Assembly: GCF_030651625.1 (NCBI RefSeq)
Contig: NZ_JAUSCF010000022.1
Span: 124,001-188,000 of the forward strand
Length of the DNA: 64,000 nt
Direction of reading: 5' to 3'
Origin: Hydrogenophaga sp.
Lineage (GTDB): Bacteria > Pseudomonadota > Gammaproteobacteria > Burkholderiales > Burkholderiaceae_C
Every line of letters begins with the position of its first letter. The first letter of the stretch is position 1. The position numbers were made by a program, and so were the translations under genes. The notes under the pieces were generated by a model. It made no database searches and had not been told where the DNA came from. It worked only from the letters and a program-made list of their open reading frames with translations. This document shows positions 1 to 64,000 of the stretch, in pieces.

Positions 1-1221
1 CTGCTCGTATTCGCGGAAGTAGCCCAGGAGGTTAGGCCTGCCGAACTCGTTGTTGAAAGCCGCGCCGCCCAGAGGGCCCTCGGTCATGATCTGCAGGGGG
101 CTGGCGATGTGCTCCGGTTTTCCTCCGGGCTGGTCGCTTGCGCCACCCCAGAGTTTGGACACGGTGAAACCTGTCAGACCCGCCTTGGGCCTGGAGCCAC
201 GCCCGGTGGCGCCTTCGTCCCGTATCTCGCCGCCCGCGCCTGTGGCTGCCCCGGGAAAGGGTGAAATGGCGGTGGGGTGGTTGTGCGTCTCCACCTTCAT
301 CAGCACATGGTGAACGGCCGCCTCGGCGGTGTAGGCAGGCGCTTCATTGGTGCCCGCACGGGCCACAAAACGCTCGACCGCACTGCCCTCCATGATGGAG
401 GCGTTGTCTGAATACGCCACGATGGTGTACTGCGGATTCGTCTGGTGCGTGTGGCGGATCACGCCGAACAGGCTCTTGTCCTGGGCCACGCCGTCCACGG
501 TGAATTCGGCGTTGAAAATCTTGTGCCTGCAGTGTTCGCTGTTCGCCTGGGCGAACATCATCAGCTCAACGTCGGTGGGGTTGCGCTTCAGCCCGTGAAA
601 GGCATTCACCAGGTAATCGATCTCGTCATCTGCCAGCGCCAGCCCCCATGCAAGGTTCGCGGCTTCCAAAGCAGCCCTGCCACCAGCGAGCACGTCCACA
701 TGTTCCATGGGCGCAGGATGCAGTTCCGTGAACAGGGCTTCCGCCTGTTTTCGTTCGGTGGTGACCGCCTCGGTCATGCGGTCGTGCAGCAGGTCGGCCA
801 CGGCGAGGAGTTGCTCCTCGGTGAGTCGCCCTTTGCCCAGTAGGCCCGTCTTGAGGTGTATGCGGTACTCCACCAGGCGCTCCACCCGCTTCACCGCCAG
901 CCCACAGTTGTGCGCGATGTCGGTCGCCTTGGAGGCCCAGGGTGAGACGGTGCCGAGTCGGGGCATCACCAGGACGACCGCAGCACCCGCTTTTTCGGCC
1001 AACACGTGTGCCTCTGCACATGGATCGCCATAAGTCAGCAATTCCCCCAGGCGCTCCAGCGTTGAATCGCTTGGCGGATCGGAAAACGAGGCCAGGTGCA
1101 CAAAACGTGCTGTAAGGCCGGTGATCTTGTCTGAAATACCCTGCAATCGGGGCAGGAGTTGCTGGACTTTGAAGGCGCTGATGGCATTGCCGCCATCGAA
1201 GAAACACAGGGGCAAGGTCAC
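1..1221 (-). CDS. purL: phosphoribosylformylglycinamidine synthase, N-terminal part (cut by window edge)
   Basis: Large FGAM synthase, which converts FGAR, glutamine and ATP to FGAM in purine synthesis. Only the first 407 codons are in the window; the family is about 1300 residues. The translation shows a PurS-like N-terminal domain ([14 protein letters not shown]), the linker with the family motif [14 protein letters not shown], and the start of the first AIRS-like domain with [18 protein letters not shown]. The start is GTG at 1221, giving VTLPLCFF; an in-frame TAG lies just upstream (about 1231), so no longer start is possible. The downstream neighbour on the same strand would be outside the window. 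folP ends 75 bp upstream of this start, so the two may be cotranscribed. Assignment is secure. Confidence 0.95.
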
Positions 1222-1296
1222 GATGGGGGCCTATGGACTGAGTGATCCCGTCGGGGAAAGAAACGGTGAATTTTATCTCTGTGCATTGAGCGCGCC

Positions 1297-2142
1297 TCAA
1301 GCCTCGGCGGTGGCTGCTGCCTGCACCGCCTGCCAGACCTTCAGGGCATCAACCGTCTGTAGCACGTCGTGAACGCGCACGATGCGAGCACCTCGCTCGA
1401 CCGCCATCAGCGCCGCCGCGACACTGGCTGACACGCGATCCGCAGGGCGTTCGCGGCCCGTCACCGCGCCCAGAGATGACTTGCGCGACCATGCCCCCAA
1501 CAAGGGAAAGCCCAGCTTCAACAACCTTTGCTGCTGCGCCAGCAGGCTGAAGTTCTGGTCCACCGTTTTTCCAAAACCGACCCCAGGATCCAGAACAATC
1601 CGCTGCCGGACCACGCCGAGAGTCAACAAGGCATCCGCACGATCGCGCAGGAAATGGGCCACTGGGCCCACCACACCACCGGTCATGGGTGCCACCTGCA
1701 TGGTCTGCGGGTCGCGATGCATATGCATCAGGCACACACCACAGCGTGCATGGTCCGCCACAGCCTGGAGTGCACCTGGCTGGCGAAGCGCCCACACGTC
1801 GTTGATCACGTCGGCGCCTGCATCTAGCACCGCGCGCATCACTTCGGGTTTGTAGGTGTCGACCGAAATCGGAACGCCCAGCCGCACAGCCGCCTTCACC
1901 ACAGGTAGCACACGATGCAGTTCATCCTCCAGCGAAACCGCGGGTGAGCCGGGCCGGGTGGATTCGCCGCCAATGTCCAGCATGTGCGACCCCTCGTCCA
2001 GGAGCCGCTCGCACAGTTTCAGTGCCGTGGCCGTGGTGGTGTACAGACCCCCATCCGAAAAGGAATCAGGCGTCACATTGACGATACCCATCACCTTGGG
2101 CGTCGTGAGGTCGACATCGAATCGCGTGGTTTGCCAATGCAT
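1297..2142 (-). CDS. folP: dihydropteroate synthase
   Basis: Condenses p-aminobenzoate with 6-hydroxymethyl-7,8-dihydropterin diphosphate in folate synthesis; the target of sulfonamides. It is 281 residues from the ATG at 2142. The signatures GIVNVTPDSFSDGG near the N-terminus and LDIGGESTRPG are both present, followed by the TIM-barrel pterin site with DPGVGFGKT. An open frame extends upstream to a TTG at 2214, but that extension crosses the ftsH terminator hairpin and gives non-family residues, so the ATG is preferred; GGGGCAG serves as a weak ribosome site. The order ftsH-folP is the usual one in beta- and gammaproteobacteria. Confidence 0.95.
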   Translation of the reverse strand: MHWQTTRFDVDLTTPKVMGIVNVTPDSFSDGGLYTTTATALKLCERLLDEGSHMLDIGGESTRPGSPAVSLEDELHRVLPVVKAAVRLGVPISVDTYKPEVMRAVLDAGADVINDVWALRQPGALQAVADHARCGVCLMHMHRDPQTMQVAPMTGGVVGPVAHFLRDRADALLTLGVVRQRIVLDPGVGFGKTVDQNFSLLAQQQRLLKLGFPLLGAWSRKSSLGAVTGRERPADRVSASVAAALMAVERGARIVRVHDVLQTVDALKVWQAVQAAATAEA

Positions 2143-2158
2143 GGTGCTGCCCCAAAAG

Positions 2159-2181
2159 CAAACGGGGCCGAAGCCCCGTTT
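2159..2181 (-). terminator. intrinsic terminator after ftsH
   Basis: Perfect 9-bp stem: AAACGGGGC at 2160-2168 and GCCCCGTTT at 2173-2181, with a UUCG tetraloop when read on the minus strand, followed by GCTTTT. It sits 30 bp after the ftsH stop and only 17 bp before the folP ATG, so it may act as a partial terminator or attenuator between the two genes. Confidence 0.75.
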
Positions 2182-2210
2182 GAGATCACGAAAACGTCGA
2201 CACCGAGTGC

Positions 2211-4124
2211 TCAAGCCACCGTCGGCGCTGGGTCGGGTGCAACCGGAGGCGTACCGTTTCCACCACCGCCCACCGAAGGATTTCGGGGCGTCCAGTCCTT
2301 GGGAGGACGTGGCGGCTTGCCGGCCATGATGTCATCGATCTGTTCGGCATCGATGGTTTCCCACTCGAGCAAGGCCTTGGCCATGGCGTGCATCTTGTCG
2401 CTGTTGCTTTCGATCAGGTCGCGAGCCAACTTGTACTGCGCGTCGATGATGCGGCGAACCTCGGCATCCACCTTTTGCATGGTCGACTCGCTCATGTTGG
2501 TGGTCTTGGTCACCGAACGGCCCAGGAAGACCTCACCCTCGTTCTCTGCGTAAACCATCGGGCCCAGCGCATCTGTCATGCCGTAGCGCATCACCATGTC
2601 GCGGGCAATCGTGGTGGCGCGCTCGAAGTCGTTGCTGGCACCCGTCGTCATCTGGTTCATGAACACTTCTTCAGCGATGCGTCCACCAAACAGCATGCTG
2701 ATCTGGTTCAGCATGTAGTCCTTGTCGTAGCTGTATCTGTCCTGAGCCGGCAAGCTCATGGTCACACCCAGCGCACGGCCGCGCGGAATGATGGTCACCT
2801 TGTGGACCGGATCGCACTTGGGCAGCAGCTTGCCGATCAGGGCATGACCGGACTCGTGGTATGCGGTGTTGCGGCGTTCCTCTTCCGGCATGACCATGCT
2901 CTTGCGCTCGGGGCCCATGAAGATCTTGTCCTTGGCCTTCTCGAAGTCCTGCATTTCCACCACACGGGCATTGCGGCGGGCGGCCATCAGCGCCGCTTCG
3001 TTGCACAGGTTAGCCAGGTCGGCGCCGCTCATGCCCGGTGTGCCGCGCGCGATCACGCTCGGGTTCACGTCGGTACCGAGGGGCACCTTGCGCATGTGCA
3101 CGTTCAAAATCTGCTCGCGGCCGCGAATGTCGGGCAGCGTGACATACACCTGCCGGTCAAAACGACCTGGGCGCAGCAAGGCCGCATCCAGAATGTCGGG
3201 GCGGTTGGTGGCTGCGACCACGATCACACCCAGGTTGGTCTCGAATCCATCCATCTCGACCAGCATCTGGTTCAAGGTCTGCTCGCGCTCGTCGTTACCA
3301 CCACCCAGGCCAGCGCCACGTTGGCGACCCACCGCATCGATTTCGTCGATGAAGATGATGCATGGTGCGTTCTTCTTGGCGTTTTCAAACATGTCGCGAA
3401 CTCGGGCCGCGCCCACGCCCACAAACATTTCCACAAAGTCAGAACCCGAGATGCTGAAAAACGGCACTTTGGCTTCGCCAGCAATGCCCTTGGCCAACAA
3501 GGTCTTGCCGGTACCCGGAGGCCCAACCAGCAACAACCCGCGGGGAATGCGGCCTCCCAGCTTCTGAAATTTGGCCGGGTCCTTCAGGAAGTCGACCACT
3601 TCCTTCACTTCTTCCTTGGCCTCGTCACAGCCGGCAACATCCGCAAATGTGACCGTGTTGTTGTTTTCGTCGAGCATTCTGGCCTTGCTCTTGCCAAAAC
3701 TGAAAGCGCCACCCTTGCCGCCGCCCTGCATTTGCCGCATGAAATAGATCCACACACCAATCAGGAGCAGCATGGGGCCCCAGCTGACCAGCAGCGTCAT
3801 CAGAAGCGAGCCTTCTTCACGAGGGCGCACGTCAAATTTCACGTTGTAGTTGATCAGGTCACCGACCAGACCACGATCCAGCGAAGTGGCCGTGGTGCGC
3901 ACGCGACGATCATCCTGGGTGATGGCGATGATCTCGGTGCCGCCTTGACCCTCCTGAATCGTGGCGCTCTTGATGCGTTGACCCTTCACCTCTTCGATGA
4001 ACTCGGAATAGCCCATGTAGCCTGCGCTGGCGACCGCCCGGCCATCGAACTGCTTGAAGACGGTGAAAAGCACCATGGCGATGACCATCCACACGGCGAT
4101 TTTCGAGAACCACTGGTTATTCAA
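2211..4124 (-). CDS. ftsH: ATP-dependent zinc metalloprotease FtsH
   Basis: Membrane-anchored AAA+ protease that degrades unassembled membrane proteins and regulatory substrates. It has 637 residues, a normal length. Two N-terminal membrane segments flank a short periplasmic domain (about residues 8-25 and 108-128). Walker A GPPGTGKT, Walker [10 protein letters not shown], the SRH region with RPGRFDR, and the zinc site HESGH are all present. The start is TTG at 4124, supported by a strong AGGAG six bases upstream; the sequence [12 protein letters not shown] matches the usual start of betaproteobacterial FtsH. It lies downstream of rlmE, the classical rlmE-ftsH-folP order. The C-terminus is Gly/Pro rich. 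Confidence 0.97.
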
Positions 4125-4160
4125 GTGCAGCTCCTGGCAAAAAGGAATTCAGAGATTTGC

Positions 4161-4188
4161 ATGTTGAGCCCATTTTAGGACTTTCAAG
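4161..4188 (-). promoter_or_regulatory. candidate sigma-32 type promoter for ftsH
   Basis: On the minus strand a perfect heat-shock -35 element CTTGAAA (4182-4188) is followed after 13 bp by CTCAACAT (4161-4168), which matches the CCCCATnT consensus at 5 of 8 positions. It lies 37 bp upstream of the ftsH start. FtsH is a sigma-32 regulon member in E. coli. The -10 is weak, so this is only a candidate. Confidence 0.3.
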
Positions 4189-4295
4189 CAGCAATGCCCT
4201 TGATATATGACTTGGCAATGTCAATGAAGGGGTTAGGAAATGTTTTGTAGGCCGTTCGCGTGGTTGCAACGCAACCGGCGCAAGAACCAAAAGGG

Positions 4296-4970
4296 CTATG
4301 CTGGTTTCAGACCCATACCGACCAAAAAGGTTTCAGAAGACTTGTCGCGCGATGCTTTCGGCTTGAAAGTCTTGACGACCTTGAAGCGCTGTCGAAACAG
4401 CGCGACCATGGGATCGTAGGCCCCGCCATGGAACAGTTTGACCACCAGTGCGCCATCGGACTTGAGATGACGCACGGAAAAATCCACCGCCAACTCCACC
4501 AGATCGGTGATGCGTGCGGCATCTGCCGAGCCAATTCCAGAAAGGTTGGGCGCCATGTCGGAGACCACCACATCCACCGCCTGGACGCCCTTTTCAATCA
4601 GCGCCCCTTCAAGTTCGGCCAAAACACTCCCCTCGCGAAAGTCACCCATGATGAATTGCACGCCCTCAACCGGATCCATGGGAAGCATGTCGAGGGCAAT
4701 GATGTGACCGTGCAGTTCCCCGACGGCCGCCCCACTCGGGCTCAGGCGCCGGCGGATGTATTGGCTCCAGGCCCCTGGCGCGGAACCCAGATCCACCACG
4801 CAATCACCCGGCTCGATCAATCCCAGCGTTTCGTCAATCTCTTTGAGCTTGTATGCCGCGCGGGCACGGTAACCATCTTTTTTGGCCAGGCGCACGTAAG
4901 GATCGTTGACATGTTGATTCAGCCACGCCTTGTTGACCTTCTTGCTCTGCGACTTGACTTTCATTCCCAT
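4296..4970 (-). CDS. rlmE: 23S rRNA 2'-O-methyltransferase
   Basis: RrmJ/FtsJ family enzyme that methylates the 2'-O of U2552 in 23S rRNA using S-adenosylmethionine. Predicted length is 224 residues. Visible features are the N-terminal basic segment with KVNKAWLNQHVNDPYV and the family signature RARAAYKL, SAM motif VVDLGSAPGAWSQY, the catalytic K-D-K-E series (K in RAAYKLKEID, D in VVSDMAPN, K in LVVKLFHG, E near the C-terminus in SSETFLVG). The start at 4970 has GAGAG seven bases upstream; the ATG at 4964 is equally possible, and the open frame extends to 5042. It is divergent from the yhbY-type gene; the two 5' ends are 37 bp apart. Confidence 0.93.
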   Translation of the reverse strand: MGMKVKSQSKKVNKAWLNQHVNDPYVRLAKKDGYRARAAYKLKEIDETLGLIEPGDCVVDLGSAPGAWSQYIRRRLSPSGAAVGELHGHIIALDMLPMDPVEGVQFIMGDFREGSVLAELEGALIEKGVQAVDVVVSDMAPNLSGIGSADAARITDLVELAVDFSVRHLKSDGALVVKLFHGGAYDPMVALFRQRFKVVKTFKPKASRDKSSETFLVGMGLKPA

Positions 4971-5007
4971 GGGGACACTCTCGGGCTGACTAAACGATAA
5001 TTGTCCC

Positions 5008-5478
5008 ATGCCCCAGATCACACTCACCCCCGCCCAGCGCAAACTTCACCGTGCCGACGCACATCATCTCGACCCGGTCGTGCTCGTTGGAGGCGACGGT
5101 CTCAGCCCTGCGGTCAAGAAAGAAGTCGACGCCGCTCTGACCGCTCATGGCCTTATCAAGGTGCGTGTGTTCAGCGATGACAGAGCCGCCAGAGAAGCCA
5201 TGCTGCAAACATTGACCGACGAACTCAATGCCGCACCCATCCAGCACATTGGCAAGTTGCTGGTGTTGTGGCGCGAGATGCCCGAGAAAGTCAGAGCGGT
5301 CGACGAAGACCGCAAGCCAGGACCTCGGGACGTGAAGGTGCTGAAATTCAGCAAGCGAGGCGGGCAGCGGCCAGAGGTGAAAGTGGTCAGAGTGCTGGGG
5401 AATCAGCGCCTCACCCCAGGCGGCCAGGTCAAGCGGGCCAAGGTCGTCAAGAAGAGCATCAAGAAGTCGGCGCAATAG
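5008..5478 (+). CDS. yhbY: YhbY-family RNA-binding protein (CRM domain)
   Basis: Small RNA-binding protein associated with pre-50S ribosomes. It has 156 residues; residues 1-95 form the CRM domain with the expected pattern LTPAQRKLHRADAHHLDPVVLVG, here read as a hydrophobic/basic core followed by GDGLSPAVKKEVDAAL and the LIKVRVF strand. The C-terminal 50 residues are Lys/Arg rich, longer than the roughly 97-residue E. coli protein, and may add RNA affinity. It is divergent from rlmE, the common rlmE/yhbY arrangement, so both ribosome-maturation genes probably share one short control region. Confidence 0.88.
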   Translation: MPQITLTPAQRKLHRADAHHLDPVVLVGGDGLSPAVKKEVDAALTAHGLIKVRVFSDDRAAREAMLQTLTDELNAAPIQHIGKLLVLWREMPEKVRAVDEDRKPGPRDVKVLKFSKRGGQRPEVKVVRVLGNQRLTPGGQVKRAKVVKKSIKKSAQ

Positions 5479-5548
5479 GCGCTGGTTTTCTGTCGAGGTC
5501 AAACCCCGCTGTCTTGAACTTACGACCCAGCGCCCTATCTGAGCCTGC

Positions 5549-7642
5549 ATGAACGCCAACACCGCCACACTGGACCGAAATCCCCTGCTGGGCTCGCCTG
5601 ACCTGCCCAGGTTCGACGCCATCACACCGGAGTGTGTGGGGCCCGCCATCGATCAGCTGATTCAGCAGGCGAGCGAGGCACTGGAAACAGTGACGGAAGC
5701 GTCCTTTCCTGCCAAGTGGGCACTGCTGTCAAGGACGCTTGACGTACCCGCTGAGCGTCTGTCTCGGGCCTGGGGTGCAGTGAGCCATCTCAACAGCGTC
5801 GCCGATTCCCCCGAGCTGAGGGCCGCCTACAACGCGTCCCTGCCCAAAGTGACCGAATTCTGGACACGTCTGGGGGCGGACGAACGCCTGTACGCCAAGT
5901 ACAAGGCCATGGACCCCAGTGCCTTGACGTCGGAACAGGCACAGGCACACAAGAACGCCATGCGGGGATTTGTACTGGGTGGCGCAGACCTGGTAGGGGA
6001 AGCCAAGACACGGTTTGCCTGGCTGCAGGAACGACAGGCGGAACTGGCTCAGAAGTTCAGCGAAAACGCCCTGGATGCCACCGACGCATTCGCTTATTTT
6101 GCAACCGCAGAGGAAATGGCCGGTGTGCCGGGCGATGTGGTTCAAGCAACCGCTTCGGCGGCAGTGGCAGAGGGCAAGTCGGGCCACAAACTCACGCTGA
6201 AGATGCCTTGCTATCTTCCCGTCATGCAGTTCGCTCACAGCGGCAAGCTGCGTGAAACGCTGTACCGGGCCTACGTCACCCGGGCCAGCGACCAGGCGCC
6301 GGGCGACGCGATCAGGTTTGACAACGGCGCCATCATGGGCGAGCTCTTGAAACTGAGACACGAAGAAGCACAACTGCTGGGTTACAGACACCATGCTGAT
6401 GTTTCACTGGTGCCCAAGATGGCCGAATCGCCTGAACAGGTGATCGCCTTCCTGCGCGACCTGGCGGTGAAGTCCCGCCCCTTTGCAGAGAAGGACCTGG
6501 CTGACCTCCGCGCCTTTGCCGCTGCTGAGCTCGGCCTTGACGATCCTCAGGCATGGGACTGGCCGTACATCGGCGAAAAGCTCAAGGAAGCCCGCTACGC
6601 CTTCAGCGAACAGGAAGTCAAGCCGTATTTCACGGCTCCAAAAGTCCTGGGAGGCTTGTTCCAGATCGTCGAGACCTTGTTTGAAGTGGCCATCCGGCCT
6701 GATTCCGCACCGGTCTGGAACGATGGCGTGGCTTTCTACCGCATCGAACGCAAGACCGCCGAAGGGACACAGCTGGTTGGTCAGTTCTACCTGGACCCAT
6801 CGGCACGCACAGGCAAACGCGGCGGCGCCTGGATGGACGATGTGCGGGCCCGCTGGCTGCGCCCCGATACGGGGGCCCTGCAGACACCAGTGGCACACCT
6901 TGTGTGCAATTTCGCTGAGGGCGTGGCAGAAAACGGCATCGTGCGCCCGCCTTTGTTGACGCACGATGACGTGATCACCCTGTTCCATGAGTTCGGGCAC
7001 GGTCTGCACCACATGCTCACGCAGGTCAATGAACGCGACGTCTCTGGTATCAGTGGCGTTGAATGGGATGCGGTGGAACTGCCGAGCCAGTTCATGGAAA
7101 ACTTCTGCTGGGAATGGGATGTGCTCAAGCACATGACCGCCCACGTAGACACCGGCGAGGCATTGCCTCGTGCGCTTTTTGACAAGATGCTGGCAGCAAA
7201 GAACTACCAGAGCGGACTGCAAACCCTGCGCCAGGTGGAGTTCTCGTTGTTCGACATGCTTCTGCACAGCCTGCCGGAGCCCGCCACCACCCCTGAAGCC
7301 ATTCTGGCCTTGCAGCAGAAGGTCAGAGAAGAAGTGGCCGTGCTGAACCCTCCCCCTTACAGCCGCACGCCAAACACCTTCAGCCATATCTTTGCCGGCG
7401 GATATTCTGCCGGCTACTACAGCTACAAGTGGGCCGAAGTGCTGTCTGCCGATGCCTACGCCGCGTTTGAAGAAGCTGCCAAGGCCAACGGTCGCAGCAC
7501 CCTGGATGTGGCCACCGGGCGACGCTACCGGCAAGCCATTCTGGAAGCGGGAGGCAGTCGCCCGGCCATGGAATCCTTCAAGGCATTCCGTGGCAGGGAA
7601 CCCAGCATTGAAGCGTTGATGCGCCACCAGGGCATGGCATGA
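5549..7642 (+). CDS. prlC: oligopeptidase A (M3 family zinc metallopeptidase)
   Basis: Cytosolic thimet-type oligopeptidase that degrades signal peptides and other short peptides. It has 697 residues, close to the E. coli enzyme. The zinc-binding motif HEFGHGLHH lies at about residues 479-487, followed by the downstream Glu helix (ELPSQFMENFCWEW) that supplies the third ligand, and a C-terminal GGYSAGYYSYKWAEV segment typical of the family. The ATG at 5549 is 70 bp after the yhbY-type stop. Its stop is followed after 53 bp by the next gene on the same strand. Confidence 0.94.
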   Translation: MNANTATLDRNPLLGSPDLPRFDAITPECVGPAIDQLIQQASEALETVTEASFPAKWALLSRTLDVPAERLSRAWGAVSHLNSVADSPELRAAYNASLPKVTEFWTRLGADERLYAKYKAMDPSALTSEQAQAHKNAMRGFVLGGADLVGEAKTRFAWLQERQAELAQKFSENALDATDAFAYFATAEEMAGVPGDVVQATASAAVAEGKSGHKLTLKMPCYLPVMQFAHSGKLRETLYRAYVTRASDQAPGDAIRFDNGAIMGELLKLRHEEAQLLGYRHHADVSLVPKMAESPEQVIAFLRDLAVKSRPFAEKDLADLRAFAAAELGLDDPQAWDWPYIGEKLKEARYAFSEQEVKPYFTAPKVLGGLFQIVETLFEVAIRPDSAPVWNDGVAFYRIERKTAEGTQLVGQFYLDPSARTGKRGGAWMDDVRARWLRPDTGALQTPVAHLVCNFAEGVAENGIVRPPLLTHDDVITLFHEFGHGLHHMLTQVNERDVSGISGVEWDAVELPSQFMENFCWEWDVLKHMTAHVDTGEALPRALFDKMLAAKNYQSGLQTLRQVEFSLFDMLLHSLPEPATTPEAILALQQKVREEVAVLNPPPYSRTPNTFSHIFAGGYSAGYYSYKWAEVLSADAYAAFEEAAKANGRSTLDVATGRRYRQAILEAGGSRPAMESFKAFRGREPSIEALMRHQGMA

Positions 7643-7695
7643 TTGCTGACAGGGGGTTTTCAGAGAACCCTCGGCAACCGATTCAAGGAGCTGAG

Positions 7696-8382
7696 ATGAA
7701 CGTCGTCCCTTTTTCGTCGCAACATGCTTCCGCGTCGGCACCCGCTTGGTGCAAGCGAGCTGCAGGCGTGCTGTTGGTCATGGCCATGGCGCCGGCGCTC
7801 GCGCAGGGCGTGTACCGGATCGTTGGTCCGGATGGCCGCGTGACGTTCTCAGACCAGCCACCTGCCGCAGACGCTGCACCTCGCACCCCAACGGCAGCAG
7901 CGCCGTCGACCACTGGCAACGCTCAGTTGCCCTTTGCGCTGAGACAGGTGGTCACTCGATATCCGGTCACTCTTTACACAAGTGCAGATTGCGCCCCTTG
8001 CAACAGTGGGCGCAATCTGCTCAATGCCAGGGGTATTCCGTATGCCGAGAAGACCATCACGACCAACAACGACGCCGACGCCCTGAAACGGCTGAGCGGT
8101 GACGCATCGTTGCCGTTCCTGACCATTGGCAGCCAGCACATCAAAGGCTATTCGGACACCGAATGGACGCAGTTTTTGAATGCCGCGGGGTACCCCGCTC
8201 AGTCTGCCTTGCCAGCGGGCTACCGCCGGCCAGACCCCAGCCCGCTGGTGAGCGCCCAGGCGGCAACCCCTGCCGCTGGTGACAGAACGGCTACACCCTC
8301 TGCCAATGGCCAACCCCCGAGCCCTGAGCCAGCCGTCCCGGTTGCCCCCCCGGTGAGCAGCCCATCCGGTATCCGGTTCTGA
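7696..8382 (+). CDS. secreted glutaredoxin-like protein with N-terminal DUF4124 segment
   Basis: Predicted 228-residue exported thiol-disulfide protein. Residues 18-38 form a signal peptide (KRAAGVLLVMAMAPALAQ). Residues 39-56 match the DUF4124 style (VYRIVGPDGRVTFSDQ), often found at mature N-termini of periplasmic proteins. After a Pro/Ala linker, residues 88-165 are glutaredoxin/NrdH-like with active site CAPC (C99, C102) and a TLxxxx-SLPFLTIG cis-Pro region. The C-terminal 45 residues are Pro/Ala rich and look disordered. The ATG at 7696 has AGGAG five bases upstream; the open frame extends to 7639 but lacks that support. Its partner is unknown. Confidence 0.78.
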   Translation: MNVVPFSSQHASASAPAWCKRAAGVLLVMAMAPALAQGVYRIVGPDGRVTFSDQPPAADAAPRTPTAAAPSTTGNAQLPFALRQVVTRYPVTLYTSADCAPCNSGRNLLNARGIPYAEKTITTNNDADALKRLSGDASLPFLTIGSQHIKGYSDTEWTQFLNAAGYPAQSALPAGYRRPDPSPLVSAQAATPAAGDRTATPSANGQPPSPEPAVPVAPPVSSPSGIRF

Positions 8383-8418
8383 ACTGGCGAGGTCGATCCG
8401 ACGCCCTGCGGTCGCGCG

Positions 8419-9090
8419 TCACAGTTCCAGTGTTTTCACACCAGATGCGGTGCCCAGCAGACACACCCCGGCCTTCTGGTAGGCAAACACCCCCACCGTG
8501 ACCACACCGGGCCACTGACTCACTTCGGCCTCGAAGGCCAGCGGATCTGCAATGTGCAAACCGGTCACGTCCAGAATGAACTGGCCGTTGTCTGTCACCA
8601 GGGGTACCCCGTCCTTGAGCCGAATGGCAGCCTGACCGCCCTTCGCTGCAAACTGGCGCTTCAGGCGTTCTGCGGCCATCGGAATCACTTCGACAGGCAG
8701 CGGAAACGCGCCCAGGACTTTCACGAGTTTGGATTCGTCCGCGATGCAGACAAACAGCCGTGACTGCGCGGCAACGATTTTTTCTCGTGTCAGGGCAGCG
8801 CCACCGCCCTTGACCATGTGGCCACGCTCGTCAATTTCATCGGCGCCATCGATGTAGACGGCCAGTTCGCCGACATCGTTCGCTTCGAACACCGGAATGC
8901 CCAAGGACTTGAGGCGGGCCGTTGTCGCCTCTGAACTGGAGACAGCGCCAGGAATGCGATCGCGCATGCTGGCCAGCGCGTCAATGAACTTGTTGACGGT
9001 TGAGCCCGTGCCCACCCCGACGATTTCACCTGGCTCAACGTACTTCAGGGCCGCCTGGCCGACCAGGGTTTTGAGTTCATCTTGGGTCAT
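8419..9090 (-). CDS. rpiA: ribose-5-phosphate isomerase A
   Basis: Interconverts ribose 5-phosphate and ribulose 5-phosphate in the pentose phosphate pathway. It has 223 residues. Motifs present are VGVGTGSTV, the substrate loop YIDGADEID, the [12 protein letters not shown] loop with the catalytic region, and PVEVIPMA. The ATG at 9090 is used; an in-frame TTG at 9099 is less likely. It is divergent from pyrD, with 40 bp between starts, so the promoters must overlap. It converges with the glutaredoxin-like gene. Confidence 0.95.
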
Positions 9091-9130
9091 TTGAGACAAT
9101 CGAGCTAAAGACTAAACCATCGATTATCCA

Positions 9131-10219
9131 ATGTCCCTGCTGCCCTACGCCCTCGCACGTCCCGTCCTGTTCGGCATGGACCCTGAAGCGGCACACGAGC
9201 TGACGCTCGGCGCCATCGCCAGATTTCAACACTCACCTCTGACCTGTCTCTACGGTGAGGATCGCGTGGATGATCCAGTCTCTCTGGCCGGCCTCACGTT
9301 CCCCAACCGGGTTGGACTTGCAGCTGGTCTGGACAAGAACGCCCGCTGCATTGACGGGCTTGCTGCCATGGGTTTCGGTTTTGTGGAAGTGGGAACGGTC
9401 ACGCCGAAAGCGCAGCCGGGCAATGCCAAACCGCGCATGTTCCGGTTGCCTGCAGCCCACGCGCTGATCAACCGCCTGGGCTTCAACAACGAAGGGCTGG
9501 AGGTGTTTCTGGCCAATGTGCAGCGCGCACGCTTTAGAAAGACCCGCGCAGAGCACCCCATGTTGCTGGGGTTGAACATCGGCAAGAACGCCAGCACACC
9601 GATCGAGCGGGCGACGGATGACTACCTGATCTGCCTGGATGCGGTGTATCCGCACGCCGACTACGTCACCGTCAACATTTCGAGTCCCAACACCCAGAAC
9701 CTGCGCAGCCTGCAAAGTGATCAGGTACTCGACAGCTTGCTGGGGGCTGTCATGGAACGGCGGGAGTATCTGGCCCAGCGCCTCGAGCGTCGCACCCCTG
9801 TGTTCCTGAAAATTGCCCCGGACCTCGACGCCACCCAGATCGAGATCATCGCAAAGACGCTGCTCCGGTACGGCGCAGACAGCTCGGGCACGCCCAACAA
9901 CGCACTCGGCGTCATTGCCACCAACACCACATTGAACAAGGAGGCGGTGGCCCACCTGCCTCATGGCGCCGAAACGGGTGGATTGTCTGGTGCCCCGGTG
10001 CTGGCAGCCAGCAATCAGGTGATCCGGCAACTGCGCGCCGGGCTGGGAAAGGCCTTTCCCATCATCGGCGTGGGTGGCATCCTGAGCGGCGAAGATGCTG
10101 TGAGCAAGATCGACGCAGGTGCCGACGTGGTCCAGATCTACACTGGATTGATCTACAAAGGCGCGGCACTGGTGAGGGAATCGGCGCTGGCGATCAAGGC
10201 ATGCAAGCCGAGCCTTTGA
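9131..10219 (+). CDS. pyrD: dihydroorotate dehydrogenase (quinone), class 2
   Basis: Flavoprotein of the cytoplasmic membrane that oxidises dihydroorotate to orotate, passing electrons to ubiquinone. It has 362 residues, normal for class 2. The N-terminal helical region ([18 protein letters not shown]) is the membrane/quinone-binding part. The FMN barrel contains [31 protein letters not shown], the catalytic Ser region NISSPNT and GVGGI near the end. Its stop codon ends at 10219 and the stop of the convergent FAD oxidoreductase begins at 10220, so there is no spacer. Confidence 0.95.
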
Positions 10220-11326
10220 TCACGCCAGATGGGTCACATGCTCGGCAAGGGCCATGCAGCTGGTGAGGCCGGGCGACTCAATGCCGAACAGGTTGATCAG
10301 GCCCGGCACCCCGTGTGTTTCGGGACCCTGAATCAAAAAATCGGCGGCCGGCTGCCCTGGCCCGCTGATCTTGGGTCGCATGCCCGCATAGCCGGGATGC
10401 AGTGCGCCGTCAGGCAAGCCGGGCCAGTACTTTCTGACTTCGACGTAAAAGCGCTCGCCCTGCGCAGCGTCCACGTCCAGATCATCGGCCGACGTCGTCC
10501 ATTGCACGTCGGGGCCAAACTTGGCCTGTCCTCCAAGGTCGATGGTCAGGTGCACGCCGAGACCGGCCAGGTGGCGATCGGGCTCTGGCGCCGGGTAGAT
10601 CAGTTGTTTGAAGGGCGAGCGCCCCTCCAGGGTGAAGTAACTTCCCTTGGCGTACCAGGCGCCTGGCACAAACGATGCCGGTAACCCGTGCGTCTGCAGC
10701 GCAAGGTTCCAGCCGCCCAAACCGGCGGAATTGATCACGCAATTCGCCCGCAGGAGGGTGCCGTCCGCGCAACCGACCTCCAAGCCTCCATCGAGAGCGC
10801 GCAGACCGGACACCGGCGTGTGGCAAACGACCAGTCCACCTTTGTGTTCAAGATCGCCTTGGAAGGCGAGCATGAGGCTGTGACTGTCGATGATGCCGGT
10901 GGAAGGCGACTTCACGGCGCCCATGCACGCCAGACTGGGCTCCAGCGCCATGGCCTCCTCGCGGGAAATCACCACCAGGTCGTCCACTCCATTGATGGCG
11001 CCCTGCCTCACAAGATCAGGCAAGGCCATGCGCTGCGAATCTGTCAGGGCAACAATCAGCTTCCCGCATTGCTGATGGGGAATACGCCGCTCCTGGCAAT
11101 AACGGTAGAGCATCTGCTTGCCTTGAACGCACAGCCTGGCTTTCAGGGAGCCCGGCAGATAGTAGATGCCAGCGTGAATGACTTCGCTGTTGCGCGAACT
11201 CGTTCCCATGCCGATGCCTGCTTCGCGCTCCAGCACCAGCACCTCGCGTCCACGCAAAGCAAAAGCCCGGGCAATGGCCAGCCCGACCACGCCCGCACCC
11301 ACCACGACCACATCCACCTGTTCCAC
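10220..11326 (-). CDS. FAD-dependent oxidoreductase of the DAO family, LhgO-like
   Basis: Amino-acid/hydroxy-acid oxidase-type flavoprotein, 368 residues. The N-terminal dinucleotide motif [15 protein letters not shown] binds FAD, and the segment [14 protein letters not shown] with [10 protein letters not shown] is typical of L-2-hydroxyglutarate oxidase-like proteins. The C-terminal PKISGPGQ and [14 protein letters not shown] complete the FAD fold. The exact substrate cannot be read from sequence. The start is placed at GTG 11326, with GGAG five bases upstream; a TTG at 11341 is the alternative. Neighbours do not clarify its role. Confidence 0.8.
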
Positions 11327-11506
11327 ACACGCTCCGTTCAATACCGACTTTCGGTCGGGATGCCGCCACTGCGCACCCTCGGACGCAGGCGTCCATCGAA
11401 ATTTTGCGATCTTACAGATGAAGAGAAGGCATGCAGTGGCCGGTGGTGAGCCACATCAGAGCCAGTAAAATTGAGCCTTCTTGTATCTCACCAACGGAAC
11501 TTCAGC

Positions 11507-12703
11507 ATGTCTCTTTTTTCAGCCGTCGAAATGGCGCCACGCGACCCCATCCTGGGGCTGAACGAACAGTTCGCCAGTGATGACAAACCCAACAAGGTCA
11601 ACCTGGGTGTCGGTGTCTACTTTGACGACAACGGGAAGCTGCCTTTGCTCCAATGCGTGCAAGCGGCGGAAAAGGCCATGATGGAAAAGCCAGCCGCGCG
11701 TGGCTACTTGCCCATCGACGGCATTGCGGCCTATGACACAGCCGTCAAAAGCCTGGTGTTCGGTGCTGGCAGCGAACCAGTGGTTTCCGGTCGGGTGGCC
11801 ACGGTGCAAGCCATTGGCGGTACGGGCGGCTTGAAGATCGGAGCCGATTTTCTGAAAAGACTGAACCCCGATGCCAAGGTGATGATCAGCGATCCCAGCT
11901 GGGAAAACCACCGCGCTCTGTTCGGCAATGCCGGGTTCACCGTCGAGACCTACGCCTATTACGACGCCGCCAAACGAGGAGTGAACTTTGACGGCATGTT
12001 GGCCAGCCTGAGCAATGCCGCGCCAGGAACCATCGTGGTCTTGCACGCCTGCTGCCACAACCCCACCGGCTACGACATCACGCCCGAGCAGTGGGATCAG
12101 GTGATCGCTGTGGTCAAGGCACGCGGCCTGACTCCGTTTCTGGACATGGCCTACCAGGGCTTCGGACACGGTATTGCCGAAGACGGCGCGGTGATCGGAA
12201 AATTCGTGGCCGCTGGGTTGAGCTTCTTCGTTTCGACCTCCTTTTCCAAGAGCTTCAGCCTCTATGGCGAGCGGGTGGGCGCCCTGTCTGTGCTCTGCGA
12301 GAACAAGGAAGAAGCTGCGCGGGTGTTGTCACAGCTCAAGATCGTGATTCGCACCAACTACTCCAACCCACCCATTCACGGTGGTGCGGTGGTAGCGGCG
12401 GTTCTCAACGATCCGGAACTGCGCGCCGTCTGGGAGAACGAACTGGCAGAGATGCGGGTGCGCATCAAGGCCATGCGCCAGAAACTGGTGGATGGCCTGA
12501 AGTCGGCGGGAGTGAAGCAGGACATGAGCTTCATCACCAGCCAGATCGGCATGTTCAGCTACTCCGGGCTCACCAAAGAGCAAATGGTGCGGCTCCGGAC
12601 GGAGTTCGGTGTGTATGGCACCGACACAGGTCGCATGTGTGTGGCGGCCCTCAACAGCAAGAACATCGACCACGTCTGCCAAGCCATTGCCAAGGTGGTC
12701 TGA
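11507..12703 (+). CDS. aspartate/aromatic amino acid aminotransferase (class I, PLP)
   Basis: Pyridoxal-phosphate enzyme of the AspC/TyrB family, 398 residues. The Lys that binds PLP is in TSFSKSFSLYGERVG; the conserved NPTGYD and the C-terminal MFSYSGL / GRMCVAALN are also present. AspC and TyrB cannot be separated by eye, though the N-terminal SAVEMAPRDPILGL is common in betaproteobacterial enzymes annotated as aromatic aminotransferases. The ATG at 11507 is chosen; an upstream in-frame TTG (11471) gives a non-family extension. It is followed by a clear terminator, so it is probably monocistronic. Confidence 0.88.
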   Translation: MSLFSAVEMAPRDPILGLNEQFASDDKPNKVNLGVGVYFDDNGKLPLLQCVQAAEKAMMEKPAARGYLPIDGIAAYDTAVKSLVFGAGSEPVVSGRVATVQAIGGTGGLKIGADFLKRLNPDAKVMISDPSWENHRALFGNAGFTVETYAYYDAAKRGVNFDGMLASLSNAAPGTIVVLHACCHNPTGYDITPEQWDQVIAVVKARGLTPFLDMAYQGFGHGIAEDGAVIGKFVAAGLSFFVSTSFSKSFSLYGERVGALSVLCENKEEAARVLSQLKIVIRTNYSNPPIHGGAVVAAVLNDPELRAVWENELAEMRVRIKAMRQKLVDGLKSAGVKQDMSFITSQIGMFSYSGLTKEQMVRLRTEFGVYGTDTGRMCVAALNSKNIDHVCQAIAKVV

Positions 12704-12735
12704 CCCGAAGCCGGTCACTCTGAACTGGCGCAAAG

Positions 12736-12771
12736 GGGTCCGCGTGGCGATGCGGGCCCTTGCTCTTTTTT
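12736..12771 (+). terminator. intrinsic terminator after the aminotransferase
   Basis: Stem GGGTCCGC (12736-12743) and GCGGGCCC (12752-12759) with one G-U pair and an 8-nt loop, followed by TTGCTCTTTTTT. It lies 33 bp after the stop codon. Confidence 0.75.
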
Positions 12772-12931
12772 CAGGTCTCCTGTCCGCCGCCAGACACCAG
12801 CAAATCAGTTCAGGGATTCGACCAGCGGCTAACATTTCGCCTCCCGCTGCCCGAACCTTTCGCCAACGTGACAATACCCGGGTGAAATTAGGTGTTTTCA
12901 CCTGCTCACGGAATGGAGCAAGCTGCTATAT

Positions 12932-12946
12932 TGTTGCACTGCAACA
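12932..12946. promoter_or_regulatory. candidate PhaR-type operator upstream of phaZ
   Basis: Perfect 15-bp palindrome TGTTGCACTGCAACA, centred 25 bp before the phaZ ATG. PHA-responsive regulators of the PhaR type are known to bind TGCA-rich inverted repeats in front of phasin and PHA genes. The match in position and base composition makes this a good candidate, but no phaR gene is in the window to link it. Confidence 0.5.
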
Positions 12947-12963
12947 TAACGAGTTACACCACC

Positions 12964-14466
12964 ATGCTTTACCAGATATACGAAACCCAGCGTTCCATCA
13001 TGGAGCCGTTCGCTGACCTGGCCGAAGTCGCAGCCAAGCTCTACACCAATCCCATGCTGCCGTTGTCGCAGTTTCCGATTGCACAGCGTGTGTCGGCCGC
13101 CTACGACCTGATGCATCGGCTGGGCAAGGACTACGAAAAGCCGGAGTTTGGCATTCGCACGGTGGATGTGGACGGTGTCGACGTGGCCATCCACGAACGC
13201 ATCGAGATCGACAAACCATTCTGTGAACTGCGCCGGTTCAAGCGCTTCTCGGACGACACAGACACCCTTGCCAAACTAAAAGGGCAGCCGGTCGTGCTGG
13301 TGGTGGCGCCCTTGTCGGGCCACTACGCCACGCTGCTGCGCGACACGGTCCGCACCATGCTCAAGGACCACAAGGTATACATCACCGACTGGAAAAACGC
13401 CCGTCTCGTGCCGCTGTCGGAAGGTGAGTTTCACCTGGATGATTACGTCAATTACGTGCAGGAGTTCATCCGCCACCTGCAAGGTGCCTATGGCAACTGC
13501 CACGTGATCAGCGTCTGCCAGCCCACGGTTCCCGTGCTGGCTGCGGTTTCGCTGATGGCCAGCAGGGGAGAAACCACCCCGTACTCCATGACCATGATGG
13601 GTGGCCCCATCGACGCCAGGCGCTCACCCACGGCCGTCAACAACCTGGCCGTCCAGCGCAGTCACAGCTGGTTCGAAAACAACGTGATCTACCGGGTGCC
13701 TGACAAATTTCCCGGTGCAGGTCGCCGGGTTTACCCCGGGTTCCTGCAGCACACCGGTTTCGTTGCCATGAACCCCGATCGCCATGCGACCAGCCATTAC
13801 GACTATTTCAAGGATCTGATCAAGGGCGACAACTCCAGCGCCGAGAGTCATCGCAAGTTCTACGACGAGTACAACGCCGTGCTCGACATGGACGCCGACT
13901 ATTACCTGGAAACCATCGACACGGTGTTCCAGGATTTCAAGCTGATCAATGGCACGTGGGATGTGAAGAACCCGAAAGGCAAGCTCGAGCGCGTGCGTCC
14001 GCAGGACATCACCACCACGGCCGTGCTGACTGTAGAAGGTGAGCTGGATGACATTTCGGGATCTGGACAGACCGAAGCCGCGCATGGCCTGTGCACGGGG
14101 GTGCCCAAGGCGCAGCACATGCACTACGAGGCCAAGGGCGCAGGCCACTACGGCATTTTCAGCGGTCGCCGGTGGCGCGACATGGTTTACCCGGTGATGA
14201 AGGCCTTCCTTCTGGCCCACCAACCCAAAGTGACCGAGGCTGAACCCTCAGGTACGGTCGCCGCTGCTGGGGTGAGACCAAAGCCGGCACCGCGCGCAAG
14301 CGCTCCAGCACAAGCGAAGTCACAGACCATCACCACGAAGTTGTCAGCGGTCAACGGCAAGGGAGCCACCCAGACGACGCCCGCCGCGAGCGATCGCGCG
14401 ATCGTTCAGCGCCCTGCCAAGACGTCAGCGCCTGCGAAGCCACGCGCCCGCAAGCAGACCACCTGA
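12964..14466 (+). CDS. phaZ: intracellular polyhydroxyalkanoate depolymerase with Ala/Pro/Lys-rich tail
   Basis: Releases hydroxyacyl units from stored PHA. It has 500 residues from the ATG at 12964. The body (residues 1-415) matches the PhaZ family: N-terminal YQIYETQRSIMEPFADLA, and a catalytic Cys in VISVCQPTVPVLA in place of the lipase Ser, with Asp and His (GAGHYGIFSG) further on. Residues about 420-500 are a low-complexity tail rich in Ala, Pro, Lys and Thr, which is not needed for catalysis in the family and resembles nucleoid- or granule-binding tails. A TGCA palindrome lies just upstream. It is the degradative counterpart of the phaCAB operon at 29-33 kb. Confidence 0.9.
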   Translation: MLYQIYETQRSIMEPFADLAEVAAKLYTNPMLPLSQFPIAQRVSAAYDLMHRLGKDYEKPEFGIRTVDVDGVDVAIHERIEIDKPFCELRRFKRFSDDTDTLAKLKGQPVVLVVAPLSGHYATLLRDTVRTMLKDHKVYITDWKNARLVPLSEGEFHLDDYVNYVQEFIRHLQGAYGNCHVISVCQPTVPVLAAVSLMASRGETTPYSMTMMGGPIDARRSPTAVNNLAVQRSHSWFENNVIYRVPDKFPGAGRRVYPGFLQHTGFVAMNPDRHATSHYDYFKDLIKGDNSSAESHRKFYDEYNAVLDMDADYYLETIDTVFQDFKLINGTWDVKNPKGKLERVRPQDITTTAVLTVEGELDDISGSGQTEAAHGLCTGVPKAQHMHYEAKGAGHYGIFSGRRWRDMVYPVMKAFLLAHQPKVTEAEPSGTVAAAGVRPKPAPRASAPAQAKSQTITTKLSAVNGKGATQTTPAASDRAIVQRPAKTSAPAKPRARKQTT

Positions 14467-14548
14467 GCCGGACTCTGAAATGGCGCTGAGCCAACGAGGC
14501 AGCCTTGAGAGCTGACGCGTAGGCTTCGAAGAGTCTGCTCGCTTGCCC

Positions 14549-15202
14549 ATGAACGACCTGGCTCAGCGGCTCAATGCCGCACTGCCCCAGACCCAGTGCA
14601 CACGGTGCGGCTACCCGGATTGCGCCAGTTACGCACAAGCCATCGCCGATGGGGACGCACGAATCAACCAGTGCCCGCCAGGCGGCGTTGAGGGCATAGC
14701 GAGGCTATCGGTCATCACGGGAAGCCCCGTCGAGCCACTGGACCCTTCCTGCGGCATCGAGGGTCCTGTGACGGTGGCGGTGATCGACGAAGACTGGTGC
14801 ATCGGGTGCACCTTGTGTATCAAGGTTTGCCCGACCGATGCCATTCTGGGCAGCAACAAACGCATGCACACCGTGATCGAGCCGCACTGCACGGGTTGCG
14901 AGCTGTGCCTGCCTGTTTGTCCGGTGGACTGCATCACGCTGGAGGTCGTCGATCCCTCCGTGAGCGGCTGGCAGGCATGGACCACTGCACAGGCGGAACA
15001 GGCAAAGGAACGCTACCTTCTGCGCCAGCAGCGCCTGGAGCGGGAGAAAATGGAAAACGAGGCGCGGCTGGAAGCGAAAGCCCAACAGAAACTGGCAGAC
15101 CTCCCGGCGCATTCGTTGCACACCGATCCGGCGACACTGGACAAGAAACGGGCCATCATCGAAGCCGCCCTGACCCGGGCGCGCGCCAGGCGCAACGAGT
15201 GA
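14549..15202 (+). CDS. RnfB-like soluble electron carrier, 4Fe-4S
   Basis: Iron-sulfur protein of the RnfB family, 217 residues. Residues 16-50 have the [4Fe-4S] motif CTRCGYPDC with a later Cys (QCPPGG), as in the Fe-S domain of RnfB. Residues about 80-140 are a bacterial ferredoxin with two clusters (CIGCTLCIKVCP and CTGCELCLPVCP). There is no N-terminal membrane helix and no other rnf gene nearby, so it is the stand-alone, probably soluble form seen in many betaproteobacteria. The C-terminal 60 residues are charged and helical, probably coiled coil. Its physiological partner is unknown. The start is ATG 14549 (TTG at 14543 also open). Confidence 0.82.
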   Translation: MNDLAQRLNAALPQTQCTRCGYPDCASYAQAIADGDARINQCPPGGVEGIARLSVITGSPVEPLDPSCGIEGPVTVAVIDEDWCIGCTLCIKVCPTDAILGSNKRMHTVIEPHCTGCELCLPVCPVDCITLEVVDPSVSGWQAWTTAQAEQAKERYLLRQQRLEREKMENEARLEAKAQQKLADLPAHSLHTDPATLDKKRAIIEAALTRARARRNE

Positions 15203-15226
15203 GCGCTGTGAGCGGCTCCTGGGGTA

Positions 15227-16744
15227 TCAGGCTGCGCGAGCGGCCACGGTTTTGTACACACCGCAGCCCACGTAGAGGTCATCCACCTTGACCACGTAGG
15301 ACATCTTTCCCTGGATGGCGCCAGTGACCGGGTTGGCAATGTCGTACTCCACCCAGCCGGGTTCCACTTCTGCCTGCGCCACGATGTTCTCCAGCAAGGC
15401 TTGGCCGTCCACACCTGCAATATCCTGAACCCGGCTGCCGACCTTTTCGGGCTTGCCACCGAAAGCCCGGTAGACGCCTTGACGGTCCAGCGCGAAGACG
15501 TACATGTCCCGATCGTGAAAACCTTTGGCAGGCTCGGTCAGCTCCCGCACAAAGGCATCGCGACCGCAGCGGTTGCGGTGCTCGATCGCCCGGTCCACCA
15601 GCACCATCGCCTCCTCGGCGGTGCCTTGTTGCAACATGAAAGAGGACACCGCCTTCGACAGATGGGCGGCCCGGTGTTCCAGCTGATTGGCCTGAACCAC
15701 GGCCCGCTCGACCATCTGTGCGTTGCGCTGGGTGATCTGATCAAGTTGCGTCACGGCAGAAGATATTTCAGAGAGTCCGCTGCTCTGTTCGGCGCTGGAG
15801 GCAGAAATGAGCGACATGTTGGCCGCCACGCCGCGCACACCGTTGACAATCTCAGCAATGCTGCTGCCGGCGGTGCGGATCTGCGAAACGCTGGCGTCCA
15901 CCTGCATGCGGGAAGTTTCAATCAACTGCCTGATTTCCTTTGAGGATGCGGCAGAACGCTGCGCCAGGGTACGCACTTCATTGGCCACCACTGCAAATCC
16001 CCTGCCCTGCTCACCCGCACGCGCCGCTTCCACAGCTGCATTCAAGGCCAGAATGTTGGTTTGAAATGCCAGGCTGTCGATCACACCGATGATTTCGTTC
16101 ATCTGCTGAGCGCTTTTCTGAATCACTTCGACCGAACTCACAGCCCGGCCCATGGACTGGGCCCCCGACTCGGCCACATCGCGCACGCGCGCGGCTTGCT
16201 GGTCAGAATTACCCGCCGTTTCCGCATTCTGGTGAACGGTACTCGACAACTCGTGCACACTCGCGGCCGTCTGCTCCAGGTTGGCAGCTTGTTGTTCGGT
16301 GCGGTCTGCCAGGTCGCGATTGCCCATGGCCAGGCTCTTGCCTGCATGTGCCACCAGTGCCGAGTTTGATCGCACTTCGGCCACCATGGACGAAAGGTTG
16401 CCGATCATGCGGTCAAGCAGCCGGGTGAGCTCGGCCAGCTCATCGTTGCCGTTCGCCTTCAGGACCGTGCGCAGATTCCCCGATGCTGTCTGCTCCATGC
16501 TGGCCAGCACCTGCCTGAAATCACCCATGAAGCTGGCGTAGAAGCTCAGCATGAGATAACCAAGCAAGCCGATCCCCAAAACGGTGGTGATCGCTGTCCA
16601 GCGGGCAGCCGAGGGGGTGCCCGAGATGGCCCAGACCAGCAGAAGCGGAACGGCTGAAGTCACCACCAGCAACAAGAGCTTGCTGCGAAGGTGCAGTCGT
16701 CTCATCAGCCAGACACCTGGCGAAAGGGGGTGAATTCTTGACAT
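15227..16744 (-). CDS. methyl-accepting chemotaxis protein with C-terminal Cache-like domain
   Basis: Chemoreceptor, 505 residues. Two membrane segments at about 22-41 and 50-70 are separated by only a few residues, so there is no real periplasmic sensor. A HAMP-like helix pair follows (about 75-130), then the signalling coiled coil with its conserved tip [20 protein letters not shown] at about 240-260. Residues about 395-500 contain [36 protein letters not shown], typical of a single Cache-type sensor, here placed after the signalling domain and therefore cytoplasmic. GGAG lies ten bases before the ATG. No che genes are close by. Confidence 0.85.
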
Positions 16745-16816
16745 GGGTTTCTCGCTCCTCTACGTATTGGTGTCTGTATCGACCGCCGGAACCGAATCTT
16801 GAGGCGCAGACATCGC

Positions 16817-17128
16817 TCAATGGGGGTCGGAGATACCCGACTGATAGGCTTCAAAATGTCGGAACAACTGCACCGCCATTGCGCGAAGAGTGTCATCGGC
16901 CATGTTGTGCGCGTGCGAGAGCTGTTCCAGTCCGTACCGGCGGTCGTTCTGCATCAGCACCTGGCTCACGCACATGCCCTGACTCGACATGCGCAGGCAG
17001 AAGGCTTTCAGAAGATCGGCCGGCCAGGCTTGTGCCGGAGCTGGCTGGCGGCACCTGGTCGACGCATCGACGACGCGATGCGCATGGAATGCGGAATCCA
17101 TCGGCTGTGGCGATGAGACCTGGCGCAT
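16817..17128 (-). CDS. conserved hypothetical protein, 103 residues
   Basis: Small protein of unknown function. It has no signal peptide or membrane segment. The C-terminal 50 residues (SSQGMCVSQVLMQNDRRYGL, then LSHAHNMADDTLRAMAVQLFRHFE) look like an ordered helical unit and resemble short hypothetical proteins that I have an impression of in other Comamonadaceae. The ATG at 17128 has AGGAG six bases upstream, which decides the start over the in-frame codon at 17158. It lies 72 bp upstream of the chemoreceptor on the same strand and may be cotranscribed with it. Confidence 0.6.
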   Translation of the reverse strand: MRQVSSPQPMDSAFHAHRVVDASTRCRQPAPAQAWPADLLKAFCLRMSSQGMCVSQVLMQNDRRYGLEQLSHAHNMADDTLRAMAVQLFRHFEAYQSGISDPH

Positions 17129-17429
17129 GGCGGGCTCCTGTGAACGGTAGGGCTGCAATCAGTGGTGCAGGTCTGGTGGAACGTGTTTGCTCAGTGCCTG
17201 AATCGTAGGACGCTTCGGCGCGGGCATAGGCTGGAACAGCGGGTGAAATACCGGGCAGCTCCCTGGTTTTTGTCCGCTTCGGCAAATTTTGCTGATGACC
17301 ACCAACACCGCACGCCTGATCAAACGGGTCGCCCTGGCGAACACAGCGCCTGAGATCGACCGCCCTCGACCAGACCGGCTCACTCACGGCAATCCCCTGC
17401 GCGAAACCTGAAACAGGGAGGAGACAGAC
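17129..17429. other. intergenic stretch with no supported gene
   Basis: About 300 bp between the 103-residue hypothetical gene and the cupin gene. It holds the ribosome sites of both divergent genes. A 74-codon minus-strand open frame (17159-17383) has low-complexity Arg/Pro composition and no ribosome site, so it is not called. No hairpin with a T-run was seen. Confidence 0.5.
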
Positions 17430-17669
17430 CTGCCAGAAGACAATATCTACAGCGAGGTGTGGCGATGCGAGTCAGCTCGCTGGAGCATTGCCATGGGTGC
17501 GTCGGAACGCGAGTTGTTCACCGTTCTGGCTGGGCGCTGCCGGGTGCACGACGCTCAGGGTGGGTACGAAGAGGTGGGCGCTGGCGAGGGGCTCTACTTT
17601 CCGTCGTGCTTTGCAGGTGAGTTCAAGGTGCTCGAGCACCTCACCAATACCTACATGATCACGGAGTGA
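17430..17669 (+). CDS. short cupin (DUF861-like), possibly CTG-initiated or N-terminally truncated
   Basis: The 79 codons after a strong ribosome site GGAGGAG (17417-17423) encode a cupin core: [31 protein letters not shown], then [14 protein letters not shown] and a final [13 protein letters not shown]. This matches the last two thirds of DUF861/(S)-ureidoglycine-type cupins, usually 110-120 residues. No ATG, GTG or TTG lies between the upstream in-frame stop (17409) and the GTG at 17457. Either CTG 17430, six bases after the ribosome site, is the start, or this is a trimmed remnant using GTG 17457. Its 3' end overlaps the convergent VOC gene by 19 bp. Confidence 0.55.
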
Positions 17670-18148
17670 GCTGCCAGTTTGGAGAAGGCCGCCACCACAT
17701 CGGGCGGCGCCTGCACCAGCTCGATCAGCACACCTTCTCCTGCCACCGGAAAGGCTTCGTTGGCCTTGGGATGCAGGAAGCAGATATCAAACCCCGCAGC
17801 GCCCATGCGTATGCCACCGGGTGCGAAGCGAACACCTTGTGCGGTCAACCACTCCACTGCAGCGGGCAGGTCGTCGATCCACAAGCCCACGTGGTTGAGT
17901 GGCGTGGTGTGAACCGCTGGCTTTTTCTCGGGATCCAGTGGCTGCATCAGGTCGACCTCGACCTTGAACGGCCCGCTGCCGATGGCGCAGATGTCTTCAT
18001 CCACGTTCTCACGCTCGCTCCGGAAGGTGCCGGTGACCTCCAAGCCCAGCATATCGACCCAGAGGGCCTTCAGGCGCTGTTTGTCAGGTCCGCCGATGGC
18101 GATCTGCTGGATACCCAGCACCTTGAATGGGCGTTGCATGTCTTGCAT
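17651..18148 (-). CDS. VOC-family protein, methylmalonyl-CoA-epimerase-like
   Basis: Two beta-alpha-beta-beta-beta VOC repeats in 165 residues. Near the N-terminus is [10 protein letters not shown], where epimerases and glyoxalases usually have a metal-binding His (DHVAIA), so the first ligand appears to be Gln. The later His ([10 protein letters not shown]) and Glu ([10 protein letters not shown]) ligand positions are kept. It lies on the same strand and downstream of scpA-meaB-pccB-pccA, and an epimerase is the one step of the propionyl-CoA route otherwise missing here, so an epimerase role is plausible but not proven. Starts at 18148 or 18139 are both possible. Confidence 0.65.
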
Positions 18149-18167
18149 GGCGAAAGATGGGACGGTG

Positions 18168-18755
18168 TCAATGAACGATGCTGGCGCCGCGCGGCGTCTG
18201 CTCCAGCGACCAGACCGTGGCGGGGGGAAGGTTTGCCCAGATGGAGACCACCCTCCGCCAGCGCCAGCCATAGGGAATGTTGGCGAACGGACGCAGATGT
18301 GGAGCGGCGTAGGTGTACTGGATCAATTTCGATCCTGGCCGGTGGGTCATCAGGGACAGCATGGCAGAGACGCACTTCTGGACCTCCGCCTTGGGCATGG
18401 ACAGCAACGGCAGGGACGACACCAGAGTCACAGGAGCCGACGCATCCAGAGGAAGCTGGTCCACACTGGATGCACAGCAGTTCAGCACCTCCAGCTCAGG
18501 GAAATGGGCGCTGAGCATTCGTGCGAATCCAGGGTCGCGCTCAATGACCAAAAATCTGTCGAGGCGATCCAGAGCAGGCATCAAAGCGCGTGTGATGGCG
18601 CCCGTACCAGCACCCACTTCAATCAACACCTGTGCGTCATTGCGGAGCACCTCGGCCAGAATGGCTTGTGCCAACGCGCGGGACGCGGGCGCAATGGCGC
18701 CCACATGGCGCGGGTTGCGCAAATACCCGAGTGCAAAAGCCAGTCGTTGCCTCAT
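18168..18755 (-). CDS. SAM-dependent methyltransferase, phospholipid N-methyltransferase-like
   Basis: Class I methyltransferase, 195 residues. SAM motif [15 protein letters not shown] occurs at about residues 43-57, an acidic end of strand 2 follows in [10 protein letters not shown], and [12 protein letters not shown] marks strand 4. The N-terminal [21 protein letters not shown] resembles the start of PmtA-like phospholipid N-methyltransferases. The ATG at 18755 has AAGGAA six bases upstream. It sits 19 bp before the VOC gene and 90 bp after pccA on the same strand. Substrate is not certain. Confidence 0.7.
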
Positions 18756-18845
18756 GCGGATTCCTTGCTTGTCGTCAAGCGGCAGAGCGTAGCCTAAATC
18801 CGGGGCAGCGCGCATCGTGTGTCAAATGCCGAGGTATCGAAATGC

Positions 18846-20894
18846 TCATTCAAATTCGACAATGGGCTGATCCACCACCAAAGACTCGCCCTTGCTTGCC
18901 AGCACCTTGCCCACGATGCCGTCGGCAGCGGCAAACAACACATTTTCCATTTTCATGGCTTCGATGACCGCCACCCGTTCACCTGCCTGCACCTTCTGGC
19001 CCGGTTGAACCGCCACATCCACCAGCAGGCCCGGCATGGGCGACAGCACATACCTGCTCATGTCGGCGGGCGCTTTGAACGGCATGAGCGCATGCAACTC
19101 CGCCATGCGGGGAGAGACCACCATGGTCTCCAACCGGGTACCGTTGTGCTGCACCACCAGGGCCAGTGGATTCTTTTTCGAACCTCGCTCCATTTGCGCG
19201 GTGAAGGCCTTGCCATTGCACTCACCGGTAATGACAACGTCGTTCAATCGTGAAGGCGATGAAATCTGGTACCGCTTGCCCGACACCAGCACTTGCGCAG
19301 CACCGGTTTCACCGACGACTTCGTCCACGTGCACAGGTGTGTAGCGGTGAGCACCGTCGGTCGCCAGACTGATCACGGTGTAGTCGTGGCCGACCTTCAC
19401 CCCGTAACCTGGCAACTGCCCCGACAGACCAGCGGCGCGCTCACGCGACTTGCGCCGCACGAACGCGGCCAGAGCCACCAAAAAGTCCGGATCATCGTGC
19501 GGGACGTCCTCTGCCCTGAACCCCTGGGCGTAGTGCTCGGCAATGAAGCCGGTGTTGAAGTCCCCCGCCACAAATTTCGGATGAGCAAGCAACGCCGCCT
19601 GGAAGGGGATGTTGCTGCTGATGCCTCGAATGACAAAAGCATTCAACGCTTCGCGCATCTTGGCAATGGCGTCGTTCCGGTCGCTGCCATGCACGATGAG
19701 CTTGGCGATCATTGAATCGTAGAACATCGGGATTTCGCCACCGTCCTGCACGCCGGTGTCCACCCGCACGCCATAGAGGTTCGCGGTGTTTGCCTGATGC
19801 ATGGTCTGCTGTGGCGGATTGAAACGCACCAGGCGACCCGTGCTGGGGAGGAAGTTGCGGAACGGGTCCTCGGCATTGATCCGGCATTCGATGGCCCAGC
19901 CATTGCGCTGCACCTGCGCCTGCGTCAGTGGCAGCTTTTCGCCAGCCGCCACGCGAATCATCAGTTCCACCAGATCCACCCCGGTGATGCATTCGGTGAC
20001 CGGATGCTCCACCTGCAAGCGGGTGTTCATCTCCAGGAAGTAGAAGTCCTGATCCTTGCCGACCACAAATTCCACCGTACCGGCGCTCTGGTATTTCACG
20101 GCCTTGGCCAGTGCCACGGCCTGCTCGCCCATGGCCTTGCGGGTGGCTTCACTGATGAAGGGCGACGGCGCCTCTTCGATCACCTTCTGATGGCGACGCT
20201 GGATGGAGCACTCGCGCTCATTCAGATAGATCACATTGCCATGCGAATCGCCCAGCACCTGGATCTCGATGTGGCGCGGCTCCTGCACGAACTTCTCGAT
20301 AAAGATGCGGTCGTCGCCGAAACTGTTGCGCGCTTCGTTCTGGCACGCGGTGAAGCCTTCGAGCGCTTCCTTGTCGTTGAAGGCCACACGCAGGCCCTTG
20401 CCACCACCGCCGGCACTGGCCTTGATCATGACGGGGTAGCCAATGTCCCGGGCGATCTCCACGGCGCGTTCAGCGCTCTCAATGGCGTCGTTCCAGCCCG
20501 GGATGGTGTTGACCTTGGCCTCATTGGCGAGCTTCTTGGAGGCGATCTTGTCGCCCATGGCCGCGATAGAGAAGTGGCGCGGACCGATGAAGGCAATGCC
20601 CTCGTCCTCACAGCGTTTGGCAAAGGCCTCGTTTTCTGACAGAAAGCCGTAGCCCGGGTGGATGGCCTGCGCTCCCGTGGCCTTGGCTGCGGCAATGATC
20701 TTGTCTGCGACCAGGTAAGACTCGCGCGAAGGCGCCGGGCCCAGCAGCACGGATTCGTCGGCCAGTTGCACGTGGCGCGCTTCCTTGTCGGCTTCGGAAT
20801 ACACCGCCACGGTGGCGATGCCCATCTTCTTGGCAGTGGCGATCACGCGGCAGGCGATTTCGCCACGGTTGGCAATCAGTATCTTGGTAAACAT
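18846..20894 (-). CDS. pccA: propionyl-CoA carboxylase alpha subunit (biotin carboxylase plus BCCP)
   Basis: Biotin-dependent subunit, about 682 residues. The biotin carboxylase domain (residues 1-450) starts ILIANRGEIACRV and has the Gly-rich ATP loop KASAGGGGKG and EMNTRLQVEHPVTE. A middle region couples to the beta subunit, and the C-terminal biotinyl domain has AMKMEN, where the Lys carries biotin. With pccB, meaB and scpA on the same strand it most likely carboxylates propionyl-CoA to methylmalonyl-CoA. The start at 20894 is the family-typical one; ATGs at 20897 and 20909 are in frame. Confidence 0.92.
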   Translation of the reverse strand: MFTKILIANRGEIACRVIATAKKMGIATVAVYSEADKEARHVQLADESVLLGPAPSRESYLVADKIIAAAKATGAQAIHPGYGFLSENEAFAKRCEDEGIAFIGPRHFSIAAMGDKIASKKLANEAKVNTIPGWNDAIESAERAVEIARDIGYPVMIKASAGGGGKGLRVAFNDKEALEGFTACQNEARNSFGDDRIFIEKFVQEPRHIEIQVLGDSHGNVIYLNERECSIQRRHQKVIEEAPSPFISEATRKAMGEQAVALAKAVKYQSAGTVEFVVGKDQDFYFLEMNTRLQVEHPVTECITGVDLVELMIRVAAGEKLPLTQAQVQRNGWAIECRINAEDPFRNFLPSTGRLVRFNPPQQTMHQANTANLYGVRVDTGVQDGGEIPMFYDSMIAKLIVHGSDRNDAIAKMREALNAFVIRGISSNIPFQAALLAHPKFVAGDFNTGFIAEHYAQGFRAEDVPHDDPDFLVALAAFVRRKSRERAAGLSGQLPGYGVKVGHDYTVISLATDGAHRYTPVHVDEVVGETGAAQVLVSGKRYQISSPSRLNDVVITGECNGKAFTAQMERGSKKNPLALVVQHNGTRLETMVVSPRMAELHALMPFKAPADMSRYVLSPMPGLLVDVAVQPGQKVQAGERVAVIEAMKMENVLFAAADGIVGKVLASKGESLVVDQPIVEFE

Positions 20895-20950
20895 CATTTG
20901 TCCAGTCATTTCAATACCGTGTCATTTCCGGAGCGCAATTCCAGGCGTGC

Positions 20951-21027
20951 CGCGGAACCGGCTTTGCCGGGCCGCTGGCATGCCCCCTTGAGGGGGTGAC
21001 TCGCGAAGCGCGGCGCGGGGGTGGGCC
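20951..21027 (-). repeat. stop-anchored intercistronic repeat, copy R1
   Basis: A 77-bp multi-hairpin element between pccB and pccA. Read on the minus strand it begins 3 nt after the pccB stop with GGCCCACCCCC, then has a CCCCC-TCAA-GGGGG hairpin and a CCGGC-AAA-GCCGG hairpin ending GGTTCCGC. Near-identical copies are at 29261, 31422 and 51447, with a diverged one at 63404. Confidence 0.85.
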
Positions 21028-21030
21028 ATC

Positions 21031-22563
<1,533 letters not shown>

Positions 22564-22575
22564 GGTGAGGGTCGC

Positions 22576-24171
22576 TCAAATCTCCGGTCGCCCTGAGCCT
22601 GTCGATGGGCGGAGTGGGGGTGGTTCAAGGGCTGTGACAGGCTCAGCCCGAACGGCGTCGGATTCGTAAACGGAAAGCAGTTGACGCGCTGCGGTGCTCG
22701 CTGGCAATGTACCCGCCAGCACCTGCTGCGTGGTGGCATCCAGCGCGGAACGCACAGCCGGGTGGGTGCGGAAGCGGTGCTTGAGTCCTGCGTCGATGCG
22801 CTCCCACATCCAGGCGCGGGCTTGTTGCTGGCGACGGGCAGCGAGCTGTCCGCCGGCACTCCTGAGTTGGCGAAATCGGGTCACTTCGCTCCAGAACGCT
22901 TCGACACCCTGGTTTTTCAATGCGCTGAGCTGGATCACTTGCGGGTGCCAGATGCGTTCGTCGTGGTGGGCATGCTCGGGGTGGCCCTGCAGCCCGAGCA
23001 GGCGCAGCGACGACGTGATCTGCGCACGGGCACGTGTTGCGGCGTCGGGATCGAGATCGGCCTTGTTGATGACCACCAGATCGGCAAGCTCCATCACACC
23101 CTTCTTGATCGCCTGCAGGTCGTCGCCCGCGTTGGGCAATTGCATGAGCACAAACATGTCGGTCATGCCACTCACCGCTGTTTCGCTCTGGCCCACTCCC
23201 ACGGTCTCAACGATCACAATGTTGTAACCGGCGGCTTCACACACCAGCATGGCTTCGCGAGTCTTCTCAGCCACGCCACCCAAAGTGCCGCTGCTAGGGC
23301 TGGGTCGGATATAGGCCTGCTCATGAACCGAGAGCTTTTCCATGCGCGTCTTGTCGCCCAGGATGGATCCGCCCGAGACCGTGCTGGACGGATCGACGGT
23401 CAGCACCGCGACGCGGTGGCCTTGCTCTATCAGGTACAGGCCGAGCGCCTCGATGAAGGTGCTCTTGCCCACGCCCGGCACCCCGCTGATGCCCAGGCGA
23501 AAGGCATTGCCGGTGTGGGGCAGCAAGGCGGTGAGCAGCTCGTCTCCCTGCGCGCGGTGGTCAGCGCGGGTGGACTCCAGCAATGTGATGGCCTTGGCGA
23601 TAGCACGGCGCTGGAGCATGGCCTGACCGCTGACGATCGCGTCGAGAATGGACGCCACCTTGTGGGTAAGCCCTTCGACAGGCGCAGGACGAACGGGAAT
23701 GGTGGGTTCGCGAGGGAAAACTTTCCTTTCGGGCGGTGCGCTACCCCGGTTGAGCTGCGTTCCAATTCGTTCGGCCTGCGCTTCACTCCATTCGGACGGC
23801 ACCACGCTCCGTTCGGGCTGAGCTGGCCGAAGCCCATCCAGGCCCTGATTCGAACGCGCCAACGCCTGAACCCGCTCCCAGTCGCCCGCAATCAACGCTT
23901 CTTTCTTGGCCCGCGACCATCCCTTGATCTGCTGCTCGAAAGCCAAGGCACCTTCACGCGACTCAAACTGGCCCTGCCATACCAGCTGGACTGGCTTGCG
24001 CGTCGCGGTGTACCCCTCGTTCGCGGTTTCGTGATGCGACAGGCGCGCCTCCAGTTCGTCGGTATGGCCGACGTAGTAGGTGCCATCGCGGCACAGCAAC
24101 AGATAGACGTGGAAGGGTTTCACGCGGACTGTGTGGGTGAAGGCTTCGACAGGCTCAGCCCGAACGGACAT
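22576..24171 (-). CDS. meaB: GIY-YIG nuclease domain fused to MeaB G-protein chaperone
   Basis: A 531-codon open frame with two parts. Residues 18-105 are a UPF0213-type GIY-YIG nuclease with Y23, YYVG (32-35), R43, Y54 and E79 all in place, so the fold and active site look intact. Residues about 172-505 are MeaB, the GTPase that protects and loads methylmalonyl-CoA mutase, with Walker A GVPGVGKST (230-238), VDPSSTVSGGSILGDKTRM, and NKAD. The first 11 residues, the linker 106-170 and the last 26 residues are translated short repeats. MeaB homologues normally start near residue 170; a GTG there (codon 172) has only a weak ribosome site. It lies between scpA and pccB. Whether a fusion protein is made is not known. 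Confidence 0.88.
   Translation of the reverse strand: MSVRAEPVEAFTHTVRVKPFHVYLLLCRDGTYYVGHTDELEARLSHHETANEGYTATRKPVQLVWQGQFESREGALAFEQQIKGWSRAKKEALIAGDWERVQALARSNQGLDGLRPAQPERSVVPSEWSEAQAERIGTQLNRGSAPPERKVFPREPTIPVRPAPVEGLTHKVASILDAIVSGQAMLQRRAIAKAITLLESTRADHRAQGDELLTALLPHTGNAFRLGISGVPGVGKSTFIEALGLYLIEQGHRVAVLTVDPSSTVSGGSILGDKTRMEKLSVHEQAYIRPSPSSGTLGGVAEKTREAMLVCEAAGYNIVIVETVGVGQSETAVSGMTDMFVLMQLPNAGDDLQAIKKGVMELADLVVINKADLDPDAATRARAQITSSLRLLGLQGHPEHAHHDERIWHPQVIQLSALKNQGVEAFWSEVTRFRQLRSAGGQLAARRQQQARAWMWERIDAGLKHRFRTHPAVRSALDATTQQVLAGTLPASTAARQLLSVYESDAVRAEPVTALEPPPLRPSTGSGRPEI
22589..22655. repeat. hairpin repeat at the 3' end of meaB
   Basis: Inverted pair of the short-repeat core: CCTGAGCCTGTCGA at 22591-22604 and GACAGGCTCAGCCCGAACGG ending at 22655. 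The arms could form an 11-bp stem. The element is inside the open frame and encodes the last 26 residues of the meaB product. Confidence 0.75.
23671..23697. repeat. solo short repeat between GIY-YIG and MeaB parts
   Basis: Diverged copy of the same core (TTCGACAGGCGCAGGACGAA) located just before the region where MeaB homology begins. It encodes the linker residues RPAPVEG. Confidence 0.65.
23809..24167 (-). mobile_element. candidate GIY-YIG cassette bracketed by inverted repeats
   Basis: A 359-bp unit containing the complete GIY-YIG coding part. Its ends are inverted copies of one sequence: CCGTTCGGGCTGAGC...CGAAGCC at 23809-23834 and its reverse complement at 24142-24167, matching at 23 of 26 positions. 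It is inserted in frame ahead of the MeaB part. No target-site duplication was identified by eye. Confidence 0.5.
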
Positions 24172-24234
24172 TGGCTCAGCTCAAACAACATTTGACTCTG
24201 CGCGACCAAACAAACCTGTGTTCGAGGCGCATAC

Positions 24235-26397
24235 TCAAGCTGCACGCAGCGCCTTCCTGATCTGCTCCAGCACATCCTTCGCACTGGCCGGAATCGGCGT
24301 GCCTGGGCCGTAGATGCCCTTCACGCCAGCCTCATACAGCATCTCATAGTCCTGGCGCGGTATCACACCACCCACGAACACGATGATGTCGTCAGCGCCC
24401 TGCTTCTTCAGCTCGGCAATGATGGCCGGCACCAGGGTCTTGTGGCCGGCGGCCAGCGTCGACACGCCCACCGCATGCACGTCGTTCTCGATGGCCTGGC
24501 GCGCGCATTCCTCGGGCGTCTGGAACAGCGGACCCATGTCGACGTCGAAACCGAGGTCGGCGAAGGCCGTGGCCACCACCTTGGCGCCGCGGTCGTGGCC
24601 GTCCTGGCCGAGTTTGCTGATCATCACGCGCGGTCGGCGGCCCTGCGCTTCAGCGAAGGCATTGATCTCGGTCTTGAGGGCGTCCCAGCCCTCGGCGGAA
24701 TCGTAGGCAGCAGCGTACACACCGGTCACCTTTTGTGTATCGGCGCGGTGGCGCCCGTAGACTTTCTCCAGCGCGTCGCTCACCTCGCCCACCGTGGCGC
24801 GCAAACGGATCGCCTGTATCGACAGATCGAGCAGGTTGCCTTCGCCACTTTCGGCGGCGGCCGTGAGCGCTTCGAGCGCGGCCTGCACTTTGGCAGCATC
24901 GCGCCTGGCCTTGATCTGTTGCAGGCGGGCAATCTGCCCATCCCGCACCGCCACGTTGTCGATGTCGCGCGCCTCGATGGTGTCTTCGGTCTTGAGCTTG
25001 TATTTGTTGACACCAACGATCACGTCTTTGCCACTGTCGATGCGCGCCTGCTTCTCGGCGGCCGCAGCCTCGATCTTGAGCTTGGCCCAGCCGCTGTCCA
25101 CGGCCCTGGTCATGCCGCCCATGGCCTGCACTTCTTCGATGATCTCCCAGGCCTTGTCGGCCATTTCCTGTGTGAGGCTTTCCATCATGTAGCTGCCCGC
25201 CCAGGGGTCTACCACGCTGGTGATGTGAGTCTCTTCCTGGATGATCAGCTGCGTGTTGCGCGCGATGCGGGCGCTGAACTCGGTGGGCAGTGCGATGGCT
25301 TCGTCAAAGCTGTTGGTGTGCAGGCTCTGCGTGCCGCCAAACACCGCAGCCATGGCTTCAATGGTGGTGCGCACGACGTTGTTGTAAGGGTCCTGCTCGG
25401 TCAGGCTCCATCCGGAGGTCTGGCAATGCGTGCGCAACATCAGGCTCTTGGGGTTCTTGGCGTTGAAGCCTTTCATGATGCGCGTCCACAGCAGCCGGGC
25501 TGCGCGCATTTTGGCAATCTCCAGATAGAAGTTCATGCCGATCGCCCAGAAGAAACTCAGCCGTCCGGCAAAGGCATCCACGTCCATGCCTTTGGCGATC
25601 GCCGTTTTCACGTACTCCTGCCCATCTGCCAGCGTGAAGGCCAGTTCCAGCGCCTGATTTGCGCCGGCTTCCTGCATGTGGTAGCCGCTGATGCTGATCG
25701 AGTTGAACTTCGGCATCTTCTGCGCCGTGTACTCGATGATGTCGCCGATGATCTTCATCGACGGCTCAGGCGGGTAGATGTAGGTGTTGCGAACCATGAA
25801 CTCCTTGAGGATGTCGTTCTGTATGGTTCCGCTGAGCTGGTCTTGGGCCACGCCCTGCTCTTCGGCCGCCACCACATAGCCGGCCAGCACCGGCAGCACC
25901 GCACCGTTCATGGTCATGGAAACACTGACCTTGTCCAGCGGGATCTGGTCAAACAGGGCCTTCATGTCCTCCACCGAGTCAATGGCCACACCGGCCTTGC
26001 CGACGTCACCCGTCACACGCGGGTGGTCGCTGTCGTACCCGCGATGGGTGGCCAAGTCGAACGCCACCGACACGCCTTGTCCACCCGCTGCCAGCGCCTT
26101 GCGGTAGAAAGCGTTGGACTCTTCGGCGGTAGAGAAGCCTGCATACTGGCGGATCGTCCAGGGGCGCACCGCGTACATCGTGGCCTGCGGGCCGCGAAGG
26201 AAAGGCTCGAAGCCTGGCAAGGTATCGGTGTGCAGCAGGTGGGCCGTGTCCTGAGCGGTGTACAGCGGCTTGATTGTGATGCCATCAGGGGTCACCCAGT
26301 TCAGCGCCTGCAGGTCGCCCCCTGGGGCCGATTTGCGCGCCGCCTGCGTCCAGGCGTCCAGGTTGACGGGTGCGAATTCAGGGTGCTTGGAGGTCAT
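24235..26397 (-). CDS. scpA: methylmalonyl-CoA mutase
   Basis: Adenosylcobalamin enzyme that converts (R)-methylmalonyl-CoA to succinyl-CoA. It has 720 residues, the full-length single-chain form. The N-terminal barrel includes [18 protein letters not shown], and the C-terminal cobalamin-binding domain has the lower-ligand motif DGHDRG (in [14 protein letters not shown]), followed by [11 protein letters not shown] and FVGGVIP. The gene heads the scpA-meaB-pccB-pccA cluster and is divergent from a GntR regulator that probably controls it. No cobalamin riboswitch was recognised upstream. Confidence 0.95.
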
Positions 26398-26535
26398 GGT
26401 CGTGGCGTGAAAGGTATCAGGAAGGCCGTGGCAATGTCGGCACGGATTTTACATGATTCATAATTATTGATGCAGAATATTCCGACCGGCTTACAATCTG
26501 GTCCGTCACACGCACCAACAACCATCCACCTTTCC
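26398..26535. promoter_or_regulatory. divergent control region scpA / gntR
   Basis: 138 bp between the two divergent starts. It contains an AT-rich island with the 8-bp palindrome ATAATTAT (26460-26467) in an otherwise GC-rich sequence, a plausible site for promoters and the GntR operator. No stronger consensus was found. Confidence 0.35.
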
Positions 26536-27171
26536 ATGCCTGTCCAGTCACTTGCCCCCCGCGCACTGTATGAAGAAGTGGCGGAGCTCCTGCGTCAGCG
26601 CATTTTCAGCCGGGAGCTCGAACCTGGCAGCTGGATCGACGAACTCAAGCTCGCCGAAGCCTACGGTATCAGCCGCACGCCCTTGCGTGAAGCATTGAAG
26701 GTGCTGGCCGCCGAGGGCCTGGTGACCATGAAGGTGAGAAGAGGCGCCTACGTCACTGAAGTGTCCGAGAAAGACCTCAGTGATGTCTACCACCTGCTGT
26801 CGCTGCTCGAATCCGATGCGGCAGGCGTGGTCGCCACGAAGGCCACTGATGCCCAGCTGATCGAGTTGCAGGCATTGCATGACGAACTGGAGTCTGCCAC
26901 AGCCGAGCGCGAGCGATTCTTTTCCGTCAATGAACGCTTCCACCTGAAGTTGCTGGAAATCGCCGACAACCGCTGGCGCCAGCAGATGGTGGGCGACCTG
27001 CGCAAGGTGATGAAACTCAACCGCCACCATTCGCTCTTCAAGGCAGGGCGCATCAGCGACTCGCTGGCTGAGCATCGGGCGGTCATGCAGGCACTGCGCA
27101 CCCGCAACGGCGAACTGGCGATGGCCCGCATGCGTGAGCATTTTCAGAACGGCCTCGAAGCCGCAACCTGA
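26536..27171 (+). CDS. GntR-family (FadR/FCD type) transcriptional regulator
   Basis: 211 residues. The N-terminal winged helix has LYEEVAELLRQRIFSRELEPG and the recognition helix YGISRTPLREALKVLAAEGL; residues 85-205 are an FCD-type ligand domain (LLSLLESDAAG, NERFHLKLLEIADN, LAEHRAVMQAL) with the His residues that bind metal or carboxylate ligands in this class. It is divergent from scpA, so it is likely the regulator of the propionyl-CoA genes and may sense a CoA-pathway carboxylate. The ATG at 26536 is preferred; upstream in-frame starts (26467, 26470) lie in the control region. Confidence 0.85.
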   Translation: MPVQSLAPRALYEEVAELLRQRIFSRELEPGSWIDELKLAEAYGISRTPLREALKVLAAEGLVTMKVRRGAYVTEVSEKDLSDVYHLLSLLESDAAGVVATKATDAQLIELQALHDELESATAERERFFSVNERFHLKLLEIADNRWRQQMVGDLRKVMKLNRHHSLFKAGRISDSLAEHRAVMQALRTRNGELAMARMREHFQNGLEAAT

Positions 27172-27240
27172 AGCAGGGCAGACAGCACCCGGATCGCTCA
27201 CTCGAATGTGGATCGACCTGCCGCGCCGGGGCGGTGTAGC

Positions 27241-28149
27241 TCAGCGCCAGAATGGATCTAGCCGATCTGTGAAACCCTTGAGATCTTCAAAATATGGCAT
27301 GGCGCCGCCTTCTATTTCGTGAAATTGCCAGTTGGTGCGTCCATCCAGCGTGTGCCTGCCCTGATAGCGGGTGAAATCACCCCGGGTCGCCATGCTCACC
27401 CAGACAGGGCATTTCAGCGCTTCGTAAACATTCTGAATGTCGCCACTGAACAGCACCGCAGACAGGAAACAGATCGGCGCGTGATGGGCACCAGGCTGGC
27501 GCGCCGTCGCCGCGGCGTAGCGCCAGAGCGATTCATCGATCTCTTTTCGTCCGAAAGTGCGGCGCAGGAAATAACGGATCACGCCGGGGCGGGTCAGTTG
27601 CCGGAAGAGACGCTCACCCCAAAACGGCTTGGTGAAGAACCGGTACAGCCACGGCACCATGAGTGTGCTGCCGGGTGGCCCCCGACGCGGCTTTCGTGCG
27701 TTGAAGCCAGTAGGGCTCACCAAGGCCACACGGCGGATACACCCCTTCGACTCAAGCTGCGCGCGGACCACGAACTCGCTGCCCAGCGAGAGGCCCAGCA
27801 CGTCGACGCGGCTGCAGCCGGCTCTCTCCACCATGTGCTGGACCACGGCCAGCACCGCATCGGTCATCAGCCTGGGCGTGTACAGGCGGTCGGCGCGATC
27901 AGAATGCCCATATCCCGGCAGATCCAACGCCCAGACCGGGCGGCTGACTCGGTAGTGTTCGAACAACGGGGCCATTTCGATGGCCGATGCCGCTGCATTG
28001 ACGCTGTGCACCAGCAACAGTGGCACCCGCGAGCCGCCAATGACGTCGTTCGCTGCATAGACAGCCAGACGACCTGCAGGCGAGTCCAGGTAAATGTGCA
28101 CGGACTCCAATGGCCAAGGCAAGGGCTCGAGCCGCGCCTTTTCGCTCAT
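27241..28149 (-). CDS. alpha/beta hydrolase
   Basis: 302-residue alpha/beta-hydrolase-fold protein. The nucleophile elbow is GLSLGS (Ser at about residue 121), preceded by the oxyanion region LLLVHSVNAAAS and by DLPGYGHSD, which marks strand 4. The catalytic His cannot be picked out: no clean late GH motif is visible near HEIEGGAMPYFEDL. The substrate is unknown. The start overlaps the dusA stop by 4 bp (ATGA), so the two are translationally coupled. Confidence 0.75.
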   Translation of the reverse strand: MSEKARLEPLPWPLESVHIYLDSPAGRLAVYAANDVIGGSRVPLLLVHSVNAAASAIEMAPLFEHYRVSRPVWALDLPGYGHSDRADRLYTPRLMTDAVLAVVQHMVERAGCSRVDVLGLSLGSEFVVRAQLESKGCIRRVALVSPTGFNARKPRRGPPGSTLMVPWLYRFFTKPFWGERLFRQLTRPGVIRYFLRRTFGRKEIDESLWRYAAATARQPGAHHAPICFLSAVLFSGDIQNVYEALKCPVWVSMATRGDFTRYQGRHTLDGRTNWQFHEIEGGAMPYFEDLKGFTDRLDPFWR

Positions 28150-29180
28150 GCCGTCACCACGCCCGAGGCCACCGACTCAGGCGAGCGGTGTTCTTCTGCC
28201 ACCACATGAGCCCTTGCCAAGGCCCAGACCTCCCGGGGAGGCAGGGGCTTGAGGCGGTGGTCGCTCCACACCTGCCGCCAAAGTCGCGCACCGCGCAAAC
28301 CGTGCCGCAGGCCCAGCATGTGCCGGGCAATCGCGTACCAGGGGCATCCATCCTCGGCATGGGCGCGCTCCATGTAAGCCACCATCCACTCCTCCACCTC
28401 ATCGCGCGTCACCTCGGAAGCGGCCGCCCCCCAGAATCGCGCGTCCCATGAAGTCATCAGCCAGGGATGGTGGTACGCCTCTCGCCCCACCATCACACCG
28501 TCCACGTGAGCCAGGTGCATGTCGATCTGCTCGTTGGTCGTGATACCGCCGTTCACGCCGATGGTGAGTTGAGGAAAGTCGCGCTTGAGCTGGTAGGCCA
28601 GTTCGTAGCGCAGCGGGGGCACTTCCCGGTTTTCCTTCGGTGACAGGCCCTGCAGCCACGCATTGCGCGCATGCACCATGAAGACCGAGCAACCTGCCTC
28701 GCTGACCGTGCCCACAAAGTCACGCACGAATGCATAGCTCTCGGTCTTGTCGATACCGATGCGGTGCTTGACGGTGACCGGTACCGACACCGCATCCACC
28801 ATGGCCTTGACCCCATCGGCCACCAGCGCAGGCTCCGCCATGAGGCAGGCGCCGAAGGCACCGCGCTGCACCCGGTCACTGGGACAGCCGCAGTTCAGGT
28901 TGATCTCGTCGTAGCCCCATTGCTCGCCCAGCTTTGCCGCTGCGGCCAACTCCACCGCATCACTCCCACCAAGCTGCAGGGCCACCGGATGCTCTTCCTC
29001 ATTGAACCGCAGGTGCCGTTGCACACTGCCATGCATCAGCGCACCCGTCGTCACCATCTCGGTGTAAAGCAGTGTTTTCTTGGTCAGCAGACGGTGGAAG
29101 TAACGACAATGCCGATCGGTCCAGTCCATCATGGGCGCGACGGACAGGCGCCAGGGAGACAAAGCAGGTTCAGATGACAT
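28146..29180 (-). CDS. dusA: tRNA-dihydrouridine synthase A
   Basis: FMN enzyme that reduces uridines in the tRNA D-loop. It has 344 residues. Visible motifs: VAPMMDWTDRHCRYFHR, the catalytic Cys region NLNCGCPSDRVQRGAFGACLM, VKHRIGID, the FMN phosphate site GVNGGI, and GVMVGREAYHHPW. The WTDRHCR and AHVDGVMVGR features match DusA rather than DusB/C. The ATG at 29180 is family-like; the frame stays open to 29342 only because of repeat R2 and the terminator. It is separated from phaB by that terminator. Confidence 0.93.
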   Translation of the reverse strand: MSSEPALSPWRLSVAPMMDWTDRHCRYFHRLLTKKTLLYTEMVTTGALMHGSVQRHLRFNEEEHPVALQLGGSDAVELAAAAKLGEQWGYDEINLNCGCPSDRVQRGAFGACLMAEPALVADGVKAMVDAVSVPVTVKHRIGIDKTESYAFVRDFVGTVSEAGCSVFMVHARNAWLQGLSPKENREVPPLRYELAYQLKRDFPQLTIGVNGGITTNEQIDMHLAHVDGVMVGREAYHHPWLMTSWDARFWGAAASEVTRDEVEEWMVAYMERAHAEDGCPWYAIARHMLGLRHGLRGARLWRQVWSDHRLKPLPPREVWALARAHVVAEEHRSPESVASGVVTA

Positions 29181-29202
29181 GACGGCGATTATCCCAGCCA
29201 TC

Positions 29203-29227
29203 AAAAAACAACCCGCCGAAGCGGGTT
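29203..29227 (-). terminator. intrinsic terminator of the phaCAB operon
   Basis: Stem AACCCGC / GCGGGTT (29210-29216 and 29221-29227) with a UUCG loop on the minus strand, followed by GTTTTTT. It lies after phaB and repeat R2 and 22 bp before the dusA start. Confidence 0.85.
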
Positions 29228-29260
29228 TGGGAAAGGCGAAGTGCCTCGATCCAGAACATC

Positions 29261-29340
29261 GCGGAACCGGCTTTGCCGGGCCGCAGATGTTGCCCCCTTG
29301 AGGGGGTGACGCGCCGCAGGCGCGGCGCGGGGGTGGGCAC
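29261..29340 (-). repeat. stop-anchored intercistronic repeat, copy R2
   Basis: An 80-bp copy between phaB and dusA, starting 2 nt after the phaB stop in minus-strand orientation. It has the same CCCCC-TCAA-GGGGG and CCGGC-AAA-GCCGG hairpins as R1. Confidence 0.85.
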
Positions 29341-29342
29341 AT

Positions 29343-30080
29343 TCAGCCCATGTGCAATCCACCGTTGACCGAGAAATCGGCACCGGTGGCATAACCGCCC
29401 TCTTCGCTCGCCAACCAGGCAATGATGGATGCGATCTCGCTGGGTTTGCCCAGGCGCTTCACGGGCACTGTAGCCACGATCTTTTCCAGCACGTCGGGAC
29501 GAATGGCGTTGACCATGTCGGTACCGATGTAGCCGGGACTCACGGTGTTGACCGTTACACCCTTGGTGGCCAACTCTTGCGCCAGTGCCATGGAGAAACC
29601 ATGCATACCGGCTTTGGCGGCCGAGTAGTTGGTCTGCCCGGCCTGTCCTTTTTCGCCGTTGACCGAGCTGATGTTGACGATGCGGCCCCAGCCTTTTTCG
29701 ACCATGTCGGGCACCACCTGCTTGGTGACGTTGAACATGGAGTTCAGGTTGGTTTCAATCACGGCCGACCAGTCTTCGCGCGTCATTTTCAGGAACATGC
29801 GGTCCTTGGTGATGCCGGCATTGTTGACCAGCACATCGATGACACCATGCTCGGCCTTGGTCTTGGTGAATGCTTCCACAGTGGAATCCCAGTCACCCAC
29901 GTTGCCCACCGAGGCGTAGAAGGTGTAGCCCAGGGCTTTCTGCTCATCGATCCACTTCTGGTGGTCGCGCGTGGGGCCGCAACCGGCAATGACCTTGAAG
30001 CCTTCCTTGTGAAGCCGCTGGCAGATGGCGGTTCCGATGCCACCCATGCCGCCGGTGACGTACGCGATTTTTTGACTCAT
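29343..30080 (-). CDS. phaB: acetoacetyl-CoA reductase
   Basis: NADPH-dependent short-chain dehydrogenase that makes (R)-3-hydroxybutyryl-CoA for PHA. It has 245 residues. The nucleotide motif TGGMGGIGTAICQRL is at residues 10-24, the NNAG motif at about 87-91, and the catalytic Ser-Tyr-Lys set in NISSVNG and YSAAKAG. Its place as the third gene of phaC-phaA-phaB supports the assignment over other FabG-like reductases. The ribosome site AGGAG is nine bases before the ATG. Confidence 0.95.
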   Translation of the reverse strand: MSQKIAYVTGGMGGIGTAICQRLHKEGFKVIAGCGPTRDHQKWIDEQKALGYTFYASVGNVGDWDSTVEAFTKTKAEHGVIDVLVNNAGITKDRMFLKMTREDWSAVIETNLNSMFNVTKQVVPDMVEKGWGRIVNISSVNGEKGQAGQTNYSAAKAGMHGFSMALAQELATKGVTVNTVSPGYIGTDMVNAIRPDVLEKIVATVPVKRLGKPSEIASIIAWLASEEGGYATGADFSVNGGLHMG

Positions 30081-30177
30081 GTTGTTTGCTCCTCTGAAGT
30101 GTGCCTTGCTGGCAGTTGATATGAATTCGATAGCAGATCACGCCCTGTGATCCGGCTGATTCACTGTAACCAGTAAA

Positions 30178-31356
30178 TCAGCGCTCCACAGCAAGGGAAA
30201 CCCCCATGCCACCACCAATGCACAAGGCGGCCAGGCCCTTCTTGGCGCCCGTGCGCTGCATCTCGTGCAACAGCGTCACAAGAATGCGGCAACCCGACGC
30301 ACCAATCGGGTGCCCGATTGCAATGGCGCCACCGTTGACATTGACTTTGGCCGGATCGATGTCCAGCGCCTTGTTCACTGCACAAGCCTGCGCGGCAAAG
30401 GCCTCGTTGAGTTCAAAGAGGTCCACGTCGGCGGCCTTCCAGCCGGCTCTGGCCAGTGCCTTCTGTGATGCGGGCACCGGGCCCATGCCCATGGTGGCGG
30501 GATCCAGGCCGCTGGTGCCGAAGGCGGCGATGCGCGCGAGTGGCGTCAAGCCCAGGGCAGCGGCCTTCTTGGCGCTCATCACCATCACGGCGGCGGCACC
30601 GTCGTTGATGCCCGATGCGTTGCCGGCGGTCACCGAACCTGTCTTGTCGAAGGCGGGGCGCAGACCGGCCAGCACTTCGGCGGTGGTCTTGGCGTTGATG
30701 AACTCGTCGCTGTTGAACAGCACCGGATCGCCCTTGCGCTGCGGAATGCTCACGCCGACGATCTCGTCATTGAACTTGCCAGCGGCCTGCGCAGCGGCGG
30801 CCTTTGCCTGGCTGCCAGCAGCCAGGGCGTCCTGCATCTCGCGGGTGATGCCGTGTGCCTTGGCCACGTTTTCGGCGGTGATGCCCATGTGGTACTGGTT
30901 GTACACATCCCACAGGCCGTCCACGATCATGGTGTCGGTCATTTTCCATTCGCCCATGCGCTGACCGTCGCGGCTACCGTTCAGCACGTGTGGGCTGGCG
31001 CTCATGTTTTCCTGGCCACCAGCGATCACGATTTCACTGTCGCCCCAGGCCACGGCCTGAGCCGCGAGCATCACGGCCTTCAGGCCCGAGCCACACACGG
31101 CGTTGATGGTGAGTGCGGGCGTTTCCTTGGCCACGCCGGCCTTCATCATGGCTTGGCGGGCCGGGTTCTGGCCCACGCCTGCTGCCAGAACCTGACCCAT
31201 GATCACTTCACCGATGGCGTCTGCGGGCACGCCACTGCGCTCCAGCAAGGCCTTGATGACGATGCTGCCCAGCTCGGTGGCGGGTGTCTTGGCGAGCGAG
31301 CCGCCGAACTTGCCCACTGCGGTGCGGGCGGCTGAAACGATGACGATGTCTTCCAT
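30178..31356 (-). CDS. phaA: acetyl-CoA acetyltransferase (beta-ketothiolase)
   Basis: Condenses two acetyl-CoA to acetoacetyl-CoA, the first step of PHB synthesis. It has 392 residues. The nucleophile Cys is in VCGSGLKAV (about residue 88), the His in IGHPIGASG and the second Cys is C379 in CIGGGMG near the end. The start at 31356 has GGAG six bases upstream; the ATG at 31368 is less likely. It sits between phaC and phaB; the gap to phaC holds repeat R3, and the gap to phaB is 97 bp. Confidence 0.95.
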   Translation of the reverse strand: MEDIVIVSAARTAVGKFGGSLAKTPATELGSIVIKALLERSGVPADAIGEVIMGQVLAAGVGQNPARQAMMKAGVAKETPALTINAVCGSGLKAVMLAAQAVAWGDSEIVIAGGQENMSASPHVLNGSRDGQRMGEWKMTDTMIVDGLWDVYNQYHMGITAENVAKAHGITREMQDALAAGSQAKAAAAQAAGKFNDEIVGVSIPQRKGDPVLFNSDEFINAKTTAEVLAGLRPAFDKTGSVTAGNASGINDGAAAVMVMSAKKAAALGLTPLARIAAFGTSGLDPATMGMGPVPASQKALARAGWKAADVDLFELNEAFAAQACAVNKALDIDPAKVNVNGGAIAIGHPIGASGCRILVTLLHEMQRTGAKKGLAALCIGGGMGVSLAVER

Positions 31357-31421
31357 GTGTGTCTCCATAGTGAGAAAAAATCAAAATCTGTCCGGCGCGA
31401 ACTGTGCGAACCCAGGATGCG

Positions 31422-31496
31422 GCGGAACCGGCTTCGCCGAGCCGCACCGCATCGCCCCCTTGAGGGGGTAGCGCGAAGCGCTGCAGCAGTGGGTCA
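31422..31496 (-). repeat. stop-anchored intercistronic repeat, copy R3
   Basis: A 75-bp copy between phaC and phaA, starting 3 nt after the phaC stop. The GCGGAACCGG end and the CCCCC-TCAA-GGGGG hairpin are kept; the stop-proximal part differs (GCGAAGCGCTGCAGCA) and resembles the diverged copy R5. Confidence 0.8.
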
Positions 31497-31499
31497 TCT

Positions 31500-33353
31500 C
31501 TAGGCTTTTGCTTTTGCTTTCACGTACCGGCCCGGCGCGGGCTCGATCGCAGCGTAGGTCTTGCCTTTGCCGTAGCTCTTGGGCGCCGCCACCAGCTTGC
31601 CCGCCTGCGGCTTGAGCCAGGCGGCCCAGTCGGTCCACCAGCTGCCGGGGTGTTCGGTGGCGCTTTCGATCCAGTCATTCACGTCAGCCGGGTATTTGGT
31701 GGCAGAGCCGATCCAGTGGCTGCGTTTGTTCTTGGATGCAGGGTTGATCACGCCAGCGATGTGACCGGAAGCACCCATGACGAAGCGCTTCTTGCCCGGA
31801 AACACCTGGGTGCTGGCGTAAGCGCCTCCAATGGGCACGATATGGTCTTCACGCGACCCGTAGATGTACACCGGCATCTTGACCTTGCGGAAGTCGACCT
31901 TCTCGCCACAGACCACCATGTGACCGGGTTTCACCAGGTTGTTTTCCAGGTACATCTGGCGCAGGTAGTGCGCGTAGTAGTGACCGGGCAGGTTGGTGCT
32001 GTCGGAGTTCCAATACAGCAGATCGAAAGGCGGCGGGGTTTCGCCCTTGAGGTAGTTGCCCACCACGTAGTTCCACACCAGGTCGTTCGGACGCAGGAAG
32101 CTGAAGGTGGTCGCCAGGTCACGCCCTGGCATGAGGCCGCCCTGCGCAAACTGCATCTCGCGGTATTTGACAAAGTTCTCGTCGATGAACACGTCGAGGA
32201 TGCCGGTGTCGCTGAAGTCCAGCAGTGTGGTGAGAAACGTGGCGCAATTCACAGGCTCTTCGCCACGTGCCGCCAGCACCGCCAGCGCCGTACCCAGCAT
32301 GGTGCCACCCACGCAGAAGCCCAACGCGTTGATGGTCTCGGCACCAGTGATGTCTTGCGTCACATCGATGGCCTTGATCACCGCATCTTCGATGTAGTCG
32401 TCCCAGGTCTTTTGAGCAAGCGACTCATCAGGGTTGCGCCAACTCACCACGAAAGTGCGGTGACCTTGCTCCACGCAGTAGCGGATCAGCGAATTCTCGG
32501 GCTGCAGGTCGAGGATATAGAACTTGTTGATGCAGGGTGGCACCAGCAGAAAGGGCCGCTCATAGACCTTGGCAGTCAGGGGTTTGTATTCAATGAGCTG
32601 GAACAGTTCGTTCTCGAAGACCACCGCGCCTTCGGTGGTGGCCACATTCTTGCCAACCTCGAACACGCTTTCGTCGGTCATGGACACGTGACCTTGCTTC
32701 ATGTCGTGCAGCAGGTTGGCCACGCCCTTGGCGATGCTCTCGCCCTGGGTGTCGATGGCCTTCTTCTGGGCTTCGGCATTGAACGCAAGGAAGTTGCTGG
32801 GCGCGCTGGCGTCGATCCACTGCTGCACCGCAAAGCGAACGCGGCTGCGGGTCTTGGCGTCGCCCTGTACCGCATCGGCCATGGCCATGAGGGTACGTGC
32901 ATTGAGCAGATACGAAGCCGCAGCGAAAGCGGCCACGGGGTTGCTCGCCCACGCCTCGGAAGCGAACCGCCGGTCCCCCGCGGGTTTGACATGGGGCCCC
33001 TGGTTCCAGAGGCCTGCCATTTCCTGCATGTAGGTCTTCTGGATTTCCAGCAACTTTGCGGAGTCGAAAGAGACCTGCTGACCGTTGGCATTGCTGAACA
33101 GCTCGCCCATGCCAGGCATGCCTGGCATGCCACTGGCCATGTTTGCCATGTTCATGCCAAACGGATTGGCTGCGCCACTCTGCGGCATGAAGGCCTTGAA
33201 CGCCGCGAAGGGATCGGCGCCGCCATTGGCCCCGGCCTGGGCCGCAGCCCCCGGCATGGCCTGGGCCATCTGCGTCCATTGGGCCACCAGATTCTGTTGA
33301 AACTGCTGCGCCGCTTCCAGCCAGGGTTGCTGGGGATTTTTCCCTGATGTCAT
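31500..33353 (-). CDS. phaC: class I poly(3-hydroxyalkanoate) synthase
   Basis: Polymerises hydroxyacyl-CoA to PHA at the granule surface. It has 617 residues, normal for class I. The lipase-box-like active site GFCVGG has the nucleophile Cys347; the Asp is in GSREDHIVP and the His in GASGHIAGV. The N-terminal third, with runs of Gly/Met/Pro around residues 60-80 (GMPGMPGMG), is the variable region. AGGAG lies six bases before the ATG. It heads the phaC-phaA-phaB operon. A possible control motif GGGTTTTCCC is at 33411. Confidence 0.96.
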   Translation of the reverse strand: MTSGKNPQQPWLEAAQQFQQNLVAQWTQMAQAMPGAAAQAGANGGADPFAAFKAFMPQSGAANPFGMNMANMASGMPGMPGMGELFSNANGQQVSFDSAKLLEIQKTYMQEMAGLWNQGPHVKPAGDRRFASEAWASNPVAAFAAASYLLNARTLMAMADAVQGDAKTRSRVRFAVQQWIDASAPSNFLAFNAEAQKKAIDTQGESIAKGVANLLHDMKQGHVSMTDESVFEVGKNVATTEGAVVFENELFQLIEYKPLTAKVYERPFLLVPPCINKFYILDLQPENSLIRYCVEQGHRTFVVSWRNPDESLAQKTWDDYIEDAVIKAIDVTQDITGAETINALGFCVGGTMLGTALAVLAARGEEPVNCATFLTTLLDFSDTGILDVFIDENFVKYREMQFAQGGLMPGRDLATTFSFLRPNDLVWNYVVGNYLKGETPPPFDLLYWNSDSTNLPGHYYAHYLRQMYLENNLVKPGHMVVCGEKVDFRKVKMPVYIYGSREDHIVPIGGAYASTQVFPGKKRFVMGASGHIAGVINPASKNKRSHWIGSATKYPADVNDWIESATEHPGSWWTDWAAWLKPQAGKLVAAPKSYGKGKTYAAIEPAPGRYVKAKAKA

Positions 33354-33479
33354 GCTTGTCTCCTGTGTTTTGGCCGCAGACTTATGATTTCGGGTCTAGG
33401 GCCGCATTCCGGGTTTTCCCTAGTGTCGGGTGGCTGGCTTCCAGTCACCTGACAGATTGACTCGGGCTGCAGGTGAAAC

Positions 33480-33806
33480 GTGTATCTGGTTGTGATTGGC
33501 TGGCTCTATGTGGTTCTGATGATGTCGGTGGCGGAAGCCTCCAACACCACCGGTACCGTGCTTGGAGCCATTGTGACCTTTTTTCTTTACGGTTTGATGC
33601 CGGTGACGTTGGTGGTTTACCTGATGCGCACGCCACAGCGAAGAAAGGCCATCAAGGCGCGCGAAGTCGAGGAGGACCGTGCGCGCCAATCGGAACAAAG
33701 TGAACCTCATGCGCAGGCGCATTCAGCCGAACCAGACGCAGGCGGCCATGCGGCCAGTGCTACCAAGACGGACGGCGTCGCGCCGGTGGGAAAAGAACCG
33801 GGCTGA
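33480..33806 (+). CDS. small two-helix membrane protein of unknown function
   Basis: 108 residues. Two membrane segments at about 3-18 and 26-48 (VVIGWLYVVLMMSVA and TVLGAIVTFFLYGLMPVTLVV) are followed by a basic stretch RTPQRRKAIKARE and a long hydrophilic, acidic/Ala-rich cytoplasmic tail. Start is GTG 33480 with AGGTGAA just upstream. Similar short proteins are, to my impression, common in Burkholderiales. It is divergent from phaC; its tail overlaps the convergent pgeF by 84 bp, which is unusually long. Confidence 0.65.
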   Translation: MYLVVIGWLYVVLMMSVAEASNTTGTVLGAIVTFFLYGLMPVTLVVYLMRTPQRRKAIKAREVEEDRARQSEQSEPHAQAHSAEPDAGGHAASATKTDGVAPVGKEPG

Positions 33807-34523
33807 TTGGCTCACGGTGCACCAGGGAAGCGAACCGTCGTTGCCCCACACCGACGTTACGCCGACCGCCTGCAACCGACGCCTGACCAGCGCTGGCAGA
33901 TCTGCAAGAAATTTATTGGCAGACTGCGCGCTGAAGCATTCGATCGCGCCGGCATCAAGCGCCACAAATGCATCCACGACCTCTGACCCGACCTCAAAAG
34001 CCTGCGGCCCGATGCAGGGGCCGAGCCATGCAACGATGTTTGCATGCCCGCCATGCGACGAGGGAGTGGTGACAGACCCCGCCTCACGAAGCGCGTGCAC
34101 TGTGGCCTCTATCACCCCACCCGCCAGACTTCTCCATCCGGCATGTGCAGCCGCCACAGCCGCGCCTGACACGCACGCGAACAACACCGGCATGCAGTCC
34201 GCAACCATGATGGTGGCGGCCACGCCTGTACCCGCCTGCACCACACAGGCGTCGGCCTCGATGCCATCGGGCGCGTTGGCGTCAAGGCAGGCGATGTGGT
34301 TGCCGTGCACCTGCTGCAGAAAGACGGGCGCTGCGGGTGATGTGATGGCACGCAGGCTGGCTCGGTTGAGAGCCACCGAGGCAGGATCGTCGCGCACGTG
34401 GTGGCCGAGGTTGAAGCTGTCGAATGGTGGCTGGGACACACCGCCACGGCGGGTCGTGAACACGGCTCGCACACCCGCAGGAGCGGGCCAGTCGGGAACC
34501 ATGTGATCTCCAGACCCGCCCAT
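33723..34523 (-). CDS. pgeF: peptidoglycan-editing factor / purine nucleoside phosphorylase, YfiH family
   Basis: Multicopper-oxidase-like fold protein of the PgeF/YfiH/LACC1 family, 266 residues. The zinc-binding His/Cys set is visible: VHGNHI, ADCMPVLF, and AAHAGWRSLAGG, with GPCIGP later. These proteins have been linked to removal of wrong residues from peptidoglycan and to purine nucleoside phosphorolysis. The start at 34523 overlaps the maiA stop by one base (TGATG); a second ATG at 34502 has GGAG five bases upstream and may be the true start. Confidence 0.88.
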   Translation of the reverse strand: MGGSGDHMVPDWPAPAGVRAVFTTRRGGVSQPPFDSFNLGHHVRDDPASVALNRASLRAITSPAAPVFLQQVHGNHIACLDANAPDGIEADACVVQAGTGVAATIMVADCMPVLFACVSGAAVAAAHAGWRSLAGGVIEATVHALREAGSVTTPSSHGGHANIVAWLGPCIGPQAFEVGSEVVDAFVALDAGAIECFSAQSANKFLADLPALVRRRLQAVGVTSVWGNDGSLPWCTVSQSARFFSHRRDAVRLGSTGRMAACVWFG

Positions 34524-35164
34524 CAGGCCTCTGCGTCGGGACAAGCCGAAGGCTGGGCTGCCTGGAATGCCGGATGCGCCATGCAGGCGTCAAACACTGC
34601 CATGGTTCTCGGGAGGCCGTCCAGCGGGGTCTTGAACCGTTGCGCGTTGAAGATCTGCGGTACCAGGCAGCAGTCGGCCATCGTCGGTGTGTCCCCGTGG
34701 CAGTACGGTGACGCAGGCACGGCCGCGAGCTGGCGCTCAAAAGACTCCAGCCCCTCGCGCACCCAGTGTCTGTACCAGGTGTTCTTGGCCTCCTCTTCCA
34801 CCTTCAGTTCCTTGGTGAGGTACTTCAGCACGCGCAGGTTGTTGATGGGATGAATCTCGCACGCCACGATCTGGGACAGGGCGCGCACCCGGGCACGGGC
34901 CAAAGGATCACCGGGCAACAAGGCTTGCTCAGGCTGCACTTCTTCAAGGTATTCGATGATGGCCATCGACTGGGTCAGACGGGTTCCGTCGTCGAGTTCG
35001 AGCACAGGCACCAGACCTTCCAGCGAGACGTCGGCAAAAGCGCCCTGCCGGTGTTCGCCCTTGGCGATGTGCACTGGAAGGTATTCGTAGGCAATGCCCT
35101 TGATTGCCAGCGCAATGCGCACACGGAAGGAAGCGGAGGATCGGAAGTAGTTGTAGAGCTTCAT
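34523..35164 (-). CDS. maiA: maleylacetoacetate isomerase (zeta-class GST)
   Basis: Glutathione transferase-fold enzyme, 213 residues. The zeta signature SSASFRVRIAL near the N-terminus, GLVPVLELDDG and QSMAIIEYLEE build the glutathione site, and the C-terminal all-helical domain follows. Family members isomerise maleylacetoacetate in tyrosine/homogentisate breakdown or maleylpyruvate in the gentisate route. Homogentisate genes are absent here, but a fumarylpyruvate-hydrolase-like gene lies at 55.7 kb, so maleylpyruvate is also possible. It is coupled to pgeF. Confidence 0.88.
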   Translation of the reverse strand: MKLYNYFRSSASFRVRIALAIKGIAYEYLPVHIAKGEHRQGAFADVSLEGLVPVLELDDGTRLTQSMAIIEYLEEVQPEQALLPGDPLARARVRALSQIVACEIHPINNLRVLKYLTKELKVEEEAKNTWYRHWVREGLESFERQLAAVPASPYCHGDTPTMADCCLVPQIFNAQRFKTPLDGLPRTMAVFDACMAHPAFQAAQPSACPDAEA

Positions 35165-35283
35165 GCTGGAAGCATATCCCGTACAGCCACCTGCTGTATG
35201 ACAATGCTCAAAACCGGCAACCCTCTGGCCCGGGGGCAACCACCCCGACCAGGACGCCGCGCACCACCGCAGATGGCAGCAGA

Positions 35284-38127
35284 ATGACCCGCCCGCAGAC
35301 CCACCACCGCCATTCAGCCTGGGGCGAGGCCAGCTTGTGCGAGCTGGTGCTGCGGGCGCAGAAAGATCTGTACCCGGAGGGCAGCGAGTGCCATCGCCCC
35401 GTGAACCTGTCCGCCTCGCTCGACCGCGACCTTGGTTTTGACAGCCTGGGGCGCATGGAGCTGCTGTTGCGCATCGAGGCGGCGACCGGCCTGACCCTGC
35501 CTGAAGACACACTGGAAACTGCCGAGACCGTGGAAGACCTCTGGCGTGCCGTCCAGCGGGGACGCACATGGACGGCGGCCGGACGGTCTTTGCCTGAAGC
35601 GCCTGCGCTTTCCGGATCGTCTGCTCCATCCATCGCGAACATGGATGGGGAACGCCCGGCGCAGACCCTGCTTGAGGTATTCGATGGCCATGTGGCGGTT
35701 CATCCGGATCAGGTCCAGATTGTGTACCTGACCAACGACACGGAGACCCCCCTCACCTACCGGCAGCTGCACGACGGATCGGCGGCGCTGGCGGCCGGTC
35801 TGCAGCAGGCCGGGCTCAAGCCGGGACAGACGGTGGCCATCATGCTGCCCACATCGCCTGCCTATTTTTTTACCTACCTGGGCATCCTGCGTGCCGGCGG
35901 GATTCCGGTGCCGATCTACCCTCCGGCACGCCCCTCGCAACTGGAAGACCACGTGCGACGCCACACAGGCATTCTGGCCAATGCACAGGTGGCCCTGCTG
36001 GTGAGTGTGCCCGAAGCGATGCAGGTGGCCCGTCTGCTCCAGGCACGGGTGCCTGGCCTGCATGCCTTGCACACGCCCGAAGACCTGATGGCATCGGGTC
36101 AGGGACACCCAACCGCCCCTGTCGCGATCACCGCAGACGACGTCGCCTTCATCCAGTACACCTCGGGCAGCACCGGGCAGCCCAAGGGTGTGGCGCTGAC
36201 CCATGCGAATCTGCTGGCCAACATCCGCGCCATGGTGATAGCCATCGACGCCACGCCAGAAGACGTGTTCGTCAGCTGGCTGCCGCTCTACCACGACATG
36301 GGTCTGATCGGTGCCTGGCTCGGCAGTTTCACCGTGGGCTTTCGCCTGGTGGTGATGTCGCCGCTGGCCTTTCTGGGGCGACCCCGGCGCTGGCTGGAAG
36401 CGCTCTCGCGCCACGGCGGCACGCTGTCGGCAGGTCCCAACTTCGCGTACGAGCTGTGCCTGAACCGGATCGACGACGCCGCGCTGCAGGGCCTGGACCT
36501 GAGCCGCTGGCGCCTGGCCTTCAACGGGGCGGAAGCGGTGAGCCCGGATACGGTCACGCGCTTCGCAGAACGCTTTGCATCCTGTGGACTGCACCCCACG
36601 ACCATGACCCCGGTGTACGGCCTGGCCGAGTCGTCGGTGGGCCTTCTGTTTCCACCACTGGGCAGAGGCCCGCGCATCGACAGCATTGCCCGCGAGACCT
36701 TCGAGGCCGAGCGGCGTGCCGTGTCAAGTCGAGACGCCTCGGCATTGCGCTTTGTTGCGTGTGGACGGGCACTGCCCGGGCACGAGGTCCGCATCGTGGA
36801 CGACACGGGCCACCCAGTGCCCGAACGGGTCGAAGGCCGGCTGGAGTTTCGTGGTCCATCGGCCACCTCGGGCTATTGGCGTGCTCCGGAACTGACCGCC
36901 CGCCTGTACACGGACGACCAGGGCCAGTGGCTGGACACCGGCGACCGCGCCTACGTGGCCGAGGGCGACGTGTTCGTGACCGGGCGGGTCAAGGACATCG
37001 TGATCCGTGGCGGGCGCAACCTCTACCCGCAGGAGATCGAGCAGGTAGTGGGCGAGGTTCCTGGCGTGCGCAAGGGCTGCGTGGCCGTGTTCGGGCGGCG
37101 CGATGCAAAGACCGGTACCGAGCGTCTGGTCGTGCTGGCCGAGGTCAGTCCGCGCGCCAATCGCGACACTGCGGCCCTGCGCAAGGCGGTGGCAGGGGCG
37201 GTGCTGTCGGCCATTGGCGAGCCGGCCGACGAAATCCTGCTGGCCCCGCCCCACACGGTGCTCAAGACCTCCAGCGGCAAAGTGCGGCGCTCGGCCTGCC
37301 GGACCCTGGTTGAACAAGGCGGCCTGGGAACAGCCTCGGCGAGTGTCCGGACACAGTGGCTGAGGTTGGCCGGCGGCGCCTTGGTGCTGAGACTGTCCCA
37401 CGCACTGCAGGCCATTTCGGGCGTATGGTTTGCCTTGCGCGCCCTGGCCCTTTTCGGGTTGATGGTGCCTGTCGCATGGCTGATCACCGTGCGGTTGTCG
37501 ACCGCGGCCGCGGCCTGGCACTTCTGCCACAAGGCAGCCCGGATGCTCCTGCGATTGGCGGGCGTGAGGCTCGAATTGCATGGGCTGGAGCACCTGCCGG
37601 CGAATGCCCGCTGCGTGCTGGTGTGCAACCACGCGAGCTACCTGGACGGACTTGTGCTGGTGGCAGCCCTGCCCAGCCCACATACCTTCGTGGCCAAGCG
37701 GGAGCTGGAACATCAGCGCGTGGCAGGACGTTTTCTCAAGCGCCTGGGCGTGGCCTTTGTGGAGCGGTTTGATCCGAAACGCAGCGTGGCCGATGCGCAG
37801 CAGATGACCAAAGCGGCGCAGTCCGGTGCGCCGCTGCTGGTGTTTCCCGAGGGCACCTTCGTGGCGGCGCCAGGCCTGTTGCCTTTCAGGCTCGGCGGCT
37901 TCCTGGCAGCGGCACATGCCGGGGTGCCGGTGGTGCCGGTGACGCTCGGCGGCACAAGGCAGTTGCTGGGCGCTGATCGCTGGTGGCCACGCAAAACCAC
38001 GCTGACGGTGCGCGTCGGTGCGCCCTTGTTGGCCGACCCTTCGCTGACGCCGTTTGCGGCCGCGGTTCAATTGCGCGACAAGGCACGCCGTGTGATCACC
38101 CGGGGTTTGGCCTTCACCGAAACATGA
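35284..38127 (+). CDS. three-domain ACP / acyl-adenylating ligase / acyltransferase
   Basis: 947 residues with three enzymatic parts. Residues 15-92 are an acyl carrier domain with the phosphopantetheine Ser54 in GFDSL. Residues about 125-690 are an AMP-binding ligase of the FAAL/long-chain type (YTSGSTGQPKG at 292-302, NGAEAVSPDTV, GDRAYV, KDIVIRGGRNLYPQEIE). After one or two membrane segments (about 710-745), residues 765-930 are a PlsC-type acyltransferase with HASYLD (783-788) and FPEGTF (854-859). The protein could activate a fatty acid, hold it on its own ACP and transfer it to a lipid acceptor. ATG 35284 is chosen; the longer frame is not family-like. A free ACP and E1/E2 genes lie nearby. 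Confidence 0.85.
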   Translation: MTRPQTHHRHSAWGEASLCELVLRAQKDLYPEGSECHRPVNLSASLDRDLGFDSLGRMELLLRIEAATGLTLPEDTLETAETVEDLWRAVQRGRTWTAAGRSLPEAPALSGSSAPSIANMDGERPAQTLLEVFDGHVAVHPDQVQIVYLTNDTETPLTYRQLHDGSAALAAGLQQAGLKPGQTVAIMLPTSPAYFFTYLGILRAGGIPVPIYPPARPSQLEDHVRRHTGILANAQVALLVSVPEAMQVARLLQARVPGLHALHTPEDLMASGQGHPTAPVAITADDVAFIQYTSGSTGQPKGVALTHANLLANIRAMVIAIDATPEDVFVSWLPLYHDMGLIGAWLGSFTVGFRLVVMSPLAFLGRPRRWLEALSRHGGTLSAGPNFAYELCLNRIDDAALQGLDLSRWRLAFNGAEAVSPDTVTRFAERFASCGLHPTTMTPVYGLAESSVGLLFPPLGRGPRIDSIARETFEAERRAVSSRDASALRFVACGRALPGHEVRIVDDTGHPVPERVEGRLEFRGPSATSGYWRAPELTARLYTDDQGQWLDTGDRAYVAEGDVFVTGRVKDIVIRGGRNLYPQEIEQVVGEVPGVRKGCVAVFGRRDAKTGTERLVVLAEVSPRANRDTAALRKAVAGAVLSAIGEPADEILLAPPHTVLKTSSGKVRRSACRTLVEQGGLGTASASVRTQWLRLAGGALVLRLSHALQAISGVWFALRALALFGLMVPVAWLITVRLSTAAAAWHFCHKAARMLLRLAGVRLELHGLEHLPANARCVLVCNHASYLDGLVLVAALPSPHTFVAKRELEHQRVAGRFLKRLGVAFVERFDPKRSVADAQQMTKAAQSGAPLLVFPEGTFVAAPGLLPFRLGGFLAAAHAGVPVVPVTLGGTRQLLGADRWWPRKTTLTVRVGAPLLADPSLTPFAAAVQLRDKARRVITRGLAFTET

Positions 38128-38166
38128 GCTCACTCACTGGCCGGCGTTGCCAAAGTGCATTTCCGG

Positions 38167-39492
38167 TCAAATTGACGATCCGTTCCCCTGCTCGTTGGCA
38201 GCGGCGGCCGCCGCGATGCCCCGCTGCACATTGACCAGGGTCAGCAGGCCCAGGCCCGCCACGAAGAACACCCCCGTCGAGACAATGGCCAGTCGGTGAT
38301 TGCCATCGGTCAGCCAGGTGACCAGGCCATAGGTCATCGGACCGATGATGGCCGACAGACGCACAGCGAACATCCACAGACCGAAGAACTCGGCGCGGCG
38401 CAACTCGGGTGCCAGCACACCGGCCAGCGCACGGCCGGCCGACTGACTGCTGCCCATACACAGCCCGGCGATGATGGCAGCGACCCAGAAAAGGCCGGGC
38501 CCGGTGGCCAATGCGGCCAGCACGATCATGACGATCCAGCCGGCCAGCGTGACGGCCAGGGCCGGCCGGTGACCGATGCCGTCCTGTACATAGCCCCAGG
38601 CAAAGGCGCCCATTGCAGCTGCAATGTTGACCAGAAAGATCAGCATCATGGTCTGGGTCTGCTGAAAGCCCAGCACCTGTTCTGCGTAGACAGCGGCCAG
38701 CGCGATGACCACCGAAATACCGGCCTGGTAGGCCACCGAACAGGCCAGCAAGGCGGAGAAATCCTGAAAGGAGCGCGCCTCACGCCAGGTGCGCTTGAGC
38801 CGAGCCAGCGAGGCCTTCACGCCGGCTTCCTCCGTTGCCTTGACCTGCGGCTGGGCCCGTTCCTTGAGCAGGGCAAAGGTCACCAGGGCCGACGCACCGA
38901 AGATACCGGCGGTGATGAGCATCGTCACCGGCACAAAATGCGAGGCGGGCAAGCCCTGCCCTTGCGCCCAGAGCACATACCAGAGACTCAATCCCAGTGT
39001 GAGCATGCCGCCCAGGTAACCGAAACCCCAGCCCCAGCCCGACACGCTCCCCATGCGGTCCTCGCTCGCCAGCTCGGGCAGAAAGGCAGCGATCAGCGAT
39101 TCGCCATAGGTGTAGAACACGTTGGAGAGGACGATCGCCACCAGCGCCCAGGCCACGTCACCCGGCCCGGCACCGGCCAGCGCGGCGGTGGCCACCACGC
39201 AGCCCAGCGTGGACAGCACCAACAGGCGCTTCTTGGCCGCGCGCAGGTCGGCGTAGGCACCAATGGCGGGCATGGTGAGCATGACGATCAGGCTGGACAC
39301 CGCCAGCGCGCTGGTCCAGGCCAGGGTGCCCCAGGCCTCGCCACCAGCCACCCCGCCCACGAAGTAGGCGCTGAACACCGCGGTCAGAACCACCGTGGTG
39401 TAGCCTGAGTTGGCGAAGTCGTACATGGCCCAGCCAAACACCTCGCGTTTGCGCACACCAGGCTTCAGGGCATTCTGGGGAAACAGGGACAT
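38167..39492 (-). CDS. MFS transporter, UMF1/Atg22-like
   Basis: Integral membrane permease, 441 residues with about 12 predicted helices. The N-terminal MYDFANSGYTTVVL is the hallmark of the UMF1 (Atg22-like) family, followed by the MFS loop GAYADLRAAKKR. Substrates of bacterial members are not well known. It is convergent with the three-domain ligase gene (39 bp between stops) and faces a DUF2132 gene on the other side. Confidence 0.82.
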   Translation of the reverse strand: MSLFPQNALKPGVRKREVFGWAMYDFANSGYTTVVLTAVFSAYFVGGVAGGEAWGTLAWTSALAVSSLIVMLTMPAIGAYADLRAAKKRLLVLSTLGCVVATAALAGAGPGDVAWALVAIVLSNVFYTYGESLIAAFLPELASEDRMGSVSGWGWGFGYLGGMLTLGLSLWYVLWAQGQGLPASHFVPVTMLITAGIFGASALVTFALLKERAQPQVKATEEAGVKASLARLKRTWREARSFQDFSALLACSVAYQAGISVVIALAAVYAEQVLGFQQTQTMMLIFLVNIAAAMGAFAWGYVQDGIGHRPALAVTLAGWIVMIVLAALATGPGLFWVAAIIAGLCMGSSQSAGRALAGVLAPELRRAEFFGLWMFAVRLSAIIGPMTYGLVTWLTDGNHRLAIVSTGVFFVAGLGLLTLVNVQRGIAAAAAANEQGNGSSI

Positions 39493-39636
39493 GACCAGTG
39501 GAGGCGACCAGCGCCGTTGCCGAAACAGGCGACCAGTTTAGAGCCACAGCGGCCAACTGCAGGGCCCACTGCCTATTCCGTCCGAATTGCCCTGCGCATG
39601 GGTCATCCACACTGAAGCGCACCGGAAAGCCCGACA

Positions 39637-39921
39637 ATGTCGAGCATGTCTGACTCTTCACCGACCTCACCCCCAGAAGCATCGGCCAACCAGCCGCGCA
39701 ACCCGCTGCACGGCGTCACGCTCGAACGCATGGTGACCGAACTGGCCGATCACTATGGGTGGGAAGGCCTGGGTCAGCGCATCCCCGTGCGTTGCTTCAC
39801 ACACGAGCCCAGTGTGGGCTCAAGCCTGAAGTTCCTGCGGCGCACGCCGTGGGCGCGTGAGAAAACCGAAAGCCTGTACCTGTTCATGCAGCGCGAAAAC
39901 CGCCGCGCGCAGCGACCCTGA
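39637..39921 (+). CDS. DUF2132 (VF530) family protein
   Basis: 94 residues. After a Ser/Pro-rich leader, the conserved domain has [55 protein letters not shown] residues, the usual DUF2132 pattern. Family members are small, basic helical proteins thought to bind DNA, without a firm function. ATG 39637 has GGAAAG seven bases upstream; ATG 39646 is an alternative. Its stop faces the ACP gene stop 6 bp away. Confidence 0.82.
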
Positions 39922-39927
39922 GGATTT

Positions 39928-40170
39928 TTAGGCCTCCCCGCCCAGATAGACCTGCATGCCGGCCAGGGTGAACAACCGGGGGTAATCGCTCTCGGGAATG
40001 TTGACTCCGCTGCCCTGGCTCAGGCCGATGATCAGGTTCAGGAAGTCCATGGAGTCGAGATCCAATGCCTCGCGCAGATCTTCATGGTCTGCGACCGTGC
40101 CCAAATCGGCTTCGGGGGCGATGCCGGCGAGCACGTCGCTGGCCAGTTGGCGGATGTCTTCGGGTGTCAT
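39928..40170 (-). CDS. free acyl carrier protein
   Basis: 80-residue carrier protein. The phosphopantetheine site is LDLDSMDFLNLI, with Ser39 and DSM where housekeeping AcpP has DSL. It is divergent from AcpP in charge pattern (long acidic N-half, LSQGSGVNIPESDYPRL). It is the last gene of the nfeD-slipin-acs-E1 alpha-E1 beta-E2 operon, 21 bp after the E2 stop, and thus likely works with those enzymes. A dedicated phosphopantetheinyl transferase is not in the window. Confidence 0.85.
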   Translation of the reverse strand: MTPEDIRQLASDVLAGIAPEADLGTVADHEDLREALDLDSMDFLNLIIGLSQGSGVNIPESDYPRLFTLAGMQVYLGGEA

Positions 40171-40191
40171 GGCGTGTGTCGCGAGGTGAGA

Positions 40192-41421
40192 TCAGAGTTG
40201 GTCGGGTTGTTGCAGGTTCTGGGCGATGGCGGCGAGCAGCTGGCTGCCCAGGTGCCCGTCGCTGGTGCGGTGGTCGGCCGCCAGACTGCAGTGCACCAGC
40301 GGTCGCATGGCAAGTGTCTGGCCCACCACCCAGGGACGTTGCACCACACGTCCGAAGCCGACGATGGCAACCTGCGGCGGGTAGATCACACCTTGCACGC
40401 GTTCGGCACCCCGGTCGCCGAGGTTGGTGACGGTGATGGTCGGATCGGTCATTTCGGAACTGCGAAGACCACCGGCGCGCGCACGCTGCACCAGGTCTCG
40501 CAGGGCCGCCATCAGGGCTGGCAGACCGAGCCGATCGGCATGGTGGATGGCGGGCGCCACCAAACCGCCACCACGCAGGGCAATCGCCCAGCCGACGTGA
40601 ATGTCCGGGACCGGCTCAAAGCGACCGTCGATGCAAAAACCGTTGAGTTGGGGCGCGGCCTTGAGGGCCACCGCCACCGCCTTGAGCATGAGCACCGCTG
40701 GCAGCAGTCGTTCCGTGGGTGGGCGGTCGCGGTTGAAGGCCTCGATCCAGTCGGTGGCCGGGCCGAAATCGATGGCCTCTTCCAGATAGTAGTGCGGGAT
40801 TTCGCGCTTGGAACGTGCCATGGCGGCCGCGATGGCCTGGCGCATCTGTGTCGGGTCAAAGCCGCTTGGCCGGGTTCGTGGCGCGGTGACTGCCGCAGCA
40901 GACTGGGTCACCGGCACCGCGGCAGCCAGCGCGATGGCCCGTTCGACATCGGCACAGATCACCGCCCCGTCGGCGCCATGGCCTTGCAGCGTGTCGGGGT
41001 TCAGGCCTTGCGTCTGTGCCAGATGTCGAGCCGCAGGACTCACGCGGGTACGCAGCGGGCGGGACACCGGCTGCGCGGCTGGCAAAGGAGGTGCGATGCC
41101 TGCCTTCGGAACTCTGGCAGCGGCTTTGGCCCGAACGGACGCAAAAGGGCCTCTCGCCACTGGCCCTTCCTTGACCATGTCGCCCTCGCCTGCCTGCTGC
41201 ACACGGGCGAGCACGGCGCCCACCTGCAGCGACTCGCCCAGCGGCGCCAGATCATCAATCACGCCGTTCAGGAAACACTCGACGTCGATGGCGCCCTTGT
41301 GGGTTTCGACCACAGCCACCACATCGCCCGGCTTGACCCGGTCACCCGGCTTGACCAGCCACTGCACCACCTTGCCAGACTCCATGTCGGCGCCAAGGGC
41401 CGGCATCGTGAAATCGGCCAT
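40192..41421 (-). CDS. 2-oxoacid dehydrogenase E2 component (lipoyl acyltransferase)
   Basis: 409 residues. One N-terminal lipoyl domain with the modified Lys42 in ETHKGAI, rather than the usual SDKA; a peripheral-subunit-binding segment around 125-160 ([23 protein letters not shown]); and a C-terminal catalytic domain with the active-site motif DHRTSDG. It has no E3 gene in its own operon, so LpdA from the aceE operon (59.8 kb) may serve both. E1 beta overlaps closely upstream (2 bp gap), and a free ACP follows. The acyl acceptor could be CoA or, speculatively, the ACP. Confidence 0.88.
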
Positions 41422-41423
41422 GC

Positions 41424-42416
41424 TCAGCTCCTGACCGGCACGATGGACCGCACGGCCGCCAGGATGCCATCGACCGATGGCAATGCGGCATCTTCCATGT
41501 GCTGCGCATAGGGCACTGGCACCTCGCGGCTGCAGACGCGGCGAACCGGTGCGTCCAGCTCGTACAGCGCGTCTTCGGCCAGGCGCGCCGCGATCTCGGC
41601 CGAGACCGAGCCGCTTTTCCAGCCTTCGTCCACGATGACCACGCGACGTGTCCGACAGACCGAGGCCACCACCGTTTCCATGTCCAGCGGGCGCAGCACG
41701 CGCAGGTCGATCACCTCGGCCTCTATGCCCTCCCTGGCCAGGGCGTCAGCCGCGGTCTGGCACTTGGGCAGGCTGTTGCCATAAGTCACCAGGGACACGT
41801 CGCGTCCGTCCCGGCGAACACGGGCCCGTGCGATATCCACCGCCTGCACGGCCGGGTCCAGATCGCCTTCGGTGTTGTAGAGCACAACGTGCTCGAAGAC
41901 CAGCACCGGATTGGGATCGGCCAGGGCGGCCGCCAGCATGAAGCGGGCGTCTTCCACCGTGGCCGGCGCCAGCACCTTCAGGCCGGGGATGTGGGCGTAC
42001 CAGCCCTCCAGACTGTGCGAGTGCTGGGCCGCCAGTTGCCGCCCCCCTCCGGTGGCCATGCGAATGACCAGCGGCACCGCGAACTGTCCGCCGGTCATGT
42101 GCGGCAGGGTCGCCGCGTTGTTCATGATCTGGTCCAGCGCCAGCAGGCTGAAATTGCAGGTCATGATCTCGACGATGGGTCGCAGGCCCGCCAGCGCGGC
42201 GCCAATGCCGATGCCGGTGAAGGCGTTCTCCGCCAGTGGGGTGTCGATGATGCGTTCAGGACCGAACTCTTCGAGCAGGCCTTTGGTCACGGCGTAGCAG
42301 CCGCCGTAACGGCCCACGTCTTCGCCCATCACAAAAGCGCGCGGATCGGTGGTCAGGGCATCGCGGATGGCCTGTCGGCAGGCCTCGCGGTAGGTCATAC
42401 GCTGCGAGGTGTTCAC
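41424..42416 (-). CDS. 2-oxoacid dehydrogenase E1 beta subunit
   Basis: 330-residue transketolase-like subunit. Motifs: [12 protein letters not shown] at the N-terminus, the Glu-containing [49 protein letters not shown] and [14 protein letters not shown]. It pairs with the upstream E1 alpha. The start is GTG 42416, seven bases after GGAGG; that ribosome site is inside a 60-bp repeat unit. The frame remains open to GTG 42440 through repeat sequence, and ATG 42398 is another option. Confidence 0.88.
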
Positions 42417-42420
42417 CGGG

Positions 42421-42545
42421 CTACCCTCCGTGCTTTGCACTGCGGGGCTGAGCGCCTTCGGAGTGGCCGTGCGGCGCTCACTGGACTACCCTCCGTGCTA
42501 CGCCCTGCGGGGCTGAGCGCCTTCGGAGCGGCCGTGCGGCGCTCA
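42421..42545 (-). repeat. 60-bp tandem repeat between E1 alpha and E1 beta
   Basis: Two direct copies, 42421-42480 and 42486-42545, 56 of 60 positions identical. Each holds GAGCGCC...GGCGCTC hairpin arms and the minus-strand ribosome-site-like GGAGG. The E1 alpha stop codon (42543-42545) is in the last 3 bp of one copy; the E1 beta ribosome site is in the other. Confidence 0.9.
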
Positions 42546-43549
42546 TGACCTCACCTCCGTGCCCTGCTCCTGCACCACGCTGTCCATCAGCACAAAGCGC
42601 TCCAGCTCGTCGAGAGGCTCCAGGTTGCCCGCCTCGGCAAAGGCCACAGCATCGTCGATCTCTGCAGCCACCTCGGCTTCGATCGCCTGCAGCTGTTCGT
42701 CGGTGATCTGGTGGTTGTCGAGCATCCAGCGGCGCAGGCGCTCGATGGGGTCGATCTGCCGCCAGTCGTCGATCTCGTCGCGGCTGCGGTAAGCCTGGGT
42801 GTCGAACATCGAGTGGGCCCGGAAGCGGTAGGTCCGCGCTTCCAGAAGGAACGGACCCTCCCCCTGGCGGATGTGCGCGACCGCGCGATGCGCGGCGGCT
42901 TCCATCTGCACCGGGTCCATGCCATCGACCTGCTCGGCGGGCATGCGGTAGGCCGCTGCCTTGCGCCAGATATCGGTTTCCGCATCCGACTGGGCCAACG
43001 GCACACCCATCGCATACAGGTTGTTCTCACAGACAAAGAGCACCGGCAGCCTCCACAGCTGCGCCAGGTTCATGGTCTCGTGAAACACACCCTCGCCCAC
43101 GGCGCCCTCACCGAAGAAACAGGCGGTCACTGCGCCTGGCCGCAGGCGCTGGTCGGCCATGGCAATGCCGGCCGCCAGTGGAAGGCCACCGCCCACGATG
43201 GCATTACCGCCATAGAAACGGTGCTCGCAGCTGAAAAGGTGCATGGAGCCGCCACGGCCGCGGCAGCAGCCTTCCACCTTGCCCAGCATCTCGGCCATCA
43301 GTGGCCGCATGGGCACACCATGCGCAAGGGCCTGGCCGTGTTCGCGATAGGTGGCCACGATGGCATCACGGGGCTCCAGGGCAGCGGCCACGCCCACCGC
43401 TACCGCCTCTTCGCCGTCGTACAGGTGCAGAAAGCCCCGGATCTTCTGCGCCTGGTAGAGCTCAACGCATTTGGCCTCGAAGCGGCGGATGCGCAGCATC
43501 TGGTGCCACAGGTGGTGCAGGTGGGCCCGGTCGAGATGGATCTTGCTGG

Positions 43550-43553
<4 letters not shown>
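42543..43553 (-). CDS. 2-oxoacid dehydrogenase E1 alpha subunit
   Basis: 336-residue thiamine-diphosphate subunit. The TPP-binding motif spans [20 protein letters not shown] to NN, and the phosphorylation-loop-like region is RFRAHSMFD. The N-terminal [15 protein letters not shown] and [15 protein letters not shown] are typical of pyruvate/acetoin-type E1 alpha. Start overlaps the acetyl-CoA-synthetase-like stop by 4 bp (ATGA), so the genes are coupled. Whether the substrate is pyruvate, acetoin or a branched 2-oxoacid cannot be decided; aceE already supplies a separate pyruvate dehydrogenase of the homodimeric type. Confidence 0.88.
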
Positions 43554-45331
<1,778 letters not shown>

Positions 45332-45334
45332 GCC

Positions 45335-46126
45335 TCAATCCTCCGGCTTCGAAGGTGCCTGCACGCCCGGTGGTTTGTCCAGCAGACGCCCCAGCAGGTC
45401 CATGGGCAGCGGGAACACGATGGTGGACGCCCGATCGCCGGCCACCTGGGTCATGGTCTGCAAATACCGCAGTTGCATGGCCTCAGGCTGCCGGGCCAGC
45501 ATCTGCGCCGCCTCCAGCAGCGATACCGCGGCCTGCTTTTCACCTTCGGCGTGGATCACCTTGGCGCGCCGCTCACGCTCGGCCTCGGCCTGGCGCGCAA
45601 TCGCGCGCACCATCGACTCGTTCAGGTCGATGTGCTTGATCTCCACGTTCGTGACCTTGATGCCCCAGGCATCTGTCTGTGCATCCAGAATCTGCTGCAC
45701 GTCCAGGTTCAGCCGTTCGCGTTCGGCCAGCATCTCGTCGAGTTCGTGCTTGCCCAGCACCACCCGCAAGGTGGTCTGTGCCAGCTGGCTGGTCGCCATC
45801 AGGAAGTTCTCGACCTGGATGATGGCCTTCTGCGGATCGATCACCCGGAAGAAAACCACCGCATTGACCTTGACCGAGACGTTGTCGCGCGAGATCACGT
45901 CCTGCGGTTCCACGTCCATGGTCACCACACGCAAATCAACCCGCACCATCTGCTGCAGACCCGGCACCACGATCACCAGACCGGGCCCCTTGACCTTCCA
46001 GAAGCGACCGAGCTGGAACACCACGCCACGTTCGTACTCTCGCAGGATGCGGATCGAGGCACCCAGAAGCACCAGAACCACCGGCAGCAGGATGCCCCCG
46101 AGTCCAATGTTGAAATCCAGCATCAT
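45335..46126 (-). CDS. slipin (SPFH-domain membrane protein)
   Basis: 263 residues. N-terminal membrane hairpin ([17 protein letters not shown]), then the SPFH/band-7 domain with [22 protein letters not shown] and [22 protein letters not shown], the usual slipin pattern, ending in a charged helical oligomerisation region. Slipins form membrane scaffold assemblies and pair with NfeD proteases, as here: its start overlaps the NfeD stop by 4 bp (ATGA). Confidence 0.9.
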
Positions 46127-47577
46127 GCGTTCTCCTTGTGTGACTGCACCGATTGATCGTCCGGGGGTTCCACGTGCAGCACCAATCCTTCGACTGCCCG
46201 CACGCGAATGGCTTGCCCAAGGGTCAACGGGTGCTCACCGGCCACCTGCCAGCGCTCGCCCTGCACCTGAGCCCAGGCTCTGGGACCATCCACTGCCGTG
46301 ACCCGGCCTGTGGCCCCCACCAGGGCTTCACTGCCGCTGACCACCCGTGCCCGGCGGGCCCGCAGAGCCATGCTTCCACCCAGCAGGACGGCCGCAGCCG
46401 AAGTGAGCGAAATGCCAAACAGCAGCGGCAAGGGGATCCCGACCCCAGGCACATCGCTGTCGAACAGCAGCAAGCCCCCGGCCATGAAGGCGATCACGCC
46501 GCCCACGCCCAGCACGCCGAACGCCGGTGTCAGGAGTTCGGCTGCCAGCAAGGCAAACCCCAACAGGATCAGGGCCAGCGCCGCGTAGTTGACCGGCAGC
46601 AACTGCAGCGCGAACATGGCCAGCAACAGACAGATCGCACCCAGCGTGCCCGGAATCCCGAAGCCCGGCGACGAAAATTCGAACATCAGCCCATAGACAC
46701 CGATCATCAGGAGAATGAGCGCGAAGCTGGGGTTGGCAATGACACCGAGCAGCCGGTGCCGCCAGTCAGGCGGCTGCATGACCACGGCCAGACCGGTGGT
46801 GGCCAGTTTCAGCTCACCGCTGGCGGTGCGCACCGTGCGGCCATCGATCTGCGCCAGCAAGTCGGCCAGGTCCCGTGCCACCAGGTCGATCACACCCTGC
46901 TCCAGCGCCTCGGCCGCTGTCAGGCTGACGGCTTCGCGCACGGCCCGTTCGGCCCATTCGGCATTGCGTCCGTGCTCTTTGGCCAGCCCACGAATGAACG
47001 CTGCGGCATCGTTGACCTGCTTGGCGGTCATGGCATCGGCCGGGGCTGCTGGTGCGGACTCGTTTTTGTTCTCACCTTCCTTGCCGACACCTGCCGGGGC
47101 CGGTTCGCGGACAGGCTGCGGCACACCCGGCATGCCGATGGCCACTGGCGTGGCAGCACCCAGCGTGGTGGCCGGTGCCATGGCCGCCACGTGGCTGGCG
47201 TACAGGATGTAGGTGCCGGCGCTGGCGGCGCGTGCCCCTGCAGGTGTCACGTAAGTCACCACCGGCACCGATGAGGCCATGATGGCCTGGATGATGTGCC
47301 GCATTGAAAGGTCCAGCCCGCCGGGCGTGTCCATTTGCAGGACCAGCAGGGGAGCGCCGTCGCTGGCCGCCTGTGCAATGCCTCGCACCACATAGTCGGC
47401 GCTGGCCGGGCCAATGGCGCCATCCACCGTCAGCACGGGCACGATGGCGGCTCTGGCGGGCACCGAAGCCACCACCGCCAGACCGAGCAGAAACGCGAAC
47501 AGTCGGGCCGTCAGCAGGCACCAGAACGGGCCTCCCTTTTGACGGGATGCAGAAGCGATAAAGGGACCGTGGCGCAA
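46123..47577 (-). CDS. NfeD-family membrane protease (long form)
   Basis: 484 residues. A signal/membrane segment at about 22-43; a ClpP-like serine protease domain with the nucleophile in [10 protein letters not shown] and a Lys further on; four or five membrane helices at about 270-405 and a C-terminal OB-fold NfeD domain ([11 protein letters not shown]). Long NfeD proteins cleave the C-terminus of slipin/stomatin partners in archaea. The start is TTG 47577 with AGGAG seven bases upstream. It heads the operon reaching the free ACP gene. Confidence 0.88.
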
Positions 47578-47703
47578 GACCTGTCTCCTGTCTCCGGGTC
47601 TGGCGAAAGCTCCAGAACCCTCTGTTCAGGCACATGGTCCCCAATCAAACGTGGCTTGTCCAGTCCACTGCCTGATCAATCGGTCTAAAACTGACCCACA
47701 TCA

Positions 47704-47748
47704 AGAAACGGGCCGCCGAAGGGCCGCCGAGGCACCGCGGGCGGCCCG
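47704..47748 (-). terminator. intrinsic terminator after the Old Yellow Enzyme gene
   Basis: Stem CGGGCCGCC (47709-47717) and GGCGGCCCG (47740-47748), with an alternative pairing through 47721-47728, followed on the minus strand by TTTCTT. It lies 17 bp after the nemA-like stop. Confidence 0.65.
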
Positions 47749-47765
47749 CAATTCCGCGCAATGCG

Positions 47766-48866
47766 TCAGGCCAGCGCCGGATAGTCTGTGTAGCCCTGTT
47801 CGCCACCTCCGTAGAAGGTGTTGCGGTCGGGCGTGTTGAAGGGTCCGCCGCGCCGCAGGCGTTCGACAAGGTCGGGGTTGGCGATGAAGGACTTGCCAAA
47901 GGCGACGAGGTCGGCACCGTCTTTCAAGGCCTGCTCAGCCAGTGAAAGGTCGTAACCGTTGTTGACCATCCAGGCGGCCTTTCCCCCGGCGGCGCGGTAG
48001 GCGGCCCGCAGCGCGGCGTAGTCGAATGGACGATCGGCAATTTCTCGCGGGCCACCGGTGGCACCTTCAATCAGGTGCAGGTAGGCCAGGTTCATGGGTG
48101 CGAGCTGGCGGACCACGTGATCGAACAACGGCTGGGGATCGGCATCCACCACATCATTGGCCGGCGTCACCGGCGAAAGGCGGATGCCGGTGCGTCCTCC
48201 GCCGATGGCATCGGTGACGGCCTTCACCACCTCGATCAGCAGACGGGCACGGTCTTCGATGCTTCCGCCATAGGCGTCGGTGCGATGGTTGCTGCCGGTC
48301 TTGAGGAACTGGTCGATCAGGTAACCGTTGGCCGCGTGAATTTCCACGCCGTCGAAACCGGCTTCCACGGCGTTGAGCGCAGCCTGACGGAAGTCCTTCA
48401 CGATGCCGGGCAGTTCGTCCAGTGCCAGAGCGCGAGGCTCCGAGGTGTCCACGAAGGTGGGCACGCCATCCACGATCAGCACGGTCTTTGTCTGGGCACG
48501 AATGGCCGAGGGCGCCACAGGTGCGCCACCCCCGGGCTGCAAATCGTTGTGCGACACACGGCCCACATGCCAGAGCTGCACGACGATCTTGCCGCCTGCA
48601 TCGTGGACGGACTTGGTGACGATCTGCCAGCCTGCAATTTGTTCGGGTGCGTACAGGCCAGGCACATCGGCATAGCCCTGACCTTGATGACTCACCGGGG
48701 TGGCTTCGGTAACCAGCAGGCCAGCGGTGGCCCGCTGGCTGTAGTAGGTGGCCATCAGGGGCGTGGGCACGGCGCCGGGCGCACGGTTGCGGGTCAGGGG
48801 CGCCATCACGACGCGGTTGGCCAGTTGCAGGTCGCCAACGGCGACCGGTTCAAACAAGGTAGACAT
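47766..48866 (-). CDS. nemA: Old Yellow Enzyme family alkene reductase
   Basis: FMN ene-reductase, 366 residues. Typical elements: NRVVMAPLTRNRA, QLWHVGRVSH (substrate/FMN region), the HAANGYLIDQFLK segment with the His-Asn pair that binds the activating group, and YGGSIEDRARLL. Such enzymes reduce activated C=C bonds, N-ethylmaleimide and nitrate esters; the native substrate is unknown. It is monocistronic or follows the phosphorylase pair; the terminator lies behind it. Confidence 0.9.
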   Translation of the reverse strand: MSTLFEPVAVGDLQLANRVVMAPLTRNRAPGAVPTPLMATYYSQRATAGLLVTEATPVSHQGQGYADVPGLYAPEQIAGWQIVTKSVHDAGGKIVVQLWHVGRVSHNDLQPGGGAPVAPSAIRAQTKTVLIVDGVPTFVDTSEPRALALDELPGIVKDFRQAALNAVEAGFDGVEIHAANGYLIDQFLKTGSNHRTDAYGGSIEDRARLLIEVVKAVTDAIGGGRTGIRLSPVTPANDVVDADPQPLFDHVVRQLAPMNLAYLHLIEGATGGPREIADRPFDYAALRAAYRAAGGKAAWMVNNGYDLSLAEQALKDGADLVAFGKSFIANPDLVERLRRGGPFNTPDRNTFYGGGEQGYTDYPALA

Positions 48867-48909
48867 GAAATAGGAGCCTGGTGAACGGAAAGCCGCGATT
48901 GTGGGCTTT

Positions 48910-49824
48910 TCAGCCCCGGCGGGCCTGCAGGTCGCACAAAGCCCCGGCGATCGCCGGGACGATGCTCACAGCGTTGCTGGCATGGGCCACGCAGTCCGTG
49001 CTCCAGACCGCCCCCGCACCGGCGGCTCGCACCCGCGCGAGCGCGTCCGATGCAAACAGGGCGTGTGTCACCGCCACGTCGACCGACGCAGCTCCCGCAG
49101 AGCGCAGCAACTCGATGGCTCGCACCAGCGTATGGCCGGAGCTGGCCATGTCATCAATCAGCACCACGGCCCGCCCCGCCACAGACAGCGCCGGAAGCTC
49201 GATATCCACATCCCGGTCACCATGGCGCGTCTTTCGGCACACCGCATGATCCCAGCCATGGCGCTGCGCGGCCACGGCCACCCATTGCAGCGCCTCTTCG
49301 TCCGGGCCCATCAGCAGCACATCGTGGCGATGTGCTGCGATGTGGTCGGCCAACAGCGGCGCGCCGCTGAGCACGATGGCATCGGGTACCGGGATGGCTT
49401 CTTCGAGGGTGGCCACGCGGTGCAGGTGCGGATCGACCGTGATCACGGCATCGAACAGGCTGGCCAGAAAACCGCCCACGATGCGCTGGCTGACGGCCTC
49501 TCCCGGTCGAAAGGCGATGTCTTGCCGCATGTAGGCCAGATAAGGTGCCACCAGCGTGAGGTGTTTCGCACCCAGCTCGCGAGCCGTGCGTGCGGCGATC
49601 AAGAGCTCAACCAGCTTTTCATTGGGCTGATGAAGACTGCGCCACAGCACCACACGATTCGGTAGCGCTTCGGGCAGCCGCAGGCGCAATTCGCCATCAG
49701 GAAAGCGATGCCGCTCGATCACGGCACACAACAAATCCGCCTGATCGGCGGCCGACTGTGCCATGGCATGTTCATCGTCGAAACACAGCAGGCACCCCCC
49801 CGCATTGACCCGAGCATCGTTCAT
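48910..49824 (-). CDS. ribose-phosphate pyrophosphokinase-like protein
   Basis: 304-residue PRPP-synthetase-fold protein, divergent from housekeeping Prs. FPDGELRLRL, APYLAYMRQDIAF with the ATP-binding Arg-Gln, VDPHLH and the PRPP loop VVLIDDMASSGHTL are all present, similar to archaeal-type enzymes. Its ATG overlaps the stop of the phosphorylase by one base (TGATG), so the pair is translationally coupled. It may produce PRPP from ribose 5-phosphate or process the sugar phosphate released by its partner; the second is inference. Confidence 0.8.
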   Translation of the reverse strand: MNDARVNAGGCLLCFDDEHAMAQSAADQADLLCAVIERHRFPDGELRLRLPEALPNRVVLWRSLHQPNEKLVELLIAARTARELGAKHLTLVAPYLAYMRQDIAFRPGEAVSQRIVGGFLASLFDAVITVDPHLHRVATLEEAIPVPDAIVLSGAPLLADHIAAHRHDVLLMGPDEEALQWVAVAAQRHGWDHAVCRKTRHGDRDVDIELPALSVAGRAVVLIDDMASSGHTLVRAIELLRSAGAASVDVAVTHALFASDALARVRAAGAGAVWSTDCVAHASNAVSIVPAIAGALCDLQARRG

Positions 49825-51374
49825 CAGAACTCCACGAAAACGCGCGGTACGTCGGCCTCGCTACCGATGCTGAACCCGCTGGCACGCACGCTGGCCAGAC
49901 GGGCAAACTCCAGGTCGGCAGGGAAGCTGGCATAAATGCGGTACAGCGGTTCGCCTGCGCACACCGCATCGCCCAGCTTGCGCAACAAATCCACGCCAGC
50001 ACCTTTGACCTTGGGCGCTCCCGCCAACCGCGCCACCTGTGCAATCTGCAGGTTGTCGATGCCGATGACAACGCCACTGTCGGTGGCCAGCACCTCCAGG
50101 GTGAGCACACCCAACTGCGGATGGTGATGATCGAACCCGCGCGTTCCCTGCGCCTTGATGATCGCCTGCATCTGTGCAAGCGCACGGCCGGAATCCAGAA
50201 TGTCACGCGCAATGCGAAAGCCATCGCCTCCGCGCACATCAGGACTGCATTCGATGATTCGGCCTGCCAGGCGCAGTGACTTCTGTCTCAGGTCGTCAGG
50301 GGCCTGCGGGTCGTTTTCGAGTACCTGCATCACATCGCGCGCCTCCAGCACCGGCCCCACACCACGGCCGATTGGCTGGCGCCCGTCGGTGATGACCACA
50401 TCCAGCGAAAGGTGCAGGCGCTGTGCCACGTATTCGAACAGGCGACGAAGCTTCTGCGCCTCGGGCATGGAACGCACCTTGGCCGTGGGACCGATCGGTA
50501 TGTCCAGCACCAGATGGGTCGCACCAGCAGCCACCTTCTTGGAAAGGATGGAGGCCACCATCTGCCCCGGCGAGTCGATGTTCAAGGGTCGCTCCACCGA
50601 GATCAGCACATCGTCGGCCGGCGACAGTTGCGCCGTGCCGCCCCAGGCCAGGCAGCCTTTGTGGTCGCGCACGATACCGGTGAGCTGCTCGAAAGGCAGC
50701 TCCACATTGGCCAGCACCTCCATGGTGTCGGCCGTGCCCGCAGGCGAAGTGATGGCACGGGAAGACGTCTTGGGAAAGACCAGGCCATAGGCCGCGACGA
50801 TGGGCACCACCAGCATGGTGGTCCGGTTGCCCGGAATGCCCCCGATGCAGTGCTTGTCCACCACCAGCGACTCGTGCCAGTCCAGCCGGCGCCCACTGGC
50901 GACCATGGCTTCGGTGAGAAAGTAGACCTCCTCGCGGTCAAGCTCGCTGCGGTTGCTGGCCACCACGAAAGCGGTCAGTTCGATCTTGGAGTACCGCAGG
51001 TCGGCGATGTCGCGAACGATGGCATGAAAGTCCTCACGGGACAGACGCTCGCCGTTGATCTTGCGAAACAGCGCGGGAATGGACTCCGGCGGCTCGGCCT
51101 GCGAGACCGAAGCGGGATGGCCGTTCGCCACCTCAAGCCTCGCAAACGCATCTTCAGAGACGCCGAGCTCGTCGCAACCGACGATGCTGGTGTCGTCCAC
51201 CACATTGAGCGTGGCCAGGATGCGCCGGCCGTTGGCCCGGATCTCAACCTTGGACAGCGCCTGAAAGCCCTCGGCCCGGTACACCGCGCAGTCTCGATGC
51301 AGGTAAGCCACATTCTCGTGGTAAGTGTCAATGGCCACCCGCCGCAGCGACAGGCTGGTTCCCGATTCGGGCAT
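49824..51374 (-). CDS. thymidine/AMP phosphorylase family protein
   Basis: 516 residues. An N-terminal double-psi-barrel-like domain (about 1-90) precedes a nucleoside phosphorylase type II body with [34 protein letters not shown] and [10 protein letters not shown]. The GIPGN variant and the extra N-terminal domain are typical of archaeal AMP phosphorylase rather than E. coli DeoA, so nucleoside 5'-monophosphates may be the substrate. The start at 51374 has GGAG nine bases upstream; ATG 51389 and 51434 are in frame. Coupled to the PRPP-synthetase-like gene. Confidence 0.8.
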
Positions 51375-51446
51375 TTGTGGTGTCTCCATGGTCGACACAA
51401 TACACCGCGACTGATCGTGCGCGCTGGACTCCATACCAAGGCCAGC

Positions 51447-51527
51447 GCGGAACCGGCTTTGCCGGGCCGCTGCTGGCGCCCCCTTGAAGGGGGTGACGGC
51501 CCGCAGGGCCGGCGCGGGGGTGGACCA
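51447..51527 (-). repeat. stop-anchored intercistronic repeat, copy R4
   Basis: An 81-bp copy between the GntR regulator and the phosphorylase, starting 4 nt after the regulator stop. It keeps GCGGAACCGGCTTTGCCGGG and a CCCCCTT-type hairpin with a one-base change. Confidence 0.85.
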
Positions 51528-51531
51528 GTTC

Positions 51532-52251
51532 TTATCCGACCACCAGCCGCATCACCGGCATCACGCGCTCCGATTCGGCGCGCCGCTCCAGCGCCAGACG
51601 CATGTTCATCTGCGCCACTTCGGTGTGCTCCGCCGCCAGGGCCTGGGCGCGCGCGCCCTCACCGCGACGCATCGCATCAAACAGCATGTGGTGCTGGCGG
51701 TGGGCGTAGAGCATCCAGTCGCGGTCCATGGCCACCGTGCCCTGCATGGGCAGCATGGCAGACGCTGGCGCGAAGGGCAGCTTGTCATTCAGAGCCACGG
51801 CGCGTTGCAAGGCGCGGTTGCCACAGGCCTCCAGCAACAGTGCGTGAAAGCGGTCGTTCATGGCGGCGTAGGCCGCGTAGCTCTCCAGCGTGAGCGGGTT
51901 GTCAGCCAGCAGGCGGTCGCCTTCGTCTAGGCAAGCCTGCAGCTCGCCCTGGAGCTGGCGGGTCAGGCCGTGCTCTGCCACCAGTCGCGCCACCATGCCC
52001 TCCAGATGGCCACGCACCGCGATGGCATCGGTCACCTCCTGCGCGGTGAATTGACGCACCAGGTACTTGCCGGTGTCATTCGCTTCCACCAGGCCTTCCT
52101 GCTCCAGCGTCACCAGGGCCGCGCGCACCGGCGTTCGGGAGGCGCCCAGGCGCTCCGCGAGTTGCTGCTCGGCCAGGCGTTGACCAGGCTCAAACTGACC
52201 GCTGAGAATCAGATCGCGCAATTGCATCAAAACGGTGTCTTGCAGGCTCAT
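51532..52251 (-). CDS. GntR-family (FCD type) transcriptional regulator
   Basis: 239 residues. Winged helix with [46 protein letters not shown], here a canonical GntR recognition helix, followed by an FCD ligand domain ([46 protein letters not shown]). It is divergent from the Rieske oxygenase, so it probably controls the 52-57 kb catabolic genes. The ATG at 52251 is family-like; the open frame continues far upstream but over the opposite-strand gene. Confidence 0.88.
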
Positions 52252-52280
52252 GAAGCAAAATGTACACTGAATGGAGAAAA

Positions 52281-52290
52281 TGGTATACCG
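52281..52290. promoter_or_regulatory. candidate GntR operator
   Basis: TGGTATACCG contains the perfect palindrome GGTATACC (52282-52289), between the divergent GntR regulator and Rieske oxygenase starts, 30 bp from the first and 36 bp from the second. FCD-type GntR proteins usually bind such TnGTATACnA-like palindromes. Confidence 0.5.
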
Positions 52291-52326
52291 TTTGACCCCC
52301 AGCATCCGAACCTGCAAGGACGCCCC

Positions 52327-53760
52327 ATGAAAGCCGAACTCAATCAACGCCTCACCCAGGTCGGACCCGGCACACCGGGCGGTGAATTGCTGCGTCGCTA
52401 CTGGCAGCCGGTGGCACTGCTTGATGAATTCGACCCCGCACTGGACCCGCGCATGGCGGTGCGCCCGGTGAAGGCGGTGCGGATACTGGGGCAGGACTTC
52501 GTGCTGTTTCGCGATGCACAGGGCACCTTCGGCCTGCTCGACCGCGACTGCCCCCACCGTGGGGCCGATCTGGCTTACGGGCGCAATGAAGGCGACGGCC
52601 TGCGCTGTCCGTTCCACGGCTGGAAGTTCGACACCACTGGCCAGTGCATCGACACCCCGGCCGAACCAGCGGGCAGCACGCTGTGCACGCGCATCCGCCA
52701 GCGCAGCTACCCACTGGTTGAAAGGAGCGGTGTGCTCTTCGGCTGGATTGGCCCTGAGGGACAGACCCCTCCTCCCTTTCCCGATCTGGACTGTTTCGTT
52801 GCACCGGACACCCACACCTTTGCCTTCAAGGGGCTCTGGAACTGCAACTGGCTGCAGGCTTTTGAGGTGGGCATCGACCCGGCACATGCGTCGTACCTGC
52901 ACCGCTTCTTCAACGACGCCTCGCTGGAAGACAGCTATGGCAAACAGTTCCGTGGTGCCAGCGCAGGGGATGTGGGTGGCGAACGCTGGCCCATGACCCG
53001 GGTGATGCGCGAGTTCGGACAGCCCCAGATTTCCTTCACCAGCCAGCCCTACGGACTGCAGCTCACGGCTTTGCGACCCATGACCGAAGCCCTGACACAC
53101 GTGCGCATCACCAATGCGGTGTTTCCCCAGACCTTCGTGATCCCCCTGTCAGAAACCATGACCATCACGCAGATGCACGTGCCAGTGGACGACACGCACA
53201 ACCACTGGTTCGCCTTCTTCACCAGCTTTGCCGGCCCGGTGGACAAGTCGGCCATGCGCAACCAGCGACTGGATGCCGTCACCCTGCCCGACTACATCCC
53301 CAAGTCTGGCCGCCACAATCAGTGGGGCTTCAATCCCGAAGAACAAATGAATCGCACCTACCTGGGCATGGGCGAGGACGACATCAACGTGCACGACCAG
53401 TGGGCCTGCGAAAGCATGGGTGCCATTCAGGACCGCACACGCGAGCACCTGGGCACCACCGACAAGGTGATCATGGCCAACCGACGCCTGCTGCAACAGG
53501 CCATCGACGCTGTCGAACAAGGTGGCACCGCACCCGGCTTGGCCGACCCTGCACTGCACGACCAGATCGGTGGTCCCGACACGGTGGATGGCATCGCGCC
53601 CGCACAGGACTGGCAAGTCTGGTGGCAGGCCAGCGTGCGCGCCAAACGCGAGGGTGCACCATGGCGTTCGCTGCTGCCCGTTCGGGCTGGGCCGGCCGAA
53701 GCCCGTCCGCAGGTGGAGGCCAGCGCAGCGACAGAATCAGGGCAAAAGGCAGTGATCTGA
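52327..53760 (+). CDS. Rieske non-heme iron oxygenase, alpha subunit
   Basis: 477 residues. The Rieske [2Fe-2S] site is C75-x-H77 and C94-x2-H97 (CPHRGAD, CPFHGW); the mononuclear iron site is D184, H187, H192 in IDPAHASYLH. The N-terminal TPGGELLRRYWQPVAL resembles the phthalate-dioxygenase type, which works with an external reductase. A ferredoxin lies two genes downstream, no reductase is visible. The last 30 residues (PVRAGPAEARPQVE) come from a short repeat at 53677. AAGGA precedes the ATG by seven bases. The substrate is probably an aromatic or amine compound but not readable. Confidence 0.88.
   Translation: MKAELNQRLTQVGPGTPGGELLRRYWQPVALLDEFDPALDPRMAVRPVKAVRILGQDFVLFRDAQGTFGLLDRDCPHRGADLAYGRNEGDGLRCPFHGWKFDTTGQCIDTPAEPAGSTLCTRIRQRSYPLVERSGVLFGWIGPEGQTPPPFPDLDCFVAPDTHTFAFKGLWNCNWLQAFEVGIDPAHASYLHRFFNDASLEDSYGKQFRGASAGDVGGERWPMTRVMREFGQPQISFTSQPYGLQLTALRPMTEALTHVRITNAVFPQTFVIPLSETMTITQMHVPVDDTHNHWFAFFTSFAGPVDKSAMRNQRLDAVTLPDYIPKSGRHNQWGFNPEEQMNRTYLGMGEDDINVHDQWACESMGAIQDRTREHLGTTDKVIMANRRLLQQAIDAVEQGGTAPGLADPALHDQIGGPDTVDGIAPAQDWQVWWQASVRAKREGAPWRSLLPVRAGPAEARPQVEASAATESGQKAVI
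53677..53706. repeat. solo short repeat translated as Rieske C-terminal tail
   Basis: Variant of the repeat seen around meaB (CCGTTCGGGCTGGGCCGGCC, then GAAGCCCG), lying in the last part of the Rieske open frame. It is read as PVRAGPAEARP. Confidence 0.6.
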
Positions 53761-55235
53761 TGGCGTTCGCGGCACGCTGCGGCGTCCATTCGGCCGAAAG
53801 AGAAGCGGCCTGCCTGCATCTGGCCAAGCTGATCGAAGTCAGCGGCATTGAACTGGTGCGCATGGGCTGGTGCGACACCCACGGCATGCTGCGCGGCAAG
53901 ACGCTGACCGCCGCAGCCGCAATCCGTGCGCTGCGCGATGGCGTGGGCATGGTGGGGACGCTCATGCTCAAGGACACCGCCGATCGCACAGCCTGGAAGG
54001 TGTTTGAGCCCGACGGCGTGAGCGACCTGCCGGGCTTTGCGGGCGCGGCCAACCTCATGCTACTGCCCGACCCGGGCAGCTTCATCGCCTTGCCCTGGCT
54101 GCCCCGCACAGGCTGGCTGCGCTGCCAGCCCTGGTTTGGTGACGGTACGCCTGTGCCACTGGACACACGCCGCGTGCTGCAAGATGCGCTGGCCCGGTTG
54201 AACAGCGCAGGCTACGGCCTCAAAACCGGCCTGGAGGTGGAGTTTCACATCTACCGCATCACCAGCACCCGCCCCCAGCTCAACCCCGAACTCGCCGCCT
54301 GGCCCGGCCTGCCGCCCGACGTGGAAATGATCCACCCCGGCTACAACCTTCAGGCCGAAGCCATGATGGACATGGCCGACGAGCCCTTGCGTATCGTTCA
54401 GCACACCGCACAAGCCCTTGGCCTGCCCCTGCAGTCGCTCGAAATCGAACTCGGCCCCAGCCAGGTGGAGGCCGTGTTCGACGCCACCGACGCCATGACC
54501 GCGGCCGACCAGATGGTGCTGTTCCGCAATGGTGTGCGCCAGGCGCTGCGCCGAGCGGGCTACCACGCCACCTTCATGTGCCGCCCGCCGTTCCCCAACA
54601 TCATGTCCAGCGGCTGGCACCTGCACCAGTCGCTTCTGGATCTCGCATCTGGCCGCAACGCATGCGTGCGCGAGGCCGCTGCCCATGGCAGTGAACCGAC
54701 CGATGCCACGCACACCTTGTCGGACGCGGGCGCGCACTGGCTGGGCGGCCTGCTCGCACACGCGCGCGGCATGACCGCGCTCTGCACCCCGACCATCAAC
54801 GGTTTTGACCGCTTCCGCCCCAACGCGCTGGCCCCTCAGGCGGTGCTGTGGGGCCGTGACAACCGGGGCGCGATGCTGCGCGTGGTGGGCGCGGCAGGAG
54901 ACACCGCCACCCGCATCGAAAACCGCGTGGGCGAACCGGCCGCCAACCCCTACCTCTACATGGCCGCGCAGATTCATGCCGGGCTGGATGGTCTTGAAAG
55001 GTCGCTACAGCCACCGCGTGGCAGTGAAAGGCCGTATGGCGGTCAGGGCGAAAAAATCCCGAGCACGCTGGCTGAGGGCCTCGAGGCCCTCAAGGCCGAC
55101 GCCGCCTTGTGCGAGAGCCTCGGCCCCGACTTCGTGCGCTATTTCTGTCGCATCAAGCAGAGCGAAATCGACCGCTGCGCACAGGCGGAAGACCGGACCG
55201 ACTTTGAGCGTCGCGAATACTTTGCTCGAACCTGA
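53760..55235 (+). CDS. glutamine-synthetase-like ligase
   Basis: 491 residues of the GS type I/III superfamily, not housekeeping GlnA. Key parts: N-terminal GIELVRMGWCDTHGMLRGKTL, the first metal/ATP region EVEFHIYR, the conserved ELGPSQVEAVF, SGWHLHQSLLD with the His, and the ATP/ammonia region TPTINGFDRFRPN. Relatives glutamylate amines, such as gamma-glutamylanilide synthetase in aniline degradation or PuuA in putrescine use. Its start overlaps the Rieske stop by one base (TGATG), so the two are coupled, and an amine-containing substrate for the oxygenase is suggested. Confidence 0.85.
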   Translation: MAFAARCGVHSAEREAACLHLAKLIEVSGIELVRMGWCDTHGMLRGKTLTAAAAIRALRDGVGMVGTLMLKDTADRTAWKVFEPDGVSDLPGFAGAANLMLLPDPGSFIALPWLPRTGWLRCQPWFGDGTPVPLDTRRVLQDALARLNSAGYGLKTGLEVEFHIYRITSTRPQLNPELAAWPGLPPDVEMIHPGYNLQAEAMMDMADEPLRIVQHTAQALGLPLQSLEIELGPSQVEAVFDATDAMTAADQMVLFRNGVRQALRRAGYHATFMCRPPFPNIMSSGWHLHQSLLDLASGRNACVREAAAHGSEPTDATHTLSDAGAHWLGGLLAHARGMTALCTPTINGFDRFRPNALAPQAVLWGRDNRGAMLRVVGAAGDTATRIENRVGEPAANPYLYMAAQIHAGLDGLERSLQPPRGSERPYGGQGEKIPSTLAEGLEALKADAALCESLGPDFVRYFCRIKQSEIDRCAQAEDRTDFERREYFART

Positions 55236-55264
55236 CACCCTCCCCATTTCCCAGGCCAATCACC

Positions 55265-55588
55265 ATGATCCGCATCCGTTTCATCGCGACCGATCAATCC
55301 CACCAGGAGATTGAAACCTCAACCGACCAGAGCCTGATGAAAGCCGCCGTCGATGCCAATGTGAAGGGTATCGAAGCCGACTGTGGCGGCACCCTCACTT
55401 GCGCCACCTGTCACGTGATGGTGGACGCTTTCTGGTCCGCGAAGCTGCCCCCTGCCAGTTCCGACGAACGCGACATGCTCGACTTCGCCGCCAGCCCGGT
55501 GCAACCAACGAGCCGTCTGAGCTGCCAGATTCGCCTGACCCCTGAACTTGATGGCCTGGTGGTGCACCTGCCCGCATCGCAGCACTGA
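55265..55588 (+). CDS. [2Fe-2S] ferredoxin
   Basis: 107-residue adrenodoxin-like ferredoxin. The cluster ligands are C40, C46, C49 and C87 (CGGTLTCATC and LSCQI). It is 29 bp after the GS-like gene and is the probable electron donor to the Rieske oxygenase. The reductase must be encoded elsewhere. Confidence 0.9.
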   Translation: MIRIRFIATDQSHQEIETSTDQSLMKAAVDANVKGIEADCGGTLTCATCHVMVDAFWSAKLPPASSDERDMLDFAASPVQPTSRLSCQIRLTPELDGLVVHLPASQH

Positions 55589-55655
55589 CAATGCCGTCAG
55601 ACATCGGCACGCCTGCCGCCTGCTGCTTCTGATCTTGTCTTAACAAAGGAAACAG

Positions 55656-56351
55656 ATGGACTACCTTTTCCCGCCACCACCCGCAGTCGCCGTGCCCGTG
55701 CTCGGCCGCACCGAACGGTTCCCCGTGCACCGCGTGTACTGCGTGGGCCGTAACTACGAAGAACACGCCAAGGAAATGGGCTTCACAGGCCGTGAACCAC
55801 CTTTCTTTTTCCTGAAGCCAGCCGATACGGTGGTGGTGTGCGAGGCGGGTCAGACCGCATCCATACCCTACCCCAGCCTCACCAACAACCTGCACCACGA
55901 GATCGAACTGGTGGTCGCCATTGGCAAGGGGGGCAGCAACATCGCCGCAGGCCAGGCCCACGAGCATATTTTTGGCTACGCCGTCGGCCTGGACATGACG
56001 CGCCGCGATCTGCAGTCCGACATGAAGAAGCAGGGCCGGCCCTGGTGCATCGGAAAAGCATACGACCACTCCGCGCCCATCGGTCCGATCACGCCCGCTG
56101 CAGATGCGGGCGCCATCCACAAAGCGGCCATTGCGCTCACTGTGAACGGTGCAGATCGCCAGAGCAGCTCCATCGACAAACTCATCTGGAACGTGGCGGA
56201 AACCATCGAGCACCTGTCCAGGGCCTGGGAACTGCAACCAGGTGACCTGATCTATACGGGTACGCCCGAAGGCGTGGGGGCGGTGGTGAGGGGTGACACC
56301 CTGCACGGAATGGTTGAAGGTTTGACGCCCATCAAGGTACGGGTGATTTGA
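55656..56351 (+). CDS. fumarylacetoacetate-hydrolase family, fumarylpyruvate-hydrolase-like
   Basis: 231 residues. Starts with a short N-terminal segment then VHRVYCVGRNYEEHAKEMG, FFFLKPADTV, the metal site HHEIELVVAIG (Glu-x-Glu), and a later Asp in GYAVGLDMTRRDLQ; YTGTPEGVG closes the fold. The pattern resembles NagK fumarylpyruvate hydrolases of the gentisate pathway. AAGGAAA lies just before the ATG. It is 67 bp after the ferredoxin in the same cluster, so it could hydrolyse the ring-cleavage product, though no ring-cleavage dioxygenase is here. Confidence 0.85.
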   Translation: MDYLFPPPPAVAVPVLGRTERFPVHRVYCVGRNYEEHAKEMGFTGREPPFFFLKPADTVVVCEAGQTASIPYPSLTNNLHHEIELVVAIGKGGSNIAAGQAHEHIFGYAVGLDMTRRDLQSDMKKQGRPWCIGKAYDHSAPIGPITPAADAGAIHKAAIALTVNGADRQSSSIDKLIWNVAETIEHLSRAWELQPGDLIYTGTPEGVGAVVRGDTLHGMVEGLTPIKVRVI

Positions 56352-56554
56352 TTGGTCCCCCAGGGTTTTCCCCGGACTCCATCTCTCTATACTTCCATTT
56401 GAGTAAATTCATTTCACAAGAGTAAATCCACAATTTTCAGTCCAGCGACGCGTCTCCGGGTTTGACCTCTTTCCCGACGCCCAGCAAAACCGTTACCTTG
56501 GACGCAACGGGTACAGCAACGCCTTTCTTTGAACAACCACAGGAGATCCCGACC

Positions 56555-57601
56555 ATGATCCAACGCAGAACCCTGCTTCAGTCCGGTGCTGCCATCGCAT
56601 TGGGCGCCCCCGCCCTGGTGGGCTTTGCCCAGCAAAGCGTCACCCTCAAGTTCCACACTTTCATGTCACCACAGTCAAACGTGTGGCTCAACATGCACAA
56701 GGCCTGGATGGACAAGGTCGAGAAAGACTCGGGAGGACGCATCAAATTTGAAGCCTACCCTGCCATGCAGCTCGGCGGTTCGCCCGTGCAGCTGTTCGAT
56801 CAGGCGCGCGACGGCATCGTGGATGTGGTGTGGACGCTGCCCGGCAACACGCCCGGTCGCTTCCCGCGCATCGAGGTGTTCGAACTGCCGTTCATGATGA
56901 ACAACGCGGAAGCGACCTCCAAGGCCTATTGGGAATACGTGCATACCGTGGCCCAGGACGAATTCAAGGACGTGCAGCCCATTGCCCTGCAAGTGCATGG
57001 TCCAGGCATGTTCCACATGCGCACCAAGCAGATCAAAACGGCAGAAGACCTGCGCGGCTCCAAAGTGCGCGGCCCAACCCGCCAGATCACCAAGATGCTG
57101 GGCTATCTGGGTGCCACGCCCGTGGGCATGCCTCTGCCGCAAATCCCCGATTCGCTTTCCAAGGGGGTGATCGATGGTTGCGTGATTCCGTGGGAAGTGG
57201 TGCCGTCGGTCAAGGTGCACGAACTCACCAAATTCCACAGCGAGTTCGACCCCGCCGGCGGCGCCCTGTACACCACGACCTTTGTGATGGCGATGAACAA
57301 GAACAAGTACCACAGCCTGTCACCTGATCTGAAAGCCATCATCGACAAGAATTCCGGCATGGAGACCTCCGGCTGGCTGGGCAAGGTGCAACAAGGTGGC
57401 GACCCCGCCGGCCGCAAGGCGGCCGTGGATCAAGGCAACAGCATCTACACCATTGCGGCCGGAGAAGCCCAGGAATTCCGTCGCAAGGCACGCCTGGTCG
57501 AGGTGGAGTGGATGCAGGACATGGACAAGCGCGGCTTCAACGGCAAGCAGCTGTTCGACACCGCAAAGGCTTTGATCGAGAAACACGGCAAGAAGGCATA
57601 A
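56555..57601 (+). CDS. TRAP transporter solute-binding protein (DctP family)
   Basis: 348-residue periplasmic binding protein. A Tat-like signal (RRTLLQSGAAIALGAPALVG) is at residues 4-24, with a twin-Arg. The DctP domain has the features VTLKFHTFMSP, and the carboxylate-clamp Arg region LRGSKVRGPTRQITKMLGYLGATPVGMPLPQIPDSL. TRAP systems import organic acids. No DctQ/DctM membrane subunits follow, as a terminator lies directly behind. AGGAG is nine bases before the ATG. Confidence 0.9.
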   Translation: MIQRRTLLQSGAAIALGAPALVGFAQQSVTLKFHTFMSPQSNVWLNMHKAWMDKVEKDSGGRIKFEAYPAMQLGGSPVQLFDQARDGIVDVVWTLPGNTPGRFPRIEVFELPFMMNNAEATSKAYWEYVHTVAQDEFKDVQPIALQVHGPGMFHMRTKQIKTAEDLRGSKVRGPTRQITKMLGYLGATPVGMPLPQIPDSLSKGVIDGCVIPWEVVPSVKVHELTKFHSEFDPAGGALYTTTFVMAMNKNKYHSLSPDLKAIIDKNSGMETSGWLGKVQQGGDPAGRKAAVDQGNSIYTIAAGEAQEFRRKARLVEVEWMQDMDKRGFNGKQLFDTAKALIEKHGKKA

Positions 57602-57641
57602 GAAGCCGATAGCCTGAGGGCTTGCTTCAACCCACCAGAAC

Positions 57642-57667
57642 ACCGGGCCATGGCCCGGTTTCTTTTT
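57642..57667 (+). terminator. intrinsic terminator after the TRAP binding-protein gene
   Basis: Perfect 18-bp palindrome ACCGGGCCATGGCCCGGT (57642-57659) followed by TTTCTTTTT. It closes the catabolic cluster. Confidence 0.9.
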
Positions 57668-57697
57668 GGGGTCATCGCGGCCAGCTAAACTGCCCGC

Positions 57698-58252
57698 ATG
57701 ATTCGCCCCCCAGCCAAACACTGCCGCAATTGCGGAACCGCCGTCGAATTGCGACTGCCCGACGATGGCGATACAAAAACCCGCGCGGTATGTCCTGCCT
57801 GCCACACCGTGCACTACGACAACCCGCTGCTCGTCGTGGGTACAGTGCCGGTCTGGGGTGACGCTGGCCAGTACGTGCTGCTGTGCAAACGCAACATCGA
57901 GCCCCGCAGGGGCAAGTGGACGCTGCCCGCCGGTTTCATGGAGCTCAACGAGACCACCGCCGAGGGCGCGGCGCGTGAGACCGATGAAGAAGCCGGCGCC
58001 CGTTTCGAAATGGGCGGCATCTTCACGCTGATGAACGTCTCCCGCGTCGGACAGGTTCACATCTACTACCACGCGAAGCTCCTCAGCGACCACTTCCTGC
58101 CGGGTCATGAAACCATGGAAGCTCGCCTGTTCACCGAAGAAGAGATTCCCTGGGACGAAATTGCGTTTCGCACCGTGCGGGAAACGCTTGAGCACCACTT
58201 TGCTGACAGACGCCAGGGCCGTTTCGAATTTCACGCTTTTGATATCGCATAG
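57698..58252 (+). CDS. Nudix hydrolase with N-terminal zinc ribbon
   Basis: 184 residues. Residues 8-36 hold two CxxC pairs (CRNC, CPAC), a zinc ribbon as in NudC-like proteins. The Nudix box is GFMELNETTAEGAARETDEEAG, with the catalytic RETxEE pattern changed only in filler residues. Family members hydrolyse nucleotide-sugar, NADH-like or other diphosphates; the substrate is unknown. Confidence 0.88.
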   Translation: MIRPPAKHCRNCGTAVELRLPDDGDTKTRAVCPACHTVHYDNPLLVVGTVPVWGDAGQYVLLCKRNIEPRRGKWTLPAGFMELNETTAEGAARETDEEAGARFEMGGIFTLMNVSRVGQVHIYYHAKLLSDHFLPGHETMEARLFTEEEIPWDEIAFRTVRETLEHHFADRRQGRFEFHAFDIA

Positions 58253-58280
58253 CCGGCGTCTTCTGCAAGCCTGCTGAACC

Positions 58281-59471
58281 ATGAAATTGCAGCGTGACTG
58301 GCCTCTGGTGCTTGCACTGGGCACTGCGCAGACGCTGGCGTGGGGCTCCACCTATTACTTGCCCGCCCTCCTGGCGAAGCCGATGGCTGCAGGACTGGGT
58401 CTGCCGGAAACCACCATCTGGGCCGCCTTCACGCTGGCCCTGCTCGCATCAGCCGCGCTGGGTCCGTTTGCAGGCCGTGCCATCGACCGTCTGGGTGGCC
58501 GGCCCGTGCTCATGGGCACGAGCGTGTTGTTCGCCACTGGCCTTGCCGCGCTGTCTCAGGCCCAGGGCATAGGCGGCCTGATACTGGCCTGGCTGGTGCT
58601 CGGCGTGGCCATGGGCAGCGGCTTGTACGAAGCCGCGTTTGCGGCGCTGGTCAGGCTCAAAGGCACCGGAGCGCGCGCTTCCATCACCGGCATCACGCTC
58701 ATTGCGGGGTTTGCCAGCACGGTGGGATGGCCGCTGAGTGGCTGGCTGGAAGCCGAACTGGGGTGGCGCGGCGCGTGCCTGAGCTGGGCCGCGCTGCATC
58801 TGTTGGTGGGGCTGCCGCTCAATGCCAGCATCCCCCGCGCTGGTGCCGCGCCAGCGGCTCCGCAGCCGCTGCAATCTGACGATTCACCTGTGGTTTCGCA
58901 GACGCCGGCGACACCACCTCATCGTCACACAGCGTGGCTGCTGTCGTATGTGTTCGCGGCCACCTGGTTCATCAGCACGGCCATGGCGGCCCACCTTCCG
59001 CAACTGCTGGTGGCCAGCGGCGCCACGCTGGCCGCAGCGGTGGCCATCGGCGCACTGGTGGGGCCTGCGCAAGTGGCGGGCAGACTGCTCGAATTCGGCT
59101 TGTTGCAGCGGTTCCACCCTTTGCTTTCGGCGCGGGTCGCAGCGCTGCTGCACCCGCTGGGGGTGGTCTGCTGGCTGCTCATCGGGCCGACGGCCGGAGC
59201 GGTCTTTGCCCTGCTGCATGGCGCAGGCAACGGCATTCTCACCATTGCCAAAGGCACTCTGCCGCTGGTGTACTTTGGTCCGCGGGGCTATGGACAGCGT
59301 CAAGGCATTCTCATGGCGCCCTCTCGCGTGGCACAGGCCTTTGCGCCGCTGCTGTTCGGCCTGTGCATCCAGCGTTGGGGCTCGGGCGCGCTCTGGGTGT
59401 CGGCCGGCATCGGGGTCAGTGCAGTGGCGGCGCTGTTCTGGCTGCGCGCACAGACGGGTGCTCGCACCTGA
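58281..59471 (+). CDS. MFS transporter
   Basis: 396-residue permease with about 12 membrane helices. LAWGSTYYLPALLAKPMA and the inter-helix GPFAGRAIDRLGGRPVLM loop are typical of MFS, and the C-terminal half has FGPRGYGQRQGILMAPSRVAQ. It resembles OFA/CynX-like carriers but the substrate cannot be predicted. It begins 29 bp after the Nudix gene and may be cotranscribed. Confidence 0.85.
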   Translation: MKLQRDWPLVLALGTAQTLAWGSTYYLPALLAKPMAAGLGLPETTIWAAFTLALLASAALGPFAGRAIDRLGGRPVLMGTSVLFATGLAALSQAQGIGGLILAWLVLGVAMGSGLYEAAFAALVRLKGTGARASITGITLIAGFASTVGWPLSGWLEAELGWRGACLSWAALHLLVGLPLNASIPRAGAAPAAPQPLQSDDSPVVSQTPATPPHRHTAWLLSYVFAATWFISTAMAAHLPQLLVASGATLAAAVAIGALVGPAQVAGRLLEFGLLQRFHPLLSARVAALLHPLGVVCWLLIGPTAGAVFALLHGAGNGILTIAKGTLPLVYFGPRGYGQRQGILMAPSRVAQAFAPLLFGLCIQRWGSGALWVSAGIGVSAVAALFWLRAQTGART

Positions 59472-59607
59472 CATTGGCAAGGGATGCCACCGGCACTTGG
59501 CGAGCGGGCATGGTGTCTGCCGAAAAAAGGGACTCTGTTGCGCCCGCCCATCGCGTCAGGCAACATGGCAACTCTGTGTGATGGGCTTGTTTCAATGAGG
59601 CAATGTC

Positions 59608-59754
59608 ATGGGTATCTGGCTGGAACTGGGCGTCTTTCTTGTGGTTCTGCTTTTTGGCGTCTGGCAGCTGTACGACGTCAAAAAGGCCATCCGCGAGCGG
59701 GAACAACGCAAGGCACAGGAACTTGAAAGTGCTGCGCCGTTTTCAGATAAGTAA
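59608..59754 (+). CDS. 48-residue membrane protein
   Basis: ATG 59608, with GAGG eight bases upstream, opens a 48-codon frame: one membrane helix at residues 4-22 (WLELGVFLVVLLFGVWQLY) followed by a charged helix KKAIREREQRKAQE and a short tail. The sharp hydrophobic/charged partition and good ribosome site favour a real gene. Similar tiny proteins seem common in Comamonadaceae. Confidence 0.6.
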   Translation: MGIWLELGVFLVVLLFGVWQLYDVKKAIREREQRKAQELESAAPFSDK

Positions 59755-59773
59755 GCAGCGGCTCAATCAAGCA

Positions 59774-59806
59774 GAAAAAAGCCCGGGCTGATGCCAGGCC
59801 GGGCTT
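59774..59806 (-). terminator. intrinsic terminator of the aceE-aceF-lpdA operon
   Basis: Stem AAGCCCGG / CCGGGCTT (59779-59786 and 59799-59806), followed on the minus strand by TTTTTTCTGC. It lies 25 bp after the lpdA stop. Confidence 0.8.
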
Positions 59807-59830
59807 GCTCTCGGGTGAGATGGAAACCGC

Positions 59831-61672
59831 TTACTTTTTGCTCGGCGGCAAGTCGGTACAAGACCCGTGCGCCACCTCCGCCGCCATGCCGATGCTCTCG
59901 CCCAGCGTGGGATGCGGATGGATGGTCTTGCCGATGTCCACTGCGTCGGCACCCATCTCGATGGCCAGCGCAACTTCGCCGATCATGTCACCCGCGTGCG
60001 TGCCCACCATGCCACCGCCAAGAATCTTCCCGTGGCCATGGGCCTCGGGTGAATCGTCGAACAGCAGCTTGGTCACGCCCTCATCCCGGCCGTTGGCAAT
60101 GGCGCGGCCTGAAGCGGTCCAGGGGAACAACCCCTTCTTGACCTTGATGCCTTGCGCTTTGGCCTGGTCCTCGGTGAGACCCACCCACGCAACCTCGGGG
60201 TCTGTGTAGGCCACACTCGGAATCACACGGGCGTTGAAGGCGGCTGCAGCCAGCTCTTTGTTGCCCTGCAGTTCACCTGCAATCACCTCGGCCGCCACAT
60301 GCGCCTCGTGCACCGCTTTGTGCGCCAGCATGGGCTGGCCCACGATGTCGCCGATGGCGAAGATGTGCGGCACGTTGGTGCGCATCTGGATGTCGACGTT
60401 GATGAAGCCACGGTCCGTCACGGCCACGCCAGCCTTGTCGGCGGCGATCTTCTTGCCGTTGGGCGTGCGGCCCACAGCCTGCAGAACCAGGTCGTAGACC
60501 TGGGGCGCGGGTGCGGTGCCACCGGGCTCGGCGCTCTCGAACGTCACCTCGATGCCTTCAGGTGTGGCCTTGGCCCCCACCGTTTTGGTCTTGAGCATGA
60601 TGTTGTCGAAACGCTTGGCGTTCATCTTCTGCCAGATCTTGACCAGGTCGCGGTCGGCGCCCTGCATCAGGCCGTCCAGCATTTCCACCACGTCCAGGCG
60701 TGCACCCAGCGTGCTGTAGACCGTGCCCATTTCCAAGCCAATGATGCCGCCACCCAGGATCAACATGCGCTTGGGCACATCCTTCAGCGCCAGTGCGCCG
60801 GTGCTGTCGACCACGCGCGGATCGTCCGGCATGAAGGGCAGGCGCACGGCCTGTGAGCCGGCCGCGATGATGCATTTCTTGAAAGCCACCACCTTCTTGC
60901 TACCGGTTTTTTCCTGACCCGTGCCGGTGGTTTCTTCCACTTCCACGTGGTTGGGGCCAACGAAGGCACCATAGCCACGCACGGTGGTGACCTTGCGCAT
61001 CTTGGCCATGGCCGCCAGGCCACCAGTGAGCTTGCCAATCACCTTTTCCTTGTGGCCACGCAGCTTCTCGATGTTCACGATGGGCCGGCCGAACTCCACG
61101 CCCAGATCTGCCATGTGACTGACCTCGTCCATCACCGCCGCCACGTGCAGCAGCGCCTTGGACGGGATGCAGCCCACGTTCAGGCACACGCCACCCAGTT
61201 GGGCGTAGCGTTCAACGATCACGACCTTGAGGCCGAGGTCGGCCGCTCGGAAGGCAGCGGAATAGCCGCCAGGGCCGGCGCCGAGCACAAGCAGATCGCA
61301 CTCGGTGTCGGCGCTGCCACCAAAGCTGGACGCGGTGGGCGCCACCACCGGCGCGCTAGCGGGAGTTGGTGCCGGCGCAGCAGCAACGGGCGCCGCGGCG
61401 ACCGCGGGCGCTGCGGCGGGAGCACTGGTGGCGCCCTCACCTTCCAGCACCAGCACCACCGAGCCTTGCTTGACCTTGTCGCCCAGCGCCACCTTGAGTT
61501 CTTTCACCACACCCGCGTGCGAGGAAGGAATCTCCATCGAAGCCTTGTCGGACTCCACGGTGATGAGCGACTGCTCGGCCTTGACGGTGTCGCCGGGTTT
61601 GACCAGCAACTCGATCACGGCCACTTCGTCGAAGTCGCCAATATCTGGAACCTGAATATCAATCAATGCCAT
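59831..61672 (-). CDS. lpdA: dihydrolipoyl dehydrogenase with N-terminal lipoyl domain
   Basis: E3 component, 613 residues. Residues 1-78 are a lipoyl domain (Lys43 in ESDKAS), then an Ala/Pro linker, then the flavoprotein with ADP motif [19 protein letters not shown], the redox disulfide [13 protein letters not shown], a second [10 protein letters not shown] motif, GDIVG and the C-terminal HPHPTLGES with the His-Glu base. It reoxidises lipoamide for AceF and could also serve the second E2 at 40.2 kb. It follows aceF by 12 bp. Confidence 0.95.
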
Positions 61673-61684
61673 GGTCCGGTTCCT

Positions 61685-63346
61685 TTACAGCAATACCCGG
61701 CGGAAGTCGCCGAGAATCTGGCCCAAATAGGCGTTGAAGCGGGCCGCAGCAGCGCCGTCGATCACGCGGTGGTCCCAGGTGAGCGACAGCGGCAGCATCA
61801 AGCGCGGGGCGAAAGCCTTGCCGTCCCACACCGGTTCCATCTGGCTCTTGCAGACGCCGAGGATGGCGACTTCGGGCGCGTTGATGATGGGCGTGAAGTA
61901 ACGGCCACCGATGCCACCCAGCGAAGAGATGGTGAAGGTGGCGCCGCTCATTTCAGCGGGGCTCAATTTGCCCTCGCGCGCCTTCTTGGCGAGTTCGCCC
62001 ATTTCCTGGCTGATCTGCAGCACGCCCTTCTTGTCGGCGTCCTTGATCACAGGGACCATGAGGCCATTGGGCGTGTCGGCCGCAAAGCCGATGTGCCAGT
62101 ACTGCTTGTAGACCAGCGAGTCGCCGTCAATGGAGCTGTTGAACTCGGGGAACTTCTTGAGCGCCGCCACGCTGGCCTTGATCAGGAAGGCAAGCATCGT
62201 CACCTTGACGCCGGATTTCTCGTTTTCCTTGTTGGTCGACACGCGGAAGGCTTCGAGATCGGTGATGTCGGCGTCGTCATGGTTGGTGACGGCCGGAATC
62301 ATGATGGCGTTACGCAACAGGTTGGCACCGCTGATCTTCTTGATGCGGCCCATCTCCTTGCGTTCGATGGGGCCGAACTTGGCGAAGTCCACCTTGGGCC
62401 AGGGGATCAGGCCCAGCTCTGAGCCGCCACCACCGGTGGCAGCAGGGGCCTTGGCCTTTTGTGCGGCGGTTTGCACCGCGCCGGCCATGACCGACTTGGT
62501 GAAACCCTGTATGTCGTCCAGCGTGATGCGGCCCTTGGGACCTTTTCCCTGCACTTCTTCCAGCGGCACGCCGAGTTCGCGTGCGAACTTGCGCACGGTC
62601 GGGGAGGCGTGCGGTAGACCCAGTGCGGGTGTGCCGCCGGGGTTGTGGGGCGGTGCTGCAGCTGGCGATGCAGTGGCTGCGGTGGGTGCGGCGATGGAAG
62701 CTGCAGCGGCTGGGGCCGCGACTGGAGCGGCGGCCGGAGAAGGCGCCGGCGCTGAGCTGCCTGCAGCACCTTCCAGGATAGCCAGCAAGTCACCGATGTT
62801 GACCGTATCGCCAACCTTGACCTTGAGCTCTTTGAGCACGCCAGCATGCGACGAAGGAATCTCCATCGAAGCCTTGTCGGATTCGACTGTGATCAGGCTC
62901 TGCTCGATCTGGATCGGGTCGCCAGGCTTCACGAGCACCTCGATGACGGCCACGTCCTTGAAGTCGCCAATGTCGGGCACCAGGACTTGAACCGGGCCAG
63001 AGGCGGCGGGCGCTGGGGCAGGAGCGTCAGCGGCCGCCGGTGCTGCAGCAGGGGCAGCGGGCGCGGCAGCAACCGGGCCTGCAGCGGACGCAGGAGCGGC
63101 TACATCACCCGCAGCCTCCACCACCAGCACCACAGAGCCCTCCTTCACCTTGTCGCCGAGTGCGACCTTGAGTTCCTTGACCACGCCTGCCGTGCTCGAC
63201 GGAATCTCCATCGAGGCCTTGTCGGATTCGACCGTGATCAGCGACTGCTCGGCCTGGACCGTGTCTCCCACCTTGACCAGCAGTTCAATCACCGCCACCT
63301 CATCAAAGTCGCCGATGTCCGGGACTTTCACTTCTACCAATGCCAT
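61685..63346 (-). CDS. aceF: pyruvate dehydrogenase E2 (dihydrolipoyl acetyltransferase)
   Basis: 553 residues with two lipoyl domains: Lys43 in the first and a second ESDKASME at about residue 160, joined by Ala/Pro linkers. The subunit-binding domain (VRKFARELGVPLEEVQGKG) follows, and the catalytic domain ends with WDHRVIDGAAAARF. The start ATG 63346 has GGAG six bases upstream; a TTG at 63358 is in frame. Part of aceE-aceF-lpdA. Confidence 0.96.
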   Translation of the reverse strand: MALVEVKVPDIGDFDEVAVIELLVKVGDTVQAEQSLITVESDKASMEIPSSTAGVVKELKVALGDKVKEGSVVLVVEAAGDVAAPASAAGPVAAAPAAPAAAPAAADAPAPAPAASGPVQVLVPDIGDFKDVAVIEVLVKPGDPIQIEQSLITVESDKASMEIPSSHAGVLKELKVKVGDTVNIGDLLAILEGAAGSSAPAPSPAAAPVAAPAAAASIAAPTAATASPAAAPPHNPGGTPALGLPHASPTVRKFARELGVPLEEVQGKGPKGRITLDDIQGFTKSVMAGAVQTAAQKAKAPAATGGGGSELGLIPWPKVDFAKFGPIERKEMGRIKKISGANLLRNAIMIPAVTNHDDADITDLEAFRVSTNKENEKSGVKVTMLAFLIKASVAALKKFPEFNSSIDGDSLVYKQYWHIGFAADTPNGLMVPVIKDADKKGVLQISQEMGELAKKAREGKLSPAEMSGATFTISSLGGIGGRYFTPIINAPEVAILGVCKSQMEPVWDGKAFAPRLMLPLSLTWDHRVIDGAAAARFNAYLGQILGDFRRVLL

Positions 63347-63403
63347 GTCTGTCTCCAATCAGATGTTCAATGCGCCGAAGGTCATGCCTTCAACCCGGGA
63401 AAC

Positions 63404-63480
63404 CGCCGCGCGGGCAAGGCCTGCCGGCTGACTTCGCCCTTCAAAGGGGGAAGCGCCGAAGGCGCTGCAGGGGTGCGCCC
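63404..63480 (-). repeat. stop-anchored intercistronic repeat, diverged copy R5
   Basis: A diverged copy between aceE and aceF, starting 3 nt after the aceE stop. The CCCTTCAAAGGG hairpin and the GCGCCGAAGGCGC hairpin resemble copy R3; the GGTTCCGC end is lost. Confidence 0.6.
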
Positions 63481-63483
63481 ACT

Positions 63484-64000
63484 TCATGCGTAGAGCGGGT
63501 TGACCTTGTCGGTCTTGATGCCGTACTTCTGGATCGCTTCGGTGACCTTGGCCATCGGGATCGCGCCTTCATCAGCGAGCGAACGCAACGCCGCCAGCAC
63601 GATGTAATGGCGGTTTACCTCGAAGTGCTCGCGCAGCTTGCTGCGGAAATCGCTGCGACCAAAGCCGTCGGTGCCGAGTACACGGTAGATGCGCCCTTTG
63701 GGAATGAAGGGTCGAATCTGCTCGGCATAAGCCTTCATGTAGTCGGTGGATGCCACCACCGGGCCCGCATGCTTTTCCAACTGCTGCGCCACAAACGAAA
63801 CGCGCTGCGGCTCGGTGGGATGCAGCAGGTTCCAGCGATCGGCGTCCTGGCCGTCGCGGGTCAGTTCGTTGAAGCTGGGGCAGCTCCACACATCGGCGGC
63901 CACGCCCCAGTCCTTTTCCAGCAGCGCCTGGGCTGCGATGGATTCGCGCAGGATGGTGCCCGAACCCAGTAGTTGCACCCGTTTGTCACCCTGGGCACCG
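63484..64000 (-). CDS. aceE: pyruvate dehydrogenase E1 (homodimeric type), C-terminal part
   Basis: Only the last about 172 codons are in the window; the gene continues past the right edge. The sequence VQLLGSGTILRES, DWGVAADVWSCPSFNEL, GPVVASTDYMKAYAEQIRPFIP, and LGTDGFGRSDFRSKLREHF is the AceE C-terminal transketolase-like domain. It heads the aceE-aceF-lpdA operon that oxidises pyruvate to acetyl-CoA. Confidence 0.95.
   Translation of the reverse strand, partial: GAQGDKRVQLLGSGTILRESIAAQALLEKDWGVAADVWSCPSFNELTRDGQDADRWNLLHPTEPQRVSFVAQQLEKHAGPVVASTDYMKAYAEQIRPFIPKGRIYRVLGTDGFGRSDFRSKLREHFEVNRHYIVLAALRSLADEGAIPMAKVTEAIQKYGIKTDKVNPLYA

Follow-up and report, generated by a model that had tools for sequence, protein, structure and literature searches.

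GIY-YIG nucleases and matching palindromic repeats: a candidate REP-like mobile system behind a GIY-YIG–MeaB fusion

The meaB gene in a stretch of 64,000 nucleotides of Hydrogenophaga sp. DNA (the window) begins with a nuclease domain and is dotted with short repeats, which raises the question of how such a fusion arose and whether nuclease and repeats belong together. The fusion is a single frame of 531 amino acids (Table 1). An earlier note on this DNA had described an intact GIY-YIG domain ahead of the MeaB G-protein, and both Pfam and the residues bear this out: the GIY-YIG match has an E value of 9.6e-13, the MeaB match (aa 191-470) one of 3.3e-106, and Y23, YYVG 32-35, R43 and E79 are all present. 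Across 22 aligned rows Y23, G35 and E79 are invariant and R43 nearly so. With the domain and its Y, Y, R and E residues in place, the protein belongs to the GIY-YIG nuclease superfamily. Pfam assigns six families to the frame, all of them GIY-YIG, MeaB or P-loop families; no HUH Y1 transposase is among them, and no further DNA-binding domain was found by Pfam in the 531-aa frame. The window genome has two GIY-YIG domains, that of the fusion gene and one in a 721-aa open frame, which is UvrC-like by length only.

Table 1. Positions of the fusion gene, its parts, the repeat copies and the upstream gene in the window.
Feature	Position	Strand	Source
GIY-YIG::MeaB fusion ORF, 531 aa	22576..24171	-	ORF list, Pfam
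GIY-YIG domain, aa 20-90; Y23, Y32/Y33, R43, H47, E79	23902..24114	-	Pfam
GIY unit C-terminal tail WERVQALARS, aa 98-107	23851..23880	-	
GIY-YIG/MeaB linker with repeat-derived codons	23647..23850	-	
MeaB part, aa 176-531	22579..23646	-	Pfam
Methylmalonyl-CoA mutase (mcm), gene upstream of the fusion	24235..26397	-	
Type A repeat, upstream arm, exact copy, CCGTTCGGGCTGAGCCTGTCGAAG	24144..24167	-	
Type A repeat, downstream arm, inverted	23809..23832	+	
Type A repeat in linker, orientation of the upstream arm	23673..23696	-	
Repeat copy in the MeaB C-terminal extension	22632..22655	-	
Repeat copy at the MeaB C-terminus, inverted relative to the copy in the extension	22584..22607	+	

The repeats were also much as first described, namely as inverted copies of a 26-bp sequence flanking the module with more copies in the linker and at the C-terminus. 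The flanking pair (23808-23834 and 24142-24168) measures 27 nt, is 89% complementary and brackets the GIY-YIG module, and the additional copies were recovered at both places (Table 1). A 23-mer allowing up to three mismatches gave five matches in the 64 kb, four of them at 22633-24167, versus none in 100 shuffles. The 14-nt repeat core occurs in 25 exact copies in the window genome, against 0 for the reversed control. The fifth match in the window (53678-53700, three mismatches) is a diverged copy that lies away from the fusion gene.

The window repeat, type A, consists of a CCGTTC tag and an imperfect hairpin with the core TTCGACARGCTCA. GAACGG stands after 91 of 130 type A copies. Full pairing of the four bases on each side of the core was found in 74 of the 130 copies (shuffle mean 22), and several pair types occur at these flanks, which implies that pairing was kept through change. 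Full flank pairing was likewise present in 16 of 32 type B copies (7 in shuffles) and in none of 12 type C copies. The repeats are frequently arranged as inverted pairs, and the predicted folding energy of one real pair is -31.6 kcal/mol (z -10.8). A hairpin of the single repeat could not be argued from energy, since the folding of six single-repeat strings was not clearly better than that of shuffles; its pairing is visible through covariation only. Types A and B, and not type C, thus combine an imperfect hairpin with preserved pairing, inverted pairs and high copy number, as the repeats of REP-RAYT systems do. RAYTs are REP-associated tyrosine transposases, HUH Y1 enzymes with GTAG-tagged repeats; the window repeat lacks the GTAG tag. 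It also differs from the CGTC-tagged REPs, which are defined by a CGTC tag, a hairpin and a CCA tail.

To see where the module occurs in relatives, 299 genomes of the family were searched. A GIY match at E 1e-6 was present in 31 genomes, 23 of which hold a close relative (100 bits or more); one genome has two, giving 24 close loci. The gene lies between mcm and meaB in 22 of these 24, and in 20 of the 22 its frame runs into MeaB, the exceptions being L008 and L009. A single recent insertion in the window genome was rejected on the grounds that 22 loci share the junction, and the initial view of the fusion as a lone event here had to be given up, with 20 of 22 family loci fused at the same place. 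Translated repeats are present in the GIY-MeaB linkers of the family loci. In L003 a repeat pair lies in frame inside a 32-codon MeaB insertion that is absent in L039 of the same genus.

The earlier note had proposed a search for the empty site in meaB loci of relatives, and GIY-free mcm-meaB junctions were indeed found. A set of 40 genomes was chosen in which the close gene is not intact, and 37 of them gave a meaB match: L034 of genome G071 and 36 further loci. No GIY match at E 0.2 or better was found in these 36. In 17 of the 35 GIY-free loci that have both genes, the mcm stop precedes the first aligned MeaB residue by 14-38 nt; in L036, where a repeat is found, it does so by 53 nt. The distance is 85-936 nt in another 17 of the 35; truncated alignments were rejected as the cause, the distances being real. 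The gap frames of six loci were checked by Pfam. Five matched, with PIN-domain genes in L042, L067 and L070 (in L070 next to a MazE-like antitoxin) and GNAT genes in L044 and L054, and L065 gave no match. The junction therefore accepts small genes generally and is not special to GIY. G071 has a truncated GIY gene with a repeat, and G208, of the same genus as the window, has a lone repeat at the junction in a sequence context like that of the window linker copy. The lone repeat is what would be expected after recombination between copies in the same orientation.

The recurrent in-frame fusion could be read as a functional one, in which the GIY-YIG domain works alongside MeaB in B12 metabolism while the repeats are incidental. 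Fusion in one phase in 20 of 22 loci would have a binomial probability of 3e-8 by chance if shared ancestry is ignored, which favors such a role, but the gene is present in only 23 of the 299 family genomes and its tree conflicts with that of MeaB. The AU test rejected holding the GIY clade together on MeaB (p 0.011) and on mcm (p 0.003), the conflict concerning L017 and L024, and holding the MeaB clade together on GIY (p 0.036), for groups that were named after the trees had been seen. Simple vertical descent with meaB is disfavored by this conflict, as far as a weakly resolved GIY tree of 89 columns allows. In Sphingomonadales, Chloroflexi and others, moreover, close relatives of the nuclease are located away from meaB, and some lie at a thiolase junction. 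Furthermore, five arrays listed by hand had same-strand copy spacings that were multiples of three throughout in four cases and summed to a multiple of three in the fifth. Such frame-keeping is explained by the need to keep MeaB translated, which again speaks against a functional fusion, and we regard a role in B12 metabolism as most improbable.

The thiolase junction was seen in L023 (oriented 5968-6420) and L025 (oriented 5974-6411), which belong to two different genera and carry a GIY gene of the B type described below. The neighboring genes, named by eye, are presumably thiolase-like and SDR-like. This junction is a second recurrent site.

Repeats and gene were found to go together in the genomes of the family. 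The search words for the genome counts were TTCGACARGCTCAG for type A and TTCGATACCTCAGNNCGAAC for type B. The median number of repeat copies per genome was 60 with the gene and 0 without it, and at least 10 type A copies were present in 20 of the 23 genomes with a close gene versus 23 of the 276 without an intact one. The numbers in the latter 23 reached 246, and one of them, G071, has the truncated remnant. A profile search of 11 of these repeat-rich genomes gave no GIY trace at E 0.01, in a run that had no positive control of its own, with a profile that did match in the phylum scan. These genomes indicate that repeats persist without the gene, or that some other factor is able to spread them. 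The mcm tree was used for phylogenetic contrasts, for which GIY-free rows had been picked partly for repeat richness. With the threshold set to 5 copies, the contrasts gave 4.2 versus 0.0 pairs (median p 0.125), followed by 4.3 versus 0.6 at 10 (median p 0.22) and 6.2 versus 0.6 at 20 (median p 0.07). They are few, point weakly in the right direction and are not significant at the median. With respect to single genomes, G119, G130, G029, G083, G168 and G114 have 87-246 type A copies, and no GIY gene was found in them.

The tail of the GIY protein corresponds to the repeat type. In a set of 140 loci (137 distinct places), type B repeats accompany all nine loci with an AWGxNP tail and 0 of 131 others, and type C repeats accompany all five loci with an RPPxER tail and 0 of 135 others. 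These statistics are descriptive, since the patterns were written after reading the loci and the one for type B was broadened so as to take in L207. On the weakly resolved GIY tree, three changes are required for the B tail. On the genome level, type B was found in 16 of 299 genomes. The seven genomes with AWGxNP tails all have it, in 3-145 copies, as do two of the 16 other gene-bearing genomes (3 and 1 copies) and nine of the 292 when all others are counted. At least three type B copies occur in 7 of 7 genomes with the B-type gene versus 4 of 292 others. Genomes with only the B-type gene hold type A copies too (4-83). In related bacteria each type of GIY enzyme is accompanied by a particular repeat type, and this suggests that it is the enzymes which spread the repeats.

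A different explanation is that another factor spreads the repeats and that the GIY gene is a homing-like passenger that settles within or beside them, just as REPs serve as landing sites for insertion sequences. The repeat-rich genomes without a trace of the gene are in line with this, as is the status of GIY-YIG as a classical homing-endonuclease domain (PMC1564403). G168, which shares a genus with the B-type G246, has 118 type B copies and G083 has 37, and no gene was found in either. However, type B repeats are otherwise almost confined to genomes with a B-type gene, and tail type matches repeat type. Genome G207 is informative here: it has only three exact type B copies, all at its own B-type gene, so this gene did not land in a pre-existing type B population. 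G113, of the same genus, carries an A-type gene at the same mcm-meaB junction. We consider the passenger explanation unlikely.

Nuclease genes of the same class are also present outside the family. A scan of 398 genomes of the phylum with the family profile gave matches in 202 at E 1e-8, of which the 37 best loci outside the family (L071-L107) and 23 weaker ones (L108-L130) were taken. The 37 include L107, their weakest member, which ends like a YhbQ protein and was grouped with the YhbQ-like set. A further named sample comprised the best 80 of 572 candidates. In these best 80, mcm-meaB placement was found in Hydrogenophaga, Polaromonas, Variovorax, Acidovorax, Xenophilus, Pseudacidovorax and Aromatoleum, and no mcm or meaB was found on the DNA examined around the gene in many Sphingomonadales, or in Thiocapsa, Chloroflexi, Nitrospirota, Binatia and others. 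According to organism titles, members of this first class occur in Proteobacteria, Chloroflexota, Nitrospirota and other phyla.

Inverted repeats are enriched around genes of the first class. Inverted pairs of at least 14 nt were found in 18 of 23 family GIY windows (the locus under study not counted) versus 8 of 144 control windows, and in 28 of 36 phylum GIY windows versus 19 of 173 controls from the same loci, i.e., in 46 of 59 versus 27 of 317 for both sets. The best 80 of 572 gave 57 of 80 versus 13 of 134. A motif of the TTCGA..TCAGG type was present at 31 of 36 phylum loci (19 of 173 controls) and at 70 of those best 80 (15 of 134 controls). In the weak phylum loci inverted pairs were seen in only 2 of 24, and both belong to a second class of GIY-YIG genes.

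The nearest solved structures of the window domain are the UPF0213 proteins BH0048 and EF2693. Sequence profiles matched 1zg2 (E 1.1e-18) and 1ywl (E 1.2e-15), and the same two structures took ranks 1 and 2 in Foldseek with a single-sequence model (mean pLDDT 76), which places the predicted fold nearest to UPF0213/YhbQ. Slx1 and UvrC were reached weakly by profile and structure searches; these enzymes cut distorted DNA. The earlier note had raised a possible link of stand-alone UPF0213 genes to the repeat, and this part did not hold. YhbQ-like loci had TTCGA-type repeats in 0 of 22 cases and a strict CGTC hairpin in 0 of 22, so YhbQ-like UPF0213 proteins were rejected as a repeat-linked family; the linked genes form two other GIY-YIG classes. 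While YhbQ-like proteins share the fold, their examined ends also lack the GDW tail.

The second class was recognized from eight weak family matches (L026-L033), which carry the signature ..WKIALIEKENPxWxDLY and lie among repeats of the CGTC or a related type. At E 1e-20 this NPxW class is present in 72 of 299 family genomes. We sampled every third of 120 listed rows from 1 to 112 (38 loci) plus row 5, giving 39 loci (L211-L249), and analyzed these together with the eight. Inverted pairs were found in 41 of the 47 NPxW windows versus 9 of 123 controls. A strict CGTC-tagged hairpin was present at 30 of 47 loci versus 17 of 123 control windows, and a first, different CGTC pattern at 21 of 47 versus 6 of 123; the eight family loci had suggested the CGTC test and are therefore not independent of it. 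The two classes go with different repeats, with a strict CGTC hairpin near 10 of 116 first-class loci and a positive TTCGA test near 3 of 47 NPxW loci.

Pairs of related loci were compared to locate the ends of the units. L238 and L242 are from one genome, and L248 is from another genome of that genus. L242 and L248 (87% alike) share a repeat-GIY-repeat segment of about 500 bp up to the outer ends of the repeats, with unrelated flanks; these units thus have terminal inverted repeats at unrelated sites, as insertion sequences and MITEs do. For L238/L242 (88%) the left end is shared exactly and the right end diverges within the repeat, and for L219/L222, L173/L195 and L071/L162 (79%) homology stops at the repeats or within about 15 nt. 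The boundary of L240/L241 fits on the left side only. For L231/L236 (71%) the alignment is confined to the gene and hence says nothing on the boundary. Four of the seven pairs are informative at both ends, or nearly so. No obvious target-site duplication was seen by eye at the limited unit ends compared.

These boundaries also bear on the idea that the host keeps the nuclease for resolving cruciforms of abundant inverted repeats, without spreading them. The profile does weakly reach Slx1, a structure-specific endonuclease, and repeat pairs are capable of very stable hairpins. Such housekeeping is nevertheless quite unlikely, in our view less likely than the passenger explanation: the gene itself is bounded by repeats at unrelated sites, it comes and goes, with no fewer than 12 changes in its presence along well-supported branches when 58 chosen loci are placed on the mcm tree, and 23 genomes keep at least 10 copies without an intact gene.

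Comparison of loci and genomes established the association of gene and repeats, the matching of tail and repeat, unit boundaries at repeats, filled and empty sites, and loss and transfer at the junction. The explanation we prefer, with a probability of about 0.73, is that GIY-YIG nucleases, together with the REP-like repeats cognate to them, make up mobile systems comparable to REP-RAYT; the window GIY-YIG domain would be the nuclease of such a system. The 23 repeat-rich genomes in which no intact gene is present, and the unrelated small genes at the mcm-meaB junction, speak against it. From these patterns we infer binding, cutting, copying and movement by the GIY nuclease. Since the nearest solved relatives are UPF0213 proteins and, weakly, Slx1 and UvrC, which cut distorted DNA, we propose a division of labor between the tail, which would locate the repeat, the domain, which would make the cut, and repair, which would do the copying. 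The C-terminal tail would recognize its own short repeat, which is type A in the window, and the nuclease would cut a cruciform or single-stranded hairpin formed by an inverted repeat pair. Repair by copying could then spread repeat pairs and occasionally the whole repeat-GIY-repeat unit. In this family the unit may have come to occupy the mcm-meaB junction many times, and its survival there would rest on the repeats and the nuclease keeping the frame of MeaB. Behind the mcm stop the unit is presumably expressed with the operon, MeaB being read through it. The original suggestion, a unit of nuclease and repeats that can insert without breaking a frame and has a link to the spread of the repeat, thus gains support from comparison, while movement of the repeat by the nuclease is inferred.

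The proposed system resembles REP/REPIN-RAYT (TnpA-REP) in its short palindromic repeats, which number from tens to hundreds and often form inverted pairs, and in a nuclease gene flanked by the same repeats. It differs in the enzyme, GIY-YIG instead of HUH Y1, and in the tag, CCGTTC/GAACGG instead of GTAG. With homing endonucleases of the I-TevI type it has the catalytic domain and the recurrent occupation of a site in common, whereas the window unit has flanking repeats that are present in many copies elsewhere. For CGTC-tagged REPs, a survey reported no dedicated transposase and asked what moves them, and the term GIY-YIG does not occur in its text (Di Nocera et al., 2013; PMC3733652). Such hairpins lie near the 30 NPxW loci counted above; the window repeat is without the CGTC tag. 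In the open-access literature, preprints being outside the scope, no link between GIY-YIG and REPs was found, and the exact repeat sequences had no match in open-access papers.

Extending the proposal to both classes, we find it reasonably likely, with somewhat less confidence than in the mobile system as such, that two large classes of small GIY-YIG nucleases are the dedicated mobilizing enzymes of two palindromic repeat superfamilies, the CCGTTC-tagged TTCGA..TCAGG repeats and the CGTC-tagged REPs, with a swappable C-terminal tail setting the repeat served in the first class. If true, bacteria would have solved the REP-RAYT problem a second time, with an unrelated enzyme. REPs are common in bacteria, and a nuclease matched to them type for type would give non-GTAG repeats a named enzyme and the enzyme a named substrate. 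It would also explain the repeat-encoded peptides PVRPEPVEG, LRQAQPER and PSTSSGRT in these proteins, and the odd GIY-YIG::MeaB fusions.

Outside the three types, loci L196, L204 and L206 have the GIY tails RLSRGTHRHER, RLSRGKHKHQR and RLGRGKHSHQR, respectively, each with a longer-loop repeat TTCGACTTCG..ACGCTCAGG. These tails and this repeat are a possible further matched pair.
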